The position numbers and the translations under genes are program-made. From an uncultured Burkholderiales bacterium (GTDB lineage: Bacteria; Pseudomonadota; Gammaproteobacteria; Burkholderiales; Burkholderiaceae_C), in the NCBI GenBank assembly GCA_903933115.1, contig CAIZIT010000092.1:1-64000 (forward strand): a stretch of 64,000 nucleotides of DNA, read 5' to 3'. Below the pieces are notes generated by a model. That model saw only the letters and a program-made list of their open reading frames with translations. It ran no database searches and was not told where the DNA came from. Shown in pieces: positions 1-64,000 of this stretch. Each line of letters starts with the position of its first letter. The first letter of the stretch is position 1.

Positions 1-145
1 CCAGCTCATGCAGTGCCAGGTGAATCACTTGCGTTTCGTCAACACCCAATACATCAGCCAGACGTTTGGTCGTTGTGCGGGTCACGCCAGTTGCGCTGTC
101 TTGAGGGCGATAACGAAAGGCGATCTGGGCTGCTGCAGATTTCAT
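1..145 (-). CDS. Antitoxin-like small protein (C-terminal part outside window)
   Basis: The gene runs off the left edge; 48 codons are visible. It begins MKSAAAQIAFRYRPQD and continues with a segment, KRLADVLGVDETQVIHLAL, that looks like the helix-turn-helix part of a ribbon-helix-helix or similar DNA-binding antitoxin. The ATG at 145 follows a clear ribosome binding site (AAAGGAG). Its promoter overlaps a short inverted repeat, the usual design of a self-repressed toxin-antitoxin operon. The toxin, if any, would lie beyond the edge. Family assignment is inference from a short fragment. Confidence 0.55.
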   Translation of the reverse strand, partial: MKSAAAQIAFRYRPQDSATGVTRTTTKRLADVLGVDETQVIHLALHEL

Positions 146-165
146 TTCTGGCTCCTTTGAAGTTA

Positions 166-203
166 GATATCTCAAAGATATCAGAAGAGCGGGGTGTTGT
201 CAA
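166..203 (-). promoter_or_regulatory. Sigma-70 promoter overlapped by an inverted-repeat operator
   Basis: On the minus strand TTGACA (203-198) and TATCTT (180-175) are 17 bp apart. The -10 box lies inside GATATC-TTTGA-GATATC (166-182). This fits a self-repressing promoter for the partial gene at 1-145. Confidence 0.6.
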
Positions 204-281
204 CAAGGTGGGGTAGTTGTCGGGATTGAACCGCAGTCCGAAAATCAAAAAAATTGGGGCTTGAATTTGCTGATTGTTACT

Positions 282-358
282 GGCAAACGGCGGGCGATTT
301 CGCACTAGCTAGCTTTGGCTAGTCAGGACCGGGGATCGCTATTCCGCGACTGTTTGCC
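282..358 (+). other. Cloverleaf-like fold resembling a degenerate tRNA
   Basis: A 77-nt stretch can be folded as a cloverleaf. There is a perfect 7-bp closing stem (GGCAAAC 282-288 with GTTTGCC 352-358), a 3-bp D-like arm (290-292 with 301-303), a 6-bp anticodon-like arm (304-309 with 318-323, 8-nt loop) and a 6-bp T-like arm with one mismatch (330-335 with 343-348). The T-loop TCGCTAT and the 8-nt anticodon loop are not canonical, so this is not called a tRNA gene. It could be a decayed tRNA, a small RNA, or chance. Confidence 0.25.
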
Positions 359-390
359 CTCTGGTAGCACCCCACCACCATATGCAGATT

Positions 391-502
391 AAGGACCGCT
401 AGGAATGACTTCTTAGCGGTCTTTTTCTTTGGAAAATCAATAACTTACCTATGGGGAGAATTAAAGAGAACCATTGACAACTAAAGCCAAACAGGGGAAC
501 AA
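391..502 (+). repeat. Direct repeat, left copy
   Basis: This copy starts AAGGACCGCT and ends CAGGGGAACAA. It is about 90% identical by eye to 2150-2264 in the same orientation. The two copies bracket higBA and the truncated Fic gene. Each begins with a Rho-independent terminator. Confidence 0.8.
394..427 (+). terminator. Rho-independent terminator in left repeat copy
   Basis: GACCGCTA (394-401) pairs with TAGCGGTC (414-421) and is followed by a T-rich tract. No gene is apparent directly upstream on this strand apart from the cloverleaf-like segment at 282-358. Confidence 0.7.
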
Positions 503-542
503 CAGCGGTAAATATTATTTTTTAGAGTTTGTTCCCCTGTTT
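489..542. repeat. 14-bp perfect inverted repeat
   Basis: AAACAGGGGAACAA (489-502) and TTGTTCCCCTGTTT (529-542) are exact inverted copies around a 26-bp AT-rich loop. The pairing extends outward with CAACTAAA / TTTAGTTG after a small bulge. The right repeat copy at 2150-2264 has only the left arm. No T-run follows, so it is not an obvious terminator; it may be an end of a former mobile unit. Confidence 0.6.
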
Positions 543-625
543 TAGTTGCATCTCCCCCCCTTAATACATGGGGCAATTAATATGCTTATCGAAATTGACT
601 GTAAGAATGCTGTCTGTCCGGTTGA

Positions 626-937
626 TCAATGTGCAATAGCTTCTGGTAAGAGTTTGCAGCGCTGTATTTTCTGCAAACGTTTTCCCAATTCACGACGAGC
701 GATTTGAGTGTCATGATGAGCTTGAAGGGCAAGCCACCAACCATCGCTGACACCGAAATAACGACAAAGAAGCAAGTCAGTCTCAGCGGTCACAGCACGC
801 TTACCAGCCACGATATCGTAAATGCGGGTGACAGGCACTTCGATATCTTTGGCCAGACGATAAGGGGTGAGCCCCAAGGGTTTGAGGAATTCCTCCTGAA
901 GCATTTCGCCAGGAGAGACGGGTTCGATTGCAGCCAT
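626..937 (-). CDS. higA: HigA family antitoxin
   Basis: This 103-aa protein has the XRE-type helix-turn-helix of HigA/VapI antitoxins. It begins MAAIEPVSPGEMLQEEFLKP and continues through an LTPYRLAKDIEVP helix pair and a GKRAVTAETDLLL segment. It would neutralise HigB and repress its own promoter. The ATG at 937 was chosen over an upstream in-frame start because homologues begin here and AAAAGGAG precedes it. It lies 14 bp downstream of higB, the toxin-first order typical of higBA. Its neighbourhood (flanking repeats, broken Fic gene) suggests a transferred module. Confidence 0.88.
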   Translation of the reverse strand: MAAIEPVSPGEMLQEEFLKPLGLTPYRLAKDIEVPVTRIYDIVAGKRAVTAETDLLLCRYFGVSDGWWLALQAHHDTQIARRELGKRLQKIQRCKLLPEAIAH

Positions 938-951
938 GGCAAGACTCCTTT

Positions 952-1233
952 TCAGTGATAGTCGACGATTTCCACATCGTGGGCAGCGTCGTCGTTCCAA
1001 ATAAAACAGACCCGCCACTGATCGTTGATGCGGATGCTGTGTTGCCCCAGCCGATCACCCGATAGCGCTTCTAGTCGATTGCCAGGCGGTACTCGCAAAT
1101 CCTCTAGTCGACTGGAAATGGCCAGTTGGGTGAGCTTTCTGAGTGCCACGCGTTCTATGTTGACCCAGCGAGCAACTCTTTTTCCTTGGTAAAGAGTCTC
1201 GGTGTCGGTACAACGAAAAGAATGAATGGCCAT
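952..1233 (-). CDS. higB: HigB family mRNA interferase toxin
   Basis: This 93-aa RelE/HigB-type toxin begins MAIHSFRCTDTETLYQGK and contains the family segments LEALSGDRLGQHSIRIN, QWRVCFIW and the C-terminal VEIVDYH. Members of the family cleave mRNA on the ribosome and are blocked by the partner antitoxin, here the next gene. The start at 1233 lies just after a consensus sigma-70 promoter. The promoter abuts the point where the neighbouring Fic reading frame is broken, so the pair probably arrived as a unit. Confidence 0.88.
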   Translation of the reverse strand: MAIHSFRCTDTETLYQGKRVARWVNIERVALRKLTQLAISSRLEDLRVPPGNRLEALSGDRLGQHSIRINDQWRVCFIWNDDAAHDVEIVDYH

Positions 1234-1240
1234 GATAAGA

Positions 1241-1269
1241 ATATTACTGCGTTGCGTTAATAACGTCAA
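1241..1269 (-). promoter_or_regulatory. higBA promoter with internal palindrome
   Basis: TTGACG (1269-1264) and TAATAT (1246-1241) are 17 bp apart, giving a near-consensus sigma-70 promoter 8 bp before the higB start. The spacer contains the short palindrome GTTA-N-TAAC, a candidate HigA operator. Confidence 0.75.
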
Positions 1270-1283
1270 GCAGGAATATCTAA

Positions 1284-1979
1284 AGGATTGGTGGGACACG
1301 TCCCGGCAATGCTGTTTTTGTTCCACCGCCTGCGGAGAAAGTTTCAGGGCTACTCAGTGACTTGGAAAAATTTATCCATGATCGCTCGGTCGGCAGACCT
1401 GCCGTGCAAGGCGAGGAAGGGACATTGCCTGCATTGGTCGTGATTGCATTGGTGCACGCACAGTTCGAAACGATTCACCCATTTTTGGATGGAAACGGAC
1501 GAATTGGACGGCTGTTAATTTCTGCGTTGTTCGAGGATATGGGGGTATTGCCTGAACCGCTGATGTACGTGAGTGGCTTCTTAAAACAGCATCAGATGGA
1601 GTACTACCGACTGCTTTCCGGTGTTCGCAAGGACGGGGACTGGGAGTCGTGGATTGCGTTCTTCCTTGAAGGCGTGTGCGTTGCTGTAACCGATGCAGAG
1701 AAAAGCATTGTTCAGATTGCCACCTTAGTTGCCGCTGACCGTCGCAAGTTGCTTGAGTCGCCCAAAGTCAATGCGCCAGCCTATAGGCTATGTGAATTGT
1801 TGCCGATGATGCCAAGATTTACGGTCGAGAGGGTTCGCAAGGTACTAGAAACAACTTTCCCAACAGCCAACGCGGCGGTTAAAACTCTGCAAGAGTTGGG
1901 ACTCATTGGTGAGACAACGGGGAATAAAAAGAACCGGATTTTCAGCTACTCAGCCTATATCACCTTGTTGTCTCAGTGA
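1284..1979 (+). pseudogene. Fic family protein, 5'-truncated
   Basis: The C-terminal part of a Fic (AMP-transferase) protein is readable. The catalytic loop HPFLDGNGRIGR is intact, as is a C-terminal winged-helix-like region ending about 205 codons from a TTG at 1362. Fic homology (IGGTRPGNA, then VFVPPP) extends upstream of that TTG to about 1284, where an in-frame TAA (1281) stops it. The N-terminal third, which in many Fic proteins carries the inhibitory (S/T)xxxE(G/N) helix, is missing. The break lies about 12 bp from the higBA promoter, which points to replacement of the 5' end by the toxin-antitoxin module. A shortened protein from the TTG is possible but would lack part of the fold. 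Confidence 0.8.
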
Positions 1980-2149
1980 GTTTCGCGGCTCAGGGGAGCC
2001 CAGAGGTGTTGTATCACTAGGTTGGTGCAAAAAATGTGGATGCGGGTTCAAATCCAAACCGCTCATTTACACTCTGGCACCACCCAGCATATTTGAGTGT
2101 GAATAGAAAGTTGCAAAGTCGTCAACCATCCACCACTCTATGCAAAAAC

Positions 2150-2264
2150 AAGGACCGCTAGGGATGACTTCTTAGCGGTCTTTTTCTTTGGAAAAATTAA
2201 TAACTTACCTGTGTGGAGAATTCAAGAGAGAACTGTTGACCATTCAAGCCAAACAGGGGAACAA
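2150..2264 (+). repeat. Direct repeat, right copy
   Basis: This is the second copy of the 391-502 repeat, in the same orientation, from AAGGACCGCT to CAGGGGAACAA. It differs by scattered substitutions and about three single-base insertions. It lacks the right arm of the inverted repeat seen next to the left copy. Confidence 0.8.
2153..2186 (+). terminator. Rho-independent terminator in right repeat copy
   Basis: GACCGCTA (2153-2160) pairs with TAGCGGTC (2173-2180), followed by TTTTT. It has the same stem as the left repeat copy. It would end transcription coming from the Fic fragment. Confidence 0.7.
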
Positions 2265-2640
2265 TGAGACTTGAAATTTCAATTAAAAGTTTTTGGTCTA
2301 TTCTTCAATTGATCCAGCTGGATTTGAAGTGAGACGGAGATCTGAGCTGGTGGTATGGTCAATATAAGGTTAGATCTTGTGTTTCCGCCTGGCATTCGCG
2401 CCCTATTACTCTCTGGCACGCTTGAGTTTTAAAAGAAAGTCCCTTAGTGGTGAGCCATGCACCATCAATACCTTAAAAGCCGAGCCTAACCGGTTGGTTT
2501 TTTTGCCTGCTACCTCGGGTTTTTGCACAATTCGATGAGAGACCTTGAGTTTCAACTGCGGGGTGTTTTTCTAAGCGTTGTCTAGAAGAACCGCCATCTT
2601 GAGTTGATTTGATGAGCGCAGAATTACTTTTAATTTAAAT
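2265..2640. other. Non-coding stretch between repeat and porin control region
   Basis: I see no convincing gene. Base composition becomes AT-rich toward the porin. A CTGGCACG at 2413-2420 looks like a sigma-54 -24 box but has no -12 partner. Confidence 0.5.
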
Positions 2641-2679
2641 TTCGAATTGCACCAAAAAAGAGAACTCCTCACTTTAAAT

Positions 2680-2696
2680 TGCACCAAAAATATGCA
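2680..2696 (+). promoter_or_regulatory. NtrC-like binding site upstream of porin
   Basis: TGCACCAAAAATATGCA matches the NtrC consensus TGCACC-N5-GGTGCA in the left half and four of six positions in the right half. A second half-site, TGCACCAAAAAA, begins at 2648. The site lies about 150 bp upstream of a sigma-54 promoter match. Confidence 0.5.
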
Positions 2697-2839
2697 TAAA
2701 TTTCCGATTCAAAAACTAATTTTTATCCATGTAAAAAAAATGTGCATTTTTGCAAGCGAAAAAACAAAACATTTGAATACCAATGAATTAATTTGTCATG
2801 ATTTTGCAAAAAAAACGACACTTGCGGGTCATATTTAAA

Positions 2840-2856
2840 TTGGCTTAAAAAATGCT
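2840..2856 (+). promoter_or_regulatory. Sigma-54 promoter candidate for porin
   Basis: TTGGCTTAAAAAATGCT has GG (2842-2843) and GC (2854-2855) separated by exactly 10 bp, as sigma-54 promoters require. The -24 box departs from TTGGCAC at its last two positions. It lies 52 bp upstream of the porin ATG. Confidence 0.55.
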
Positions 2857-2907
2857 ATTACACTTCGTATTCACAAATTAAAACCTTTTTTTTAACTCGG
2901 AGAAAAC

Positions 2908-3951
2908 ATGCAAAGTACTTTTAAGAAAACACTATTGATTTCATTGTTGGCAGGTGCAGGCATTGCTGCACATGCTGAAGGTTTTGGTTTTTATGCCTTG
3001 ATCGATGGCGGTGTTGCTTCAACAACCATTTCTGGCGGAAAAGCTAAAACTGGAACAACAACAGAGTTCATCACTGGTGGCTTCGCTCCCAACTTCTTTG
3101 GCTTGACCGCTGAGAAAAGCTTGGGTGATGGTTACACAGGCGGCGTGAAGTTAGAGCAAGGTTTCTTGTTGAACCCCACCAACTCACAATCCTACGCTTT
3201 CGGTGGCAACACCATGTTCAACCGTCAAGCCAACTTGTACGTCAAGGGCTCATCAGGTACTTTGGTGGTTGGTACTCAGTCCAACTTTGCTTTTGACAGC
3301 ATTTTGTTTGCTGACCCAAGAAGCGGTTCTAACTACGGTTCTGCCTTGGCAACAGCTGACATCGACGGCGCTTTGGGCACCATCGAAACAGGCGCGATTT
3401 CTTACAAATCACCTGCAATGAACGGCTTCACTTTGGGTGCTGAGTTCACAAGCAAGAACAGCACTTCTACAACTGCTGCAAGAGACGGTAATGCATTTTC
3501 TTTGACCTACGCTCAAGGCGCTTTGGGCGGTACTTTGGCTTCTTACCAAGCTCAAGCGCTTAGCACCAGCGGTACAGTGGGTGGTTTGACATACAACTTG
3601 GGTGCATTGACACTCAAAGGTGTTGCATTGAACCAAAAGACGCCTACATACAACAGCTTGAACACCACTGGTGTTGGCGGTAACTATGTGTACACACCTA
3701 CCACAACATTTGACTTCGGTGCTTACAACAGCAAAGACTCCAAGAGCGGTTACAACACCAACACCTATGCTGCTGGCGTTTACTACAAGTTCTTGAAAGA
3801 TTTGACTGTTTATGGCCAATACGCCAACGTGAAAAACAGCGGAACACCTAGCGCTGCTTCTAACTTCACATGGTCTTCAAACGCCAACTTCATCGCAACT
3901 GGTCAAACAGCTTCTTCAGTGAACGTTGGTTTGTTGTTCGGCTTCTTCTAA
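2908..3951 (+). CDS. Outer-membrane porin, Gram-negative general type
   Basis: This 347-aa protein has a signal peptide (KKTLLISLLAGAGIAAHA, cleaved before EGFGFYALIDGG). It then carries alternating-residue beta strands rich in G, N, S, T and Y and ends with the aromatic GLLFGFF that marks the last strand of trimeric porins. This is the Burkholderiales porin family that forms diffusion pores in the outer membrane. A ribosome binding site (TCGGAGAAAAC) precedes the ATG. The gene stands alone with its own control region, and sigma-54 and NtrC-like sites upstream suggest induction when nitrogen is scarce. The nearby purine importer and urea genes make a role in uptake of nitrogen compounds plausible, but pore specificity cannot be read from sequence. 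Confidence 0.9.
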   Translation: MQSTFKKTLLISLLAGAGIAAHAEGFGFYALIDGGVASTTISGGKAKTGTTTEFITGGFAPNFFGLTAEKSLGDGYTGGVKLEQGFLLNPTNSQSYAFGGNTMFNRQANLYVKGSSGTLVVGTQSNFAFDSILFADPRSGSNYGSALATADIDGALGTIETGAISYKSPAMNGFTLGAEFTSKNSTSTTAARDGNAFSLTYAQGALGGTLASYQAQALSTSGTVGGLTYNLGALTLKGVALNQKTPTYNSLNTTGVGGNYVYTPTTTFDFGAYNSKDSKSGYNTNTYAAGVYYKFLKDLTVYGQYANVKNSGTPSAASNFTWSSNANFIATGQTASSVNVGLLFGFF

Positions 3952-3976
3952 ATCGACTTCACCGTTGGTTCGAATC

Positions 3977-4036
3977 TGCTCTTTGTTCGCAAAGAGCAAG
4001 CCTAAAAAAAAAGTGCGCTTCGGCGCACTTTTTTTT
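3977..4036 (+). terminator. Two UUCG hairpins ending the porin transcript
   Basis: The first hairpin is TGCTCTTTG-TTCG-CAAAGAGCA (3977-3998). The second is AAGTGCGC-TTCG-GCGCACTT (4011-4030), flanked by A-runs and followed by T-runs. The second is a bidirectional Rho-independent terminator. The first is an extra very stable hairpin just after the stop codon that may protect the mRNA 3' end. Confidence 0.85.
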
Positions 4037-4283
4037 GGAGAAATCACGTCCAAGTCTGTCTTTTTATTTTTTGTTCAATGCAAACTTTCTCGGCTCATCA
4101 AAATCAAGCTCAGCATTCCTAAAACCGATCGAAGCACTGATCACAGATAGCCTGAGAAGTTGGGGCATTCAATGTGTTTTCGACTCTCGGTTGTTCAATG
4201 CCAAACCGTTGTTGGCTGGCAGCTTGGGGATGACTGGTCATCTCAAGAAGACACGAATTGTCTGGATTGGGCAGCGCTAGAGG

Positions 4284-4311
4284 CAAAAAAAAGGACCGCT
4301 CAAAGCGATCC
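4284..4311 (-). terminator. Terminator of the BMP importer operon
   Basis: On the minus strand GGATCGCT (4311-4304) pairs with AGCGGTCC (4300-4293) and is followed by eight T residues. It lies 27 bp after the last gene of the operon. Confidence 0.85.
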
Positions 4312-4337
4312 TTTCTCAAATCTTATTGGATGAAGAT

Positions 4338-5471
4338 TTATTTGTCACCACCGGGGACTTTGCCTTCGACGCCTTTGACGAAGAATTTAATCCCACTCAG
4401 GAACTTGTCATCAGCAATCTCGTCCTTTTTGAGGATTTCTTTGCCAGTGTTGTCCATCAAAGGACCTTTCCAAATGGAGAAGCTGCCGTCCTTCAAGCCC
4501 GCTTTGACCTCATCGACTTTGGCTTTGGTCTCTGCAGGAACGTCTTCAGCGATGGAGACGATATCGATGGCACCTTCTTTCACGCCCCACCATGTGTGAG
4601 CACCGCCGGTCCATTTGCCTTCAAGTGCATTGCGCGTGGCTTGGATGTAGTAAGGTGTCCAATTGATCACGCTCGATGCCAAGTGGGCTTTGGGGCCATA
4701 AGCAGTCATGTCAGAGTCCCAACCGAAGGCTCTCTTGCCTTTGTCTTGAGCGGTTTTGAGTACAGCGGGTGAATCGGTGTTTTGGAATAAAACGTCGGCA
4801 CCGCCGTTGATCAAACTTGTAGCAGCTTCAGTCTCTTTTGGTGGGTTGAACCACTCATTGACCCAAACCACTTTGGTCTTGATCTTGGGGTTGCTCGATT
4901 GAGCGCCCAAAGTGAAACTGTTGATGTTTCTGATCACCTCAGGAATTGGAATAGAGGCCACAACACCAAGGGTGTTGCTCTTGGTCATTTTGCCAGCGAT
5001 CACACCAGCCAAATAAGCACCTTCATACGTCCTGCTGTCATAGGTGTTCATGTTCTCAGCTTGCTTGTAACCCGTGGCATGCTCGAACTTGATGTCTTTG
5101 CTCTCGGCTGCCACTTTGAGCATGGGCTCCATGTAACCAAAGGTGGTTCCAAAAATCAATTTGTTGCCCTGTGCAACCATGTCTTTGATCACGCGTTCAG
5201 CATCAGCAGACTCTGGCACATTCTCCGCAAATGAAGTTTGTACTTTGTCTCCAAATTCTTTCTCGACCGCTTTTCTTGCGTTGTCGTGCGCAAAGGTCCA
5301 GCCACCATCACCGACTGGGCCGACATAGGCAAATGCAATCTTCAAGGGCTCAGCCTTGGGCGCTTCTGCGGGCTTGGCTTCTTCTTTTTTGCTGCATCCG
5401 ATGAGGGCTGCAGCAGCAACTGCGGTCACGGCAGCGGCTTGAATCCAACGACGCTTATGAAAATCTGTCAT
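4338..5471 (-). CDS. BMP family substrate-binding lipoprotein of nucleoside/purine ABC importer
   Basis: This 377-aa periplasmic binding protein has a lipoprotein signal (AALIGC, lipid attached at the cysteine) and a KKEE/AP-rich linker. It then has the Bmp/PnrA-like fold, beginning LKIAFAYVGPVGDGGWTFAH, with the family segments FGTTFGYMEPM and YEGAYLAGVIAG. Family members capture nucleosides or purines outside the inner membrane. It is the last of four genes transcribed together with two permeases and an ATPase. Its presence in a window holding xanthine dehydrogenase and allantoin genes supports a purine-type substrate, although the exact ligand is not visible. Confidence 0.88.
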   Translation of the reverse strand: MTDFHKRRWIQAAAVTAVAAAALIGCSKKEEAKPAEAPKAEPLKIAFAYVGPVGDGGWTFAHDNARKAVEKEFGDKVQTSFAENVPESADAERVIKDMVAQGNKLIFGTTFGYMEPMLKVAAESKDIKFEHATGYKQAENMNTYDSRTYEGAYLAGVIAGKMTKSNTLGVVASIPIPEVIRNINSFTLGAQSSNPKIKTKVVWVNEWFNPPKETEAATSLINGGADVLFQNTDSPAVLKTAQDKGKRAFGWDSDMTAYGPKAHLASSVINWTPYYIQATRNALEGKWTGGAHTWWGVKEGAIDIVSIAEDVPAETKAKVDEVKAGLKDGSFSIWKGPLMDNTGKEILKKDEIADDKFLSGIKFFVKGVEGKVPGGDK

Positions 5472-5504
5472 CTGAGTTCCTTTATTAAAAGTAGGGTTAA
5501 AAAA

Positions 5505-6425
5505 TCACGATCCGGGAAAAAAAGGTTTGCCAATGCTTGCAGGCATATTCACTCTGAGCCATTGAGGATTTTTAGAGATCAAAGCCAACACAACGATTGT
5601 AGACACATAGGGCAACATGCTTAAAAACTGACTGGGTATTTCGATGCCCGTTGCCTGTAAATGGAACTGTAGCATGGTAACGCCGCCAAATAAATATGCG
5701 CCCAACAATATGCGAGCCGGTCGCCATGTGGCAAAGGTCGTCAAGGCCAAAGCAATCCAGCCTTTTCCAGCAATCATGCCTTCGACCCAAAGCGGGGTGT
5801 AGATGATGGAGATGTAGGCACCCGATAAGCCGCACAAGGCTCCACCGACCAAAACAGCTGAGAATCGAATTTTTCTCACCGAGTAGCCCAGTGCGTGGGC
5901 AGACTCTGGAGACTCACCCACAGCCCTCAAAATCAAACCTGCTCGGGTTTTAAAGAGAAAGAAGATCAAAGCCAGGGTGAAAGCAATGCAAAGATAAACC
6001 AAGGGATGGTGTTTAAAAAGTGCAGAGCCCACCCAAGGCCAATCACTCAAGTAGGGAATTGCGTATTGAATGCGTTCTGGCAGTTTGGCTTGAACATAAT
6101 TCACGCCCACGAATGCAGAAAATCCTCCCCCAAATAAACTCAAAGCCAAGCCCGTGGCATATTGATTGGTGCCGAGCCAAATGACCAAGACACCAAAAAG
6201 AGCGGCCATGAATGCGCCTGCACCCATGCCAGCCATGAAGCCCAAGAGGTCACTGCCCGTGTGTGAGACGGTGGCAAAGCCCGCAATGGCCGAGCAAAGC
6301 ATCATGCCCTCTGCACCAAGGTTCACAATGCCAGCCTTTTCATTGATGAGGAGTCCGAGAGAGGCAATCGCAAGAACGGTTCCCGCGTTCATGGTGGCCG
6401 CCCACAAAAGTGCATAGGTCTCCAT
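5505..6425 (-). CDS. ABC importer permease, nucleoside type (NupQ/YufQ-like)
   Basis: This 306-aa, strongly hydrophobic protein of the BPD_transp_2 family has roughly eight to ten membrane segments. It contains the family motif INEKAGIVNLGAEGMML near the N-terminus and GKGWIALAL in the cytoplasmic loop that contacts the ATPase. It pairs with the permease encoded just upstream; the two genes overlap by one base, so they are probably translated together. The ATG at 6425 was preferred to a GTG one codon earlier. Confidence 0.87.
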   Translation of the reverse strand: METYALLWAATMNAGTVLAIASLGLLINEKAGIVNLGAEGMMLCSAIAGFATVSHTGSDLLGFMAGMGAGAFMAALFGVLVIWLGTNQYATGLALSLFGGGFSAFVGVNYVQAKLPERIQYAIPYLSDWPWVGSALFKHHPLVYLCIAFTLALIFFLFKTRAGLILRAVGESPESAHALGYSVRKIRFSAVLVGGALCGLSGAYISIIYTPLWVEGMIAGKGWIALALTTFATWRPARILLGAYLFGGVTMLQFHLQATGIEIPSQFLSMLPYVSTIVVLALISKNPQWLRVNMPASIGKPFFPGS

Positions 6426-7522
6426 CACACCACCTCCTGGTTCATCGCTTGAGAGGGCAGGCTTGCTGGCGACTTCCAGCGCAATTTGTACATCATCAAA
6501 GTGTCACAGGCCAATAAAGAGAAGAGCAGCAGTCCTTGAAACACGCCCGTCAAAGAGCGTGGCATGCCCAGTCGAGACTGGGCCAACTCCCCTCCAATGT
6601 AGAACATGCTCATCAACAAGGCAGAAAACACCATGCCTATGGGGTGAAGCCTGCCAACGAACACCACAATGATGGCTGCAAAACCGTAGCCAACCGGTAC
6701 AAAAGGGGTGAGTTGTCTCAAGGGGCCCGCCACTTCCAAAGCGCCAGCCAAGCCCGCTGCAGCGCCCGAGCACAGCAAAGCCACCCAGAGTGCACGTCTC
6801 GAAGAAAAGCCTGCAAAGCGAGCCGCATTCGGCGCCATCCCGCCCACTTGTTGAGCAAATCCTGCATGTGTTCGAAACAAGAACGCCCAAAGGCCAGCCA
6901 CCCCTAAGAGGGTCAACAGCACGCCGATATTGACCCTCGTGCCTGGCATCAGTTTGGGGATTTGTGAAATCACTTCAAAGGTCTTGGTTTGTGGAAAGTT
7001 GTAACCCAAGGGGTCTTTCCAAGGACCAAAAACCAAGAAGTTCAAAATCATGATGGCCACATACACCATCATCAAGCTCACCAAAATTTCACTGGCATTG
7101 AACCAGTCTTTGAGCGCTGCGGTGATGGCTGCCCAGAACATGCCGCCCAATGTGCCCGCCACCAAGACCAAGACCCAAAAGCCGCTCGGACTGGCGCCAT
7201 CGGCTTGAAGGGCCACCCCTGCGGCAAAGATGGCCCCCATCACAAACTGGCCCTCGGCACCAATGTTCCAAATGTTGGAGCGAAAACAAACAGCCAACCC
7301 CAACGCAATCAAAAGAAGCGGGGTCGCCTTGACCAACAGTTCCGACAGGGCGTAAACACTTTTAATGGGTTCCCAAAAAAAGACGCCCAAGCCCTTCACA
7401 GGGTCTTTGCCCAAAGCCGTGAAGAGCAAGACGCCGATCACAATGGTGATGAGCAGCGCCAAAATGGGTGATGCGAAGCGCCAAAAGACCGAGGCTTGTG
7501 CACGCGGTTCAAGTCTGAGCAT
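6425..7522 (-). CDS. ABC importer permease, nucleoside type (NupP/YufP-like)
   Basis: This 365-aa member of the BPD_transp_2 family has multiple membrane helices. It carries the conserved FRSNIWNIGAEGQFVMGAI near the first third and GYGFAAIIVVFVGRLHP toward the C-terminus. It forms a heterodimeric channel with the following permease. The ATG at 7522 was chosen because an AAGGGG box precedes it. An upstream in-frame start would overlap the ATPase gene more deeply; with 7522 the overlap is 14 bp. Confidence 0.86.
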   Translation of the reverse strand: MLRLEPRAQASVFWRFASPILALLITIVIGVLLFTALGKDPVKGLGVFFWEPIKSVYALSELLVKATPLLLIALGLAVCFRSNIWNIGAEGQFVMGAIFAAGVALQADGASPSGFWVLVLVAGTLGGMFWAAITAALKDWFNASEILVSLMMVYVAIMILNFLVFGPWKDPLGYNFPQTKTFEVISQIPKLMPGTRVNIGVLLTLLGVAGLWAFLFRTHAGFAQQVGGMAPNAARFAGFSSRRALWVALLCSGAAAGLAGALEVAGPLRQLTPFVPVGYGFAAIIVVFVGRLHPIGMVFSALLMSMFYIGGELAQSRLGMPRSLTGVFQGLLLFSLLACDTLMMYKLRWKSPASLPSQAMNQEVV

Positions 7523-9041
7523 GGGGTGCCCCTTCGAGGTGTTGAGGCCACAGGCCACTCATCCATGTGCCGATCAAGTTCACGCTGGCCTCTTGTCTGG
7601 ACAAAGACGGGGAGAGCGAGCCATTGGCAATCACATGGAGTCGGTCGCTCAATTCCAAGAGCTCATCGAGCTCCTCACTCACCACCAGCACGGCGCAACC
7701 CGTATCTCTGAGCGCCAGTATCGCCGCTCTGATCTGAGCCGATGCACCAATGTCCACCCCCCATGTGGGCTGTGAAATGATCAGCAATTTGGGGGAGGCA
7801 TCGATTTCACGACCCACTAGAAATTTTTGCAAGTTACCGCCCGAGAGCGACTTGGCCAGTGCGTTGGGCCCTGAGGCTTTGACTTGAAAGCGCTCGATGA
7901 TCGATTGCGCTTGAGATTGAAGGGTGTCCATTTGAAGCCATCCCATGTTTTTTGATACGGCTTCCTTGCGGGTCAGCAGTAAATTGAGCGCCAAACTCAA
8001 TTGCGGCACTGCACCTCGCCCGAGTCTTTCTTCGGGTACAAAATGCAGACCCAAGGCCCTTCGTTTTTCTGGGGGCCAGTCTCCAACGGCGTGATCAAAC
8101 AAAACGACTGCGTGGGGGCTGGCGTCGGTGTTTTCACCCAACAAGGCGAACAAAAGCTCTTGTTGACCGTTGCCCGAAACACCAGCAATGCCCACGATTT
8201 CACCCGAACTCACTTGAAGATCGATTCCCCTCAAATCCACACCAAAGGGGTCTGACTTCATGAGCGTGAGATCGTTGACGCGCAGTGCAATTTGGCCTGG
8301 TTGCTGTGGGCGCACGCTCAAGGCGGGCGGCATGGAGCCGATCATGAGCTGGCTCAAAGAGGCGTTGGATTCTTCTTTGGGGTTGCATGAGCCTGTCACC
8401 ACGCCAGAGCGCATGACAGTGCAGGCTGTGCACAAAGCGCGAATTTCATGGAGTTTGTGGCTGATGTACAAAATACTTTTGCCCTCGCTGGCCAGTTGAT
8501 TGAGGACCACAAAAAGTTTCTCGACCGCTTGTGGGGTCAAGACAGAGGTGGGCTCATCGAGGATCAGCAGTTGGGGATCGTTCAGCAAAGAGCGAATGAT
8601 CTCAACCCTTTGCATCTCACCAACACTCAAACTGTAAACGGGTCTTTTGGGGTCAATGTCAAGGCCGTAGTTGGCAGCGGTTTGAAGAATTTTTTGGCTG
8701 ACTTCCTCCAGGCTCAAGCTTTTGCCCAGTCCCAGCCAAACGTTCTCAGCCACCGTCAGGGTGTCAAAGAGGCTGAAGTGCTGAAAGACCATGCTGATGC
8801 CCAGTTGTCTGGCTTCTTGGGGATTTTTGATCAAAACGGTTTGACCATTGAAGACGATGCTGCCCGCATCGGCCTTGACTGCACCATAGATGATTTTCAT
8901 CAGGGTGGATTTGCCCGCCCCATTTTCCCCAAGAATGGCATGGATCTCTCCCTTCTTGACGTCCAAGGACACACCATCGTTGGCCACCACGGAAGGATAG
9001 CGTTTGGTGATGCCGCGCAAAGATAAAAGTGTTTGCGTCAT
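7509..9041 (-). CDS. ABC importer ATPase with two nucleotide-binding domains (NupA/YufO-like)
   Basis: This 510-aa protein has tandem ABC domains. The first has a Walker A (GENGAGKST), signature LSVGEMQRVEI and Walker B LLILDEPTSVLTP. The second has a degenerate Walker A (GVSGNGQQE), signature LSGGNLQKFLVG and a Walker B-like ending ISQPTWGVD. This asymmetry is normal for sugar/nucleoside importers. It is the first gene of the operon and powers uptake with the two permeases. The ATG at 9041 was chosen over an in-frame TTG two codons earlier. No sigma-54 promoter match was found upstream, unlike other nitrogen genes in the window. Confidence 0.9.
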   Translation of the reverse strand: MTQTLLSLRGITKRYPSVVANDGVSLDVKKGEIHAILGENGAGKSTLMKIIYGAVKADAGSIVFNGQTVLIKNPQEARQLGISMVFQHFSLFDTLTVAENVWLGLGKSLSLEEVSQKILQTAANYGLDIDPKRPVYSLSVGEMQRVEIIRSLLNDPQLLILDEPTSVLTPQAVEKLFVVLNQLASEGKSILYISHKLHEIRALCTACTVMRSGVVTGSCNPKEESNASLSQLMIGSMPPALSVRPQQPGQIALRVNDLTLMKSDPFGVDLRGIDLQVSSGEIVGIAGVSGNGQQELLFALLGENTDASPHAVVLFDHAVGDWPPEKRRALGLHFVPEERLGRGAVPQLSLALNLLLTRKEAVSKNMGWLQMDTLQSQAQSIIERFQVKASGPNALAKSLSGGNLQKFLVGREIDASPKLLIISQPTWGVDIGASAQIRAAILALRDTGCAVLVVSEELDELLELSDRLHVIANGSLSPSLSRQEASVNLIGTWMSGLWPQHLEGAPHAQT

Positions 9042-9271
9042 GGGCAATGGAGGTGTCGTGAAGGTTTCATGAGAAGAAACATTAAAGCATATTTATTAGA
9101 CGATCAAAGTCATTAAAAACCAGAATTCTAGAGCTTGGATATGATACATAATGATTGAACTTTTATACGCTCAGACCCAGAGCTTTTTTTAATGTCTTGA
9201 TGATCAATAGACGTTTAAGAACGTTTCGCACACGGGTTTGGTGCATTCATAGCTAAAGGGTGGGATTCAGC

Positions 9272-9622
9272 ATGCAAGCGCTTGATTTAGAGAGGATTGA
9301 GGATTTTGGGTTTTCCAAAGAGCAGTTGCTTGAGTTGATGGGCAATTATCAGACCAGCATCCTCAATGACTTTGAGCCGCTTTTTGCGCTTTGTTCAGAA
9401 GGCAACACGGTCGAGCTTTTATCGAAGCTCCATGCCTTCAAAGGCATGCTGAGTCTTTTCGCAAAACCTTTCATCGTGGAGCTTGTCGCACACATTGAAA
9501 AAAATTTACACGCTCAACCCTTGAACTCCATCAAAGACACCTATGAGCGCTTGCATCATTTGCACATTCAAGTTCAAATGCTTCATTCAGAAGTGGACGT
9601 TCACTTGAAGACCCTTCAGTGA
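9272..9622 (+). CDS. Hpt-domain-like protein
   Basis: This 116-aa, all-helical protein contains LHAFKGMLSLFA, which resembles the phosphorylatable-histidine motif (HxxKG) of histidine phosphotransfer domains. The histidine would sit near residue 52. Such proteins relay phosphate between sensor kinases and response regulators; no kinase or regulator gene is adjacent. AGGGTGGG precedes the ATG. It lies tail to tail with the alpha-E gene, 6 bp apart. The assignment rests on one motif and length. Confidence 0.65.
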   Translation: MQALDLERIEDFGFSKEQLLELMGNYQTSILNDFEPLFALCSEGNTVELLSKLHAFKGMLSLFAKPFIVELVAHIEKNLHAQPLNSIKDTYERLHHLHIQVQMLHSEVDVHLKTLQ

Positions 9623-9628
9623 TGCCTT

Positions 9629-10588
9629 TTAAGCGGGCACCTCGTCCGTCGACAAAAGGAAGTCATGGCTGATGCCAAAACCCACCAAATTGATTTTTTC
9701 TAAAAACAGTTTCAAATAATTGTGTAAGCCCATCTCCAACACATCCTCTATGCTCTCGTCTCTGAGTTCGGCCAAGATGTTGCGAATTTGGGTCAGTGTT
9801 GTGCTCGATTGGGCGTTCTTGACCATGCCGAGCAAGTTGGCCACTTCTGCGACACACGCCACCAACGACCTGGGCATGTCCGTCCTCAAAATCAGCAATT
9901 CTGCGACCCTTTCTGGTGTGATCACGTCTCGGTAAGCTTTGCGGTAAATTTCAAAGGCTGAGACGGATCGCAAAATGGCCGCCCAATAATAAAAATCATC
10001 CACCGAGTCGTGGTTGAAAACTTTCATGTTCTCTGCGGTCAGCGATTTCACATCCAATAGCCTTGCGGTGTTGTCCGCTCTTTCTAAAAAGGAGCCCAAG
10101 CAGATGAATGAGTATGCCTCATCTCGCATCATGGTGCCATGCTGAACGCCACGTGTTTGATGTGAGCGAAACTTCACCCACTCAAAAAACTCGGATGGGG
10201 CGTAATTCAAGAGTCCATCTTTGATTTTATTTTGCGCTTCAAGCCATGTCGTGTTGATGGTCTCCCAAAGCTCAGTGGTCATCGAGCCTCTCACTGCACG
10301 AGCGTTCTCCCTGGCCGCCTCTAGGCATCTCATGATCGAGGAAGGATTGTTCAAATCACTCACCATGAATTCGATCACAGCCTTGGCGCTGATCGTGTCA
10401 TGGGTTTGATCAAAGAGTGAGGTGAGTTCGGAGATCTCCAGCAAGGCTCTCCAAGCCATCTCCGAGACCTCAACGGTCTGGGGCAGCAAAGACATCTGGT
10501 AATTGACATCCAGCATTCGTGCTGTATTTTCTGTTCGCTCTGTGTAGCGAGACATCCAGTAAAGATGATCGGCTGTTCTTGATAGCAT
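9629..10588 (-). CDS. Alpha-E domain protein (stand-alone)
   Basis: This 319-aa protein of the alpha-E (DUF403) superfamily is helical and begins MLSRTADHLYWMSRYTERTE, the signature start of the family. Its biochemical role is unknown. The family occurs almost always beside or fused to circularly permuted ATP-grasp proteins, here the gene 24 bp upstream, and a fused copy lies at 16135-18687. A role as partner in a peptide-bond-forming enzyme has been proposed from gene neighbourhoods, without experimental proof known to me. It is probably the second gene of an operon started from the sigma-54 promoter near 12372-12385. Confidence 0.88.
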   Translation of the reverse strand: MLSRTADHLYWMSRYTERTENTARMLDVNYQMSLLPQTVEVSEMAWRALLEISELTSLFDQTHDTISAKAVIEFMVSDLNNPSSIMRCLEAARENARAVRGSMTTELWETINTTWLEAQNKIKDGLLNYAPSEFFEWVKFRSHQTRGVQHGTMMRDEAYSFICLGSFLERADNTARLLDVKSLTAENMKVFNHDSVDDFYYWAAILRSVSAFEIYRKAYRDVITPERVAELLILRTDMPRSLVACVAEVANLLGMVKNAQSSTTLTQIRNILAELRDESIEDVLEMGLHNYLKLFLEKINLVGFGISHDFLLSTDEVPA

Positions 10589-10612
10589 TTCTGAAGTCCT
10601 CGAATCTGTCTC

Positions 10613-12073
10613 TTAGTGTTCTAGTATCCACGTGTCTTTGGTGCCGCCACCTTGCGAGGAATTCACGACCAAGGAGCCTTCCTTCAAAGCCACTCGGGTC
10701 AGGCCACCGGGGGCCATGCGGACCTCTTTACCCGATAAGACAAAGGGTCTGAGGTCGATGTGTCTGGGCGCAATGCCAGAGTCCACATACGTTGGGCAAG
10801 TGCTCAGTGCCAGTGTAGGCTGGGCGATGTAGCCGCTGGGGTTTGCTTTGACTTTTTCCTTGAACTCGGCCACTTCGCTTTGGGTCGATGCAGGGCCCAC
10901 CAGCATGCCGTAGCCTCCTGCACCGTGCACTTCTTTGACGACCAAGGAGGCCATGTTGTCGAGCACATACTGAAGCTCATCGGGTTTCCTACACATGTAG
11001 GTGGGGACATTGGAGATGATCGGCTCCTCACTCAAATAAAATTTGATCATCTCTGGCACATAGGGGTAGATGGATTTGTCATCGGCAACACCCGTTCCCA
11101 CGGCATTGCAAATGGCAACGTTGCCTGCCTTGTATGCCCTCATCAAGCCTGTTGCACCTAGCGCGGAGTCCGCTCTGAAAACCTCAGGATCAAGGAAATC
11201 ATCATCCACACGTCTGTAGATCACATCCACCTTTTTGAGGCCTTGGGTGGTTCTCATGTAGAGGTAATCGTCTTTGACCACGAGATCTTTGCCCTCGACC
11301 AACTCGACGCCCATTTGTTGGGCAAGAAAGGCATGTTCAAAGTAAGCAGAGTTGTACATGCCAGGGGTGAGCACCACAACTGTGGGGTTGGTGTTGGCGT
11401 TGGGTGCTGATTGTCTGAGTGTTTCAAGCAGCAAATCCGGATAATGAGCAACGGGCTCCACGCGGTGTTTGGCAAAAAGCTCAGGGAACAACCGCATCAT
11501 CATTTTGCGGTTTTCAAGCATATAAGAAACCCCTGAAGGCACTCTCAAATTGTCCTCAAGAACGAAGAACTCTCCAGTTTGTTGATCGTGATTGGCTCTG
11601 ACGATATCAATACCAGCGATATGGGCGTAGGTCTTCATGGGGACATCCACACCAACCATCTCGGGTCTGAACTGCGCATTGTTGAGCACTTGCTCTGTGG
11701 GGATGATGCCCGCCTTCAAGATGTGCTGCTCGTGGTAGACATCGTGCAAAAACATGTTCAAGGCCGCAACGCGCTGAATCAACCCCTTTTCAAGCTTTTG
11801 CCACTCTAGGGCCGTGAAAATCCTTGGAACAATATCAAAGGGGATGGTTCTCTCTGTGCCCCCAACGTCACCATAAACGGCAAAAGTGATTCCCACGCGG
11901 CGAAACATCAAGTCAGCCTCTTCTCTTTTGCCCTTCAAGACGTCTTCGCCTTGCGTGTTGAGCCATTGAGCAAAAGATTTGTAATGCTCTCTGGATAAAT
12001 TTGGATTTTTAAAATTTCTATCCAAATCATCCAAAATCATTTCATCAAAGGGCAATTGAAAATTCGTTACCAT
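10613..12073 (-). CDS. Circularly permuted ATP-grasp protein (stand-alone)
   Basis: This 486-aa protein of the circularly permuted ATP-grasp type 2 family (DUF404/DUF407) has the expected landmarks: LEDNLRVPSGVSYMLENR, LTPGMYNSAYFEHAFLA, RRVDDDFLDP, NAVGTGVADDK, the glycine-rich nucleotide loop KEVHGAGGYGMLVG, HIDLRPFV and a C-terminal SSQGGGTKDTW. ATP-grasp enzymes join a carboxylate to an amine using ATP, so a peptide- or amide-ligase activity is likely but the substrate is unknown. It forms an operon with the alpha-E gene. This copy keeps the ATP-binding residues that look altered in the fused paralogue at 16135. Confidence 0.9.
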   Translation of the reverse strand: MVTNFQLPFDEMILDDLDRNFKNPNLSREHYKSFAQWLNTQGEDVLKGKREEADLMFRRVGITFAVYGDVGGTERTIPFDIVPRIFTALEWQKLEKGLIQRVAALNMFLHDVYHEQHILKAGIIPTEQVLNNAQFRPEMVGVDVPMKTYAHIAGIDIVRANHDQQTGEFFVLEDNLRVPSGVSYMLENRKMMMRLFPELFAKHRVEPVAHYPDLLLETLRQSAPNANTNPTVVVLTPGMYNSAYFEHAFLAQQMGVELVEGKDLVVKDDYLYMRTTQGLKKVDVIYRRVDDDFLDPEVFRADSALGATGLMRAYKAGNVAICNAVGTGVADDKSIYPYVPEMIKFYLSEEPIISNVPTYMCRKPDELQYVLDNMASLVVKEVHGAGGYGMLVGPASTQSEVAEFKEKVKANPSGYIAQPTLALSTCPTYVDSGIAPRHIDLRPFVLSGKEVRMAPGGLTRVALKEGSLVVNSSQGGGTKDTWILEH

Positions 12074-12360
12074 GTAAGAGAGTCCTTCTTGTCATTGCTC
12101 CTTGGATGGTGATGGAGCTCTGAAGGTTGAGAGGGTTGACGCAAAAGAGCACCCTTGTGTTGGGCGGTCCATTTTGCAAAATGCTTGAAACACAATCCGC
12201 TTGTCAGGCCATTCAATGCGCCGCTCAATCGATCAATGAACACTTCTTTGAAGTTTAAATTTTGCAGGTACGTGAAAAACTGAACCAGCGCACCCGATAT
12301 CACACCCGATGGCATACAGCAATGGACCGTCACAAAATTGAATTCATTGGGATTGATCAT
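12067..12360 (-). CDS. Possible small leader ORF, 97 codons
   Basis: This open frame starts with ATG (MINPNEFNFVTV) exactly where the predicted sigma-54 transcript would begin and ends overlapping the ATP-grasp start. The sequence resembles nothing I recognise, and its basic, His/Ser/Lys-rich end is not typical of a conserved protein. It may simply be the 290-nt leader of the operon. It is listed only because of its position. Confidence 0.15.
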   Translation of the reverse strand: MINPNEFNFVTVHCCMPSGVISGALVQFFTYLQNLNFKEVFIDRLSGALNGLTSGLCFKHFAKWTAQHKGALLRQPSQPSELHHHPRSNDKKDSLTW

Positions 12361-12370
12361 GAGCTGTTTA

Positions 12371-12386
12371 AGCAATATCGGTGCCA
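12371..12386 (-). promoter_or_regulatory. Sigma-54 promoter for ATP-grasp/alpha-E operon
   Basis: On the minus strand TGGCACCGATATTGCT matches the consensus TGGCAC-N5-TTGCT with exact GG-N10-GC spacing. It shares the 12-mer CGATATTGCTTA with the sigma-54 candidate at 57093-57106. The predicted transcript start is about 12360. Confidence 0.75.
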
Positions 12387-12570
12387 TTTGATTGTTATTT
12401 CATTGTCTTTTCATTGCTCTTTCAATGGATTGCAAAAGATGCCGGCCTTGTTCAATCGGATTTTTACTTGTCCCGGTTTGATCAACCGTTGTTTTCAAAG
12501 AAAGCGGACCCAGTTCGCTATTTGTTGAAGCCCCTTTTTGGGTGGGATCGAGTTCATTGCATCATGTGGC

Positions 12571-12587
12571 CGCACCGATGTGGTGCA
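12571..12587 (+). promoter_or_regulatory. NtrC-like binding site between divergent operons
   Basis: CGCACCGATGTGGTGCA differs from the NtrC palindrome TGCACC-N5-GGTGCA at one base. It lies 48 bp before the plus-strand sigma-54 -24 box and about 185 bp from the minus-strand one, so it could serve both. Confidence 0.7.
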
Positions 12588-12632
12588 AATTAAGCCTTGC
12601 TGGGATCAAAACGTGAAAACCACAAGTGAGAT

Positions 12633-12649
12633 TTGGCATATTAGTTGCA
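12633..12649 (+). promoter_or_regulatory. Sigma-54 promoter for transglutaminase/ATP-grasp operon
   Basis: TTGGCATATTAGTTGCA has GG (12635-12636) and GC (12647-12648) 10 bp apart and near-consensus boxes. The predicted start falls on the A of the downstream ATG at 12660, which would make a leaderless message. Confidence 0.7.
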
Positions 12650-12659
12650 TTGACTGATC

Positions 12660-15600
12660 ATGACCATACAAGTTGCCCTCCATCACAGTTCCATTTACAC
12701 CTACGATCGTGCGATCAACTTGGGGCCACATATCGTTCGGTTGCGCCCGGCTGCGCACTGCAAGACGCCGATTTTGTCGTACTCATTGAGAGTAGAGCCT
12801 GAGAGCCATTTTCTCAACTGGCAACAAGATCCGTTTGCCAATTATTTAGCCCGATTGGTTTTCCCTGAAAAAACCAGAAAATTCAAGGTCACAGTGGATT
12901 TGGTCGCTGAAATGGCGGTTTACAACCCCTTTGACTTCTTTTTAGAGCCCGACGCAGAGACCTTCCCCTTCAAATACGAAAAGCGCTTGGGCCATGACTT
13001 GGCCCCTTATTTGGCCACCTCCAAGCCGGGGCCGATGTTGAAGTCCTTGATTGCTGCAGTGCCTGAAAAACGTGTACGCACCATTGATTACTTGGTCTTC
13101 ATCAATCAGCTCATTCACGCCAGAGTCGATTACACCATCCGTTTGGAGCCTGGCGTGCAGTCCCCTGAGGAAACCTTGCAACTGGGCTCTGGGTCTTGCA
13201 GAGACTCGGCCTGGTTGATGGTTCATTTGCTCAGGCACAAAGGGTTGGCCGCCAGGTTTGTCTCCGGCTACTTGATTCAATTGAAGCCGGATGTGAAGTC
13301 CTTGGACGGTCCCTCTGGGGCTGAATCGGATTTCACCGACTTGCATGCGTGGTGTGAGGTCTTTTTACCCGGTGCAGGCTGGGTGGGCCTTGATCCGACT
13401 TCGGGTCTACTTGCTGGGGAGGGGCACATTCCTGTGGCCTGTACCCCGGAGCCTGCTGGCGCTTCGCCCATTTTTGGTGCACTGGACAAGTGTGAGGTGG
13501 AGTTTTCGCACCAAATGAGTGTGTCTAGGGTTTACGAGTCTCCAAGAATCACCAAGCCCTACACGCCTGAGCAGTGGCAAGACATCGTTCATTTGGGCGA
13601 AACTGTGGATACCGAGATGGCGCAAATGGATGTGCGCCTGACCATGGGTGGTGAGCCCACATTCGTCTCGGTGAGTGACCGGGATGGGGCTGAGTGGAAT
13701 ACGGATGCTTTGGGGCCCACTAAAAGAGGCTATTCGACCCAATTGATTCAACGGCTCAAAGATCAATACGGTGAAGGCGGATTTTTACATTTTGGGCAAG
13801 GCAAATGGTATCCAGGTGAGCAGTTGCCTCGCTGGGCGTTGTCCCTTTATTGGCGCACCGATGGCGAGCCTTGTTGGAGCAACAAGCGGCTTTTTGCCAA
13901 TGAGCGCGATGAACACCGATTCCAAACTCCGGATGCCAAGCGTTTCATTGAACACTTGAGTGCTCGATTGGGACTGGGTACGCAGTACATCACACCGGGC
14001 TACGAAGATGCTTGGTACTACATGTGGCGTGAGCGCAAATTGCCCTTGAATGTCAATGTGTTCGATTCCAAAATTGATGATGAACTTGAGCGCTCAAGGA
14101 TCAGAAGAATTTTCAACCAAGGTGTCAATGAGGTCGTGGGGTATGTCCTTCCCATCAAAAAAGCCGATCATGCCGCTCAGTTGGGCGCTTGGCAGACCGG
14201 GCCTTGGTTCTTTCGCGAAGAGAAGATGTTCTTGATTCCTGGTGACTCTGCGATGGGTTACCGTCTGCCTTTGGATTCTTTGCCTTGGGTGAGTGAGTCG
14301 GAGTTTCCCTATCAGATCGATGTGGATCCTTACGACCAGTCTCTTCCTTTGAGGGCTCATCAGGCGCTCAAAAGGTCCACGTCATTGGTCATGCAAACGC
14401 CTTATTTCAAGTCTGCCTTGGGTTTTGATGATCTCTCAGGCAGCGAGGGAGAGGGCGAAGGCGAGGGCGGCTTACTGGACCCACAATCCCAACGGATCCC
14501 TCAAGCTCAAGAGTCAGCGCATTGGTTGACCCGCACGGCCCTTTGTGTGGAGGTGAGAAATCCTGGTCGTGCCAGTGGACCTCAAGCGGAGTTGTTGAGC
14601 CAAGACAAGGGCGTTGTTTATGTGTTCATGCCTCCACTGGTGAGACTCGATGACTATTTGGAGTTGGTCGCTCAAGTCGAGGCCACCGCCCATGAATTGC
14701 AAATGCCTGTGGTGATGGAGGGCTATCCTCCTCCTCGGGATGCCAGACTCAAAATGCTGCAAGTCACGCCGGATCCTGGCGTGATAGAGGTCAACATCCA
14801 TCCGGCTCACTCCTGGCCTGAATTGGTGGACAACACCCAATTTTTGTACCAAGTGGCTCACGAGACGGGTTTGTCCACTGAGAAATTCATGATGGATGGG
14901 CGCCACACGGGAACCGGTGGTGGCAACCACTTTGTGATGGGCGGTGCCACACCAGCGGACAGTCCCTTTTTAAGAAGAAGTGATTTGCTGCCCAGTCTTT
15001 TGACCTTTTGGCACAATCATCCATCGTTGTCTTACCTGTTTTCGGGCCTCTTCATTGGCCCCACCTCACAGGCGCCTCGAGTGGATGAGGCGAGAAACGA
15101 TCAGGTGTATGAATTGGAAATTGCCCTTGCAGAAATCGAGAGGCAAACCAAACTTTGGGGTCAGTGTCCGCCTTGGGTGATTGACCGTGCACTTCGTAAC
15201 CTCTTGATCGATGTCTCGGGCAACACCCATCGCTCTGAGTTTTGCATCGACAAGCTTTACTCACCCGACGGTCCAACGGGACGCTTGGGGCTCCTCGAGT
15301 TGCGTGCTTTTGAGATGCCGCCTCACTCTCAAATGAGTTTGGCTCAGCAGTTGTTGATTCGCGCCATGGTGGCTTGGTTTTGGAAAACACCCTACAAAGG
15401 CCATGGTGTGCATCGCCTCAATCGCTGGGGCACGGAGTTGCATGATCGGTTCTTATTGCCAACCTTTGTCAAAATGGATTTTGAGGATGTTTTGGCTGAA
15501 CTGAACGCTGCAGGCTTTGAATTCAAATCGGAGTGGTTTGATCCACATTTTGAGTTCAGGTTCCCCATGATTGGCGCGGTTCAAACCAAGGGAATTGAGC

Positions 15601-16106
15601 TCACCCTCAGGACCGCTTTAGAGCCCTGGCACGTCATGGGTGAGGAGGGCTCTGCTGGCGGAACTGTTCGCTATGTGGACTCCTCACTAGAGCGTCTCGA
15701 ATTGAAGCTCTCCGGCTACAACGACAACCGCTTCAGCGTCACGGTCAATGGTCAATCCGCCCCTTTGCAACCCACGGGAGTGGTGGGTGAGTATGTCTTG
15801 GGTGTGAGGTACAAAGCATGGGCGCCTCCATCGGCTTTACACCCCAGCATTGGCATGCACGCACCTTTGAGCTTTGATATTGTGGACAACTCTCTCTCGA
15901 GATCTCTTGGTGGATGCCGTTACCATGTCACGCATCCTGGGGGGAGAAATTACGACTCATTGCCCATCAATTCCTATGAGGCAGAGAGTCGACGCTTGGC
16001 CAGATTCACCAAACTTGGGCATACACCAGGAAAAATCAATGTTCAAAGGGCTTATCCGAGCCAAGAGTTGCCTTTCACGCTCGATTTGCGAAGAAACCTA
16101 GGATAA
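12660..16106 (+). CDS. Transglutaminase-like protein with C-terminal DUF2126 domain
   Basis: This 1148-aa protein has two parts. The first ~300 residues form a bacterial transglutaminase-like N-terminal region plus a papain-like core with a full catalytic triad: Cys180 in GSGSCRDSAW, His229 in DLHAW and Asp245 in GLDPTSG. The remainder is the DUF2126 region (for example LTMGGEPTFVSV, PGDSAMGYRLPL and GRHTGTGGGNHFVMGG). These enzymes are thought to be peptidases or transamidases, and DUF2126 has a carboxylate-amine-ligase flavour but is uncharacterised. It is the first of three tightly packed genes and follows a sigma-54 promoter and NtrC-like site. No ribosome binding site is visible, consistent with a leaderless start. 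Homologues begin with similar residues (MxIxVALHH), which supports this start. Confidence 0.9.
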   Translation: MTIQVALHHSSIYTYDRAINLGPHIVRLRPAAHCKTPILSYSLRVEPESHFLNWQQDPFANYLARLVFPEKTRKFKVTVDLVAEMAVYNPFDFFLEPDAETFPFKYEKRLGHDLAPYLATSKPGPMLKSLIAAVPEKRVRTIDYLVFINQLIHARVDYTIRLEPGVQSPEETLQLGSGSCRDSAWLMVHLLRHKGLAARFVSGYLIQLKPDVKSLDGPSGAESDFTDLHAWCEVFLPGAGWVGLDPTSGLLAGEGHIPVACTPEPAGASPIFGALDKCEVEFSHQMSVSRVYESPRITKPYTPEQWQDIVHLGETVDTEMAQMDVRLTMGGEPTFVSVSDRDGAEWNTDALGPTKRGYSTQLIQRLKDQYGEGGFLHFGQGKWYPGEQLPRWALSLYWRTDGEPCWSNKRLFANERDEHRFQTPDAKRFIEHLSARLGLGTQYITPGYEDAWYYMWRERKLPLNVNVFDSKIDDELERSRIRRIFNQGVNEVVGYVLPIKKADHAAQLGAWQTGPWFFREEKMFLIPGDSAMGYRLPLDSLPWVSESEFPYQIDVDPYDQSLPLRAHQALKRSTSLVMQTPYFKSALGFDDLSGSEGEGEGEGGLLDPQSQRIPQAQESAHWLTRTALCVEVRNPGRASGPQAELLSQDKGVVYVFMPPLVRLDDYLELVAQVEATAHELQMPVVMEGYPPPRDARLKMLQVTPDPGVIEVNIHPAHSWPELVDNTQFLYQVAHETGLSTEKFMMDGRHTGTGGGNHFVMGGATPADSPFLRRSDLLPSLLTFWHNHPSLSYLFSGLFIGPTSQAPRVDEARNDQVYELEIALAEIERQTKLWGQCPPWVIDRALRNLLIDVSGNTHRSEFCIDKLYSPDGPTGRLGLLELRAFEMPPHSQMSLAQQLLIRAMVAWFWKTPYKGHGVHRLNRWGTELHDRFLLPTFVKMDFEDVLAELNAAGFEFKSEWFDPHFEFRFPMIGAVQTKGIELTLRTALEPWHVMGEEGSAGGTVRYVDSSLERLELKLSGYNDNRFSVTVNGQSAPLQPTGVVGEYVLGVRYKAWAPPSALHPSIGMHAPLSFDIVDNSLSRSLGGCRYHVTHPGGRNYDSLPINSYEAESRRLARFTKLGHTPGKINVQRAYPSQELPFTLDLRRNLG

Positions 16107-16134
16107 TCTGGTTTTCCGAAATGAAAGTACAGCT

Positions 16135-18687
16135 TTGAGTGAGTCAGTTGGTTCGTTTTCTAAACCCGTTAACAAGGACGCATCCTTCACCACCGAGGCG
16201 TTGCGTGAGTTGATTGCGGCCCTGTCTGTCAAGAACCAGACCGAGCAGCACAACGAGTTCACAGATAAAAATGGCGAGCTCAAGCAAAATTGGATTGATT
16301 TCTTCAAAATTCTTGGCCCACAACAAATCAAGAAGTTGACGGAGAGCGCCTCCACGGTTGCTCGCTTTATTCAACAAAACGGGATCAGCTACAACGTCTA
16401 CGACGCCGACCAAGGTCAAAGCAGACCTTGGTCTTTGAATCCATTGCCGTTATTGATTGCGCAAGACGAGTGGGCGCAAATCTCCAAAGGACTCTCCCAA
16501 CGCGCCAAGTTGCTCAACGAAATCTTGAAAGACATCTACGGGCAGCAAAGCTTGCTGCAAGAGAGTTTTTTGCCCGCTGCTTTGGTTCAAGGGCACCCGG
16601 GTTATTTGCGTGCGCTCGATCAAATCAGACCTCCTGGAGACATCTTTCTCCATATCGTCGCCTTTGACATTGCTAGAGGGCCCGAGGGCAAATGGTGGGT
16701 GATTGGTAACAGAACGCAAGCGCCTTCAGGTTTGGGGTATGTGCTGGAGAACCGTTTGATCATCTCCAAGTTGTTTCCTGAGGCGTTTCGGCAGTTGCGT
16801 ATTCAACACATTGCTTCGAGCTACAGGCGCTTATTGGACACCTTCACAGAGTTGGCCAAACCCATTGCCAACGGAGAAGCGCCTCGATTTGCGTTGCTCA
16901 CACCGGGTCCCTACAACGAGACTTATTTTGAACACGCCTACCTCGCGCGCTACTTGGGCCTTTCCTTGGTGGAAGGCGCCGATTTAACCGTGCGCGATCA
17001 AAAGTTGTATCTCAAAACGCTTCAAGGTCTCAAACCCATTCATGGACTCTTTAGACGCCTAGATGATGAGTTTTTAGATCCCTTGGAATTGAAGGCAGAT
17101 TCGACCTTGGGGGTGCCTGGACTCTTGCAAGTTGTTCGAGCAGGCAACGTATTGATCGCCAATGCGTTGGGGACTGGATTTTTGGAGTCTCCAGCCGTTC
17201 AAGGTTTTTTGCCCGCTATTTCAGAAAAGCTCTTGGGTGAGAAGTTGTTGATGCCCTCACTACACACTTGGTGGTGTGGTGAGCAAGCGGCTTTGATGGA
17301 TGTGAGTCCCCGGTTGGCAACACAAGTGATCAAGCCCACCTTCATCGGAAGCGTGGGTCCTCACTTTCAGCCCATCATTGGAGAGCAAATGGATGCTGAG
17401 CAGCTCGATTTGCTCAGAGAGAGAATTGCCCTCAGACCCGAGATTTACACCGCACAAAGTTACTTGAAATTCTCACAAGCCATGACATGGCAAAACAATG
17501 AGTTCACGCCAAAAACGGCCATGCTCAGAATTTATGCAATGGCCAACATCGATGGCACTTGGGAGATTTTGCCTGGTGGGATGACGCGCATTTCAAGCGA
17601 CGACAAAGACATGGTCTCCATCCAAAGGGGCGGGAGCACACTCGATACTTGGGTGAGCACGGGAGAGGAGGTCGATACCTACTCCATGTTGCCCCAAAGG
17701 GTAAAAAGAAGCGACAGCTTACCCTCGGAGAGCGGTTTCTTGGTCTCCAGTCGCATCGCAGAGAATCTCTTTTGGCTGGGTCGTTATACAGAGCGCACAG
17801 AGTCCTTGACCCGACTGGCCAAGGAGTCTTTGATGGTTGCGAGCATCTCGGGTGAGGACAATGTGCTCACTTTGCAAGATGCAATCAGTGAGCTCACCAT
17901 TCGCTCAGGTTTGATTTCGGCCGATGCACCCACACTGAGCCAATCCCCTAAAGTGTTTACCCGAACCTTGATTGCCAGTTTGATTTCCAAGAAAGCAACG
18001 AGTGTTGGCTTTTATTTGAACGCCATCGAGAGCAACTTGAAACTGGTGCGGGATCGCTTGCCCAGCGATCACTCACGCTTGGCCAGCACGATGAGAGCCA
18101 CCTTAGAGGCACGTCTCGGTGAGCAAAGATCGGTGGAGGAGAAGTCCTTGATTGTGGCCGTTGAGGCGCTTGATAATTTGGGGCTTCAATTGGCGGCGTT
18201 GACTGGACTGCAGTCCGACCGAATGACACGGGACTTGGGTTGGAGGATGCTTACCATTGGTCGTTTGATCGAGAGGCTCGTGAATTTGGCGGAAACTTTG
18301 AGCACATTTTTTCTCAATAAAGGTGCGCTCTCCAGTAGAGGCTTTGAGATGCTCATCGCTCTTTTTGACAGCACCATCACCTACCGAACCCGATATCAAA
18401 GTTACCAAGACATTGACTCGCTCATTGAGCTATTGATCTTGGATGACACCAACCCAAGGGCGATCATTTGGATACTGAAAGAGCTCGAGCAAGAGATTCA
18501 ATTCTTACCAAGTTCGGGCCAAGAAATTGACATCTACATTCAACTCATCAAGAGTTGCATGCCGATTGAAGGCGCCTTTGAGGTGGTCTCATTTAGCAAA
18601 CGCGTTGCTCAAGCGGGAAAAATTCTCTCCGATGAGTTGAGTGGCAGATACTTTGCCCACATCAAAGAGCAAAGGTTTGCATCATGA
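16135..18687 (+). CDS. Circularly permuted ATP-grasp / alpha-E fusion protein
   Basis: This 850-aa fusion has an N-terminal circularly permuted ATP-grasp region (about residues 1-510, with APSGLGYVLENR, LTPGPYNETYFEHAYLA, RRLDDEFLDP, GGSTLDTW) joined to a C-terminal alpha-E domain that starts near SSRIAENLFWLGRYTERTE. It is the single-chain counterpart of the two separate genes at 9629-12073. The glycine-rich ATP loop of the stand-alone copy (HGAGGYG) is replaced here by FIGSVGPHF and the DLRPF segment by MLRIY, so nucleotide binding may be altered or lost. A TTG start at 16135 is the only plausible upstream start, with a weak GAAAG box. It overlaps the next gene by ATGA. Confidence 0.88.
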   Translation: MSESVGSFSKPVNKDASFTTEALRELIAALSVKNQTEQHNEFTDKNGELKQNWIDFFKILGPQQIKKLTESASTVARFIQQNGISYNVYDADQGQSRPWSLNPLPLLIAQDEWAQISKGLSQRAKLLNEILKDIYGQQSLLQESFLPAALVQGHPGYLRALDQIRPPGDIFLHIVAFDIARGPEGKWWVIGNRTQAPSGLGYVLENRLIISKLFPEAFRQLRIQHIASSYRRLLDTFTELAKPIANGEAPRFALLTPGPYNETYFEHAYLARYLGLSLVEGADLTVRDQKLYLKTLQGLKPIHGLFRRLDDEFLDPLELKADSTLGVPGLLQVVRAGNVLIANALGTGFLESPAVQGFLPAISEKLLGEKLLMPSLHTWWCGEQAALMDVSPRLATQVIKPTFIGSVGPHFQPIIGEQMDAEQLDLLRERIALRPEIYTAQSYLKFSQAMTWQNNEFTPKTAMLRIYAMANIDGTWEILPGGMTRISSDDKDMVSIQRGGSTLDTWVSTGEEVDTYSMLPQRVKRSDSLPSESGFLVSSRIAENLFWLGRYTERTESLTRLAKESLMVASISGEDNVLTLQDAISELTIRSGLISADAPTLSQSPKVFTRTLIASLISKKATSVGFYLNAIESNLKLVRDRLPSDHSRLASTMRATLEARLGEQRSVEEKSLIVAVEALDNLGLQLAALTGLQSDRMTRDLGWRMLTIGRLIERLVNLAETLSTFFLNKGALSSRGFEMLIALFDSTITYRTRYQSYQDIDSLIELLILDDTNPRAIIWILKELEQEIQFLPSSGQEIDIYIQLIKSCMPIEGAFEVVSFSKRVAQAGKILSDELSGRYFAHIKEQRFAS

Positions 18688-19583
18688 AGTTCATCCGTGT
18701 TGAGCATGAGACCAAATGCACCTACGACAGCGAAGTTCAACTGGCGCATCACTTGGCTTATCTCAGGCCTTTGAGCAATGCATTCCAAGAGGTCTTGGAC
18801 ACGAGTTTGGTGATCTCTCCTACGCCTGATTCGCACTACGAGAATGTGGACTCATTCGGTAACAAAAGAGATTTCTTCTCTTTCCAAAGTGCGCATGAGT
18901 ACTTGACCGTCACCGCATGTTGTCAAGTGTTGACCCATGAGCTACCCCGAGAGAGCGTGGATGCTGTGAGTTTGACTTGGGAGCAGGTGAGGGACTCTTT
19001 GAGGTATGCCTCTGGCATGAAATATGTGCCCGCTTGTGAGTTCGTGTTTCCAAGCGCTTATGCCCCCTATGTTGCAAAAATCAAAAGTTACGCTCTGGAG
19101 TCTTTCACCCCAGGTCGAAAGATCACGCAAGCGGCCATTGAGTTGACGCAGCGCATCTTCAAGGACTTTAAATACTCACCCAAATCCACCGAGGTGAACA
19201 CGCCCGTTTGGGAGGCTTTTGATCAGCGCCTGGGGGTGTGCCAAGACTTCTCCCACATCATGCTCGTGGCGTTCAGAAGTTTGGGTCTCAGCGCAAAATA
19301 CATGAGTGGCTACTTGCTCACCCGTCAGCCAGTGGGGCAAAAGAAATTGCGCGGCGCCGATGCCTCCCATGCTTGGGTGGCCTTGTATTGTCCCGGTATC
19401 CCTGGTGACTGGCTTGAATTGGATCCCACCAACAACATGATTGCCGACGAAAGCCATGTCAGGTTGAGCTCGGGCAGAGACTTTGGAGATGTCTCGCCCT
19501 TAAGAGGCGTCATTCGCGGAGGCGGCGAGCACGAGTTGGAGGTGGCGGTGACTGCCGAGGAATTTGGAGAAGAGGCGAGCTGA
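18684..19583 (+). CDS. Transglutaminase-like cysteine peptidase family protein
   Basis: This 299-aa protein has the transglutaminase-like fold: a beta-rich N-terminal region and a papain-like core with Cys186 (GVCQDFSH), His229 (DASHAWVAL) and Asp247 (ELDPTNN). It probably cleaves or rearranges peptide or isopeptide bonds in the cytoplasm, since no signal peptide is seen. Its start codon overlaps the stop of the ATP-grasp/alpha-E fusion (ATGA), which indicates translational coupling. It closes the operon and converges on ureG 20 bp further on. Confidence 0.9.
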   Translation: MKFIRVEHETKCTYDSEVQLAHHLAYLRPLSNAFQEVLDTSLVISPTPDSHYENVDSFGNKRDFFSFQSAHEYLTVTACCQVLTHELPRESVDAVSLTWEQVRDSLRYASGMKYVPACEFVFPSAYAPYVAKIKSYALESFTPGRKITQAAIELTQRIFKDFKYSPKSTEVNTPVWEAFDQRLGVCQDFSHIMLVAFRSLGLSAKYMSGYLLTRQPVGQKKLRGADASHAWVALYCPGIPGDWLELDPTNNMIADESHVRLSSGRDFGDVSPLRGVIRGGGEHELEVAVTAEEFGEEAS

Positions 19584-19603
19584 GGCTCGAATTTCCAAAC
19601 CCT

Positions 19604-20248
19604 TTACTTCAGCATGCCTTTGGTTTCGATGAAACCGATGATTTTTTCAAGTCCTGCTAAGGTGCGTAAATTGGAGAGCACATAGGGTTTGGTGCCTTCA
19701 CCGCTTTTGCGCATCCTTTGTGTGTCAGCCTCCATCACCTCAAGACTTGCCCCCACATGAGGCGCTAAATCAATTTTGTTGATCACAAAGAGATCGCTTT
19801 TGGTGATGCCAGGGCCTCCCTTTCTTGGGATTTTTTCACCAGCTGCCACATCGATCACGTAAATGGTGAGATCACTCAACTCGGGGCTGAAGGTGGCGGC
19901 CAAATTGTCACCTCCACTTTCAATGAAAACAATATCGGCGTTGGGAAAGCTCTCGAGCATGCGATCAATCGCCTCCAAGTTGATGGAGGCATCCTCTCGA
20001 ATGGCCGTGTGAGGACACCCTCCAGTCTCAACCCCCATGATTCTCTCCGGGGGCAAAGCGCCACTGATGGTCAAGAGACGTTGATCTTCTTTGGTGTAGA
20101 TGTCATTGGTGATGGCCACCAAGTCATAGGTCTCACGCATGTTTTTGCAAAGCATCTCTAAAAGCGTGGTTTTACCCGACCCGACCGGTCCCCCAATACC
20201 GACACGAAGGGGGGGGAGTTTTTTGCTTCTGTTTTTGATGTTGTGCAT
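19604..20248 (-). CDS. ureG: Urease accessory GTPase UreG
   Basis: This 214-aa SIMIBI GTPase has a P-loop [13 protein letters not shown], the family segment [13 protein letters not shown], the metal-site CPH in [15 protein letters not shown], and [10 protein letters not shown]. It delivers nickel to apo-urease by GTP hydrolysis with UreD, UreF and UreE. It is the last gene of ureABCEFG and lies 4 bp after ureF. Confidence 0.97.
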
Positions 20249-20252
20249 GGTT

Positions 20253-20945
20253 TTAGGATCTGAAAAGTCTTGAGTATTGTGTTTCGTGCAGGGCAGATAA
20301 AATGGCCAGATGGGGTGCGAAAGATTGTCGCTCTGGGTCTGACGTGTTCATGGCGGTTTGGATGGCGTTTGGAATTTCTTGGGACAGGGCACTCAAAATG
20401 GACTGCCCACTTTTTTGTCCCAAGGGGATGGATTTCATGGCAGCTTGAACCATATTTTCAGCCCAAGAAAAAGCAAAGGTCATCAAGCCCTCTTGAGGTG
20501 GGGTCTCTCCCTCGCTCACGCAAAGCGCAAAAACCATGGGCCAAGTGGGGGAGAGTTCGCTGCAAAAATCGATTTTTTCAATGCTCACGATGTCTTGGTT
20601 TTTCAACCAAATGAGCAAAGATCGTCCCATTTGTTCGGTTTGCAGTTTAATCTCCGAGGTCTCTCGGGTTTGTAGAGCCCACTCGCTCAGGGCCTTCAGT
20701 CGCTCTTGGTCAAAGGACCTCCATGCTTTGATGGCTTCATGGACCAAGGGCATTTCACTCCTGGCTTGGATCAAATGGAGGTGGTCGATCAACCAAGCTT
20801 TGGCGCTGGATTCGTCCTTGACCCATCCTTGGTCAACGGCACTCTCCAAGGCCTCGGAGTAAGAGAACCCTCCAACGGGCAGGGCAGGAGATGCCAGTTG
20901 CAAGAGCAACAAAAAACGAGAGGCTGAGTGAGTGACGGCGCTCAT
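20253..20945 (-). CDS. ureF: Urease accessory protein UreF
   Basis: This 230-aa helical protein has the UreF hallmarks [21 protein letters not shown] near the N-terminus (counted in two adjoining parts) and FAWAEN-type residues ([17 protein letters not shown]) toward the end. It bridges UreD and UreG in the urease activation complex. It overlaps ureE by four bases, so the two are coupled. Confidence 0.95.
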
Positions 20946-21508
20946 TCGTGAGAGTGTTGGTGATCGTGATGGTGATCACTGCCGTGAGAGTGTTCACTCA
21001 AAGGGTGGTGCCCGGTCCCATGGCTGTGATCATGCCCATGGGAGGCTTTGTTTTCTAAAGAGTAAGCCCCCGACTCGGGCTCAAAAGGGGCTTGCACCTC
21101 TTGAACAATCAAGTGCATCTGCTCGAGCATGCTGGCCAAGACATGGTCTGGCTCAATTTGCAAATGCGCGGGTTGGAGTTCAATGGGCACATGGCGATTT
21201 CCCAAGTGATAAGCTGCTCGAGTGAGATCAAAGGAGGTGCCGTGTTCTTTGCAAAAAGTCACTCTCAAAACCGCTTGATCTTTGGCCACTACTTTGAGAA
21301 AGGTGCCATCCTCGCCGATCAAAACGTCTTGGCCTCTGAGTGCTTGTCCACGGGGGGTGATGACCCCAACGCGACGCCCTAATGAATCGGTCGTCTCAAA
21401 GCGACTCTTTTGCCGGATGTCCCAATCCAAAGCAATGCTTGGAGCACGATCGAGCAGGGCTTTTGCAAGCCCTCGACCGCCTTTGATGACTTTGGTGAAA
21501 TAGATCAT
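20942..21508 (-). CDS. ureE: Urease nickel metallochaperone UreE with His-rich tail
   Basis: This 188-aa protein has a peptide-binding N-terminal domain and a metal-binding C-terminal domain (YHLGNRHVPIEL). It ends in a His/Asp/Ser-rich tail of about 30 residues (GHDHSHGTGHHP and following) suited to holding several nickel ions. The ATG at 21508 (MIYFTKVI) was chosen because UreE proteins start there; an upstream TTG would add 15 unlike residues. It lies between ureC and ureF. Confidence 0.94.
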   Translation of the reverse strand: MIYFTKVIKGGRGLAKALLDRAPSIALDWDIRQKSRFETTDSLGRRVGVITPRGQALRGQDVLIGEDGTFLKVVAKDQAVLRVTFCKEHGTSFDLTRAAYHLGNRHVPIELQPAHLQIEPDHVLASMLEQMHLIVQEVQAPFEPESGAYSLENKASHGHDHSHGTGHHPLSEHSHGSDHHHDHQHSHE

Positions 21509-21566
21509 GGGCGTTTGATGGGTAAAGGGCTTGGCCAGAAGAGGAAAAAACAAGCAAGGCGTGAGA

Positions 21567-23285
21567 TCAGAATAAAAAATAGCGCTGCGTCATCGGTAAG
21601 GACGTCGCTGGCTCACAGGTGAGCAGCAGGCCGTCCGCACGGACTTCATAGCTTTGAGCGTTGATTTCCATCTTGGGCGCATAATCGTTTCGGATCATGT
21701 CTTTTTTGCCAACACTGCGAATGTTGCGCACTGCACTCAAGGGCTTTTGTAGACCAAAACGCTCTTTGATCCCGTGGCCCAAACCCGACTGGGAGACGAA
21801 GGTCATGGAGCCTTTGGTCAACGCGCCTGCATAAGCTCCAAACATGGGGCGGTAATGCACGGGCTGTGGTGTTGGAATCGACGCGTTAGGGTCTCCCATC
21901 GCTGCCATTGCAATAAAGCCCCCCTTCATGATCAAAAATGGTTTGACGCCAAAAAAGGCGGGTTTCCAAAAGACCAGGTCCGCCCACTTGCCGACTTCAA
22001 TGCTGCCCACATCGTGGCTGATGCCGTGGGCAATGGCGGGATTGATGCTCAATTTGGAGATGTAGCGCTTGACCCTTTCGTTGTCGTGACGATCCGTGTC
22101 AAGGGGCAACTTGCCTCTTTGCTGCTTCATCTTGTGTGCTGTTTGCCAGCAGCGCATGATCACCTCTCCCACGCGGCCCATGGCTTGGCTGTCGGAGCTG
22201 AACATGCTGATCGCTCCCAAGTCATGCAAAATATCCTCGGCTGCGATGGTCTCACCTCGAATTCTGCTCTCAGCAAAGGCCAAGTCTTCGGCAATGGATG
22301 CGTCCAAATGGTGACACACCATCAGCATGTCCACGTGCTCATCCAAGGTGTTGATGGTGTAGGGTCTGGTGGGATTGGTCGATGAAGGTAAAACATTGGA
22401 TTCACCCACGACTTTTAAAATATCAGGTGCATGTCCGCCGCCTGCGCCCTCTGTATGGAAGGTGTGAATGGTTCGACCTTTGAAGGCTGCAATGCTGTCC
22501 TCTACAAAGCCCGACTCGTTCAAGGTGTCCGTGTGAATGGCCACTTGGGTGTCCGTCTCCTCTGCAACACTCAGGCAGTTGTCAATGGCTGAGGGCGTGG
22601 TCCCCCAGTCTTCGTGAAGCTTCAGTCCAATGGCGCCTGCATCAATTTGCTCTCGCAAAGGGGAGGGCAAAGAAGCATTGCCCTTGCCCAAAAAGCCCAA
22701 ATTCATCGGAAACGCATCGGCCGCTTGGAGCATGCGCTCGAGGTTCCAAGTCCCTGGGGTGCAGGTGGTTGCAAAAGTTCCCGTTGCGGGACCCGTGCCG
22801 CCTCCAATCATGGTGGTCACACCGCTGCAAAGGGCCTCTTCAATTTGTTGGGGAGCAATAAAGTGGATGTGCGTATCGATCGCACCTGCTGTGACGATCA
22901 TGCCCTCACAACTGATGATCTCAGTGCCTGGGCCAATGATGATGTCTACACCAGGCTGGGTATCAGGGTTGCCTGCTTTTCCGATGGCAGCAATACGAGA
23001 GTTCTTCAATCCAATGTCTGCTTTGATGATCCCCCAGTGATCGATGATCAAGGCGTTGGTGAGTACCGTGTCCATGGCGCCTTCATCTCTTGTGCGCTGA
23101 GACTGAGCCATGCCGTCTCGAATGGTTTTACCTCCTCCAAATTTGACCTCCTCTCCATAGCCCCCGGCTTGCAAGGTCAAATCCTTTTCCACCTCAACGA
23201 TCAAGTCCGTATCGGCCAATCGAACTCTGTCACCCACAGTGGGGCCAAACATCTCTGCATAAGCGCGTTTATTGATATGGGCCAT
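21567..23285 (-). CDS. ureC: Urease alpha subunit UreC
   Basis: This 572-aa catalytic subunit hydrolyses urea to ammonia and carbamate. Visible landmarks are [15 protein letters not shown] at the N-terminus, the [10 protein letters not shown] metal ligands, the lysine that is carbamylated in [27 protein letters not shown] and the MVCHHLD flap histidines. Length is standard (about 567-573). Its start overlaps the ureB stop by one base. Confidence 0.98.
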
Positions 23286-23590
23286 TAAAGCGCTCCTTGA
23301 ACCAGGCCTCGAAAGCCGTAAATTTTGCGATCTCCTGCGTAATCCACCAACTCGACCGTTCTTTCTTGGCCCGGTTCAAAACGAACGGCATTGCCAGAAG
23401 CGATGTTCAGGCGCATGCCTTTTGCTGTCTCGCGATCAAAAACCAGTGCAGAGTTGGTTTCTGCAAAATGGTAGTGAGAACCCACTTGTATGGGCCGGTC
23501 TCCTGCGTTTTTAACAAGCATTGTGCAGGTCCTGCGCTCGGGATTGAGGACATGGTGGCCCTCATCGATTAGTAATTCACCAGGCGTCAT
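23285..23590 (-). CDS. ureB: Urease beta subunit UreB
   Basis: This 101-aa beta subunit starts [11 protein letters not shown] and contains the family segments [11 protein letters not shown] and [17 protein letters not shown]. It is separate from UreA, the usual three-subunit arrangement of proteobacteria. It lies 62 bp after ureA and overlaps ureC by one base. Confidence 0.97.
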
Positions 23591-23652
23591 GATGGGTCTT
23601 TGAAAAAAATGAAGGAGATAAGAAATAAAGCCTTAAAGATGGGCTTTGGAGA

Positions 23653-23955
23653 TCAAATGATGGGTTGGTGAACGGTCACCAATTTCGTGCCATCTGGAAA
23701 GGTGGCTTCCACTTGGATGTCTGCAATCATCTCAGCGATGCCATCCATCACGTCCGTCTTGGATAAAAGCGTTCGACCTTCGCTCATCAATTGAGCAACC
23801 GTTTTCCCGTCTCTAGCGCCCTCCATGATGGCCGCACTGATATAGGCCACCGATTCAGGGTAGTTGAGTTTCAAGCCACGAGCTTTTCGTCTTTCGGCCA
23901 AAAGGGCCGCAGTGAAAATCAAAAGCTTGTCTTTTTCTCGGGGCGTGAGTTCCAT
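23653..23955 (-). CDS. ureA: Urease gamma subunit UreA
   Basis: This 100-aa gamma subunit starts [18 protein letters not shown] and ends LVTVHQPII, both diagnostic. The ATG at 23955 gives the standard length of 100; an upstream frame extension is not part of the family. It is the first gene of ureABCEFG. A minus-strand sigma-54 promoter match at 23998-24011 would start the message about 30 bp upstream. Confidence 0.97.
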
Positions 23956-23997
23956 GGGTATTCCAAATTTGATTTGTATCGATCTGAGAATTATGAC

Positions 23998-24011
23998 GCA
24001 ACTTGTGTGCC
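23998..24011 (-). promoter_or_regulatory. Sigma-54 promoter for ureABCEFG
   Basis: On the minus strand GGCACACAAGTTGC gives a -24 GGCAC and -12 TTGC with the exact 10-bp GG-to-GC gap, about 43 bp before the ureA ATG. It shares the upstream NtrC-like sites with urtA. Confidence 0.7.
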
Positions 24012-24036
24012 TCATGAAAAGTTCAAAAAGAACAAT

Positions 24037-24055
24037 TGCATCCTGTTATGGTGCA
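24037..24055 (+). promoter_or_regulatory. NtrC-like palindrome, widely spaced
   Basis: TGCATC and GGTGCA half-sites are separated by 7 bp instead of 5. It is probably a weaker site next to the better one at 24070-24086. Confidence 0.45.
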
Positions 24056-24069
24056 TCAAAAACATGAAT

Positions 24070-24086
24070 TGCATCATTTTGGTGCA
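24070..24086 (+). promoter_or_regulatory. NtrC-like binding site between ureA and urtA
   Basis: TGCATCATTTTGGTGCA matches the NtrC palindrome TGCACC-N5-GGTGCA with one difference. It sits 71 bp from the urtA -24 box and 59 bp from the ureA -24 box. Confidence 0.7.
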
Positions 24087-24156
24087 GTTTGATTGCATTT
24101 GCTCCATTTGCATGCAATCGACTGGTGTTTATTGGGGCGTGAGCAGGTATTCAATA

Positions 24157-24172
24157 TGGCACGCGGCTTGCG
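24157..24172 (+). promoter_or_regulatory. Sigma-54 promoter for urtABCDE
   Basis: TGGCACGCGGCTTGCG is an almost perfect -24/-12 promoter (TGGCACG-N4-TTGC) with exact spacing. The predicted start is near 24183, about 60 bp before the urtA ATG. Confidence 0.85.
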
Positions 24173-24243
24173 AAGGTTGTGAGCGATAAGAAATTTCAAC
24201 GGTTCTTTTTCATTTTTTAATTCTAGGATTGGGAGCAAATTAA

Positions 24244-25518
24244 ATGTTCAATAGACGTCATCATCTCAAGGCTTTGGCTGCTGCAACAGCCTTGGTCTCA
24301 GGTTCATTGTTAATGGCTTTGCCTGCACGCGCTGCAGACACGATCAAAGTGGGTGTTTTGCACAGCTTGTCAGGCACCATGGCGATTTCTGAGACGGTTC
24401 TCAAAGACACCGTATTAATGGCCATTGATGAGATCAATGCCAAGGGTGGTGTGTTGGGTAAAAAGTTGGAGCCCGTTGTGGTCGATCCAGCTTCCAATTG
24501 GCCTTTGTTTGCTGAGAAGACCAAGCAATTGTTGACGCAAGACAAAGTCTCTGTCATCTTTGGATGCTGGACTTCAGTTTCTAGAAAGTCTGTTCTCCCA
24601 GTGGTTGAGGAATTGAACGGTTTGTTGTTCTACCCCGTGCAGTACGAGGGTGAAGAGCTCAGCAAGAACGTGTTCTACACAGGTGCTGCTCCCAACCAAC
24701 AGGCCATTCCTGCTGTTGATTATTTGATGAGCAAAGACGGTGGTGCGGCCAAGCGTTGGGTTTTGTTGGGCACTGACTATGTTTACCCCCGTACAACCAA
24801 TAAAATTTTGCGTGCCTACTTGATCAGCAAAGGTGTCAAAGAGTCTGACATCGATGAGAAGTACACACCATTTGGCCACTCCGATTATCAAACCATTGTG
24901 GCTGATATCAAGAAATTTGCCACAGGTGGCAAGACCGCAGTGGTCTCCACCATCAATGGTGACTCCAATGTACCTTTCTACAAAGAGTTGGGCAACGCTG
25001 GCTTGAAAGCCAAGGACGTTCCAGTGGTTGCGTTCTCTGTGGGTGAGGAAGAGTTGCGCGGTGTCGACACCAAGCCTTTGGTCGGTCACTTGGCTGCATG
25101 GAACTATTTCATGAGCATCAAGAACCCCACCAATGATGCATTCATCAAAAAGTGGAGTGATTACGCCAAAGCCAAAGGCATCGCAGGTCACAAGGACAAG
25201 CCTTTGACCAACGATCCCATGGAGGCAACTTACATTGGTATCAACATGTGGAAACAAGCTGTTGAAAAAGCCAAGAGCACTGATGTTGATAAAGTCATTG
25301 CAGCAATGGCTGGACAAACATTCACGGCACCTAGTGGCATCAAGTCCATGATGGATGAGAAAAACCACCATTTGCACAAGTCCGTGTTCATCGGTGAAGT
25401 CAAGGCCGATGGTCAGTTCAATGTGGTTTGGAAAACACCAGGTCCAGTCAAGGCCAAGCCATGGAGTCCTTACATCGAAGGCAACGACAAGAAGCCTGAT
25501 GAGCCAGTGAAGAAGTAA
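24244..25518 (+). CDS. urtA: Urea ABC transporter substrate-binding protein UrtA
   Basis: This 424-aa periplasmic binding protein has a signal peptide ending PARAA-DTIKVGVLHSLSG. The family features are FGCWTSVSRKSVLPVVEE, LLFYPVQYEGEE and LGTDYVYPRTTN, which distinguish UrtA from branched-chain amino acid binders. It captures urea for UrtBCDE. It is the first gene of the operon, downstream of a strong sigma-54 promoter. A long hairpin separates it from urtB, which may let urtA accumulate more than the membrane parts. Confidence 0.95.
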   Translation: MFNRRHHLKALAAATALVSGSLLMALPARAADTIKVGVLHSLSGTMAISETVLKDTVLMAIDEINAKGGVLGKKLEPVVVDPASNWPLFAEKTKQLLTQDKVSVIFGCWTSVSRKSVLPVVEELNGLLFYPVQYEGEELSKNVFYTGAAPNQQAIPAVDYLMSKDGGAAKRWVLLGTDYVYPRTTNKILRAYLISKGVKESDIDEKYTPFGHSDYQTIVADIKKFATGGKTAVVSTINGDSNVPFYKELGNAGLKAKDVPVVAFSVGEEELRGVDTKPLVGHLAAWNYFMSIKNPTNDAFIKKWSDYAKAKGIAGHKDKPLTNDPMEATYIGINMWKQAVEKAKSTDVDKVIAAMAGQTFTAPSGIKSMMDEKNHHLHKSVFIGEVKADGQFNVVWKTPGPVKAKPWSPYIEGNDKKPDEPVKK

Positions 25519-25571
25519 TGGATTGATCTTTGCAGGGATAGAATCCCGCAGAGAGAATTTCGAGTGAACTT

Positions 25572-25596
25572 AAGTGGAGGCTTCGAGCCTCCACTT
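25572..25596 (+). promoter_or_regulatory. Intercistronic hairpin between urtA and urtB
   Basis: AAGTGGAGGCT and AGCCTCCACTT form an 11-bp perfect stem with a TCG loop, followed by only two further T residues beyond the stem. It is a likely attenuator or 3'-end stabiliser of urtA mRNA rather than a full terminator. Confidence 0.7.
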
Positions 25597-25620
25597 TTAC
25601 AAAAAAAAGACAAAAACAAT

Positions 25621-27195
25621 ATGAAACGCTTTCTACTGCTCACATTGAGCGCCATTTTGTGGCACTTGCCCGCTTGGTCCTTGACGCTCAATCAAGTTCA
25701 GGCCATGGTTGCAGGAGACAACGATTCAAGAATTGAAGCATTGCAAGTGGCTCTAAAAGATGCAGATGAAAAGACTGCGAATTTTTTAAAGGCACTGGCA
25801 GATGACCAGGTGATGGTCTCAGGCAATTTGGTGCTCGTGGTCAGGGACGGTGTGGCTCATGATCCCGTCACGGGAGAGGACAAACCAATGCCTGCTGATT
25901 TGCAAGGACTCACCAGCAACAACCGCATGCGCTCAGAGGTGGATTCAGCCTTGGCAGCGCTGCAACTTTTGAGCAAAGACGATGCACAGCGGCTCACAGC
26001 CGCCAAGGCCTTGCTCATGGAGCCCGATGTCAGCAAAATGCCTTTGCTCCTCAAAGCCTTGGCCTCAGAGCAAAATGCAGCTGTGAAAGAGTCGTTGATG
26101 CTCGCGAAAGCTGCCATCTCCATTGGGGCCCAAGATGTCAAAGACCGACTTGAAGCTGCAGCTGTCTTGGCGCTCAGCAAAACGCCCCATACTTTATTGT
26201 TGCTCAATCAGCAGTTGAGTCAAGAAGAGGACAGTGCCGTGAAAACCCAGCTGCAAGCCTCTATCAAGGACATCAAAGCTGCCCTGGTTTGGGGAGAGCG
26301 CATGGGCACCTTGTTCACGGGTTTGAGTCTAGGTTCCATTTTGTTGTTGGTCGCCTTGGGACTGGCCATCACTTATGGATTGATGGGCGTGATCAACATG
26401 GCCCATGGTGAATTGATGATGATTGGTGCTTATGCAACCTACTCTGTCCAGGTGGCTTTTAGAACGTATTGGCCCCAAGGTTTTGACTATTACTTGTTGG
26501 CCGCCTTGCCAGCTGCTTTTTTGTCGGCCGCGTTGGTGGGTGCGGTGCTGGAGAAATTGATTTTGAGGCATTTGTATGGCAGGCCCCTTGAGACTTTGCT
26601 TGCGACTTGGGGCATCAGCTTGGCGCTCATGCAAGGCGTCAGATCTCTTTACGGTGCACAAAATGTGGCCGTTGAAAACCCCTCGTGGATGAGTGGTGGT
26701 GTTCAGTTGCTCTCGAACTTAACACTGCCATGGAACCGATTGATGATCATTGCCTTTGCACTCTTTGTATTGATTTTTATGGCCCTTTTGATCAGCAAAA
26801 CTCGATTGGGGCTTTTTGTTCGTGGTGTGACTCAAAACAGACCCATGGCCTCATGCATGGGCATCAACACCGCTCGTATCGATACATATGCTTTCTCCTT
26901 GGGTTCAGGCATTGCAGGCTTGGCTGGTTGCGCGCTCAGTCAAGTGGGCAATGTCGGTCCTGATCTGGGTCAAGGCTATATTGTGGATGCCTTCATGGTG
27001 GTGGTGTTGGGCGGTGTGGGTCAGTTGATGGGCACCGTTTATGCGGCCTTGGGCCTGGGTGTTTTGAACAAGCTCCTTGAGGGCTTGACAGGCGCCGTGC
27101 TTGCAAAAATTGCGGTTTTGGTTTTAATCATTGTCTTCATTCAAAAACGCCCGCAAGGCCTTTTTGCTCTGAAGGGCAGAAGTGCAGAGGCTTGA
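25621..27195 (+). CDS. urtB: Urea ABC transporter permease UrtB
   Basis: This 524-aa protein has a signal peptide and a ~230-residue periplasmic helical domain (typical of UrtB and absent from LivH) followed by about eight membrane helices. It contains LGLAITYGLMGVINMAHGELMMIG (read in two parts) and the conserved GMGINTARID-like loop. The ATG at 25621 was chosen because it starts the signal peptide MKRFLLLTL. It forms the channel with UrtC. Confidence 0.93.
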   Translation: MKRFLLLTLSAILWHLPAWSLTLNQVQAMVAGDNDSRIEALQVALKDADEKTANFLKALADDQVMVSGNLVLVVRDGVAHDPVTGEDKPMPADLQGLTSNNRMRSEVDSALAALQLLSKDDAQRLTAAKALLMEPDVSKMPLLLKALASEQNAAVKESLMLAKAAISIGAQDVKDRLEAAAVLALSKTPHTLLLLNQQLSQEEDSAVKTQLQASIKDIKAALVWGERMGTLFTGLSLGSILLLVALGLAITYGLMGVINMAHGELMMIGAYATYSVQVAFRTYWPQGFDYYLLAALPAAFLSAALVGAVLEKLILRHLYGRPLETLLATWGISLALMQGVRSLYGAQNVAVENPSWMSGGVQLLSNLTLPWNRLMIIAFALFVLIFMALLISKTRLGLFVRGVTQNRPMASCMGINTARIDTYAFSLGSGIAGLAGCALSQVGNVGPDLGQGYIVDAFMVVVLGGVGQLMGTVYAALGLGVLNKLLEGLTGAVLAKIAVLVLIIVFIQKRPQGLFALKGRSAEA

Positions 27196-27196
27196 G

Positions 27197-28309
27197 ATGA
27201 GTGCAATTTTGATTCCTGTTAAAAAGCCATTGCTGAGCACCTCTGCATGGACGACTTTCTTTTTGATTGCGATTTTCATCGCGCTGGTGGCTCCCATTTT
27301 GAATGTTTACTTGCCACCCACTCACTGGTTACACATGAGCGACTTCTTGGTCTCTCTCATTGGCAAAATCATGTGTTACGCGATCTGTGCATTGGCGATG
27401 GATTTGATCTGGGGCTTTACGGGTATTTTGTCTTTGGGGCATGGTTTGTTTTTCTCACTCGGTGGCTACGTCATGGGCATGTATTTGATGCGTCAAATCG
27501 GTACCGATGGAAACTACAAGTCGGAGTTGCCTGACTTCATGGTCTTTTTGAACTGGAAGACTTTGCCATGGCACTGGTATTTCAGCGACAGCTTCACGGC
27601 AACGCTCTTGATGATTGTTCTGGTACCTGGCTTTATCGCTTTCGTGTTCGGTTACTTTGCATTCAGATCCAGAATCAAGGGGGTGTATTTCTCCATCATC
27701 ACTCAGGCGATGACCTATGCGGCGATGCTTCTCTTTTTTAGAAATGAGACGGGATTTGGGGGCAACAACGGATTCACCGATTTCAAGAGAATTTTAGGCA
27801 TCACCATTGCAACTCCCAGCATGAGAATGGTGCTCTTTGTCATCACGGGGATGGTGCTCCTTGGTTTTTTCTTGCTCTCGAGGTGGCTGATGAGTGGGAA
27901 ATTTGGCCGAGTGTTGCAAGCCATTCGGGATGCAGAAAGCCGGGTCATGTTCTCGGGCTACTCACCCCTGCCCTATAAGTTGAGCATTTGGGTGTTATCG
28001 GCTGTCATTTGCGCAGTAGCGGGTGCACTCTATGTGCCTCAGGTGGGCATCATCAACCCCAGTGAAATGAGCCCTGCCAATTCGATTGAAATGGCCGTCT
28101 GGGCGGCCGTGGGCGGCAGGGGCACCTTGATCGGTCCCATTGTGGGCGCTTTTTTGGTCAATGGTTTTAAGAGCTGGCTCACAGTGACAGCCCCCGAATT
28201 TTGGTTGTATTTCTTGGGTGCTTTGTTCATTGGCGTGACGCTTTATTTGCCCAATGGGGTGGTGGGATTTTTGAGCCAAATTCGTTCGAAACAAGGGGAT
28301 TCCAAATGA
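27197..28309 (+). CDS. urtC: Urea ABC transporter permease UrtC
   Basis: This 370-aa permease of the LivM type has about nine membrane helices. It carries MDLIWGFTGILSLGHGLFF and the C-terminal AAVGGRGTLIGPIVGAFLVN. The ATG at 27197 follows the urtB stop by one base, and the gene overlaps urtD by ATGA. It is the second channel subunit of the urea importer. Confidence 0.93.
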   Translation: MSAILIPVKKPLLSTSAWTTFFLIAIFIALVAPILNVYLPPTHWLHMSDFLVSLIGKIMCYAICALAMDLIWGFTGILSLGHGLFFSLGGYVMGMYLMRQIGTDGNYKSELPDFMVFLNWKTLPWHWYFSDSFTATLLMIVLVPGFIAFVFGYFAFRSRIKGVYFSIITQAMTYAAMLLFFRNETGFGGNNGFTDFKRILGITIATPSMRMVLFVITGMVLLGFFLLSRWLMSGKFGRVLQAIRDAESRVMFSGYSPLPYKLSIWVLSAVICAVAGALYVPQVGIINPSEMSPANSIEMAVWAAVGGRGTLIGPIVGAFLVNGFKSWLTVTAPEFWLYFLGALFIGVTLYLPNGVVGFLSQIRSKQGDSK

Positions 28310-29178
28310 CGCCAGATTTATTGGATCAGGGCGCCAAGCGCTTGGATCAATACCAGTCTGTGAAAGACAAGAGCGATGCTTCGGGTGGCAGAATTGCAAG
28401 TTACTCTCGAATTCATCAACCCGGTGAGTTGGATGTCGCTCATGGTCGAATTTTGTACATGGAGGATGTCAACGTGAGTTTTGATGGCTTTAAGGCCATC
28501 AACAACTTGAACCTTGACATTGGTCTTGGAGAGCTCAGGTGCATCATCGGCCCAAACGGTGCCGGAAAGACAACGATGATGGACATCATCACGGGCAAAA
28601 CGAAGCCACAAAGTGGTCGCGTCTATTTTGGCAGCACGATTGATCTTTTGAATTATTCGGAGCCAGAGATTGCAAAACTGGGGATTGGAAGAAAGTTCCA
28701 AAAACCCACCGTGTTTGAGTACTTGAGTGTTTGGGAGAACTTAGAGCTGGCGCTCAAAACGGACAAAGGCGTGAGAGCGTCTATTTACTTCAAGTTGAGC
28801 TCAGAGCAAAGAGATCGCATGTTGGAGGTGATTGAAACCATTCAATTGAAAGAGGAATTGAATCGCCAAGCGGGCAACTTGAGTCACGGGCAAAAGCAGT
28901 GGTTGGAGATTGGCATGCTGTTGATGCAAGACCCCAAGTTGCTTCTTTTGGATGAACCCGTAGCGGGCATGACAGACCAAGAAACCGAGAGAACAGCTGA
29001 GCTCTTTTTGAGCCTCAAAGGCAAACACTCCCTGATGGTCGTGGAGCATGACATGAGCTTTATCAGAAGAATTTCTGAAGTGGTGACTGTCCTTTGCGAT
29101 GGAAGCGTTTTGGCGCAAGGTACTTTGGATCAGGTGCAGGCCGATGACAGAGTGATCGAAGTTTATTTGGGACGGTGA
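28306..29178 (+). CDS. urtD: Urea ABC transporter ATPase UrtD
   Basis: This 290-aa ABC ATPase has Walker A GPNGAGKTT, signature NLSHGQKQWLEIGM and Walker B LLLLDEPVAGMTDQE. The ~45-residue N-terminal extension before the ABC core is somewhat long for the family. The ATG overlaps the urtC stop (ATGA). It works with UrtE to power urea uptake. Confidence 0.93.
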   Translation: MTPDLLDQGAKRLDQYQSVKDKSDASGGRIASYSRIHQPGELDVAHGRILYMEDVNVSFDGFKAINNLNLDIGLGELRCIIGPNGAGKTTMMDIITGKTKPQSGRVYFGSTIDLLNYSEPEIAKLGIGRKFQKPTVFEYLSVWENLELALKTDKGVRASIYFKLSSEQRDRMLEVIETIQLKEELNRQAGNLSHGQKQWLEIGMLLMQDPKLLLLDEPVAGMTDQETERTAELFLSLKGKHSLMVVEHDMSFIRRISEVVTVLCDGSVLAQGTLDQVQADDRVIEVYLGR

Positions 29179-29180
29179 AG

Positions 29181-29873
29181 ATGTTACAAATTTCAAATGT
29201 TCATCAGTATTACGGCGGTTCACACATCCTCAGAGGGGTGAGCGTGAGTGCTTATGCGGGAAAGATCACCGTTTTGCTGGGGAGAAATGGGGTGGGTAAG
29301 TCCACGCTGTTGAAGTCCTTGATGGGTCTCGTGCCCATTCGAGAAGGCAGCATCACTTTGAATGGCTTAGACATCACGAAGGCCACGCCCTATGAGCGTG
29401 CAAGCGCAGGCATTGGTTATGTGCCTCAGGGTAGAGAGATCTTCAATCGCTTGACGGTGGAGGACAATTTGAAAATCGGTTTGGCCTCTAAGCCCTCGAG
29501 CGCACCCATCCCCGAAGAGTTGTTTGAGCTCTTTCCCATTTTGCATCAAATGAGGCATCGAAGGGGTGGGGATTTATCGGGAGGTCAGCAGCAACAGTTG
29601 GCCATTGCCAGAGCTTTGGCGAGTGGGCCCAAATTGCTCGTCTTGGATGAGCCCACAGAGGGCATCCAACCGAGCATCATCAAAGAAATTGGAAAAGTGA
29701 TTCGTCAATTGGCCAACAAAGGGGACATGGCGATTTTACTTTGTGAGCAATATTACGATTTTGCAGAAGAGTTGGCCGATCACTACTTGGTCATGGAGCG
29801 AGGGCAGGTCTTGGTCGAGGGGCCAGGCACAGAGATGGCTGAAAAAGGAATTCGACAACTGGTCTCTATTTAA
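29181..29873 (+). CDS. urtE: Urea ABC transporter ATPase UrtE
   Basis: This 230-aa ABC ATPase has MLQISNVHQYYGGSHILRGV at the start, Walker A GRNGVGKST, signature DLSGGQQQQLAIARAL, Walker B LLVLDEPTEGIQPS and the switch region LLCEQYYDFA. The ATG at 29181 was preferred to an overlapping GTG. It is the last gene of urtABCDE and converges on ureD 19 bp later. Confidence 0.94.
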   Translation: MLQISNVHQYYGGSHILRGVSVSAYAGKITVLLGRNGVGKSTLLKSLMGLVPIREGSITLNGLDITKATPYERASAGIGYVPQGREIFNRLTVEDNLKIGLASKPSSAPIPEELFELFPILHQMRHRRGGDLSGGQQQQLAIARALASGPKLLVLDEPTEGIQPSIIKEIGKVIRQLANKGDMAILLCEQYYDFAEELADHYLVMERGQVLVEGPGTEMAEKGIRQLVSI

Positions 29874-29892
29874 GGCGCTCAACGCGATTGCT

Positions 29893-30726
29893 TTAGGTGT
29901 TCCAAATCCGGGGCGCGCTGCTTTGCTGGCCCCAAAGTTCTTGCCGCCAAGCTGCGCGGATCTTTTGGAAGACTCGCATGCAGGGTTCGACTTGATCGCT
30001 CAAGGCGCGAACCACCACCAATCGCTCATGGGGTGAACTGACACCAATTTTGAGGGATGGAGGCGCCTCTTCGCAGGCCTGTCTTGCCAACTCCACGGCT
30101 TGATCTTTTTGTGGTCTTTCAAACTTAGAGCCTGAAGCAAGCACCATACTGGCCAAGCAAGTTTTGCCCTGGAGTCCAAGGGGGCTTGTGAGAAGACGCT
30201 GGTCTGATGCATCCATCACCCCTTTGTCCAGCCAAAGACCTTTGATCTCCAAATGCTGAAAAAACCGACCTTGCCTGAAGGGTAAATTGGCGTGGGGCAG
30301 CCCAAGAGACACCAAATCCCAAGCCATCAAGAGACTCTCGGGTGCCAATTCAAAAATGGTCTCATTCAATCCTAGGCATGCGTCATAGGCCAAGGACTCC
30401 ATGGGGAGCCACTCCAGTCTCGATTGAGCCCCCAATTGTGCAACCGTTTGTTGTTTGGCGGGCAGTGTTTGTGATGCAAAAAACCGAGCCGCTCCAGGTG
30501 TCGTGATCAAAGCGTGAGCACCTGCGCGGAGTTGAATTTGGATATCAAGGAGGTCCCCACCGACCAGGCCGCTGGGTGGGTGGATCAAGATGTTGTGACA
30601 AATGTGCTTGCCCTCGGGATACAGGCTTTTGAGCACCCTCAAAGGGCCCGAGTGCTCGTGCCTCAAAACCGTGGAGCCCTCTTCAAACGAGTAATTTAAC
30701 TTCAGTGAGGCTAGGCTTTTGGGCAT
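29893..30726 (-). CDS. ureD: Urease accessory protein UreD
   Basis: This 277-aa protein has the UreD landmarks HNILIHPPSGLVGGDLL, ITTPGAARFF and EWLPMESLAYD. It binds apo-urease as the scaffold for nickel insertion. It lies apart from ureABCEFG, on the far side of the oppositely oriented urtABCDE operon, so it needs its own promoter; none is obvious in 30727-30862. Confidence 0.95.
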   Translation of the reverse strand: MPKSLASLKLNYSFEEGSTVLRHEHSGPLRVLKSLYPEGKHICHNILIHPPSGLVGGDLLDIQIQLRAGAHALITTPGAARFFASQTLPAKQQTVAQLGAQSRLEWLPMESLAYDACLGLNETIFELAPESLLMAWDLVSLGLPHANLPFRQGRFFQHLEIKGLWLDKGVMDASDQRLLTSPLGLQGKTCLASMVLASGSKFERPQKDQAVELARQACEEAPPSLKIGVSSPHERLVVVRALSDQVEPCMRVFQKIRAAWRQELWGQQSSAPRIWNT

Positions 30727-30862
30727 GAGGGGTTTTTGATGGCATCAAACTATAATCGAGAGGAATAACGCACGCACCTCTATTCTTTCATAGTTTTTAT
30801 GTTTTACTGCTCAGCCCTTGGACTTTGCCTCTGGTTGAGCGCTATTTAATGGATGACCTGCC

Positions 30863-31666
30863 ATGAACCTTCATCAATTGATGCAAATGCATGCCCATGA
30901 CGAAAAAATCGCCATGCTCACCGCATACGACGCCACCTTTGCCGCATTGGCCGACCGAGCGGGCGTGGACAGTTTGCTCATTGGAGACTCCCTAGGGATG
31001 GTTTGTCAGGGGCAATCCAGTACCTTGAGTGTGACTTTGCAGGAGATGGCCTACCACACCCAATGCGTCGTCAAGGGGGTTCAATCTGCTCAAAACAAGG
31101 CCTGGATTGTTGCCGACATGCCCTTTGGAAGCTACCAAGTGTCTAAAGAGCAAGCGATTCAAAGTGCCACGGTGCTGCTGCAAGCGGGTGCGCACATGGT
31201 GAAGTTGGAGGGAGGAGGGTGGACCAACGAGGTGGTTCAGTTCCTCACCGAGAGAGGGGTTTTGGTTTGTGGGCATCTAGGCTTGACGCCACAAACGGTT
31301 CACGCATTGGGCGGCTACAAAGTACAGGCTCGAGAAGACCGTGCGGCTCAACTTCTATTGAAGCAAGCCCAAGAGCTCGAGCAAGCGGGGGCCCATCTTT
31401 TGGTGCTTGAAATGGTACCCAAAGATTTGTCGCATCAAGTGACCCAAGCGCTCACTCAATGTGCCACCATCGGCATTGGTGCAGGCAACATGACCTCCGG
31501 TCAAGTGCTGGTGATGCACGACATGCTGGGAGCTGGCATCGGGAAGATGCCCAAGTTTGTGAGAAACTTCCTCAAAGACCACGACGGCGTTGAAGAGGCC
31601 ATGAGGGCTTATGTGCGGGCGGTGAAGGACAGGACTTTTCCTGATAACGAACTTCATGCATGGTAA
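30863..31666 (+). CDS. panB: 3-methyl-2-oxobutanoate hydroxymethyltransferase
   Basis: This 267-aa enzyme of pantothenate (coenzyme A) synthesis transfers a hydroxymethyl group from methylenetetrahydrofolate to ketoisovalerate. Landmarks are [64 protein letters not shown] and [18 protein letters not shown]. Length is standard. It stands between ureD and a TRAP operon and looks functionally unrelated to both. panC is not adjacent. Confidence 0.96.
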
Positions 31667-31812
31667 AAATCACGTCATTTGGGGTATTTTATTGAATTTT
31701 GAGCTTTTTTAAGCGCAAATGGTATTGTCAATAGCCTATTTTGGTTACTTTCATCAATTGGACATAAAATAACGGTTCAGTGCGCCATTGTGACGGCGTT
31801 GAACTCCAAAAA

Positions 31813-31830
31813 TGCCGCTTCTTCGCGGCA
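31813..31830. other. GC-rich hairpin upstream of TRAP operon
   Basis: TGCCGC and GCGGCA pair around a TTCTTC loop within the 255-bp gap before dctP. It is followed by T residues only on the minus strand, where no gene needs ending. It may be a leader structure. Confidence 0.35.
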
Positions 31831-31921
31831 GAAAAAAATCAAATCGATTCATGGAGGGTTTCTTCATTGGAAGAACAAACTCCCCATGTCCAAATGTCAC
31901 ATTTCTCAAGGGTAAAACATC

Positions 31922-32950
31922 ATGATTTCAAGACGATCGATTGTGCAAAGTTTGGCAGGCGTGGCAGTGCCAGGTCTTTTGACTGCTCCCAATTGGGCTT
32001 GGAGTGCGGAGTCCAGAGTCCTCAAGATCTCCCACCAGTTTCCTGGGGGCTCCATCGACAAGGGCGATTTCAGGGACCGCCTGACCCGTAAATTTGCGCA
32101 TGATGTGGAAAAGCGCACCAATGGGGCATTGAAGTTTGAGATCTATCCGGGCTCATCTTTGATGAAAACGGTCGCTCAATTCTCGGCGGTCAGAAAAGGC
32201 GCCTTGGACCTCACACTCTACCCCTTGGCTTATGCGGGAGGAGAGATTCAAGAGGTCAATATCGGACTCATGCCTTGCATGGTCACCTCTTACGAGCAAG
32301 GTTTTGCTTGGAAGAAGGCGGAGATTGGTCGCGAGCTCACCAAACTCTTGGAAGCCAAGGGCGTGAAAATCGTGACTTGGGTTTGGCAAGCGGGGGGCAC
32401 GGTTTCAAGGAGTGTGCCCGTGGTGAATCCAGATGATGTGCGGGGTCTTAAAATCCGCGGCGGCTCCAGGGAAATGGATCTGATGCTCAAGCAAGCCGGA
32501 GGCATCATCTCCAGTGTCCCCTCCAATGAAATTTATCCCTCCATGCAAACAGGCTCCTTGGATGCGGCGATCACCTCGTCCACCAGCTTGATCTCCTTCA
32601 GGCTCGAGGAGATCTCCAAAGCGCTCACCACGGGTCGTGGAAAGAGCTTTTGGTACATGTTTGAGCCCTTGTTGATGTCCAAAGCCGTCTATGACGCCTT
32701 GCCCAGTGATCAACAAAGAGCGATTGATGAGGTGGGCCTGGAGCTTGAGAAGTTCGCTACAACCATGGCCAAAGCCGATGATGAGGATGTGGCTGTGGTC
32801 TATAAAAAGGCCGGCGCCAAGGTGGTCGATATGGACGAGTCGACCATCTCCAAGTGGAGAAAAATTGCCGAGGAATCTGCTTGGGTGGATTACGCCAAGA
32901 GGAGTGCGGAGTGCGAGAGATTTTTGAAGATGGCCAAAGCTGTTGCCTAA
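31922..32950 (+). CDS. TRAP transporter substrate-binding protein, DctP family
   Basis: This 342-aa periplasmic protein has a twin-arginine-like signal (MISRRSIVQSLAG, ending NWAWSAES). The DctP fold follows: LKISHQFPGGS, SSLMKTVAQFSAVRKGALD, the conserved arginine loop GLKIRGGSREMD that binds the substrate carboxylate, and SLDAAITSSTSL. It feeds an organic acid to the membrane parts encoded by the next two genes. The exact substrate is not readable. Confidence 0.92.
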   Translation: MISRRSIVQSLAGVAVPGLLTAPNWAWSAESRVLKISHQFPGGSIDKGDFRDRLTRKFAHDVEKRTNGALKFEIYPGSSLMKTVAQFSAVRKGALDLTLYPLAYAGGEIQEVNIGLMPCMVTSYEQGFAWKKAEIGRELTKLLEAKGVKIVTWVWQAGGTVSRSVPVVNPDDVRGLKIRGGSREMDLMLKQAGGIISSVPSNEIYPSMQTGSLDAAITSSTSLISFRLEEISKALTTGRGKSFWYMFEPLLMSKAVYDALPSDQQRAIDEVGLELEKFATTMAKADDEDVAVVYKKAGAKVVDMDESTISKWRKIAEESAWVDYAKRSAECERFLKMAKAVA

Positions 32951-32961
32951 AGGATTGACCG

Positions 32962-33501
32962 ATGTCTCATGATTTCTCCTCCCCTGGTGGGGACGACGCT
33001 TTGCCCAAGAAAGGACTCGTCCTGAGGGGACTTCAAGCCTTCAACCAAGTGGCTGCTTTCTTGGGCTCGCTCGCCATTGGACTTGCGGCTTGTGTTTTGA
33101 CCTGGGAGGCCACTGCCAGGTATCTCTTTAAAATTCCCAGCGATTGGCAAGACGAGGTGACCATCTTTTTACTGGTTGGCGCCACCTTTTTATCCGCCGG
33201 CTGGGTGCAAGTTCAGCGTGGGCACGTGGGCATTCAGGCATTGAGTGCCGTCTTGAGTCCTCAAGCAGATTTGGTGCGTCGATACATGAGTGATGTTTTG
33301 TCGCTTTTGTTTTGTGTCTTTTTTGCTTGGAAATCTTGGTCTTTGTTGATGGAGGCCATTGAAGACCATCAAATTTCCGGCTCCGCTTTTGGAGCCCCCC
33401 TTTGGATTCCTTATGGCTCGATGGCTGTTGGAACTTCCCTCTTGGTATTGGTCCTTTTGGAGCAAGTGCTCACCCGAGACGCCTTACAAACAAAAAAATA
33501 A
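32962..33501 (+). CDS. TRAP transporter small membrane subunit, DctQ type
   Basis: This 179-aa protein has four predicted membrane helices and the family feature WQDEVTIFLLVGATFLSAGW after the second helix. It assembles with the large DctM-type subunit. It lies 11 bp after the binding-protein gene. Confidence 0.9.
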   Translation: MSHDFSSPGGDDALPKKGLVLRGLQAFNQVAAFLGSLAIGLAACVLTWEATARYLFKIPSDWQDEVTIFLLVGATFLSAGWVQVQRGHVGIQALSAVLSPQADLVRRYMSDVLSLLFCVFFAWKSWSLLMEAIEDHQISGSAFGAPLWIPYGSMAVGTSLLVLVLLEQVLTRDALQTKK

Positions 33502-33510
33502 GATCAAAAA

Positions 33511-34869
33511 ATGACAACTCTTCAAATTGGACTGCTCTTTGGATTTTCGACTTGCGTGGTTTTGTTCTCAGGCATGCCCATCGCTTTTGCACTGGGTGCG
33601 GTGGCCACGGTGTTCATGTTTTTTTTCATGCCCCATGCCTCATTGGACACGATTGCTCAAAACGTTTACGAGGAAATGGCGAGCATCACCTTGCTCACCA
33701 TTCCCTTGTTCATCTTGAAGGGGGCCGCCATTGGCAAATCCAAAGCAGGTCGAGATCTTTACTCTGCTTTGAACATTTGGCTCAGCAAGGTGCCGGGTGG
33801 TTTGGGGATTGCGGTGACTTTGGCTTGTGGGCTTTTTGCCGCCATGGCGGGGTCTAGCGCTGCCACTTGTTCGGCCATTGGCAGCTCGGCCATTCCTGAG
33901 ATGCGTGAGAGAGGTTACTCACCTGGCTTGTCTGCTGGTTTGGTGGCGGCTGGAGGAACATTGGGCATCTTGTTGCCACCATCCGTGACTTTGATTTTGT
34001 ACGCTGTGGCCGCGGAGCAGTCATTGGGTCGATTGTTTTTGGCTGGCATTGTGCCCGGTTTGGTCTTGGTGATTTTGTTTGCGGGTTACGGGATTTTCAA
34101 ATTCAATCTCGAGCGCCGGCAGGCTCAAGATCAAGCCGACCACGGGGGTGAGCGCAGCCGTATTTTGCAAGTGGACAGTTACACGTTAAAAGAAAAATTC
34201 ATGGCCATTCCCAGGGTCTTGCCCTTTTTGGTTTTGCTCTTGGGCGTGATGTGTGCCCTCTATGGCGGGTTTGCTACCCCTTCTGAGACGGCAGGCCTTG
34301 GAGCGGTGATGGCGCTTGTTTTGATCGCTTTGGTTTACGGGGCATGGAAGATGTCGGATTTGAAACCCATCTTCACCAGCACATTGTCTGAGGCCACCAT
34401 GTTGATGTTGATCATTGGCATGTCGCTTCTTTACTCTTATGTGATGAGTTACTTGCACATCAGCCAAAGTGCAGCCGAGTGGGTGGTGAGTTTGCATTTG
34501 TCCAAATGGGTCTTGTTTTTGGCGGTATCGGTCTTGGTGGTGGTGCTTGGATTTTTCTTGCCCCCCGTGAGCATCATTTTGATGACGGCTCCCATCATTT
34601 TGCCTCCACTCAGGGCCGAGGGCTTTGATTTGATTTGGTTTGGTGTGGTGATGTCGGTGATCATGGAGATGGGTTTGATTCATCCGCCTGTAGGACTCAA
34701 TATTTTTGTGATCAACAAGATCGCACCCGATATCTCTTTGAGTGAAGTGGTATGGGGCACCTTGCCCTTTGTCTTTTTGATCATGTTTGCAGTTCTGATC
34801 TTGTGTGTCTTTCCCGACTTGGTGACTTTCATGCCGGATTACTTCTTTGGTCCTGCGGCTATTCGCTAA
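33511..34869 (+). CDS. TRAP transporter large permease, DctM type
   Basis: This 452-aa membrane protein has about 12 helices. It contains the DctM segments LFSGMPIAFALGAV, CGLFAAMAGSSAATCSAIGS, GTLGILLPPSV and GLIHPPVGLNIFVIN. It is a sodium- or proton-driven symporter subunit. It is last in the three-gene TRAP operon and converges on feoB across about 210 bp with only a weak CCCAAG/CTTGGG hairpin. Confidence 0.93.
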   Translation: MTTLQIGLLFGFSTCVVLFSGMPIAFALGAVATVFMFFFMPHASLDTIAQNVYEEMASITLLTIPLFILKGAAIGKSKAGRDLYSALNIWLSKVPGGLGIAVTLACGLFAAMAGSSAATCSAIGSSAIPEMRERGYSPGLSAGLVAAGGTLGILLPPSVTLILYAVAAEQSLGRLFLAGIVPGLVLVILFAGYGIFKFNLERRQAQDQADHGGERSRILQVDSYTLKEKFMAIPRVLPFLVLLLGVMCALYGGFATPSETAGLGAVMALVLIALVYGAWKMSDLKPIFTSTLSEATMLMLIIGMSLLYSYVMSYLHISQSAAEWVVSLHLSKWVLFLAVSVLVVVLGFFLPPVSIILMTAPIILPPLRAEGFDLIWFGVVMSVIMEMGLIHPPVGLNIFVINKIAPDISLSEVVWGTLPFVFLIMFAVLILCVFPDLVTFMPDYFFGPAAIR

Positions 34870-35082
34870 ACATTGCTAAAGGCTTCCCAAGTGAGCGCTT
34901 GGGTTGAACTCTAGGGGAGAAGAGGGGGTGGTCTGTGGCCTACCCTATGGGACAAGATCTCAAGGACGCAGCTTCAGATGCAAGTCAACTGCCAGTGACC
35001 TTCGAGTGAGATCCACGTGAGGTGTAGGCGAGAGGCACCTGAGAGGATTGAGTCTATGACCACCGTTGGTGTTGGAGGACGC

Positions 35083-36990
35083 TCACCACCCCAATGAGAG
35101 ACTCACGTGGTAAGTGATCCAGGAGGCCAAATAGGCCAAAGCAAAGAGGTAGCTCAGCATGATGAGAGGAAGTCTCCATCCGCCCGTTTCTCGCCTCACC
35201 GTAGCGATGGTTGACAAGCACTGAGGTGCAAAGACAAACCAAACCAAAAGCGACAAAGCGGTGGGTAAGCTCCACGTTTGAACCAAAATATCGCCAAGTT
35301 CTTGGCTTGCATTGGCTGAATTGCTGGCGATCGAATAGACGGTTCCCAAGGCCCCCACCACCACTTCTCTGGCGGCCATGCCGGGAATCAAAGCCACGCT
35401 GATTTGCCAATTGAAGCCAATGGGTTCAAAGACATGTGCCAATGCATGGCCAATGTAGCCTGCAAAACTTTGTTCAATCGCTGGGCCCTCAAAACCCGCT
35501 GCTGGGCTGGGGAAGGTGGCCAAGAACCACAGTCCCAAGGTCAAGACCAAAATCACACCACCCACTCGGTTCAAAAAGATCTTGGCCCTTTGCCAAAGGC
35601 CAATGCTCACGTTGTGAAAAGTGGGCCAGTGGTAATTGGGCAACTCCATCATCAAGGGTCTCACCAAGTGGCCCTCTTGGGTGAAGGTTTTGAGAATCCA
35701 AGCCACCGCCATGGCGCCCAAAATACCCAAGGCATAAAGTCCGAACAAGACCAAGCCTCTTAAAGACAAGCCCATTACCATGGACCGCTCTGCAATGAAG
35801 GCCGAGATCAGCAAGGTGTAGACGGGGAGTCTGGCCGAGCATGTCATCAAAGGGGCAATCAAAATGGTGACCCAGCGGTCACGTGTGTTCGAGATGGTTC
35901 GAGCGGCCATGATCCCAGGGATGGCACACGCAAAGCTAGAAAGTAAAGGGATGAAGGAGCGCCCAGAGAGACCTACACTCCCCATGATGCGGTCAAGCAA
36001 ATAGGCCGCTCTTGGCAAATAGCCCGATTCCTCAAGAATCAAAATGAAGAAAAATAAAATCAAAATTTGAGGCAAAAACACCAAAACGCCACCCACCCCA
36101 GCAATCAGTCCATCGACAACCAAACTCCTCAGCAATTCAATCGGAATGTAGGCCCCCAAGACCTCCCCCAAATGGGTCGATGAATCTTTGATCATTTGCA
36201 TCGGGGCATTGGCCAAGACAAAGACCGACTGAAAGACGATAAAGAGCACGGCCCCCAAAATTAGTGAGCCCCAAATGGGGTGCAAGACCCAGTGATCGAT
36301 GCGCTCGCTGATGGGGTCTGGTGCGATTTGATCCAGACCCAGTTGAGCCAAGAGGGCATGAATCCTGTCTGTGTCGCTGAGGGGGGCAGGGCTGCTTTGG
36401 AAGTTGTCTTGGTGACTCTTGGCGATGAGGCTTTTGAACTGGTCTTGGTTGAAGGCATCGAGCAAAAAGTGCTTGAGTGGCTCGACCCCTTGGGGCTCGA
36501 TGCCAACGGTGGCGATGACAGGCATGCCAAGCGCCTTCGAGAGGGCCTCCACATCGATCTCGATGCCACGCTTTTTGGCCAAGTCACACATGTTCAGTGC
36601 CAAGACGCAAGGCAGTCCAAGGCGTTGAACGGCCAAGGCGAGTCTGAGTGTCCTTCTCAAATTGGTCGCATCGACCACGCACACGGCGATATCGGGTTTT
36701 TTCTCTCCCGCGGCAACGCCTTTTAAAACATCGTGGGTCACCCGCTCATCCAAGGATCTGGGGTAGAGGCTGTAGACACCGGGGAGGTCTAAAATTCTGA
36801 TGGCGGCACCTGCACCTATCTCTTGCTGGATCTTTCCCTCTTTGCGCTCAACGGTGACGCCTGAGTAATTGGCCACCTTTTGGTGGCTACCGGTGAGCAA
36901 ATTGAAAAGGGCAGTCTTGCCACAGTTGGGGTTGCCGATGAGGGCCACCAGGGGAGAGGAGTCCACGAAATGAACGGGAGAGGTTTGCAA
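35083..36990 (-). CDS. feoB: Ferrous iron transport protein B
   Basis: This 635-aa protein has an N-terminal G domain (GNPNCGKT, DLPGVYSL, ALNMCDLAKKRG) followed by a membrane domain with gating segments such as GRSFIPLLSSFACAIPGIMAAR. It imports Fe(II) across the inner membrane. It is shorter than E. coli FeoB, as in related betaproteobacteria. The start is a TTG directly after the feoA stop; an in-frame GTG eight codons later is the alternative. Confidence 0.94.
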   Translation of the reverse strand: MQTSPVHFVDSSPLVALIGNPNCGKTALFNLLTGSHQKVANYSGVTVERKEGKIQQEIGAGAAIRILDLPGVYSLYPRSLDERVTHDVLKGVAAGEKKPDIAVCVVDATNLRRTLRLALAVQRLGLPCVLALNMCDLAKKRGIEIDVEALSKALGMPVIATVGIEPQGVEPLKHFLLDAFNQDQFKSLIAKSHQDNFQSSPAPLSDTDRIHALLAQLGLDQIAPDPISERIDHWVLHPIWGSLILGAVLFIVFQSVFVLANAPMQMIKDSSTHLGEVLGAYIPIELLRSLVVDGLIAGVGGVLVFLPQILILFFFILILEESGYLPRAAYLLDRIMGSVGLSGRSFIPLLSSFACAIPGIMAARTISNTRDRWVTILIAPLMTCSARLPVYTLLISAFIAERSMVMGLSLRGLVLFGLYALGILGAMAVAWILKTFTQEGHLVRPLMMELPNYHWPTFHNVSIGLWQRAKIFLNRVGGVILVLTLGLWFLATFPSPAAGFEGPAIEQSFAGYIGHALAHVFEPIGFNWQISVALIPGMAAREVVVGALGTVYSIASNSANASQELGDILVQTWSLPTALSLLVWFVFAPQCLSTIATVRRETGGWRLPLIMLSYLFALAYLASWITYHVSLSLGW

Positions 36991-37251
36991 TCAGTGCTCC
37001 GTGTCAATTTCGATGAGTTGAGCCTCGGCTTTGCGCAGTGCGAAGGTGGACACGCCCACCCTCACCACCATGGGGTCTCCCCCAAAGAGGGCTTTGCTGA
37101 GCATTTGAACGCGCTCACCAGGAATGAAACCAATCTCCTCGAGTTGTCTGGCCAAAGGCAAAGCGCTGCCCTGGGCGTTCACACGCACCACCCGTGCCAT
37201 TTGATGGGCACCGAGTCGGTCTAGGCAAGAGGGGGTGGAAGGGTTGGACAT
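36991..37251 (-). CDS. feoA: Ferrous iron transport protein A
   Basis: This 86-aa SH3-like cytoplasmic protein contains ARQLEEIGFIPGERVQML and FALRKAEAQLIEI, the FeoA core. It assists FeoB, the next gene, with no gap between them. A Fur box ends 18 bp upstream of the start, which indicates repression by iron. Confidence 0.92.
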   Translation of the reverse strand: MSNPSTPSCLDRLGAHQMARVVRVNAQGSALPLARQLEEIGFIPGERVQMLSKALFGGDPMVVRVGVSTFALRKAEAQLIEIDTEH

Positions 37252-37268
37252 GTCTTGATTCTACAATA

Positions 37269-37287
37269 AATGAGAATTATTCGCATT
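37269..37287 (-). promoter_or_regulatory. Fur box upstream of feoAB
   Basis: AATGCGAATAATTCTCATT (minus strand) is palindromic except at one mirrored position and fits the Fur consensus. It overlaps the stop codon of the neighbouring membrane-protein gene. Confidence 0.75.
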
Positions 37288-38092
37288 AAGGGTTCACCAC
37301 ACACCACGGTGCTAGATTGAGAACCAGGTCGTGGTACAGGATCCAAGCCGAGTTGGTGGCCAAGGCCAGTCCTGCCAAGCGCACACCCCATTGAGCCATG
37401 GCGGGAGTTTTAGGCACAAAACTTGGGTCTGCATCCCCTTTGAGCGCTCCCGGGGGGAAGAAGTCCACGGAGCTCACCCCTTTGAGAGGGTGTTTTGCGC
37501 GAAATGAGCCCTCTTTGTTGCTCAGTTTGACCCACAGCTCAGAGCCAAAGGCCATGAAGACCGCTCCGCCAAGGGAGAAGGTGAACATGACCAAAGCCCC
37601 TTGCAGCGCACTCGCACTCAAAGCGGCGACCATCAAGGCCGAGTAAAGCAAGCTGCAGGGGATGAGACTCCACAAAACGCCGATGGCCAACACCGCCCAA
37701 GATTTTTGAAACACGGCATACCGAGACATGAAACGATCGATTTTTTGCCAAAACCTCTTGGCCACGCCACCGATCCAAAGAGGTTGATCTGCAAAAACCA
37801 ATAAAAAAAGACCCAAGACCAATGCCAAAGCGTGGGTCATGTTCCAAAGGGGGCGAAAAAGGGGGGACTGGGTCGATAGCCAACCGAGGGTTTGCATGGA
37901 GATCGCAGCCAATGCACCTGTTGCACCATAGCCCATGCTCCTGCCCATTAAAAAGAAGGCATAAGATGGGCCACGGGTGTTTTGAACTTGTCGCCTTGTC
38001 AGCAAGGTGCAAGTGGGCCCGCACATCATGAGGCAGTGTGGTCCGCCAGTGAGCCCCATCATCAGTGAAATGGTCAGCAAAGTGATCAACAT
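37286..38092 (-). CDS. Sulfite exporter TauE/SafE-like membrane protein (cbb3 cluster type)
   Basis: This 268-aa protein has about six membrane helices and begins MLITLLTISLMMGLTGGPHC, followed by LMMCGPTC. The GGPHC/MMCGP cysteine-histidine motif is typical of the TauE/SafE branch (CcoA/SafE-like) found beside cbb3 oxidase and fnr genes, thought to take part in copper or heme handling for the oxidase. The ATG at 38092 was preferred to a TTG seven codons upstream. It is divergent from fnr, which is 93 bp away. Confidence 0.8.
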   Translation of the reverse strand: MLITLLTISLMMGLTGGPHCLMMCGPTCTLLTRRQVQNTRGPSYAFFLMGRSMGYGATGALAAISMQTLGWLSTQSPLFRPLWNMTHALALVLGLFLLVFADQPLWIGGVAKRFWQKIDRFMSRYAVFQKSWAVLAIGVLWSLIPCSLLYSALMVAALSASALQGALVMFTFSLGGAVFMAFGSELWVKLSNKEGSFRAKHPLKGVSSVDFFPPGALKGDADPSFVPKTPAMAQWGVRLAGLALATNSAWILYHDLVLNLAPWCVVNP

Positions 38093-38185
38093 GGGAATTT
38101 CATTCGGTGTCAAATGTCACATGTGGGGTTTAAAATAAAGATCGACGGCATGGTTTTTTCTTTTCTTATTTCCAAAGGTCACTGA

Positions 38186-38947
38186 TTGAAGTCAACCCTC
38201 AAGTCCACAGTTGAAAAATTCCCTATTGCAAGTTCGGATCATTTGAAGATCGCCTGCTCGAGTTGCAATTTGCGAGAGTTGTGTTTGCCCATAGGATTGA
38301 GTGCGGAGGACATTGTCAAAATTGACCAATTGATCCAACTTCGAAAAACAGTCAAGAAGGGGGAGTCTTTGATTCGTCAGGGAGACCTTTTTTCTTCGAT
38401 TTACGCGGTGAGAGTGGGGTTTTTCAAAACGGTGGTGAACACCGATGACGGCAGGGACCAAATCACAGGCTTTCAGATGTCGGGCGATGTGATTGGACTC
38501 GATGGCATACAGACCGACCACCACACGTGCGAGGCCGTGGCCATTGAAGACTCTGAGGTGTGCATCATGCCCATGGAGCGTCTTGAGGAGATCTCCAGGG
38601 ACGTTCCCGCCTTGCAGCATCATTTTCATAAGATCATGAGCCGTGAAATTGTTCGTGAAAACGAGCAAATATTGCTTTTGGGTAGCATGAGGAGCGAGGA
38701 GCGTTTGGCATCTTTCTTACTCAATTTATCCAACCGTTTGAAGTCCAGGGGGTTTTCTCAATCGGAGATGATTCTTCGCATGACTCGAGAGGAGATCGGA
38801 TCTTACTTGGGCCTGAAGCTGGAGACGGTGAGCAGAACGTTTTCAAAGTTTGCAGAAGAAGGTCTCATCAGTGTTCAGCAAAAAGCCGTGCTGATTTTGG
38901 ACACCAAGGGACTCAGTCTCAAAGCCAAAGCGGCACCGACCATTTGA
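38186..38947 (+). CDS. fnr: Oxygen-responsive regulator Fnr
   Basis: This 253-aa Crp/Fnr regulator has N-terminal cysteines C24, C27 and C33 (CSSCNLRELC). A fourth cysteine in SEVCIMP provides the ligands for an oxygen-sensitive [4Fe-4S] cluster. The C-terminal recognition helix ETVSRTFSKF has the E-SR contacts for TTGAT-N4-ATCAA sites. Two perfect sites of this kind lie in the adjacent cbb3 region. The start is a TTG preceded by AAAGG at good spacing. It activates low-oxygen genes. Confidence 0.93.
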   Translation: MKSTLKSTVEKFPIASSDHLKIACSSCNLRELCLPIGLSAEDIVKIDQLIQLRKTVKKGESLIRQGDLFSSIYAVRVGFFKTVVNTDDGRDQITGFQMSGDVIGLDGIQTDHHTCEAVAIEDSEVCIMPMERLEEISRDVPALQHHFHKIMSREIVRENEQILLLGSMRSEERLASFLLNLSNRLKSRGFSQSEMILRMTREEIGSYLGLKLETVSRTFSKFAEEGLISVQQKAVLILDTKGLSLKAKAAPTI

Positions 38948-38958
38948 CAGGCCGCTCA

Positions 38959-39183
38959 TCAGGGCCTCTCCACCATCAGCAAGCAACTGATGCCGCTCGA
39001 GAGCGACGTTGCAGACCAAAATAAAAAAAATGAACCTGCGTAAATCCACTGCGTCTCGTCGCTGGACAACTTGAAGGTCTCGGTCAACAGCACCGGATCT
39101 AAAAATGCAAATACACACATCTCGAGAACACCAGCCGCCAAGAAGGCAGGCCAGAGGATTTGTACACCTCTCCACTTATTCAT
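38959..39183 (-). CDS. Small membrane protein of the cbb3 cluster
   Basis: This 74-aa protein has two predicted membrane helices, starting MNKWRGVQILWPAFLAAGVLE. Similar small proteins of unknown function are common at the end of cbb3 operons in Burkholderiales. It overlaps the upstream FixH-like gene by 8 bp and converges on fnr. Confidence 0.65.
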   Translation of the reverse strand: MNKWRGVQILWPAFLAAGVLEMCVFAFLDPVLLTETFKLSSDETQWIYAGSFFLFWSATSLSSGISCLLMVERP

Positions 39184-39475
39184 GTCGATCCCCCAGGTGA
39201 GTGGCCGTTTGTTGTTCCAAGGACAAGGGGGGCGAGAGGGGTTGGCGAGTGGTCGCGTGATTTTTTTCAATTTGCGCCGCACTCAGTGTTGGAAGGGGCG
39301 ATTGCGCGCTCATCACAGGGTCCGCGCCTTGATGGGCGATATATCCAGTCCAAAGCGCTGCCACCACCACCAAGGCCGGTCCCAGCAATATCATCCAGAC
39401 ATACGGATAAGTCCACCAAGGTGATGAAGTTGATGAAGCCAGGGAAGTCTTCTCTTTAGAGGGGGATACAGACAT
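39176..39475 (-). CDS. FixH/CcoH-like membrane protein
   Basis: This 99-aa protein has one membrane helix (YPYVWMILLGPALVVVAALW) near the N-terminus and a short periplasmic part. Position directly after ccoG and topology match CcoH/FixH, which helps assemble the cbb3 oxidase, although the sequence is short and divergent. The ATG at 39475 was chosen because the upstream extension overlaps ccoG. Confidence 0.6.
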   Translation of the reverse strand: MSVSPSKEKTSLASSTSSPWWTYPYVWMILLGPALVVVAALWTGYIAHQGADPVMSAQSPLPTLSAAQIEKNHATTRQPLSPPLSLEQQTATHLGDRHE

Positions 39476-39504
39476 GGTCAATTCTTTCTCTCTTGCAAGT
39501 TGAT

Positions 39505-40929
39505 TTACTGTGCGGGGACAATGAAAACAGTTTGCTCGCTCAACCGCTGTTCGTCCTCCAAAGACCTCACGTCGAGCCAAATTTTATGGGAGCCAGGACT
39601 GGCGTGTTCAGCAGGTATCGCCACTCTCAGCACCGACCATTTGGACTGTGCGCCAAGGACTTCAATCCTTTGGGGGGTTTCTATTTTGACTTGATCGATG
39701 CCGTGGGCAGTGACTTCAAATTGTTGAGTGTGCTCTTTGCTGTTCATGATCTGAAAGCGATAAACGTTCTCCATCACCATTTTTTGGTCGCTCCCCTCCA
39801 CCACCCGCGCCAAGGTGTTCCTGTCTCGCACAATGTCGACTCTAAAGCTTGCACGATGGCTCAGTTGATAAGCCACGATGGCGCAAAGACTCAAGAGCAA
39901 GGTGGCGTACACCAGCACTCGGGGTCTTAAGATGCGTTGGAGTTGTTCTTGAAGCCCCCATCGGTGCTCAATGGCATTTTCGCTGGCGAATTTGATCAAG
40001 TGAATGGGGTAGGACATCTTTTTCATGACGTCGTTGCAGACATCTGCACAAGCGCCGCAGCCGATGCATTCGTATTGAAGTCCATCACGAATGTCGATGC
40101 CTGTGGGGCAGACTTGAACACAAAGTTGGCAGTCGATGCAGTGGCCCAAGCCCAGCTCCTCTTTGATCGCCTCCTCGCTCAAGTTCTTCGATCGGTGCCC
40201 CCTGGGTTCTCCTCGCTTTGCATCGTAACCCACGACCAAGGTGTCGGCATCGAACATGGCGCTTTGAAACCTTGCATAGGGACACATGTATTTGCAAACC
40301 TGCTCCCTCATGAAACCCGCGTTGCCATAGGTGGCCAAGGAATAAAACAAAATCCAAAACAAGGACCAACCCATCAGGTGGAGCGTCCAGACTTGGTGAA
40401 GGAGATCTCTGATCGGCACAAAGTAACCCACAAAGGACAGTCCCGTCCAAAGCGCGATCAGGCCCCAAATCAGGTGCTTGCTCACCTTTTTTACCAAGAC
40501 CTCTAGATTGAGTGGCGCATGGTCGAGCTTGATGCGCTGGGGTCTGTCGCCCTCGATCCATCTCTCAACGAGCATGAAGATTTCACTGTAGACCGTCTGA
40601 GGGCAAGCAAAGCCACACCAAACGCGTCCCATCAAAGCGGTGAACAAAAACAAGGACAAGGCGCAAATGACCAAAAGAGCCGTGAGGTAGATGAAGTCTT
40701 GGGGGTACAAGACCAGGGGAAAGAGGTAGAACCTCCTCGCCTCTAAATTGAACAAAACGGCAGGACGCTCGGCCCACTCGAGCCAAGGTAGGCCGTAAAA
40801 AACCAGCTGCGTGAGCACCACAAAGACCCACCTGAGGTTGGCAAAAAAGCCATGTACCGTTCGGGGGTAGATCTTAGGTGCTGAGGCGTAGAGGAGGTGG
40901 GTTGGGGGCGTGTCTTGCAAATGTTTCAA
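39505..40929 (-). CDS. ccoG: Cytochrome c oxidase accessory protein CcoG
   Basis: This 474-aa membrane iron-sulfur protein has several helices, a CGFACPQTVYSEIF motif and two ferredoxin-type clusters (CIDCQLCVQVCPTG and CIGCGACADVC). It has a periplasmic immunoglobulin-like C-terminal domain. CcoG reduces copper for insertion into the cbb3 oxidase. It follows ccoP by 48 bp. Confidence 0.94.
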   Translation of the reverse strand: MKHLQDTPPTHLLYASAPKIYPRTVHGFFANLRWVFVVLTQLVFYGLPWLEWAERPAVLFNLEARRFYLFPLVLYPQDFIYLTALLVICALSLFLFTALMGRVWCGFACPQTVYSEIFMLVERWIEGDRPQRIKLDHAPLNLEVLVKKVSKHLIWGLIALWTGLSFVGYFVPIRDLLHQVWTLHLMGWSLFWILFYSLATYGNAGFMREQVCKYMCPYARFQSAMFDADTLVVGYDAKRGEPRGHRSKNLSEEAIKEELGLGHCIDCQLCVQVCPTGIDIRDGLQYECIGCGACADVCNDVMKKMSYPIHLIKFASENAIEHRWGLQEQLQRILRPRVLVYATLLLSLCAIVAYQLSHRASFRVDIVRDRNTLARVVEGSDQKMVMENVYRFQIMNSKEHTQQFEVTAHGIDQVKIETPQRIEVLGAQSKWSVLRVAIPAEHASPGSHKIWLDVRSLEDEQRLSEQTVFIVPAQ

Positions 40930-40977
40930 TCGAAAAGGGGGGTGGCTCTCAGTGCCTGAGAGTCATCCAGCGAAGTC

Positions 40978-41889
40978 TTAGGACGGGGTCTTGTTGTTGG
41001 ACAGGCCCCAAATGTAGGCTGCCAGGACTTTGATTTGCGAGTCGGAGAGTCTTCCCTTTTGTGCGGGCATTTGATTGACCTTGCCGTTCACGATCATGCT
41101 CTCGATGGCTGCTTGACCAAATCCGTGCAACCAAACCTTATCGGTCAAATTGGCAGAACCGATGGCTTGAATGCCTTTGCCGTCCGCGCCGTGACAGGCT
41201 GCGCAAACGGCAAACTTCTCCTGTCCCTTTTGTGCTTTGGCCGCATCGTGGGGGCTGCCTGAGAGGCTGAGCACGTACTGGGCTACATTCTCCACCTCAT
41301 TGGGCGAGCCAAGAGCCGCTGCCATGGGGGGCATTTGTCCAATTCGACCCAGCGTGATGGTCTCTTGAATCTTCTCAGGCGTCCCCCCATGCAACCAGTC
41401 CTCATCGCTCAAGTTGGGAAATCCCTTGGAGCCTTTGGCATCTGAGGCGTGACATTGTGCGCAATTGTTCAAGTACAAATTGTTCCCGATGGCCATCGCC
41501 TGGGGGTCTTTGGCAATCTCGGGGATGGACAGCTGGTCAAACCTTGCGTAAAGAGGCGCAATGCTTTCGCGGTTGGCTTGCACCTCCTGGGCATGCTCAA
41601 GACTGGAGCTCCAGTTCAAATGGCCTTTGTAGCTGCCAAGGCCTGGAAAAAGAAACAGGTACACGCCAGCAAACACGGTGGTGAGCACGAACAGTCCCAC
41701 CCACCAAAGGGGCAGGGGATTGTTTTGCTCGCGCAAGTCCTCATCCCAGACGTGTCCATGTTCTCCAGGATCGATCGGTTGACCATCACTTTTGGACATC
41801 TTCCAAAGTAGGAACATGCAGGCGATGAGCCCCAAAATCACCAAGGTGCCAATGTAGTAGGACCAATAAGAGGAGGTGAAGTCACTCAT
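40978..41889 (-). CDS. ccoP: cbb3 oxidase diheme subunit CcoP
   Basis: This 303-aa subunit has two N-terminal membrane helices and two c-type heme sites, CAQCH and CAACH, each followed by a distal methionine region (GQMPPM and NQMPAQ). It passes electrons to CcoO/CcoN. The start lies 5 bp after the ccoQ stop. Confidence 0.95.
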   Translation of the reverse strand: MSDFTSSYWSYYIGTLVILGLIACMFLLWKMSKSDGQPIDPGEHGHVWDEDLREQNNPLPLWWVGLFVLTTVFAGVYLFLFPGLGSYKGHLNWSSSLEHAQEVQANRESIAPLYARFDQLSIPEIAKDPQAMAIGNNLYLNNCAQCHASDAKGSKGFPNLSDEDWLHGGTPEKIQETITLGRIGQMPPMAAALGSPNEVENVAQYVLSLSGSPHDAAKAQKGQEKFAVCAACHGADGKGIQAIGSANLTDKVWLHGFGQAAIESMIVNGKVNQMPAQKGRLSDSQIKVLAAYIWGLSNNKTPS

Positions 41890-41894
41890 GATGC

Positions 41895-42032
41895 TCAGTC
41901 CTCCAAGAAGGGGTAATTGGCCGATTCATTGAACGCATTTTTGAGCTTGGGTTGGTACACCCATATCAAAATACCCACAAAGGAGATGAAGCTCAAAACA
42001 GTTGTGCAAACACGAATAAAGTTGATGTCCAT
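41895..42032 (-). CDS. ccoQ: cbb3 oxidase small subunit CcoQ
   Basis: This 45-aa protein (MDINFIRVCTTVLSFISF and on to an ANYPFLED end) has a single membrane helix and the WVYQPKLKNAFNESA segment typical of CcoQ/FixQ. It stabilises the oxidase. It fits exactly between ccoO and ccoP, 9 and 5 bp from each. Confidence 0.9.
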   Translation of the reverse strand: MDINFIRVCTTVLSFISFVGILIWVYQPKLKNAFNESANYPFLED

Positions 42033-42041
42033 GAAGAATCC

Positions 42042-42665
42042 TTATTTGAAGGCGCGGCCAAGAGACTGCAGGTAAGCAATCAAGGCGGCTTGCTCGGTCA
42101 CATTGCTCAACTCTTGAGCAGCGTTGTCGATGTCTTGCTGGGTGTAAGGCACGCCAACAGTTCTCAATGCGGTCATGCTCTTGGCACCTTGGGCGGGGTC
42201 GATGAGTTGCGACTCCAGCCAAGGGTAGGCCGGCATGTTGGACTCGGGCACCAAGTCTCTGGGGTTGTGCAAGTGGGCTTTGTGCCAGTCATCGCTGTAT
42301 TTGCCACCAACTCGGTGCAAATCGGGGCCAGTTCTTTTGCTGCCCCATTGGAATGGATGATCGTAGACAAACTCACCCGCCATCGAGGAGTGGCCATAGC
42401 GAAGGGTCTCCGCCATCAAGGGGCGAATCATCTGTGAGTGGCAGTTGTAGCAGCCTTCACGGATATAGATGTCTCGCCCCATCAACTGAACGGCGGTGTA
42501 GGGCGCAACGCCCTCAACGGCTTGGGTCGTGGACTTTTGGAAAAACAAAGGCACGATTTCCACCAAGCCACCCACGGAGATCACCAAGAGGATGAGGACG
42601 ATCATTAAAAATTGATTGGTCTCAATTTTTTCGTGCGTAAATTTATTGGGGTTTTGATCATTCAT
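42042..42665 (-). CDS. ccoO: cbb3 oxidase monoheme subunit CcoO
   Basis: This 207-aa subunit has one N-terminal membrane helix, the heme c site [12 protein letters not shown], and the family segments [16 protein letters not shown] and MPAYPWL. It lies 15 bp after ccoN. Confidence 0.97.
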
Positions 42666-42680
42666 GGAGGATGTCTTTCT

Positions 42681-44111
42681 TTATCTGCTCGTGCCAGTGT
42701 TGGGGACTTGTACTCTTGCAGCTTGACCCTTTAAAGCTGTGAGTGCCACATTCCATGCCATCACGAGCATGCCACCCAAATAGAGTGCGCCTCCAAGTAC
42801 ACGAATCACATAGTAGGGGTAAGTGGCTTTGACGCCTTCGACAAAGGTATAGGTCAGTGTGCCGTCTTCGTTGATCGCTCTCCACATCAGCCCTTGCATG
42901 ACGCCAGCAATCCACATGGCTGCAATGTAGAGAACAATGCCAATGGTGGCCATCCAGAAATGGAGCTCAATGGCAGGCTGGCTGTGCATCTTCTTTTGTC
43001 CAAACAGTCTAGGAATGAGGAAATACATGGTGCCCATGGAGATCAGTCCCACCCAGCCAAGCGCGCCTGAGTGGACGTGTCCAACCGTCCAGTCGGTGTA
43101 GTGCGATAAAGCATTGACTGTTTTGATGGACATCATGGGGCCTTCGAACGTGCTCATGCCGTAAAACGACAAGGAGACAATCAAAAACCGAAGAACGGGG
43201 TCATCTCGCAACTTGTGCCAAGCACCTGAGAGCGTCATGATGCCGTTGATCATGCCGCCCCAGCTCGGCGCCAGCAAGACCAAGGAGAAGATCATGCCCA
43301 ACGATTGCGTCCAGTCGGGCAAGGCGGTGTAGTGCAGGTGGTGAGGGCCAGCCCACATGTAGGTGAAGATGAGCGCCCAAAAGTGAACGATTGAGAGTCT
43401 GTAGGAATAGACTGGTCGTTCCGCTTGTTTCGGAATGAAGTAGTACATCATGCCCAGAAAACCGGCTGTCAGGAAAAATCCCACCGCATTGTGTCCATAC
43501 CACCACTGCACCATGGCATCTTGCACACCCGCATAGGCGGAATAGGACTTCATCCAGCCAGCAGGCACCTCGGCGCTGTTGACCAAATGCAGCACTGCAA
43601 CGGTCAAAATAAAAGCACCAAAGAACCAGTTGGCCACATAAATATGCTTGACGCGTCGCTTGATGATGGTGCCAAAAAACACAATGGCAAAGCTCACCCA
43701 GACCACGGTGATCAACAAATCAATGGGCCACTCGAGCTCTGCGTATTCCTTGCCCGTCGTGAATCCGAGCGGCAAGCTGATGGCCGCGCTCAAAATGACC
43801 AACTGCCAACCCCAAAACGTAAAGGCCGCCAATTTAGGGGCAAACAGCGGGGTCTGTCCCGTTCTTTGAGAGACGTAGTAGCAAGAGGCAAACAACGCGC
43901 ATCCCCCAAAAGCGAAGATCACCGCATTGGTGTGCAAGGGGCGAAGCCTGCCGTAGCTCAAAAAGGAAATGCCAAAATTGAGCTCCGGCCAGGCCAATTG
44001 AGCCGCGATGATCAAGCCCACCAACATGCCAACCACGCCCCAAACGATGGTCATGATGGAGAATTGCCTGACCACTTTGTCATGGTAGTAAAGAGTTTGA
44101 GTGTTGTTCAT
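42681..44111 (-). CDS. ccoN: cbb3 oxidase catalytic subunit CcoN
   Basis: This 476-aa protein has 12 membrane helices and carries the heme b / b3-CuB histidines, visible in [42 protein letters not shown] and [11 protein letters not shown]. It reduces oxygen at low concentration while pumping protons. A perfect FNR box lies 57 bp upstream. Confidence 0.97.
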
Positions 44112-44167
44112 GGCGAAGAGGTTTTTTGAAACTGAGGATGATTATGTGGGGTTTTGAGCGGTTTTTT

Positions 44168-44181
44168 TTGATTCAGATCAA
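44168..44181 (-). promoter_or_regulatory. FNR box upstream of ccoNOQP
   Basis: TTGATTCAGATCAA is a perfect TTGAT-N4-ATCAA site centred 63 bp before the ccoN ATG. It overlaps the end of ccoS. Confidence 0.85.
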
Positions 44182-44315
44182 TCGTTTTTTAAAATTCGTT
44201 CAGATTCTTGGTCTAAATCATCAAATTGATTGGCATAAATGGCCCACCAAAGGGCGAGCAAGATGAAGAGCACCAAAACGACAGACAGGGGAATCAACAA
44301 GTAGAGGATGTCCAT
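44178..44315 (-). CDS. ccoS: cbb3 oxidase assembly protein CcoS
   Basis: This 45-aa protein starts MDILYLLIPLSVVLVLFILL, has one membrane helix followed by the conserved ALWWAIYANQFDDLD, and ends in acidic residues. CcoS is needed to insert the cofactors of CcoN. It follows ccoI by 14 bp; its stop codon lies inside the ccoN FNR box. Confidence 0.92.
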   Translation of the reverse strand: MDILYLLIPLSVVLVLFILLALWWAIYANQFDDLDQESERILKND

Positions 44316-44329
44316 TTTGTGTTTTCAGT

Positions 44330-46810
44330 TCAGGTGGGTGGCGTGGATGGGGGGCGAAGATCTGGGATGGGTTCGATGGGTTGAAGTTGAAGCCTGTAAG
44401 CATTGAGCACCACACCCAAGGAGCTCAAGGCCATACCTAGGCCTGCCAGCCATGAGGGCAAATAGCCCATGAGCGCCATCGGTATGCAGACCAAGTTGTA
44501 AGCAAAGGCCCAGGCTAAATTTTGATGCACCACACGCAGACTCGCTTTGGCCTGGTTCAAGCACACCGAGACCCAAGTCAAGGACGGGTTCAGGACCACG
44601 CAGTTGGCGACCTCTTGAGCCAAATGCGTGGCCGATCCAAAGACCAAAGATACATCAGCCCCTGCCAAGATGGGCAAATCGTTGTATCCATCTCCCACCA
44701 TCAACACCCGGTGCCCCAGGTTTTGCATGACTTGGATGCGTTGGAGTTTGTCTTGGGGAGACAACTGACCCATGCATTGCTCGGGGTTCAGTCCGAGCAG
44801 TTGACCGATTTTTTCTACCCGTGGTGATTGGTCCCCGGAGAAGATTTGAACATCCAGGCCTCTTGACTGAAGGTGGCTCACCAGTGCTTGGGCCTCCTCT
44901 CGCAACTCTTCATCAAAGAGAAAACTGCCCAGCCATTTCGATTCATGGCAGAGGTGGACTTGGGCGCTTTGCGCCATGGCGCTGATGGCAGAGGTCTCAA
45001 GAGAAGGGGGCAATGACTTGAAAGAACCCAGTCTCAAGTGGAGGGTTTTGTCTTTGAACCTCAAGGTGCCCTCTAAGCCCGTGCCAGGCATTTCCTTGAA
45101 ATCAAGGACCTCGATGTCTTCATACAAGGCGAGCATCTCTTGCCTTTGTGGTGTGCTGAGGTGTGCAAAATTACTGGGCTCGTTGAGCGAGCGGCTGAGC
45201 GGGTGGGGGGAGTGTTGCGCCAAAGCACGAGCCAGCGCAAAGAGCTCAACGCGAGAGAGCTCAGAGGCGTTGAAGACCTCTCGCAAATGCAAAATATTTT
45301 GGGTCAATGTGCCGGTTTTATCAAAGACCACCACATCTATAAGGCTCAGTCGCTCAAGTGTCGCCAGGTCTCGCATGAAGACACCATGTTTGGCCAAGAA
45401 ACCAGCGCTGGCGATCAGGGCCGATGGGGTGGCCAGCGTGAGTGCGCAGGGACAGGTCACGATCAAGACGGCGCTCGCCACGAGCAGGGCCTGGACGTGG
45501 GAGTGTGGCCACCACCAAACTGCGCTGATCAAAGCAGCCAAGAGCACGGTGACAATGAAGGGTTTGGCCGCTTGGTCGGCGATTTTTGCGATGTTGGGCT
45601 TGGAGCTCTCTGCTTCTTGGAGCAAATGAACGATCGAGGCAAAGCGTGTGGCATTGCCAATTTGCGTGACCGTGATCAAAATGGCAGGCCCAAGATTGGT
45701 GCTGCCTGCCAAGACCGTTGCGCCAGAGGACTTTTCGATGGGGTTGGATTCTCCACTCAAGAGGGACTCCTCTACCCAGGTGAGCGCACTTTGCAGTTGT
45801 CCGTCGCATGGGAAGGATTGGTGGGGTTGGATGCGAAGCACATCTCCGACCTTGATTCGATGGGTCGATATGGTCTCAAAATGGCCCTCTTCAATCTGGC
45901 GCTCGATGCCTTTGGGGATTCGCTCCATCAGCACACCCAGGGCACCGAGGGTCTTGTCCCTGAGTTTGAGCTCCAACCACCGGCCCCCTAACAAAAAGGT
46001 GGCAAACATGGTCAAGGAATCAAAGTAAGTCTCCATGCCCCAGATGTCATGGGGGGAGAAGGTGACGGCGCAACTCAAGAAAAAGGTCAGCAGCATCCCG
46101 ATCGCGACAGGTAAATCCATGCTGAGTTTGAGATTTTTGAGGTCGCGCAAAGCGCCCATGAAAAAGGGCTGACAAGAGAAGATCAAGACGGGAAGGCTCA
46201 AGACCCATCCCGCCCAGTGCAGCAGTTGAATGGACTCGGGGTCTACGCTTGCGCCAAAATCACCATAGAGAGGTGCCGAGTACATCATGATTTGCATCAT
46301 GCAAAAAAGGGCCACCATGAAGCGCCAGAGCATGAGTTTGGCCTCTCGCGATTTGACCTCCTCGGACTCCAAGCCTTCAAGCAAAGAGGATTGATAGCCC
46401 AAGTTGTGAACGGCTCTTAGCCAAGCACTGGGGCGGCTTTGGCCCTCACGCCAAACGATCCGAGCTTTTTTGGCGTGGGCGTGAACTTGGACGTCCAAGA
46501 CGCCAGGAAGACGCTTGAGTGCACCCTCAATGCTCAAAGAGCAGTTGGCGCAGTACATGCCCTCGATGGCGATTTGAGAGGTGTAAATTCCACCACGCGT
46601 GTGGACCTCATCTGATGCGTGGGCCGAGACATCCTTGAGCCACTCGCCTGAAGCATGGGAGACGTTGGTCGGGGTGGCCTCTTCCAACGTTTCTCCCAAG
46701 ACCAGCCGTGAGCGCTCTCGGGGTGTGATCGGTGTGCTGTAGCGCAACCACTCCTTGGGGTTGTCGAGCCAATCAAAGGACTTGGGCGAGGAGTGCTCTA
46801 GGCGGTGCAT
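44330..46810 (-). CDS. ccoI: Copper-transporting P-type ATPase CcoI (FixI)
   Basis: This 826-aa P1B-ATPase has an N-terminal heavy-metal domain with GMYCANCS, a CPCALTLATPSA membrane metal site, the phosphorylation motif DKTGTLT, and GDGYNDLPIL in the hinge. It exports copper toward the periplasm for cbb3 assembly. The ~80-residue region before the metal domain, with the LDNPKEWLRYS segment, is normal for the betaproteobacterial CcoI branch. ccoS follows. Confidence 0.95.
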   Translation of the reverse strand: MHRLEHSSPKSFDWLDNPKEWLRYSTPITPRERSRLVLGETLEEATPTNVSHASGEWLKDVSAHASDEVHTRGGIYTSQIAIEGMYCANCSLSIEGALKRLPGVLDVQVHAHAKKARIVWREGQSRPSAWLRAVHNLGYQSSLLEGLESEEVKSREAKLMLWRFMVALFCMMQIMMYSAPLYGDFGASVDPESIQLLHWAGWVLSLPVLIFSCQPFFMGALRDLKNLKLSMDLPVAIGMLLTFFLSCAVTFSPHDIWGMETYFDSLTMFATFLLGGRWLELKLRDKTLGALGVLMERIPKGIERQIEEGHFETISTHRIKVGDVLRIQPHQSFPCDGQLQSALTWVEESLLSGESNPIEKSSGATVLAGSTNLGPAILITVTQIGNATRFASIVHLLQEAESSKPNIAKIADQAAKPFIVTVLLAALISAVWWWPHSHVQALLVASAVLIVTCPCALTLATPSALIASAGFLAKHGVFMRDLATLERLSLIDVVVFDKTGTLTQNILHLREVFNASELSRVELFALARALAQHSPHPLSRSLNEPSNFAHLSTPQRQEMLALYEDIEVLDFKEMPGTGLEGTLRFKDKTLHLRLGSFKSLPPSLETSAISAMAQSAQVHLCHESKWLGSFLFDEELREEAQALVSHLQSRGLDVQIFSGDQSPRVEKIGQLLGLNPEQCMGQLSPQDKLQRIQVMQNLGHRVLMVGDGYNDLPILAGADVSLVFGSATHLAQEVANCVVLNPSLTWVSVCLNQAKASLRVVHQNLAWAFAYNLVCIPMALMGYLPSWLAGLGMALSSLGVVLNAYRLQLQPIEPIPDLRPPSTPPT

Positions 46811-46872
46811 TTTGGGGATTCTAGGGTTTTATGGGGGGCCTGTTCCAATTCCTAGAAGAAATACTGAAGGAG

Positions 46873-46886
46873 TTGATATATATCAA
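46873..46886 (+). promoter_or_regulatory. FNR box between ccoI and universal stress gene
   Basis: TTGATATATATCAA is a perfect site. A TAACAT -10 box at 46909-46914 puts the predicted plus-strand start at about 46921, so the box is centred at -41.5, the class II activation position for FNR. It may also serve ccoI on the other strand. Confidence 0.85.
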
Positions 46887-46952
46887 AACCACTTCGAGCG
46901 TGGTCTTTTAACATGCAATCGTGATTTTTAATTCAACAAATGGAGATCGAAA

Positions 46953-47396
46953 ATGTACAAGAAAATTTTGGTTGCAACGGACGGTTCACCTTTATCTAAA
47001 AAAGCCATTGCCCAAGCCACACAACTTGCGCTTTTGGGTGGCTCAGAATTGATCATTTTGAAGGTCATTCCACGTGTTGTCCAAAGTTACTTTGATGGAG
47101 CGATTCCATTGAACCAAAAAGAGGTCGACAAGATTGAGGCGGCATGGGCCAAAGATGCACACAAGTTGGTGGATGCAGAGCGCAACGCTGCCATCAAAGC
47201 CGGTGTCAACGCCGTCTCCATGGTGGTCAAATCCGATATCGTCTCCAAAGCCATCATCGACGTCTCAGCCAAGAAGAAAGTCGAATTGGTTGTCATGGCC
47301 TCCCATGGCCGACGTGGATTGAAAAAGCTGTTGCTCGGAAGCGAGACACAAAATGTGCTCGTTCAAAGCACAGTGCCGGTCTTGGTGTTGAGGTAG
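46953..47396 (+). CDS. Universal stress protein, UspA family
   Basis: This 147-aa protein has the fold landmarks KILVATDGSPLSKKA and a C-terminal ATP-site loop ASHGRRGLKKLLLGSETQNV, in which the first glycine of G-2x-G-9x-GS is alanine, a common variant. Such proteins help cells survive low oxygen or growth arrest. The FNR box placed at -41.5 makes induction under low oxygen very likely. Confidence 0.92.
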   Translation: MYKKILVATDGSPLSKKAIAQATQLALLGGSELIILKVIPRVVQSYFDGAIPLNQKEVDKIEAAWAKDAHKLVDAERNAAIKAGVNAVSMVVKSDIVSKAIIDVSAKKKVELVVMASHGRRGLKKLLLGSETQNVLVQSTVPVLVLR

Positions 47397-47480
47397 TTTT
47401 TCAGTTGTCCTTGAGAGGCTCGACTTGATTTGACCCCTCTTGGGGGTGAGCAAGTTGCTCAAGGTTCACACCGAAAGAAA

Positions 47481-47518
47481 AGGGGGGAGCAGTTCACTGC
47501 TCGCCCCTTCATTTTTTT
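47481..47518 (+). terminator. Terminator after the universal stress gene
   Basis: A long GC-rich stem (GGGGGGAGCAG with CTGCTCGCCCC, TTCA loop) is followed by TTCATTTTTTT. It probably acts on both strands, because selD ends at the same place. Confidence 0.75.
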
Positions 47519-48633
47519 CAAGCCGCTCGAACGCTTACTTTTTGATCGGCATCGTTGGCTATGGGGGTGCTGGTGACTTGCCCCACCACGCAAGCGTGAT
47601 CAAAGCCGTGAGCGGTCAAATTTTTCTTCACCTCTTCATAGGCCTCGGGTGCACAGCTGATCAACAAGCCGCCGCTGGTTTGCGGATCCGTTAAAAGCGC
47701 CTGAGCCCAGGCGGGCAGTTCTTGAGCGAGTTCGATGTCCTTTCCGTAGCTGGCCCAGTTGCGGGTGGATGCACCGGTGATGTGGCCATCTCTCGCCAGA
47801 TTTTCTACGCCATCAAGCAGCGGCAGCTGGGACCATTGCAGCTCAATGTGGTAGCCTGATCCCTTGGCCATCTCCAAAGCATGCCCCAAGAGACCAAAGC
47901 CCGTCACATCCGTTAAAGCATGCACGCCTTGAATTTGAGCCAAATCAAAGCCCGGGGTGTTCAATTGGGTGGTGGTTTTGAGCATCAAGTCGTAGGCCGA
48001 GGGCGAGAGCGTGTTTTTCTTTAAAGCGGCCGAGTAGATGCCCACACCCAAGGGTTTGCTGAGGATCAAGAGATCACCCGCTTGGGCCATGGAGTTTTTC
48101 TTGATGTTTTGAGGATCCACCAAGCCAATGGCCACCAAACCATAAATGGGTTCAACGCAATCGATGGTGTGCCCACCTGCGATCACAATCCCGGCCTGGT
48201 GGCAAACATCTTGCCCGCCTTTTAAAATTTGACCGATGGTTTGAGCACTCAATTGCCCCACAGGCATGGCCACGATGGCCAGCGCAAAAATGGGTTTTCC
48301 GCCCATGGCGTAAACATCGCTCAGCGCATTCGTTGCCGCTATCCTTCCGAAATCATAGGGATCATCCACGATGGGCATGAAAAAGTCGGTGGTGGCAATC
48401 ACCGCTTGGGTCGCGTTGAGCTGATAGACGGCGGCATCGTCTGAGGTCTCAATGCCCACCAACAATTCTGGAGGGATTGGGAAGAGGGGCCCCAAGCCTT
48501 GTGAGTTCTTCAGAATTTCTTGCAAGACGGTGGGTGCAATCTTGCACCCACATCCTCCCCCGTGAGAGAGGCTGGTGAGTCGGGGTTCTGGACGTGTGCT
48601 AGCGGAGCTGGAGATGGAATTGGATGAGGTCAT
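47518..48633 (-). CDS. selD: Selenide, water dikinase SelD
   Basis: This 371-aa enzyme makes selenophosphate from selenide and ATP for selenocysteine or selenouridine formation. The catalytic cysteine and lysine lie in GGGCGCKI near residue 30; cysteine, not selenocysteine, is encoded. Other landmarks are TTDFFMPIVDDPYDFG, IAGGHTID and DVTGFGLLGH. No selA, selB or mnmH/selU gene lies next to it in this window. Confidence 0.94.
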   Translation of the reverse strand: MTSSNSISSSASTRPEPRLTSLSHGGGCGCKIAPTVLQEILKNSQGLGPLFPIPPELLVGIETSDDAAVYQLNATQAVIATTDFFMPIVDDPYDFGRIAATNALSDVYAMGGKPIFALAIVAMPVGQLSAQTIGQILKGGQDVCHQAGIVIAGGHTIDCVEPIYGLVAIGLVDPQNIKKNSMAQAGDLLILSKPLGVGIYSAALKKNTLSPSAYDLMLKTTTQLNTPGFDLAQIQGVHALTDVTGFGLLGHALEMAKGSGYHIELQWSQLPLLDGVENLARDGHITGASTRNWASYGKDIELAQELPAWAQALLTDPQTSGGLLISCAPEAYEEVKKNLTAHGFDHACVVGQVTSTPIANDADQKVSVRAA

Positions 48634-49008
48634 TTCTTCATTTTAATTCAATCCCTCGGAACCATAAAAAAGCGTTAGGCGCTGCGTCTATTTCAATTGA
48701 CCAACCATTTATTTTCTAAAATTGCAGAAGTTGATTCATTAGAAGGGCAACTTCTCGCAAAGGTGCCACAAGCTGCTGCTTTTAGAGGATGGCGCTTGTC
48801 ATTTTGAAAGTCCATGGGACTCGTTGGGGGGTAGACAAGGGGGGGGAGGGTTCACATTTCGGATGCAAATGTTCAAGACGTACAATGAACACATTGAGCG
48901 CCATGCTGAGCGCCATGCGCTCTATGCGCCAATTTTCACTCATACCTTGAGGCGTCATTTTTGGCCTCAATGATCCATTACGACTGATCCGCCTGCTGAG
49001 AAAGAACC
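48634..49008. other. Intergenic stretch, possible 34-codon ORF at 48869-48973
   Basis: There is no established gene. A short plus-strand frame (MFKTYNEHIERHAERHALYA and 14 more residues) contains a tandem 12-bp repeat (48896-48919) that produces the duplicated ERHA. Translation is unsupported by a good ribosome binding site. Confidence 0.25.
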
Positions 49009-49752
49009 ATGCAACTTCAAGACCTCTTGTTTTCCCAAGGCTTTGGGACGCGTCGAATTTGTCAAGGCTTGATCCAGCAAGGCCATGTGGCCATTGGTGA
49101 ATTGGGAAGTGCTGTTGTTTGCGACGACCCTTGGGCGGTTGTTGATGCCCAAACCGGTTTCGCCTATGTGGTTCAGGCCCAGCAATGGTATTTTTGGGAA
49201 AAAGCTTATGTGATGCTTCATAAGCCTGCGGGAACAGAGTGCTCACAAAAGCCATCATCATGGCCCAGCATCTACACCTTGCTCCCCGCCCCTCTTCGTC
49301 AAAGACCCCAAAAGTCATCCATTCAAGGGGTTCAAGCCGTGGGTCGTCTGGACCAAGACACCACGGGCCTTTTGCTGCTGACCGATGATGGCCCCCTCAT
49401 TCACCGACTCTCTTCTCCCAAACACCATGTCCCCAAGGTCTACGACATCACCACCGAAGATGTTTTGTCGCAAAAGGACTTGGACAAGTTGCTGGCAGGC
49501 GTTGTGTTGAACGACTCCCCGCAAGCGGTCAAAGCCGAGCACTGTGAGCTCTTGGGTGAGCGGTTCATGCGCATGACCTTGACTCAGGGCAAATACCACC
49601 AAGTCAAGCGCATGCTCGCTGCAGTGGGGCATTTGGTGGTGGGCTTGCATCGCTCCAAAATGGGGAAGTTGTCTTTGCCCAGTGATTTGTTGCCCGGGCA
49701 GTGGCGGATCATGACGCCCCAAGAGATCAAAGATGCTCAGAGTGCCGTTTAA
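49009..49752 (+). CDS. rsuA: Small-subunit rRNA pseudouridine synthase, RsuA family
   Basis: This 247-aa protein has an N-terminal S4 RNA-binding region (LQDLLFSQGFGTRRICQGLI) and a catalytic domain with the nucleophile aspartate in AVGRLDQDTTGLLLLTDDG. YHQVKRMLAAVGHLV follows, as in RsuA/RluE/RluB/RluF enzymes. Position-specific assignment (16S U516) is by overall likeness to RsuA and is not certain. Confidence 0.85.
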   Translation: MQLQDLLFSQGFGTRRICQGLIQQGHVAIGELGSAVVCDDPWAVVDAQTGFAYVVQAQQWYFWEKAYVMLHKPAGTECSQKPSSWPSIYTLLPAPLRQRPQKSSIQGVQAVGRLDQDTTGLLLLTDDGPLIHRLSSPKHHVPKVYDITTEDVLSQKDLDKLLAGVVLNDSPQAVKAEHCELLGERFMRMTLTQGKYHQVKRMLAAVGHLVVGLHRSKMGKLSLPSDLLPGQWRIMTPQEIKDAQSAV

Positions 49753-49961
49753 ACTCATGACACGTGCATTATTGACCTCGTCTTGTAGGTGGGGTCTGAA
49801 GTGTGCGTTCGTCGCTGCTCAAAGGGCCTAAAAAATCCCTCCCTTCCCCTCTATGCTTGACTCAATTGACATAGAAATACTTTAAACTCAAACCTTTCAT
49901 TTGCTCGCTCGATGAGCCCTCTTGGCGCGAGCCCTAGCAAACACCCTAAAAAGCCTAGAAC

Positions 49962-50945
49962 ATGCAAACAAAACTATTGAATTTGAAACTCATCGCACTG
50001 GTCTGGGGTTGGGGTCTTTGGAGCGCCTGTATGGCGGCCAATCCGGTCTTCGGCCTCAATTCTTTAGACGCCACGGTGAGTGTCATTGATCCCGTGACTT
50101 GGAAAGTGAGCAAGATGATTCCAACGGGCAAGGAGCCCCATCATTTGTACATGACCCCAGATGAGCGCTCGGTGATTGTGGCCAACGCTGGAGGGGATTC
50201 ACTCACCTTCATCGACCCCAAAACAGCGGAAGTTCAACGGGTCATCAAGGGCACTTTGGATCCCTATCAGCTGAGGTTTTCTCCCGATATGAAATGGTTT
50301 GTCACGGTGGGCAACCGTTTGAACCACATCGATGTGTACCAGTGGAGTGGGGAAGATTTGAAGTTGGTCAAACGTGTCCCCTCGTCGAAAACGCCCAGTC
50401 ATTTGTGGATCGACTCCAAAAGCACCGTGGTGTACGCCACCATGCAAGACAGTGATGAGTTGGTGGCCATGGATTTGCCAACTCAAAAAATCAAGTGGCG
50501 CGTCAAAACAGGCTCTACTCCTGCCGATGTGTTTGGAACCAGTGATGACAAGCTTTTGTTGGTGGGCTTGACCGGTGCGAGAGAGGTACAGGTTTTTGAT
50601 GTCAGCAAAGAAACGCCTCAATTGATCAAAACCATTCCCACGGGTGAGGGTGCTCACGCCTTCAGAGCCTTGGGCGACGGTCGGCACGTGTTTGTCAGCA
50701 ACAGGGTGGCCAACACGATCAGCAAAATCGATCTTCAAACCCTCTCGGTGGTCTCTCAGTTCAATGCCCCAGGAGGGCCCGATTGCATGGAGGTCTCTGC
50801 CGACATGAAAACCATCATGGTCTCTTCTCGCTGGATTAAAAAAGTCTCCGTCATCGATTTGTCCACCGGAGCCATGATCCGGCAGGTGAATGTGGGCAAG
50901 TCGCCCCATGGGATTTGGACGCTTGATCATGCCAAGAGACAATGA
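49962..50945 (+). CDS. Secreted YVTN-type beta-propeller protein
   Basis: This 327-aa protein has a signal peptide ending in SACMAANP. It then has repeated ~40-residue blades with the pattern of YncE/YVTN proteins, for example GKEPHHLYMTPDERSVIVAN, GEGAHAFRALGDGRHVFVSN and VGKSPHGIWTLD. Such propellers act in the periplasm as binding or electron-transfer scaffolds; the specific role is unknown. A weak promoter (TTGACT 49857, TTTAAA 49881, 18 bp apart) precedes it. It overlaps the deacetylase gene. Confidence 0.82.
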   Translation: MQTKLLNLKLIALVWGWGLWSACMAANPVFGLNSLDATVSVIDPVTWKVSKMIPTGKEPHHLYMTPDERSVIVANAGGDSLTFIDPKTAEVQRVIKGTLDPYQLRFSPDMKWFVTVGNRLNHIDVYQWSGEDLKLVKRVPSSKTPSHLWIDSKSTVVYATMQDSDELVAMDLPTQKIKWRVKTGSTPADVFGTSDDKLLLVGLTGAREVQVFDVSKETPQLIKTIPTGEGAHAFRALGDGRHVFVSNRVANTISKIDLQTLSVVSQFNAPGGPDCMEVSADMKTIMVSSRWIKKVSVIDLSTGAMIRQVNVGKSPHGIWTLDHAKRQ

Positions 50946-51888
50946 TCAAAGTGGCGCATTTCAAAGGAGCATGGGCCTCTTCAAGCGTTGGACCCCTCGC
51001 TCTTTGAAGCCCATGATGACCAAGCTAGGCCTTCAAAGGCGCTTGATGCCAAGGTTCTTGGTCTTGCTTGGAATGCCCTTCTTGGGTCTTTTGGGTGGAT
51101 TTTCACCATCCACATGGGCGGCGAACTCAGGGTGCAATCAACCCCTTTATTTGACCTTGGATACCGGTCACATGGGTGTCGCCCCTTTCATGGCTGAGGT
51201 GCTCAATCGGCAGCATGTCAAGGTGACTTTCTTTGTGGCCAATGAGCCCACCCAGGAGGGGGACGGTACTTTGGGGTCGCATTGGCAGAGTTGGTGGCAA
51301 CAAAGGGCACTGGAGGGACATGCTTTTGCATCCCACACCATGGACCATGTTTACTGGCTGTCAGATGCACAAAAGGCCACCCATCCTATTGGTGTGGCTG
51401 AAGTTGCAGAGGAGCCCCATTTTTGGGTCAAACCCAGCGCAGGCCCTCAACGGGGTCAGCGCATGCTTTGGGGCGCGAAGAGGTATTGTGCATCCATCAA
51501 GCAAGCAAACGACACCATCAAGTCCATCACCTCTAAAGCACCTTTGCCTCTTTTTAGGGCCCCAGGCGGCAAGACCTCACCCGCGCTTTTGGCCGCTAGC
51601 AAAGCGTGTGGGTACATGCATGTGGGCTGGAGTGATGCGGGATTTTTAGGCGATGAACTCCCCAGTGACCGTTACCCGAGCGAGATGCTGCTCAAGCGCG
51701 CCTTGGCACACATCAAATCTGGAGATATTTTGATGGCGCATTTGGGCATTTGGTCCAGAGTGGATCCCTGGGCCACATCGGTCTTGGAGCCTTTGATCGT
51801 GGGCCTCAAAGACAAAGGCTTTTGCTTCAAAACGCTGGATGAACATCCGGCTTACGCGTCTTGGGTTGCCCAACATACACAGCCATAG
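50929..51888 (+). CDS. Polysaccharide deacetylase family protein
   Basis: This protein has a NodB-homology domain: motif 1 YLTLDTGHMGV, where the second aspartate of the usual FDDG is replaced, motif 2 SHTMDHVYW (zinc histidines) and motif 3 LFRAPGGKTSP. A signal peptide starts near MTKLGLQRRLMPRFLVLLG and ends STWAANS, so it acts in the periplasm or outside. The start is uncertain: the ATG at 50929 overlaps the propeller gene by 17 bp, while ATGs at 50971 and 51013 are also possible, the last giving a classical signal peptide. The role is unknown. Confidence 0.78.
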   Translation: MPRDNDQSGAFQRSMGLFKRWTPRSLKPMMTKLGLQRRLMPRFLVLLGMPFLGLLGGFSPSTWAANSGCNQPLYLTLDTGHMGVAPFMAEVLNRQHVKVTFFVANEPTQEGDGTLGSHWQSWWQQRALEGHAFASHTMDHVYWLSDAQKATHPIGVAEVAEEPHFWVKPSAGPQRGQRMLWGAKRYCASIKQANDTIKSITSKAPLPLFRAPGGKTSPALLAASKACGYMHVGWSDAGFLGDELPSDRYPSEMLLKRALAHIKSGDILMAHLGIWSRVDPWATSVLEPLIVGLKDKGFCFKTLDEHPAYASWVAQHTQP

Positions 51889-51895
51889 GTGAGAG

Positions 51896-52864
51896 ATGGA
51901 TTATTTATTGGACTTGTTTGCTAAGCTCAATGCGGTCTTGTTTGAAGGCCTCATTCAGCCTTTTTTATTCGCCAATGGTTGGGCCAATTTGTCGGAAGAG
52001 GCCTACACGGCCAGTGAGTGGTTTTTGCTCGGCTTGCTGCAAATCGCCATCATGCTGATTTTCATCCGCCCTTTGGAGAAGTGGTTTCCCTTGGAGAGAC
52101 ATCAAGATCCCCGAAGCATACGGGTGGATGTGATTTATACCTTCATTCAGACTTTGGGCATTTTCAGACTTTTTTTCTTCCTTCTCTTTAGCATCCCCTT
52201 GGATTGGATCGGGGGCAATATGCGTGAGTTGGGGGTGCCTACATTTCATTTGGAGCAATGGATTCCTGGACTGAACGAACAGCCGCTCCTGAGTTTTTTT
52301 GCCTACCTCGTGGTCTTTGACTTCTTTAATTATTGGATCCACCGCGCACAGCACCAGTGGCCTGCTTGGTGGGCCTTGCATGCGCTTCATCACTCCCAAA
52401 GAAGCATGACGTATTGGACAGACAGCCGAGGGCACGTGCTCGATGATGTGCTCTTGGCCTTGCTGGGCGCATTGATTTCAGCCCTCATAGGCGTTCAGCC
52501 CGAGCAATTTGTACTTCTGATTGTGGTTTCTCGATTGTTTGAGAGCATCCAACACGCCAATATCGATCTGCGATGGTGGGGCGTCATTGAAAAACTGTGG
52601 GTCAGTCCTCGGTTTCACAGAACGCACCATGCGGTGGGCATTGGCCATGAGTTCACTTCGGGTGTCTTAGGGGGGCACAACTTTGGTGTGCTTTTGCCCT
52701 GGTGGGACATTCTTTTTGGAACGGCAGATTTTGACAGCGGGTATGAGCCTACAGGCATCAAGGACCAAGAGACTGAGGGCGTGACTTACGGGGATGGCTT
52801 TTGGGCACAGCAAGCCTTAGGGTTTCAAAGGCTTTGGGTTACACTCATCAAGCTCAAATCCTGA
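51896..52864 (+). CDS. Sterol desaturase / fatty acid hydroxylase family protein
   Basis: This 322-aa membrane protein has the di-iron histidine motifs of the superfamily: HRAQH, HALHHS and RTHHAVG. Several membrane segments precede the catalytic region (YWIHRAQHQWPAWWALHALH). Members hydroxylate or desaturate lipids; the substrate here is unknown. It starts 7 bp after the deacetylase stop, which suggests a three-gene unit with it and the propeller gene. Confidence 0.85.
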   Translation: MDYLLDLFAKLNAVLFEGLIQPFLFANGWANLSEEAYTASEWFLLGLLQIAIMLIFIRPLEKWFPLERHQDPRSIRVDVIYTFIQTLGIFRLFFFLLFSIPLDWIGGNMRELGVPTFHLEQWIPGLNEQPLLSFFAYLVVFDFFNYWIHRAQHQWPAWWALHALHHSQRSMTYWTDSRGHVLDDVLLALLGALISALIGVQPEQFVLLIVVSRLFESIQHANIDLRWWGVIEKLWVSPRFHRTHHAVGIGHEFTSGVLGGHNFGVLLPWWDILFGTADFDSGYEPTGIKDQETEGVTYGDGFWAQQALGFQRLWVTLIKLKS

Positions 52865-52994
52865 GCTCTTTGAAGAATGCTTGAGCAAAGTGCTGCCGAC
52901 ACAAGTTTCTTGCCCAACTCAAGCCGGGCCACATGCGGGTCATCATCACTGAGCTTGTGAGGCTTTGCAACACTTGACCTCCTATTGAATTGTT

Positions 52995-54242
52995 TTGAAA
53001 CACCCAACCCCATCCACTGATTTAAAAGACTTGTTCGCCAACAAGTCTTTTGTCCGCTTTTGGCTCTCCAGAATCGGTGCGGGCGTTGCCTCTCAGATGC
53101 TGATGGTGGCCTTGGCTTGGCAGATGTATGAGCTCACCTCCAGTGCATGGGATTTGGGTCTCGTGGGGCTCTATCAATTTTGTCCTGCCCTGGTGCTCAG
53201 TCTTCTTGCAGGGCATGTGGCCGATCGATTCCCAAGAAAAAACATTGTCATGATCGCTTGGTTCACCCAAGCGATCGTCGTCTTGGGAATTCTTTTGGCC
53301 ATCGAGCACGGTGCGCTCACGCGTGACTTTTTGCTCTTCATCTCCCTCTTGCTCGGCATCGTGAGAGCGTTTCAAAATCCCGCGCAGCAAGCCATCTTGC
53401 CGACTTTGGTGAGCACCCATCATTTGCCGCGTGCCATGGCGCTCAATTCAATGGGCTATCAAGCGAGTGTGATGGCGGGTCCAGCCATTGGGGGTTTGTT
53501 GTTTGCCTTGAGTGCCGAGAGTGTTTATCTTGCTTGCTTGGTTTTGTATGCTTTGTCTGCCTATTGGTTGCTGAGGCTCAAGGCGCAGGCGCAAAGTGAG
53601 GAGAGCAATGAGCCAGTGAGTCTTGAGTCTGTGCTGGCGGGAGTGGTTTATGTTTGGCGTCGCAAAGTGATTTTGGGCTCCATCACATTGGATTTGTTTG
53701 CTGTCTTACTGGGAGGGGCAACGGCCTTGTTGCCCATTTATGCCAAGGACATCTTGCACACGGGACCCTGGGGTCTGGGACTCTTGAGGGCTGCTCCTGC
53801 TGTGGGTGCTCTGATGGTTTCCGTCTACCTCACCCGTTGGCCTCTAAAGAAAAAAGTAGGGCGTCATTTGTTTGGCGCGATCGCGGTCTTTGGTCTTTCG
53901 ACGTGTGTCTTTGCACTTTCAGAAAACTTCATCCTCTCCTTGCTGGCTTTGATGGTGAGTGGTTGCGCGGACATGGTGAGTGTGGTGATCAGGCACACCA
54001 TTGTTCAGCTGGAGACCCCAGAGAACATGCGTGGGCGCGTGAGTGCGGTGAACACTGTTTTTGTGGGGGCGAGCAATCAGTTGGGCGAGTTTGAGTCGGG
54101 TGCAACTGCGGCTTGGTTTGGACCCGTGCCCGCTGTGGTTTTGGGCGGTGTGGGGACCATTTTGATTGCTGTTTTATGGAGCCATTGGTTCAAGAGTTTG
54201 TACCACCGCGATCAATTGATTGCAACGCGTGAGGACAAGTGA
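52995..54242 (+). CDS. Major facilitator superfamily exporter (EntS-like)
   Basis: This 415-aa protein has about 12 membrane helices and the MFS loop AGHVADRFPRKNIVMI between helices 2 and 3. It begins DLFANKSFVRFWLSRIGAGV, like the MFS_3 (EntS) exporters. Substrate is unknown. The start is a TTG at 52995; no better ATG precedes the first helix. Confidence 0.83.
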   Translation: MKHPTPSTDLKDLFANKSFVRFWLSRIGAGVASQMLMVALAWQMYELTSSAWDLGLVGLYQFCPALVLSLLAGHVADRFPRKNIVMIAWFTQAIVVLGILLAIEHGALTRDFLLFISLLLGIVRAFQNPAQQAILPTLVSTHHLPRAMALNSMGYQASVMAGPAIGGLLFALSAESVYLACLVLYALSAYWLLRLKAQAQSEESNEPVSLESVLAGVVYVWRRKVILGSITLDLFAVLLGGATALLPIYAKDILHTGPWGLGLLRAAPAVGALMVSVYLTRWPLKKKVGRHLFGAIAVFGLSTCVFALSENFILSLLALMVSGCADMVSVVIRHTIVQLETPENMRGRVSAVNTVFVGASNQLGEFESGATAAWFGPVPAVVLGGVGTILIAVLWSHWFKSLYHRDQLIATREDK

Positions 54243-54323
54243 AGAGCTCTCCTTCATTTGAAAACACGTTGTCTCGCCGAAAAAAAAGAAAGCTCGAAGA
54301 TCGAAGTTTCCGGTCTTTGATCT

Positions 54324-54351
54324 AAAAAAAAGAGCCTCAAGAATGTGGCTC
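54324..54351 (-). terminator. Terminator of the NMT1-type ABC operon
   Basis: On the minus strand GAGCC (54350-54346) pairs with GGCTC (54336-54332), followed by a run of T residues to 54324. Confidence 0.8.
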
Positions 54352-54371
54352 CATGCGCTCATGCCTTGGGG

Positions 54372-55142
54372 TCAATGGTTTTGAGAGCCTCTATGAGCCC
54401 AGGCGGTGGTATGAACCTCAATGTAGCTAAAGAGTTCATACATGATCATGGCCATCGCGCCCACCACCACCAAGCCCCCAAAAGCCAATCCCATTTGCAT
54501 GGCAGAGCCCGCAGAGATGAGCAAGTAACCAATGCCCTCGTTGGCTGCGGTCATCTCCGATACCGTGGTGCCTACAAAAGCCAAGGTGATGGCCACTTTC
54601 AAAGAAGCGTAAAAATACGGCAAAGATCTGGGTAAACCGACCTTGATCAACACATCCCATCGTTTGGCGCCCAGTACGCGAAGAACATCCTCCAATTCAG
54701 GTTCAAGCGTGGCCAATCCGGTTGCGATATTGACCATGATGGGAAAGAAGCTGATCAAGAAAGCCGTCAAAATGGCCGGACCAATGCCAATGCCAAACCA
54801 CACCACCAATATGGGAACGAAGGCGGCTTTGGGGAGTGCGTTGAACGCGGTCATCAATGGATAGACGGCGGTGTATGCCAAGCGTGAGCTACCGATCACA
54901 AAACCCAACAAGACCCCGACGACGATGGCCAGGCCAAATCCAGCCATCGTGACCCAGTAAGTTCTCCATGCGTGTGCAGCAACGGTTCCTCGAAACTCGA
55001 TGAGTTGGGAGGCGATGCGCGAGGGGCTGGGGAAGATGAATTCAGAGACTGAAAAAACGGAACAAATCAATTGCCACAACACCAAGGTGAGAATCAATAA
55101 GATCCAAGGGGAGCTTTTTTCAAGTTGTTTAGAGGTCATCAA
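54372..55142 (-). CDS. ABC transporter permease, SsuC/TauC family
   Basis: This 256-aa inner-membrane protein has six helices and the BPD_transp_1 loop typical of nitrate/sulfonate/taurine-type importers (FPIMVNIATGLATLEPELEDVLRVLGA in two parts, then RSLPYFYASLKVAITLAFVG). It is the third gene of binding protein - ATPase - permease. In this context (purine and urea genes, sigma-54 site upstream) the cargo is more likely a nitrogen compound than a sulfonate. Confidence 0.88.
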   Translation of the reverse strand: MMTSKQLEKSSPWILLILTLVLWQLICSVFSVSEFIFPSPSRIASQLIEFRGTVAAHAWRTYWVTMAGFGLAIVVGVLLGFVIGSSRLAYTAVYPLMTAFNALPKAAFVPILVVWFGIGIGPAILTAFLISFFPIMVNIATGLATLEPELEDVLRVLGAKRWDVLIKVGLPRSLPYFYASLKVAITLAFVGTTVSEMTAANEGIGYLLISAGSAMQMGLAFGGLVVVGAMAMIMYELFSYIEVHTTAWAHRGSQNH

Positions 55143-55184
55143 ATAATTCCTAGGGGACAGGCTTGTGAGGACAAGGCAGGGGCT

Positions 55185-56009
55185 TTAAGCCGCTTTGGCT
55201 GGAGCGCCCTTCAGAGCACCGATGTGACTTCTGAGTTCGTGCACGATGTCGGTGAACTCGGAGGTGTAGGTCAACTCAAGCTCTCGAGGTCTTGGAAGAT
55301 CGATTTCTTTTTTGACGATGAAGCGTCCCGGGCTTTTGGACATGACGTAGACCGTATCGGCCAAAAAGACCGACTCCCTCAAGTCATGGGTCACCAAGAT
55401 CACATTGAATTTTTGCTCCGTCCACAGGTCTCTCAAAATGCACCACAACTCTTCACGTGTGAAGGCGTCCAAAGCACCAAAAGGTTCATCAAGGAGCAGC
55501 ATTTTGGGCTCATGAATGAGGGCGCGGCAAATGCTTGCGCGCTGCTGCATGCCCCCAGAGAGTTGCCATGGATACTTCCTTTCGTATCCACCCAAACCCA
55601 CACGCTCGAGAAGCGCAATGGCACGTGCCTCATACTCGGCCTTCTTTTGTTTGAATTGAGAGCGATAAGGCTCCACAATTTCAAGTGGCAAGAGCACATT
55701 GTCGAGGGTCGTTCTCCATGGCAAGAGGGAAGGCGCTTGAAACGCCATGCCACTGATCTTGAGAGGCCCCGTCACCTCTTGTCCACCCACCATGATGCGG
55801 CCCTTGGTGGGTCGTTTGAGTCCCGTGGTGAGCTTCATGAAGGTGGATTTACCGCAACCCGATGGGCCCACAATGGCGATGAACTCGCCATCTCTGACGT
55901 TCAAGTTGATGTCTTCAACTGCAAAATGATTTTGAGCCAACAACTCTTCGTTGTAAGCCAGCCAAACATTCTCAAATTGGACAAAAGGCGAGGCAGGAGC
56001 TTGTGACAT
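55185..56009 (-). CDS. ABC transporter ATPase, SsuB/TauB family
   Basis: This 274-aa ATPase has Walker A GPSGCGKST, signature QLSGGMQQRASICRAL and Walker B LLLDEPFGALDAFTRE with the switch VTHDLRESVFLAD. It starts directly after the binding-protein stop. It energises the importer encoded with its neighbours. Confidence 0.92.
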   Translation of the reverse strand: MSQAPASPFVQFENVWLAYNEELLAQNHFAVEDINLNVRDGEFIAIVGPSGCGKSTFMKLTTGLKRPTKGRIMVGGQEVTGPLKISGMAFQAPSLLPWRTTLDNVLLPLEIVEPYRSQFKQKKAEYEARAIALLERVGLGGYERKYPWQLSGGMQQRASICRALIHEPKMLLLDEPFGALDAFTREELWCILRDLWTEQKFNVILVTHDLRESVFLADTVYVMSKSPGRFIVKKEIDLPRPRELELTYTSEFTDIVHELRSHIGALKGAPAKAA

Positions 56010-57065
56010 TTATTTCTTGGGTAGAACGTCTAAATCTTTGGCGCTTGGCAAATAGGCTGGGCTCCAAATGGTGTCTGGGTTCACACGGGTCTTGGTGTTG
56101 AAGGCGTCAGAGACTTGGCTGGCCATCAAGGCCAATCGAGGGGCTTTGACTTGACCGAAACCTTCGCTTCTGGCATCGGCGCTGTTGACCACCGTATCGA
56201 GCGCCAACTTCAAGCGACGCACCTCAAGGGGAACGTTGATGATGCCGTCTCTGGCCTTGACCGTTTGAATGGCTTCCTCAGGGTTTTTCAAAACATCTTT
56301 CATGCCCTTGGCAAATGCTTTCAAGAACGCTTTAACGGCCTCGGGATTTTCTTTGAGGATTTTGGGAGAAGCGATGACGGCATTGCCATAAAGCTTCACG
56401 CCGTAATCAGGGTACTGGAGCACCACGACCTCATCGGCCTTGGTGCCGCGAGCTTCAATGTTCAAAAGCGAAGTGAAGGTGAATCCTGTGATGGCGTCAA
56501 TGTCTCCGCGTACCAGCATGGTCTCGCGAAGTGTGGGGTCCATGGCGGTCCATGTCACGTTGCTCACATTGTTCGCTTTGGCGAAGATGGGGAAAGCGCG
56601 ACGGCCGGCGTCGAACACGGGGGCACCTAATTTCTTGCCATTCAAGTCAGCAGGCGTCTTGATGCCAGACTTCTTCAGTGCCATGACCGATGCGGGCGTG
56701 TTGTTGTAAACCATCATGATGGCAATGGGTTTGTTGGGCGCATCGGGGTTGTTGGCATGAAACTCCATCAAAGAGGCCAAGTCCGCAAAACCCAAGTCAT
56801 AAGAACCCGATGCAACTCGGGTCACGGTTCCACCGGAGCCGTTTCCTGCATCCACTGTCACATCCAACTTGGCTTCCTTGTAGTAGCCTTTGGCCTCTGG
56901 CACCAAAAACAAAGCGGCAGGTCCCTCAAAGCGCCAATCCAATTGGAACTTCAGCGCAGTCGTTTGCGCAAAGCTTGGAGCGCTGGCCAAAGCGCCAGTG
57001 ATCGTGATGGCCGCGACAACAGCGCTGGCTTTGAAATGATGAAGACCCAAAGAAACCATGTTCAA
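56010..57065 (-). CDS. ABC transporter substrate-binding protein, NMT1/THI5-like
   Basis: This 351-aa protein has a signal peptide ending APSFAQT, then KFQLDWRFEGPAALFLVPEAKGYYKEAKLDV, read in two parts, which is the SsuA/NMT1-like opening. It also has the hinge features GSYDLGFADLASLM and GKKLGAPVFDAGRRAFP. Relatives bind pyrimidine precursors, nitrate, sulfonates or small heterocycles. It is the first gene of the operon, downstream of a sigma-54 promoter match, and next to purine-degradation genes; a purine breakdown product is a reasonable guess. Confidence 0.87.
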   Translation of the reverse strand: MNMVSLGLHHFKASAVVAAITITGALASAPSFAQTTALKFQLDWRFEGPAALFLVPEAKGYYKEAKLDVTVDAGNGSGGTVTRVASGSYDLGFADLASLMEFHANNPDAPNKPIAIMMVYNNTPASVMALKKSGIKTPADLNGKKLGAPVFDAGRRAFPIFAKANNVSNVTWTAMDPTLRETMLVRGDIDAITGFTFTSLLNIEARGTKADEVVVLQYPDYGVKLYGNAVIASPKILKENPEAVKAFLKAFAKGMKDVLKNPEEAIQTVKARDGIINVPLEVRRLKLALDTVVNSADARSEGFGQVKAPRLALMASQVSDAFNTKTRVNPDTIWSPAYLPSAKDLDVLPKK

Positions 57066-57092
57066 CTCCTAAATGAATGATGAATACCCTAA

Positions 57093-57106
57093 GCAATATC
57101 GATGCC
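57093..57106 (-). promoter_or_regulatory. Sigma-54 promoter for the NMT1-type importer
   Basis: On the minus strand GGCATCGATATTGC has exact GG-N10-GC spacing and a perfect ATTGCT -12 box. It shares CGATATTGCTTA with the 12371-12386 promoter. NtrC-like half-sites (TGGTGC near 57227, TGCACCAAAAT at 57247) lie about 120-150 bp upstream. Confidence 0.65.
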
Positions 57107-57128
57107 CAAAAGCGCGTGCCCTACAGCC

Positions 57129-57164
57129 TTCAAAGCCAAGCGTTTGTCATGCCTTGGCTTTGAA
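57129..57164. repeat. 12-bp perfect inverted repeat in intergenic region
   Basis: TTCAAAGCCAAG (57129-57140) and CTTGGCTTTGAA (57153-57164) form a strong hairpin between the importer operon and the M20 gene. A T-run (GTTTTTCC) begins about 5 bp after the plus-strand stem, and no gene needs ending on that strand. On the minus strand it could end the purine operon read-through. Confidence 0.6.
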
Positions 57165-57317
57165 AGCAGGTTTTTCCGAGGTCCTCTAGGACTTTCCGAA
57201 GGATCCGAGCTTCTTCTTGGGTCCAATGTGGTGCGTTGTCTCAACTTGCACCAAAATTGGGTTGCCTTGAAAGGCTTTTTGGGCGATTTTGCCTTAAATT
57301 TCTGTTTTTTTAAAATT

Positions 57318-58667
57318 TCAAGGCTGTTTTGACAATAAATCGTAAAGGCTGCGTGCAACGACTCGGGTGGCTCTTTTCAGATCATCGAGTTTCAAGCGCT
57401 CATCAGCCCGTTTGGCATGCGACTCGAGCACCGTTTTGGGGCCTGCACCATAAATGACACCGGGCACGCCGCTCGCACTGTAGAGACGAACATCGGTATA
57501 CAAGGGAGTTCCAACAACAGGTATCTCGGTTTCAAAGAGCGTGCTGGCATGCATTTGCAAGGCCTCGATCAGGGGTTTTTGTCCTGGAAGGGGCTTCATG
57601 GACTCGGCCAGGAGCAATCTCTTGATCTCCAGTTCAACGGGGGCTTGTTGGGCATGAGCGCTGTTGTAGGCCTCGATGCTTTGGAGGATGGTTTGACGAA
57701 TCGAGCTTTCAACCTGTGCAGAGTTTTCCTCTGGAATCATGCGGCGGTCCAATTTGAAGGTGACACGACCTGGGACCACATTCGTGTTGGTGCCGCCCAT
57801 GATTTGGCCGACATTCAAATAAGGGTGCTGGATGCCCTTGACTTGGGAGACGATGGATTTGTACTGGGTGTTCAGGGCGTAGAGGTCTTGTAAGACATGA
57901 ACCGCGGCTTGAAGAGCGTCAACGCCGCTTTCTGGAATGGCGGCGTGGGCCATTTTCCCATTCAAGGTGACTTCGAATTGAAGGCAACCATTGTGCGCAT
58001 TGACCACTTCGTAGCTAAAGCCCGCAGCAATCATCAAATCGGGTTGGGTCAGATGTTGTCCCAAGAGCCAGCCCGGCCCCATTTCTCCACCAAACTCCTC
58101 ATCATAGGTGAAGTGCAACTCAACTTGGCCCTTGGGGCAGGGCAAAGCAGCAAAGGCCCCCTGCTTGGCGGCAATTTTCTCACTCAAGTTTTGTAGCGCT
58201 CTCAGCGCAAAAGTGAAGGTTGAGAAGTCTGATTTACTTACCGCACTGGCTCGACCAAACATGAAGCCGTCAACGATGTCGCCTCCATAGGGGTTGTGCG
58301 TCCAGCCCTCACCGGGTGGCACCACATCGCCATGGGCGTTGAGCGCGATGGTCGGGCCGTTTTTTGCTTTGAGCTGCTGGTGAGAAGAGGTGTGATGACC
58401 TTGATCGTTGAACTCTTGGCGAACAATCAAGTTGGTGATCGTTTGAAGTCCATGGCGATGCACCTCTTCGGATGGGACTTCGTACGCCTCTGCTTGAAAC
58501 CCCATGGTCGATAAAAACTCGGCCGTCTGATGCGCATGGGGTGCGTTGTTACCCGGTGGTGTGTCAGTTGGAATTTGGACCAATGACTTTAGAAAATCGA
58601 CTTGTTCAGCAAAGTGATCTTCAACCCATTGGTCGATTTCTTGGTAAGCAACAGAATGATTCATCAT
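57318..58667 (-). CDS. M20 family metallohydrolase of the purine cluster
   Basis: This 449-aa member of the ArgE/DapE-type M20 family has the zinc ligand motif LNAHGDVVPPGEGWTHNPYGG, a catalytic/ligand acidic segment DEEFGGEMGPG and the variant GRASAVSKSDFSTF in place of GRG-SDMKG. The dimerisation domain shows GKMAHAAIPESG. The substrate cannot be read; its place after the UraD-allantoate hydrolase gene suggests an N-carbamoyl or acyl derivative from purine breakdown. The ATG at 58667 was preferred to a TTG that overlaps the upstream gene; a second ATG follows at 58664. Confidence 0.8.
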   Translation of the reverse strand: MMNHSVAYQEIDQWVEDHFAEQVDFLKSLVQIPTDTPPGNNAPHAHQTAEFLSTMGFQAEAYEVPSEEVHRHGLQTITNLIVRQEFNDQGHHTSSHQQLKAKNGPTIALNAHGDVVPPGEGWTHNPYGGDIVDGFMFGRASAVSKSDFSTFTFALRALQNLSEKIAAKQGAFAALPCPKGQVELHFTYDEEFGGEMGPGWLLGQHLTQPDLMIAAGFSYEVVNAHNGCLQFEVTLNGKMAHAAIPESGVDALQAAVHVLQDLYALNTQYKSIVSQVKGIQHPYLNVGQIMGGTNTNVVPGRVTFKLDRRMIPEENSAQVESSIRQTILQSIEAYNSAHAQQAPVELEIKRLLLAESMKPLPGQKPLIEALQMHASTLFETEIPVVGTPLYTDVRLYSASGVPGVIYGAGPKTVLESHAKRADERLKLDDLKRATRVVARSLYDLLSKQP

Positions 58668-58713
58668 GATAAAGTGTTTTTTGATTCCAAATCGTTGGTC
58701 GTGCAAAAGGAAT

Positions 58714-60480
58714 TTAGGGTTCAAAATGACTGAGCAAATGCATCATGGCCTCAAAGGCGAGTTGCATGTCGCTCGAGCTCGTGCTCTCTAAGGGATTATG
58801 GCTGATGCCAGAGTTCAGACCCCTTACAAAGAGCATTGCTTGGGGCATGATGTCATGAATTTTCATGGCATCGTGGCCTGCCCCACTGGGCAGCTCCAAG
58901 ACCTCTAGTCCCAGATGCTCAATCGCCTCTTGCCACTTCTTTTTCAATTGGACATCACAAGGCGCTGCTGCGGCTTTGAGGCTTTCTTCAAGTGTGAACT
59001 CCACTTGGCGGCGTTTTGCGATCTCTTCCATCTTTTGCATGATGTCATGGACCACCTCGTCTCTTTGCAGATCATTGGGCGCTCGCACATCCATGGTGAA
59101 TTGGGCTCTGGCTGCAATCACATTGATCGATCCATTGGGCACTTCGAGCATGCCCATGGTGGCCACAGAGTCTGCATCTTGGAGGGCACGCTCCTCCATG
59201 TACAAGGCCAACTCTGCCACCGCGCCAACGGCATCGTGTCTGAGCTTCATGGGGGTGGTGCCCGCATGGCTGGCCACGCCTCGAACTTGGCCTAAAAAGC
59301 GTCTCGATCCGTTGATGGACGTGACCAATCCCAAGGGCAGACCTTGGTTGTAGAGGACGGGGCCTTGTTCAATGTGTACTTCCACAAAGCCTAGGTAATT
59401 TTGGGGGTCGCGTTGGATGAGTCCAATTTCTTGCGGGTTGAGACCATAGTCCAGCATGGCTTGCTGCATGGTCTTGCCGCTGGTATCAGCTTGTGTCAAC
59501 CATTCCTTTTTGAATTGCCCGCACAAGGCACTGGAGGCCAAAAAGGTCGCGGCAAAGCGTTGACCCTCCTCCTCGGCGAAGGCCACCAACTCTAGCCCAT
59601 AGGGCAATCGCTCGCCTCGCTCATGCAAGGCCTTTACGCAAGCCAATGCACAAAAAATACCCAAACGCCCATCGTACTTGCCACCGTTTCTCACCGTGTC
59701 AAAGTGTGAACCCGTCATCAAATACTTGGACTTGGGGTTTTGTCCGTGGTATCGGCCTGTCACGTTGCCCACCGCATCTTGGTGGACTTCATCGAAACCG
59801 CATTCGCGCATGCGTTGCGCAATCGAGTTGGCGCATGCTTGATGCGCAGTGCTGAGGTAGGTGACGGTCAATTGCGGGGGGTCTGCATCTTGGACTTCGC
59901 TGAACTGCGCCAAATCCTCATGCCAATCCCACATCAAGTCACCCATTGGAGTCGTGAGACCTGTTTTTTCTTGCAGCCGCAGCTCAACGATGCGGTGAAT
60001 TTGACGCAGGGCTTCTTGAATTTCAAAATGCCGAGAATTTTTAACTCGGCGTTCCATGGTTTTGATGATCTGCATTCTGGTCAAACCCAGTCCACGAGGG
60101 CCCCTGACCGCAACGATGAACGGAAAGCCGAAACGGTCTTGGTAGTTTTTATTCAAGCGGTGCAGGGCTTCGTATTCCTCTGGCGAGCAGTTGCCCAGGC
60201 CCGCTCTTTGCTGTTCGCTTTGGGATTCTGCGGTCAGCTTTTGCTGCAAGGCCACTTTACCTGTGAGCTCGGGGTGCGCTTTGATCAATTGGAGCCAAGC
60301 ATCCTCACCGGCATGGTTCAGGGTTTGAACCATCTCGTGCTTGAAGGCTTCAAAGCTCTTGAAGGGCCGACGACTCAAGGTTTGCTCCACAATCCAATCG
60401 GAATGCTCATAGAGTCCCTGTAAGTGGACAAGCAACTCGGTGGTGTCTTGGTGGTTCAGTTGATCAAGCGTAATGGTCAT
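58714..60480 (-). CDS. Fusion of OHCU decarboxylase and allantoate amidohydrolase
   Basis: This 588-aa fusion has two domains. Residues about 1-165 are UraD-like (MTITLDQLN start, active-site histidine in KAHPELTGKVA, and FGFPFIVAVRG), which convert OHCU to S-allantoin. Residues about 175-588 are an M20 allantoate amidohydrolase/carbamoylase with GSHFDTVRNGGKYDGRLG, FAEEEGQRF, VEVHIEQGP and LPSGAGHDAMKI. Together they act before and after PuuE, whose gene lies 61 bp upstream. The ATG at 60480 matches UraD family starts; a GTG upstream would add 17 unlike residues. Confidence 0.92.
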   Translation of the reverse strand: MTITLDQLNHQDTTELLVHLQGLYEHSDWIVEQTLSRRPFKSFEAFKHEMVQTLNHAGEDAWLQLIKAHPELTGKVALQQKLTAESQSEQQRAGLGNCSPEEYEALHRLNKNYQDRFGFPFIVAVRGPRGLGLTRMQIIKTMERRVKNSRHFEIQEALRQIHRIVELRLQEKTGLTTPMGDLMWDWHEDLAQFSEVQDADPPQLTVTYLSTAHQACANSIAQRMRECGFDEVHQDAVGNVTGRYHGQNPKSKYLMTGSHFDTVRNGGKYDGRLGIFCALACVKALHERGERLPYGLELVAFAEEEGQRFAATFLASSALCGQFKKEWLTQADTSGKTMQQAMLDYGLNPQEIGLIQRDPQNYLGFVEVHIEQGPVLYNQGLPLGLVTSINGSRRFLGQVRGVASHAGTTPMKLRHDAVGAVAELALYMEERALQDADSVATMGMLEVPNGSINVIAARAQFTMDVRAPNDLQRDEVVHDIMQKMEEIAKRRQVEFTLEESLKAAAAPCDVQLKKKWQEAIEHLGLEVLELPSGAGHDAMKIHDIMPQAMLFVRGLNSGISHNPLESTSSSDMQLAFEAMMHLLSHFEP

Positions 60481-60541
60481 GGAGATGGAGATGGGAACTG
60501 GTGGGGGTTGAAGTTTGAGATGTTGCAACACTTAAGAGAGA

Positions 60542-61480
60542 TCACTCTGTATAAGGATGTTCAGCTCTCCAATGCTCAGCAATGTCTATTCTTTTGCAAA
60601 CCCAAACTCGGTCAAATTTTTCAATGTGATCCAAGAATTTTTTCAAAGCCATGATGCGTCCTGGTCGACCCAAGAGCCTGCAGTGCATGCCAATGCTCAT
60701 CATTTTGGGTCGGTCCTCTCCCTCTTCATAAAGCGCATCAAAGGTGTCTTTTAGGTAAGTGAGGAAGTCCTCGGATTGAGAGTACCCTTGAGGCAAGGAA
60801 AAGCGCATGTCGTTACAGTCCAATGTGTAAGGCACGATCAACTGGGGGACCGTTTGGCCCGAGCTGCTCTTGACTTTCATCCAAAAGGGCAAATCATCCC
60901 CATAGTAATCGCTGTCGTAGGCCACATCCTGGCAGTCAGCCACCAATCTTCTGGTGTTGGGGCTGTCTCGGCCGGTGTACCACCCGATGGCGCTCTTTTG
61001 GGTGAAGCTTTTGACAACATCGAGGCCTTGTCGAATTTGAGCTCTCTCGAGCGACTCGGGCATGGATTGGTGATTGATCCAACGGTAGCCGTGACAAGCA
61101 ATTTCATGTCCCTTTTGGACAAAGGCTTGGGCCAACTCGGGATGACGCTCAAGCGCCATGCCCACGCCAAACACAGTGAGTGGTAAATGCCGACGGTCGA
61201 ACTCTCTCAAAATACGCCATACCCCAGCTCGAGAGCCGTATTCATAAATGCTCTCCATGCTCATGTGTCTCGCAGCAAAGCTCGGTGGATTGAACATTTC
61301 TGAGAGAAACTGCTCGGAGCCCTCATCGCCGTGGAGCGTGGCATTTTCCGAGCCCTCCTCGTAATTGAGGACAAACTGAACTGCTATTTTTGCCTTTCCT
61401 GGCCAATTGGCAAAGGGCGTTTGGTCCGCATAGCCAATGAGGTCTCTGGGGTAGGGGGAAGTGGCGTCGTAATTTCTCAT
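60542..61480 (-). CDS. puuE: Allantoinase PuuE
   Basis: This 312-aa protein of the polysaccharide-deacetylase-like allantoinase type begins RDLIGYADQTPFANWPG (from residue 12) and has the signature GWYTGRDSPNTRRLV, ACHGYRWINHQSM and SIGMHCRLLGRPGR. It opens the allantoin ring to give allantoate, unrelated in fold to AllB. It is first in the operon with the fusion and M20 genes, and a candidate sigma-54 site and a palindrome lie upstream. Confidence 0.94.
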   Translation of the reverse strand: MRNYDATSPYPRDLIGYADQTPFANWPGKAKIAVQFVLNYEEGSENATLHGDEGSEQFLSEMFNPPSFAARHMSMESIYEYGSRAGVWRILREFDRRHLPLTVFGVGMALERHPELAQAFVQKGHEIACHGYRWINHQSMPESLERAQIRQGLDVVKSFTQKSAIGWYTGRDSPNTRRLVADCQDVAYDSDYYGDDLPFWMKVKSSSGQTVPQLIVPYTLDCNDMRFSLPQGYSQSEDFLTYLKDTFDALYEEGEDRPKMMSIGMHCRLLGRPGRIMALKKFLDHIEKFDRVWVCKRIDIAEHWRAEHPYTE

Positions 61481-61523
61481 GGCGGAGGATGACTTGGTCA
61501 GAGAGCGAAGAGGTGAGGGATTG

Positions 61524-61538
61524 TGTTGATTTCATCAA
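61524..61538. promoter_or_regulatory. 15-bp palindrome upstream of puuE
   Basis: GTTGAT-TTC-ATCAAC is a perfect inverted repeat near the predicted puuE transcript start. It resembles an FNR box but with a 3-bp spacer, so another regulator is more likely. Confidence 0.45.
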
Positions 61539-61542
61539 CGAA

Positions 61543-61556
61543 CGCTTCAATTGTGC
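61543..61556 (-). promoter_or_regulatory. Weak sigma-54 promoter candidate for puuE
   Basis: On the minus strand GGCACAATTGAAGC has GG-N10-GC spacing and a good GGCAC -24 box but a poor -12 box (AAGC instead of TTGC). It lies about 63 bp before the ATG. Confidence 0.35.
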
Positions 61557-61718
61557 CTTTTTTTAAAGCATAAATACAGATGCCCTGCAATTGCCCAAAT
61601 AATGACCAAAAAGTCCATTCTTGAGGTTTAAAAAAACGCTTTTTTGCAGGCAGAGGCTCTAAAATGACCTTTTGAATTTGCGTTTGCGCAAAGCATTTTT
61701 AATTCAGGGATACAAAAG

Positions 61719-62069
61719 ATGGGTTTGAGTACACACGTTTTGGATACGATGCACGGTAAGCCCGCAGCCGGCATGGGCGTTGCTTTACTGAAAAAGCAAG
61801 GCGAGGTCTACCAGCTCATGAAAACACTGGTTTTGAACCAAGATGGAAGAGCCGATGCACCCTTGATCGAGAACCAGGATTTGAGTGTGGGTCAATATCG
61901 CTTGAGTTTTTCTGCAGGAGAGTACTTTAGATCTAAGGTGAGTGGTTTGGCAGAACCTTTGTTTTTGGATGTGGTCCATTTGGACTTTGGGGTATCCAAT
62001 ACAAAAGAGCATTATCATGTCCCCTTGCTGGTGAGTCCTTGGAGTTACTCCACCTACAGGGGCTCATAG
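61719..62069 (+). CDS. hiuH: 5-hydroxyisourate hydrolase
   Basis: This 116-aa transthyretin-like enzyme has the active-site histidine in THVLDT, an arginine in QDGRADAPL, HYHVPLLVSPWSYSTYRG and the diagnostic C-terminal YRGS. It turns 5-hydroxyisourate into OHCU, the substrate of UraD. It is divergent from puuE and lies ahead of xdhA; no uricase gene is visible up to the right edge. Confidence 0.96.
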   Translation: MGLSTHVLDTMHGKPAAGMGVALLKKQGEVYQLMKTLVLNQDGRADAPLIENQDLSVGQYRLSFSAGEYFRSKVSGLAEPLFLDVVHLDFGVSNTKEHYHVPLLVSPWSYSTYRGS

Positions 62070-62128
62070 GGCGAGGGTTTGAGGCCTGAGCGCTTGATTT
62101 TTATTAATGTTTTATTGAGTTTTTTATC

Positions 62129-63607
62129 ATGTCTGAAGTTACAAATACAGTACGATTTGTTCTTGATGGTCAAATCGTTGAAGTCAAGGGCGAGAGAAGA
62201 ACCACCACGGTTTTGGATTACTTGCGAGAAGATTTACGCCGCACCGGCACCAAAGAAGGGTGTGCTGAGGGCGATTGTGGTGCATGTGTGGTGATGGTGG
62301 GTGAGCTCAATGAAGCCCAAACCGGTGTGGATTATGTGACCGTGAACAGCTGCTTGCAGCTCTTGCCTACCTTGGACGGCAAGTCCATCAAGACGGTCGA
62401 GAGCCTCAAAGCCCGTGGACAAATGCATCCCATTCAAGAGGCCATGCGGGACTGCCACGCTTCACAATGTGGATTTTGCACGCCAGGTATTGTCATGAGT
62501 TTGGTCAACATGACCCAAACCAATGCCCAGCCCACCCGTCAAGACATCACCGACGCTTTGAGTGGGAATTTGTGCCGTTGTACGGGCTACAAGCCCATCA
62601 TTGACGCCACCCAAAAGGCCTGTGCTCGCCAAGGCACCTTGCATTTGGATGACCAAGCCGATGTACAGTTGCTCCAAGAAATCAAAAGAGCAGACCAGCC
62701 CACTTTGAGTCTTGAAGGAGAGATCATTGTCCAGCCCGTGGTGAGGACCAAAAAGGGCAACGAGTTCGTCTCCCCCTCTAGCGTGGCTGAGGTGGCTGAG
62801 TATTTGATCAAGCACCCGAACACGACGCTTTTGGCCGGCAGTTCTGAGGTGGGCTTACAAGTCAATAAAGAGTTCCGTAGACCCGATCACATTTTGTATT
62901 TGGGTCATGTGAAGGAGTTGAAGGAGGTGCAAACCACGCCGGCCATGTGGCGAGTGGGTGCGGTGGTCTCTTTGGAAGAGGTGATGCATTTGGTCAAAGC
63001 CGAGTTGCCTGATTTTGCAGAAGTGCTTCGTCGCTTTGGTTCTCCACCGATTCGCTTCACAGCCACCCTGGCCGGTAACATCGCCAACGGTTCCCCCATT
63101 GGAGACAGCATGCCTTGTTTGATGGCTTTGGGGGCTCAGTTGATTTTGCGCTTGGGCAACAAAACCAGAAGAGTCGCACTGGATGCTTTTTACACAGGCC
63201 TCAAAAAGAACGTCATGCAAGCGTCTGAGTTCATCGAAGCCATTGAAATACCTCGTCCACAAGTTGGACAAGTGTTTTCAGCGCACAAGGTCAGCAAAAG
63301 GTTTGAGCAAGACATTTCTGCCACATGTGGCGCCATGTCATATGTCCTGAAAAACGATCGATTGAGTCAAGTTCGCTTGGCCTTCAATGGATTGTCCCCT
63401 TCTCCTGCCAGGGCCTTGGCCATTGAGAAAATTCTCGAAGGTCAACGAATCGAAGACGTCAAGGCCGAAGAGATAGATCAAGCCATTGCACAAAGCTATA
63501 CCGCACGGGACGGACTTCGTGCGACTTGGGCCTATCGCTCATTGGTGGCCAGAAACTTAGTTTTGAAATTTATCCATGCCCACTTGTCGGAGGTGACCGC
63601 AGCATGA
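62129..63607 (+). CDS. xdhA: Xanthine dehydrogenase small subunit XdhA
   Basis: This 492-aa subunit has an N-terminal plant-type [2Fe-2S] domain (EGCAEGDCGACVV), a second [2Fe-2S] domain (CGFCTPGIVMSL and GNLCRCTGYKPI) and a C-terminal FAD domain (LLAGSSEVGLQVNKEFR and TLAGNIANGSPIGD). It passes electrons from the molybdenum subunit to NAD. The gene overlaps xdhB by ATGA. Confidence 0.96.
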   Translation: MSEVTNTVRFVLDGQIVEVKGERRTTTVLDYLREDLRRTGTKEGCAEGDCGACVVMVGELNEAQTGVDYVTVNSCLQLLPTLDGKSIKTVESLKARGQMHPIQEAMRDCHASQCGFCTPGIVMSLVNMTQTNAQPTRQDITDALSGNLCRCTGYKPIIDATQKACARQGTLHLDDQADVQLLQEIKRADQPTLSLEGEIIVQPVVRTKKGNEFVSPSSVAEVAEYLIKHPNTTLLAGSSEVGLQVNKEFRRPDHILYLGHVKELKEVQTTPAMWRVGAVVSLEEVMHLVKAELPDFAEVLRRFGSPPIRFTATLAGNIANGSPIGDSMPCLMALGAQLILRLGNKTRRVALDAFYTGLKKNVMQASEFIEAIEIPRPQVGQVFSAHKVSKRFEQDISATCGAMSYVLKNDRLSQVRLAFNGLSPSPARALAIEKILEGQRIEDVKAEEIDQAIAQSYTARDGLRATWAYRSLVARNLVLKFIHAHLSEVTAA

Positions 63608-64000
63608 ACGCACCAGAAAAAATTAAAGATCTCATCACCGCTGGCGAGCAAGGTCGCGAGTTGACCCACGAGTCGGCACATTTGCACGTGACTGGGCAGG
63701 CCATCTATACGGATGATATTGCAGAGGTGGCTGGCACCGTCTATGCCGCTTTGGTGCTCTCTCCAGTTGCCCATGGTGAGCTCATTGGGGAGGGGGTCGA
63801 CAAAGAGCAGTTGCTCAAGCAGCACGGTGTGATTGCGGTCTACACCGCCAAAGACATTCCTGGTGAAAACAATTGCGGCCCGATCGTTCATGACGATCCT
63901 TTCTTGGCCGATGGCATCGTTCAGTTTGTGGGTCAACCTGTTGCGGTGGTCGTGGCACGGGAGATGATTTATGCAAGAGAGGCGGCCAAAGGCGCCAAAG
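63604..64000 (+). CDS. xdhB: Xanthine dehydrogenase molybdenum-binding subunit XdhB (5' part)
   Basis: The first 132 codons are visible before the window ends. They show the start of the molybdopterin subunit: HESAHLHVTGQAIYTDDI, AVYTAKDIPGENNCGPIVHD and VGQPVAVVVAREM. The start codon overlaps the xdhA stop (ATGA). It oxidises hypoxanthine and xanthine to urate. Confidence 0.95.
   Translation, partial: MNAPEKIKDLITAGEQGRELTHESAHLHVTGQAIYTDDIAEVAGTVYAALVLSPVAHGELIGEGVDKEQLLKQHGVIAVYTAKDIPGENNCGPIVHDDPFLADGIVQFVGQPVAVVVAREMIYAREAAKGAK

Follow-up and report, generated by a model that had tools for sequence, protein, structure and literature searches.

An uncultured Burkholderiales bacterium carries two divergent gene arms for ATP-grasp, Alpha-E and transglutaminase proteins, each headed by a conserved sigma-54 promoter, and throughout its genus the promoter facing the DUF2126 gene sits so close to the start codon that the mRNA is predicted to be leaderless. 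The best explanation for the whole, which we hold with good if incomplete confidence, is an amide-bond-forming system of the known ATP-grasp/Alpha-E/transglutaminase kind that would be induced by nitrogen starvation through NtrC and sigma-54 and would use leaderless starts. Phosphorylated NtrC at one shared palindrome would drive both divergent promoters. From the plus promoter, transcription would begin on or within ~4 nt of the DUF2126 ATG, genus-wide, giving an mRNA without leader or Shine-Dalgarno site, and in the clade of the bacterium studied here the minus promoter would likewise start a small open reading frame (ORF) inserted before the ATP-grasp gene. An active ATP-grasp ligase and a glutamine-synthetase (GS)-fold amidoligase would then make amide or isopeptide conjugates, an inactive ATP-grasp-Alpha-E fusion would serve as scaffold or regulator, and two transglutaminase-fold enzymes would transfer or cut the conjugates, serving the nitrogen economy. 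This reading builds on gene content, conservation of the sigma-54 sites, their fixed spacing, the scarcity of Shine-Dalgarno matches, the purifying selection on the small ORF and the absence of catalytic columns from the fusion, all read directly from sequence.

The locus lies in a window of 64,000 nt, the whole stretch of DNA analysed, from a genome of 2.8 Mb in 119 contigs that is 99% complete and encodes RpoN as well as NtrC, the latter above the curated cut-off of its model. ORFs and Pfam domains bear out the five genes in two divergent arms described by the initial annotation (Table 1), as well as the 586 bp separating both start codons (12074-12659), and by Pfam the ATP-grasp, Alpha-E and transglutaminase families are clustered here, as in other systems of this kind. 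An NCBIfam search of the locus proteins returned no names, and PADLOC gave 0 matches to a defence system for the six proteins of the locus. The DUF2126-type protein, the marker of the set, is widespread: at E 1e-60 it was found in 96 of 150 sampled family genomes (two of the 96 matches stop after the first ~310 residues) and in 51 of 150 sampled order genomes. The closest named relative among the matches listed is a Comamonadaceae metagenome-assembled genome (L260, 85% identity). A long gene between the arms in several relatives, presumably ComEC-like to judge from its N-terminus, was excluded from the system.

Table 1 Features of the divergent locus, in window coordinates
Feature	Position	Strand	Remarks
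Alpha-E protein, stand-alone, 319 aa	9629..10588	-	Pfam PF04168, E 1.8e-93
Circularly permuted (CP) ATP-grasp ligase, stand-alone, 486 aa	10613..12073	-	CP_ATPgrasp_2, E 6.8e-167; predicted active
Small ORF, 97 codons, previously unannotated	12067..12360	-	Begins at predicted sigma-54 start site
Sigma-54 promoter TGGCACCGATATTGCT	12371..12386	-	Predicted start 12360
NtrC-like palindrome CGCACCGATGTGGTGCA	12571..12587	.	Match at 11/12 positions
Sigma-54 promoter TGGCATATTAGTTGCA	12634..12649	+	Predicted start 12660 = A of ATG (predicted leaderless)
Transglutaminase-DUF2126 fusion, 1148 aa	12660..16106	+	Pfam Bact_transglu_N + Transglut_core + DUF2126
CP-ATP-grasp-Alpha-E fusion, 850 aa	16135..18687	+	Pfam CP_ATPgrasp + Alpha-E; predicted pseudo-ligase
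Second transglutaminase-like protein, 299 aa	18684..19583	+	Pfam Bact_transglu_N + Transglut_core

Both sigma-54 sites have GG and GC ten bases apart, and against TGGCAC-N5-TTGCW the minus site (read 12386-12371) has 0 mismatches and the plus site one. The presence and strands of the two sites had been given correctly before; the plus-site coordinate had not (12633-12649 instead of 12634-12649). The near-perfect NtrC palindrome was also where it had been placed, its centre being 81 nt away from the predicted plus start and 219 nt away from the minus one. Within the 64-kb window neither motif is significantly enriched, with 6 sigma-54 motifs at no more than one mismatch (5.0 expected) and 6 NtrC motifs at no more than two mismatches (4.5 expected). 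Given that the sites are near chance in the window alone, it is their conservation in relatives that makes them convincing. Across the whole genome, the strict pattern TGGCAYN5TTGCW occurs 20 times, compared with 2 for the reversed pattern, and the two sites of the locus are among the 20. Ten genes 3' of other strict sites include three with flagellar domains and one for a glutamine-amidotransferase class II protein, as expected of a sigma-54 regulon, and some strict sites that fall inside longer reading frames may be chance matches.

Conservation was assessed in the upstream DNA of 120 relatives, a subset of the matching genomes, together with the window. With a site called when at least 9 of 12 positions matched, GG and GC were exact and the distance to the DUF2126 gene was at most 200 nt, sigma-54 sites precede this gene in 20/20 same-genus, 42/60 same-family and 11/40 order loci, at a chance rate of ~0.08 per 185-position upstream stretch (~8%). 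In many loci without such a site, the DUF2126 gene is preceded by ATP-grasp and Alpha-E genes of the same orientation, and the low order count is partly explained by the many operons that start with ATP-grasp. Before the stand-alone ATP-grasp gene itself, sites were found in 14/14 genus, 40/41 family and 9/12 order loci, counting only loci for which 300 nt or more of upstream DNA was available and scanning up to 450 nt, a scan that at the background rate would yield a chance site in ~18% of ATP-grasp loci. Nine loci with less than 300 nt upstream, seven of which had a site, were left out of these counts, as were loci whose ATP-grasp start fell outside the fetched DNA. Among the named loci with 200 nt upstream, 50 of 79 have a site before the DUF2126 gene; in Pseudomonas it lies at 53-54 nt in 11/11 named loci, and in Marinobacter, where the ATP-grasp gene lies outside the fetched DNA, none was found before the DUF2126 gene (3/3).

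The NtrC palindrome is less constant across loci than the sigma-54 sites. NtrC-like palindromes (at least 10/12 positions, within 350 nt upstream) number 16 in the 21 genus loci, compared with 0.81 expected, and are present in 14 of them. The enrichment is weak in the rest of the family (8 observed, 2.5 expected; 6/60 loci) and in the order sample (4 observed, 0.9 expected; 4/40 loci), and in many genus members the palindrome stands directly 5' of the -24 box, an odd position for an enhancer.

The proposed NtrC/sigma-54 control is well supported by this site conservation and has been demonstrated by experiment for a betaproteobacterial counterpart. According to the available text of PMC5491218, the Burkholderia cenocepacia H111 genes I35_5080-83 changed by -8.2, -9.4, -9.4 and -6.0 fold in an ntrC mutant relative to the wild type under nitrogen limitation, and they are listed among common sigma-54 and NtrC targets. 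Given that the counterpart had already been measured as NtrC/sigma-54-dependent, the control described here is not a new prediction; the earlier regulatory reading is right and already known in kind. In Pseudomonas putida, the Anbu operon PP_2685-2688 is described as nitrogen-induced, which is attributed to NtrB/NtrC, in the accessible parts of PMC7801951 and PMC8050072, the former citing Hervas et al. In marine metagenomes, DUF403/404/407 and Bact_transglu_N are statistically linked to urea-metabolism domains (PMC3597751, available text). Actinobacterial GlnR control was also considered and dropped, with nothing relevant in the literature among the matches listed. In this organism, the motifs suggest NtrC as the activator. 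It is quite unlikely that a different sigma-54 activator drives these promoters: the palindrome is absent or weak in several relatives, and at least three other proteins of the genome resemble NtrC in the central part of its model, scoring under the cut-off, but the Burkholderia counterpart is NtrC-dependent in the available account (PMC5491218), the palindromes upstream in the genus far exceed expectation, and a neighbouring urtA-like gene in the same window bears its own sigma-54 and NtrC-like sites, the same motif pair. The tight, conserved sigma-54 control places the gene set in the nitrogen-starvation response.

Sigma-54-dependent transcription starts 12 nt after the C of the GC element. 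With this C at 12648 and 12372, the standard spacing puts the predicted starts at 12660 on the plus strand and 12360 on the minus strand, each the A of an ATG, a feature missed by the initial annotation. Leaderless spacing was found in 25/25 of the first-examined genus loci, window included and loci without the DUF2126 N-terminus dropped, and again in 19/19 of a later-drawn genus set, 15 of them previously unread genomes (one of 20 was dropped for a cut N-terminus). Together with the longer stretches of DNA, the promoter lies at -26 to -30 from the DUF2126 ATG in 44/44 distinct genus genomes, and a contig-edge locus at -27 brings this to 45/45 readable same-genus genomes, where the chance of hitting one of the five leaderless offsets is ~0.002 per locus at the same background rate. 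At this distance the mRNA is predicted to be leaderless. The spacers between site and ATG are 43 distinct sequences in 44 loci with a mean identity of 33%, compared with 78% for the site. With the spacer scrambled and the site kept, it is distance that is conserved, not sequence.

An in-frame stop stands within four codons 5' of the DUF2126 ATG in 35/44 loci, and a Shine-Dalgarno match of at least 4 occurs at 3/36 genus starts, compared with 29/56 family starts (Fisher p 1.3e-5). The genus loci hence combine a predicted start near the ATG, an ATG start codon and the lack of a Shine-Dalgarno site, except for the 3/36 with a 4-nt match, and they would be translated without a leader. We regard it as very unlikely that the DUF2126 mRNA instead begins at a sigma-70 promoter further upstream and has a normal leader, the close sigma-54 site being coincidental or repressor-like. 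The transcription start here is a prediction, and sigma-54 is able to bind DNA without transcribing; against this stand a site-to-ATG gap of 10-14 nt kept in 44/44 loci across scrambled spacers, the 33/36 genus starts in which the Shine-Dalgarno match is absent, and the exclusive use of ATG in the genus (GTG/TTG in 0/44, compared with 29/100 sampled loci outside it).

Beyond the genus, the 100-locus sample gives 53 implied leaders, of 2, 2, 3 and 4 nt and then 49 of at least 17 nt, with none of 5-16 nt. This gap is not absolute, given that two named Verrucomicrobiota loci imply 5 and 15 nt and that additional, weak sites occur at -20 or -31 in two Pseudomonas, which also have the one at -53/-54. 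Two further named loci, Caenimonas soli (L279) and L306, have leaderless spacing at -28. In the 12 genus loci listed outside the small-ORF clade, the ATP-grasp ATG lies 39-45 nt from its site with AGGAG between in 11/12, and leaderlessness is therefore not general to sigma-54 genes here. Thirteen other strict sites of the genome imply leaders of 23-356 nt; a further one (L043) is followed by an ATG at +29 that lies within a longer frame spanning the site. Leaderless mRNAs of Sinorhizobium meliloti, Bradyrhizobium japonicum and Caulobacter also start at the start codon, and those of S. meliloti all start with AUG, in the available texts of PMC3616915, PMC4842269 and PMC4117421, whereas the B. 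japonicum set has an upstream motif of extended -10 type (PMC4842269). The accessible descriptions of these rhizobial and Caulobacter sets include no conserved leaderless sigma-54 gene, nor did we find one described among the literature matches listed, which are mostly without subscription papers.

On the minus strand, the predicted start falls on the small ORF, which occupies the leader of this arm and had likewise been missed. A 106-codon reading was rejected because it begins before the promoter; we take 12360 as the start, which gives 97 codons. Homologues with E no higher than 1e-9 occur in 5/84 genus genomes, window included, with lengths of 89-97 codons; in 5/5 the ATG lies at +26/+27 of the minus sigma-54 site and the stop overlaps the ATP-grasp ATG (ATGGTAA in the window). 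They share the pattern MxNPxxxNxxT...PSxxxSGxLxQ...QNxN, with a moderately hydrophobic stretch near residues 14-32, and have no Pfam, NCBIfam or PADLOC match. Three weak matches (E 0.002-0.003) were not counted: two are interrupted by a stop and sit on a different contig from the DUF2126 gene of the same genome, and the third covers residues 41-90 only and comes from a genome in which DUF2126 gave no match at E 1e-40. Over codons 1-41, dN/dS is 0.16-0.37 in all 10 pairs, which at the sequence level demonstrates purifying selection, and translation is probably coupled to that of the ATP-grasp gene. The small ORF would be a leader RNA controlling the ATP-grasp gene, and not a gene, only if this selection on codons 1-41 and the open frame, with its ATG at the predicted start and its stop over the next ATG in 5/5, were set aside; we think this unlikely, even though the final codons coincide with the ATP-grasp ribosome-binding region, the C-terminal half is poorly conserved and diverges quickly, and few species (5/84) have the ORF. 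As a gene, the small ORF may still act mainly in cis through coupling.

Only one of the two ATP-grasp proteins looks like a working ligase. The stand-alone protein matches PDB 3n6x (E 2e-209, residues 8-485 of 486), and when 52 stand-alone domains were aligned with 97 from fusions, its E173, N175, R177, D440 and G386/G387/G389 proved invariant in 52/52 stand-alone homologues. The E173, N175, R177 and D440 columns are kept in 0/97 fusion domains, and the glycine loop is mostly lost, its three glycines being kept in 12, 22 and 6 of 97. By analogy with glutathionylspermidine synthetase, we take the E173/N175/D440-type columns to include metal ligands. The stand-alone enzyme is predicted to be active, and with the presumed metal-binding residues missing in 97/97, the fusion probably lacks ligase activity and is a pseudoenzyme. 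A fusion that is active through another metal site or acyl acceptor would fit the wide retention of the family and the 70 of 159 near-invariant grasp columns that 80% or more of the fusions still have, but with none of the four catalytic-type columns left in any fusion and the glycine loop largely gone, we consider it rather unlikely. The stand-alone Alpha-E protein is all-helical in its AlphaFold model (pLDDT 92), with no PDB sequence match and no fold match (best Foldseek E 0.58).

Both transglutaminase-like proteins retain what we take, from the transglutaminase fold, to be Cys-His-Asp triads: C180, H229 and D245 are invariant in 46 sequences of the DUF2126 fusion protein, and in the second protein C186 and H229 are kept in 93/93 and D247 in 91/93, with another residue at the Asp position in two. 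The second protein matches PDB 3isr (E 8.6e-12), which the model of the DUF2126 fusion also resembles (E 1e-14). The DUF2126 model (pLDDT 76, moderate) gives weak Foldseek matches to GS-fold enzymes at E 0.03-0.2 (9qur 0.03, 5dm3 0.04), and on this modelling the DUF2126 part is a putative glutamine-synthetase-fold amidoligase. The weak GS-like matches agree with the DUF2126 Pfam name.

The chemistry these folds suggest would be amide-bond formation followed by transfer or cleavage. That the system makes and processes amide or isopeptide conjugates has about an even chance of being correct, and any specific product would be improbable. We found no known product for the DUF2126-marked set in the literature and, among the matches listed, no study under these gene names that went past expression to function. 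Urease genes next to the cluster had been offered as a hint of a putative nitrogen-rich product such as a reserve compound, but they adjoin it in only 3/21 genus loci, namely the window and the two closest fetched relatives (up to 12.5 kb examined); the adjacency is not conserved, and we rule it out as functional evidence. The amidoligase systems of Iyer et al. 2009 share the ATP-grasp/Alpha-E/transglutaminase gene set with the locus, a set reportedly proposed for peptide synthesis or modification, and we know of no regulation, pseudo-ligase or leaderless start for them. Those systems are cited in the available texts of PMC5666114 and PMC6376114.

Among the closest known systems are two further gene clusters. 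The B. cenocepacia genes I35_5080-83 (BCAM1233-1236) likewise encode a CP-ATP-grasp (DUF404/407), an Alpha-E (DUF403), a transglutaminase-like and a large transglutaminase-like protein, the last of which would, by its name, be of DUF2126 type, and they are NtrC- and sigma-54-dependent; their four genes are numbered in one run, unlike the two divergent arms here, and the accessible part of their description mentions no leaderless start or small ORF (PMC5491218). The Anbu operon of P. putida (PP_2685-2688) and Yersinia bercovieri shares CP-ATP-grasp, Alpha-E and transglutaminase as well as induction by nitrogen limitation, attributed to NtrB/NtrC, but as described in the available texts it is without the DUF2126 fusion and the ATP-grasp-Alpha-E fusion, both present here. 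This kinship in enzyme kinds and nitrogen control makes a protein-tagging and degradation pathway like that proposed for Anbu, in place of a small-molecule or reserve system, a credible though less probable alternative. However, the Anbu Ntn-hydrolase, a proteasome-like subunit, is absent from the locus, and PF00227 has 0 matches in the genome at 99% completeness (no Anbu or HslV), although a tag without an Anbu peptidase is possible.

Three features appear new on the sequence evidence: sigma-54 spacing that predicts a leaderless start throughout the genus, a small ORF that runs into the start of the ATP-grasp gene, and a conserved predicted pseudo-ligase. It seems reasonably likely that the genus has hard-wired its sigma-54 promoters to leaderless translation for one starvation system, such that the DUF2126 ligase, and in one clade the small protein, would be made only from starvation-induced leaderless messages, whereas in the rest of the genus the ATP-grasp gene of the other arm has a normal Shine-Dalgarno leader. 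If true, the enhancer-dependent polymerase itself would set the start codon, and the output of one NtrC site would be split between two translation modes. The sigma-54 control tells experimenters when to look for activity, and as specific parts to test the locus offers the small ORF and the predicted pseudo-ligase. A leaderless sigma-54 gene conserved across a genus would offer a clean natural test of whether starved cells prefer leaderless messages.

In many members of the genus, an NtrC-like palindrome, CGCACC-N5-GGCGCA, adjoins the -24 element upstream of the transglutaminase-DUF2126 fusion gene rather than sitting about 90 nt off. A position directly against the -24 element is unusual for an enhancer site. 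A leaderless spacing, with the sigma-54 site 28–30 nt before the ATG, is also seen in four sampled loci from other genera of the family (L125, L135, L140 and L169), and likewise, within this range, in two named loci, L279 (Caenimonas soli) and L306; its occurrence there hints at independent gains.

The 120-aa ORF that adjoins the Alpha-E gene has no match in Pfam or NCBIfam, and a copy with 42% identity occupies the same position in a relative's locus (L212). No HslV/Anbu protein (PF00227) was found in the window's own genome, which is 99% complete.

Features at the locus, in its relatives and at the urtA-like gene
Feature	Position	Strand	Remark
120-aa ORF	9260-9622	+	adjoins Alpha-E gene
NtrC-like palindrome TGCATCATTTTGGTGCA	24070-24086		11/12 positions; second such palindrome in window
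sigma-54-like site TGGCACGCGGCTTGCG	24157-24172	+	upstream of urtA-like ORF
urtA-like ORF	24244-25518	+	downstream of both sites
Abutting NtrC-like palindrome	about -51 to -35 from DUF2126 ATG		relatives L214-L219, L225, L227 and others

The urtA-like ORF, presumably related to the urea-binding protein UrtA, has a leader of the normal kind after its sigma-54-like site. Because an NtrC-like palindrome and a sigma-54-like site precede this ORF, the adjoining urea cluster is probably under the same nitrogen control as the ATP-grasp/Alpha-E/transglutaminase locus.
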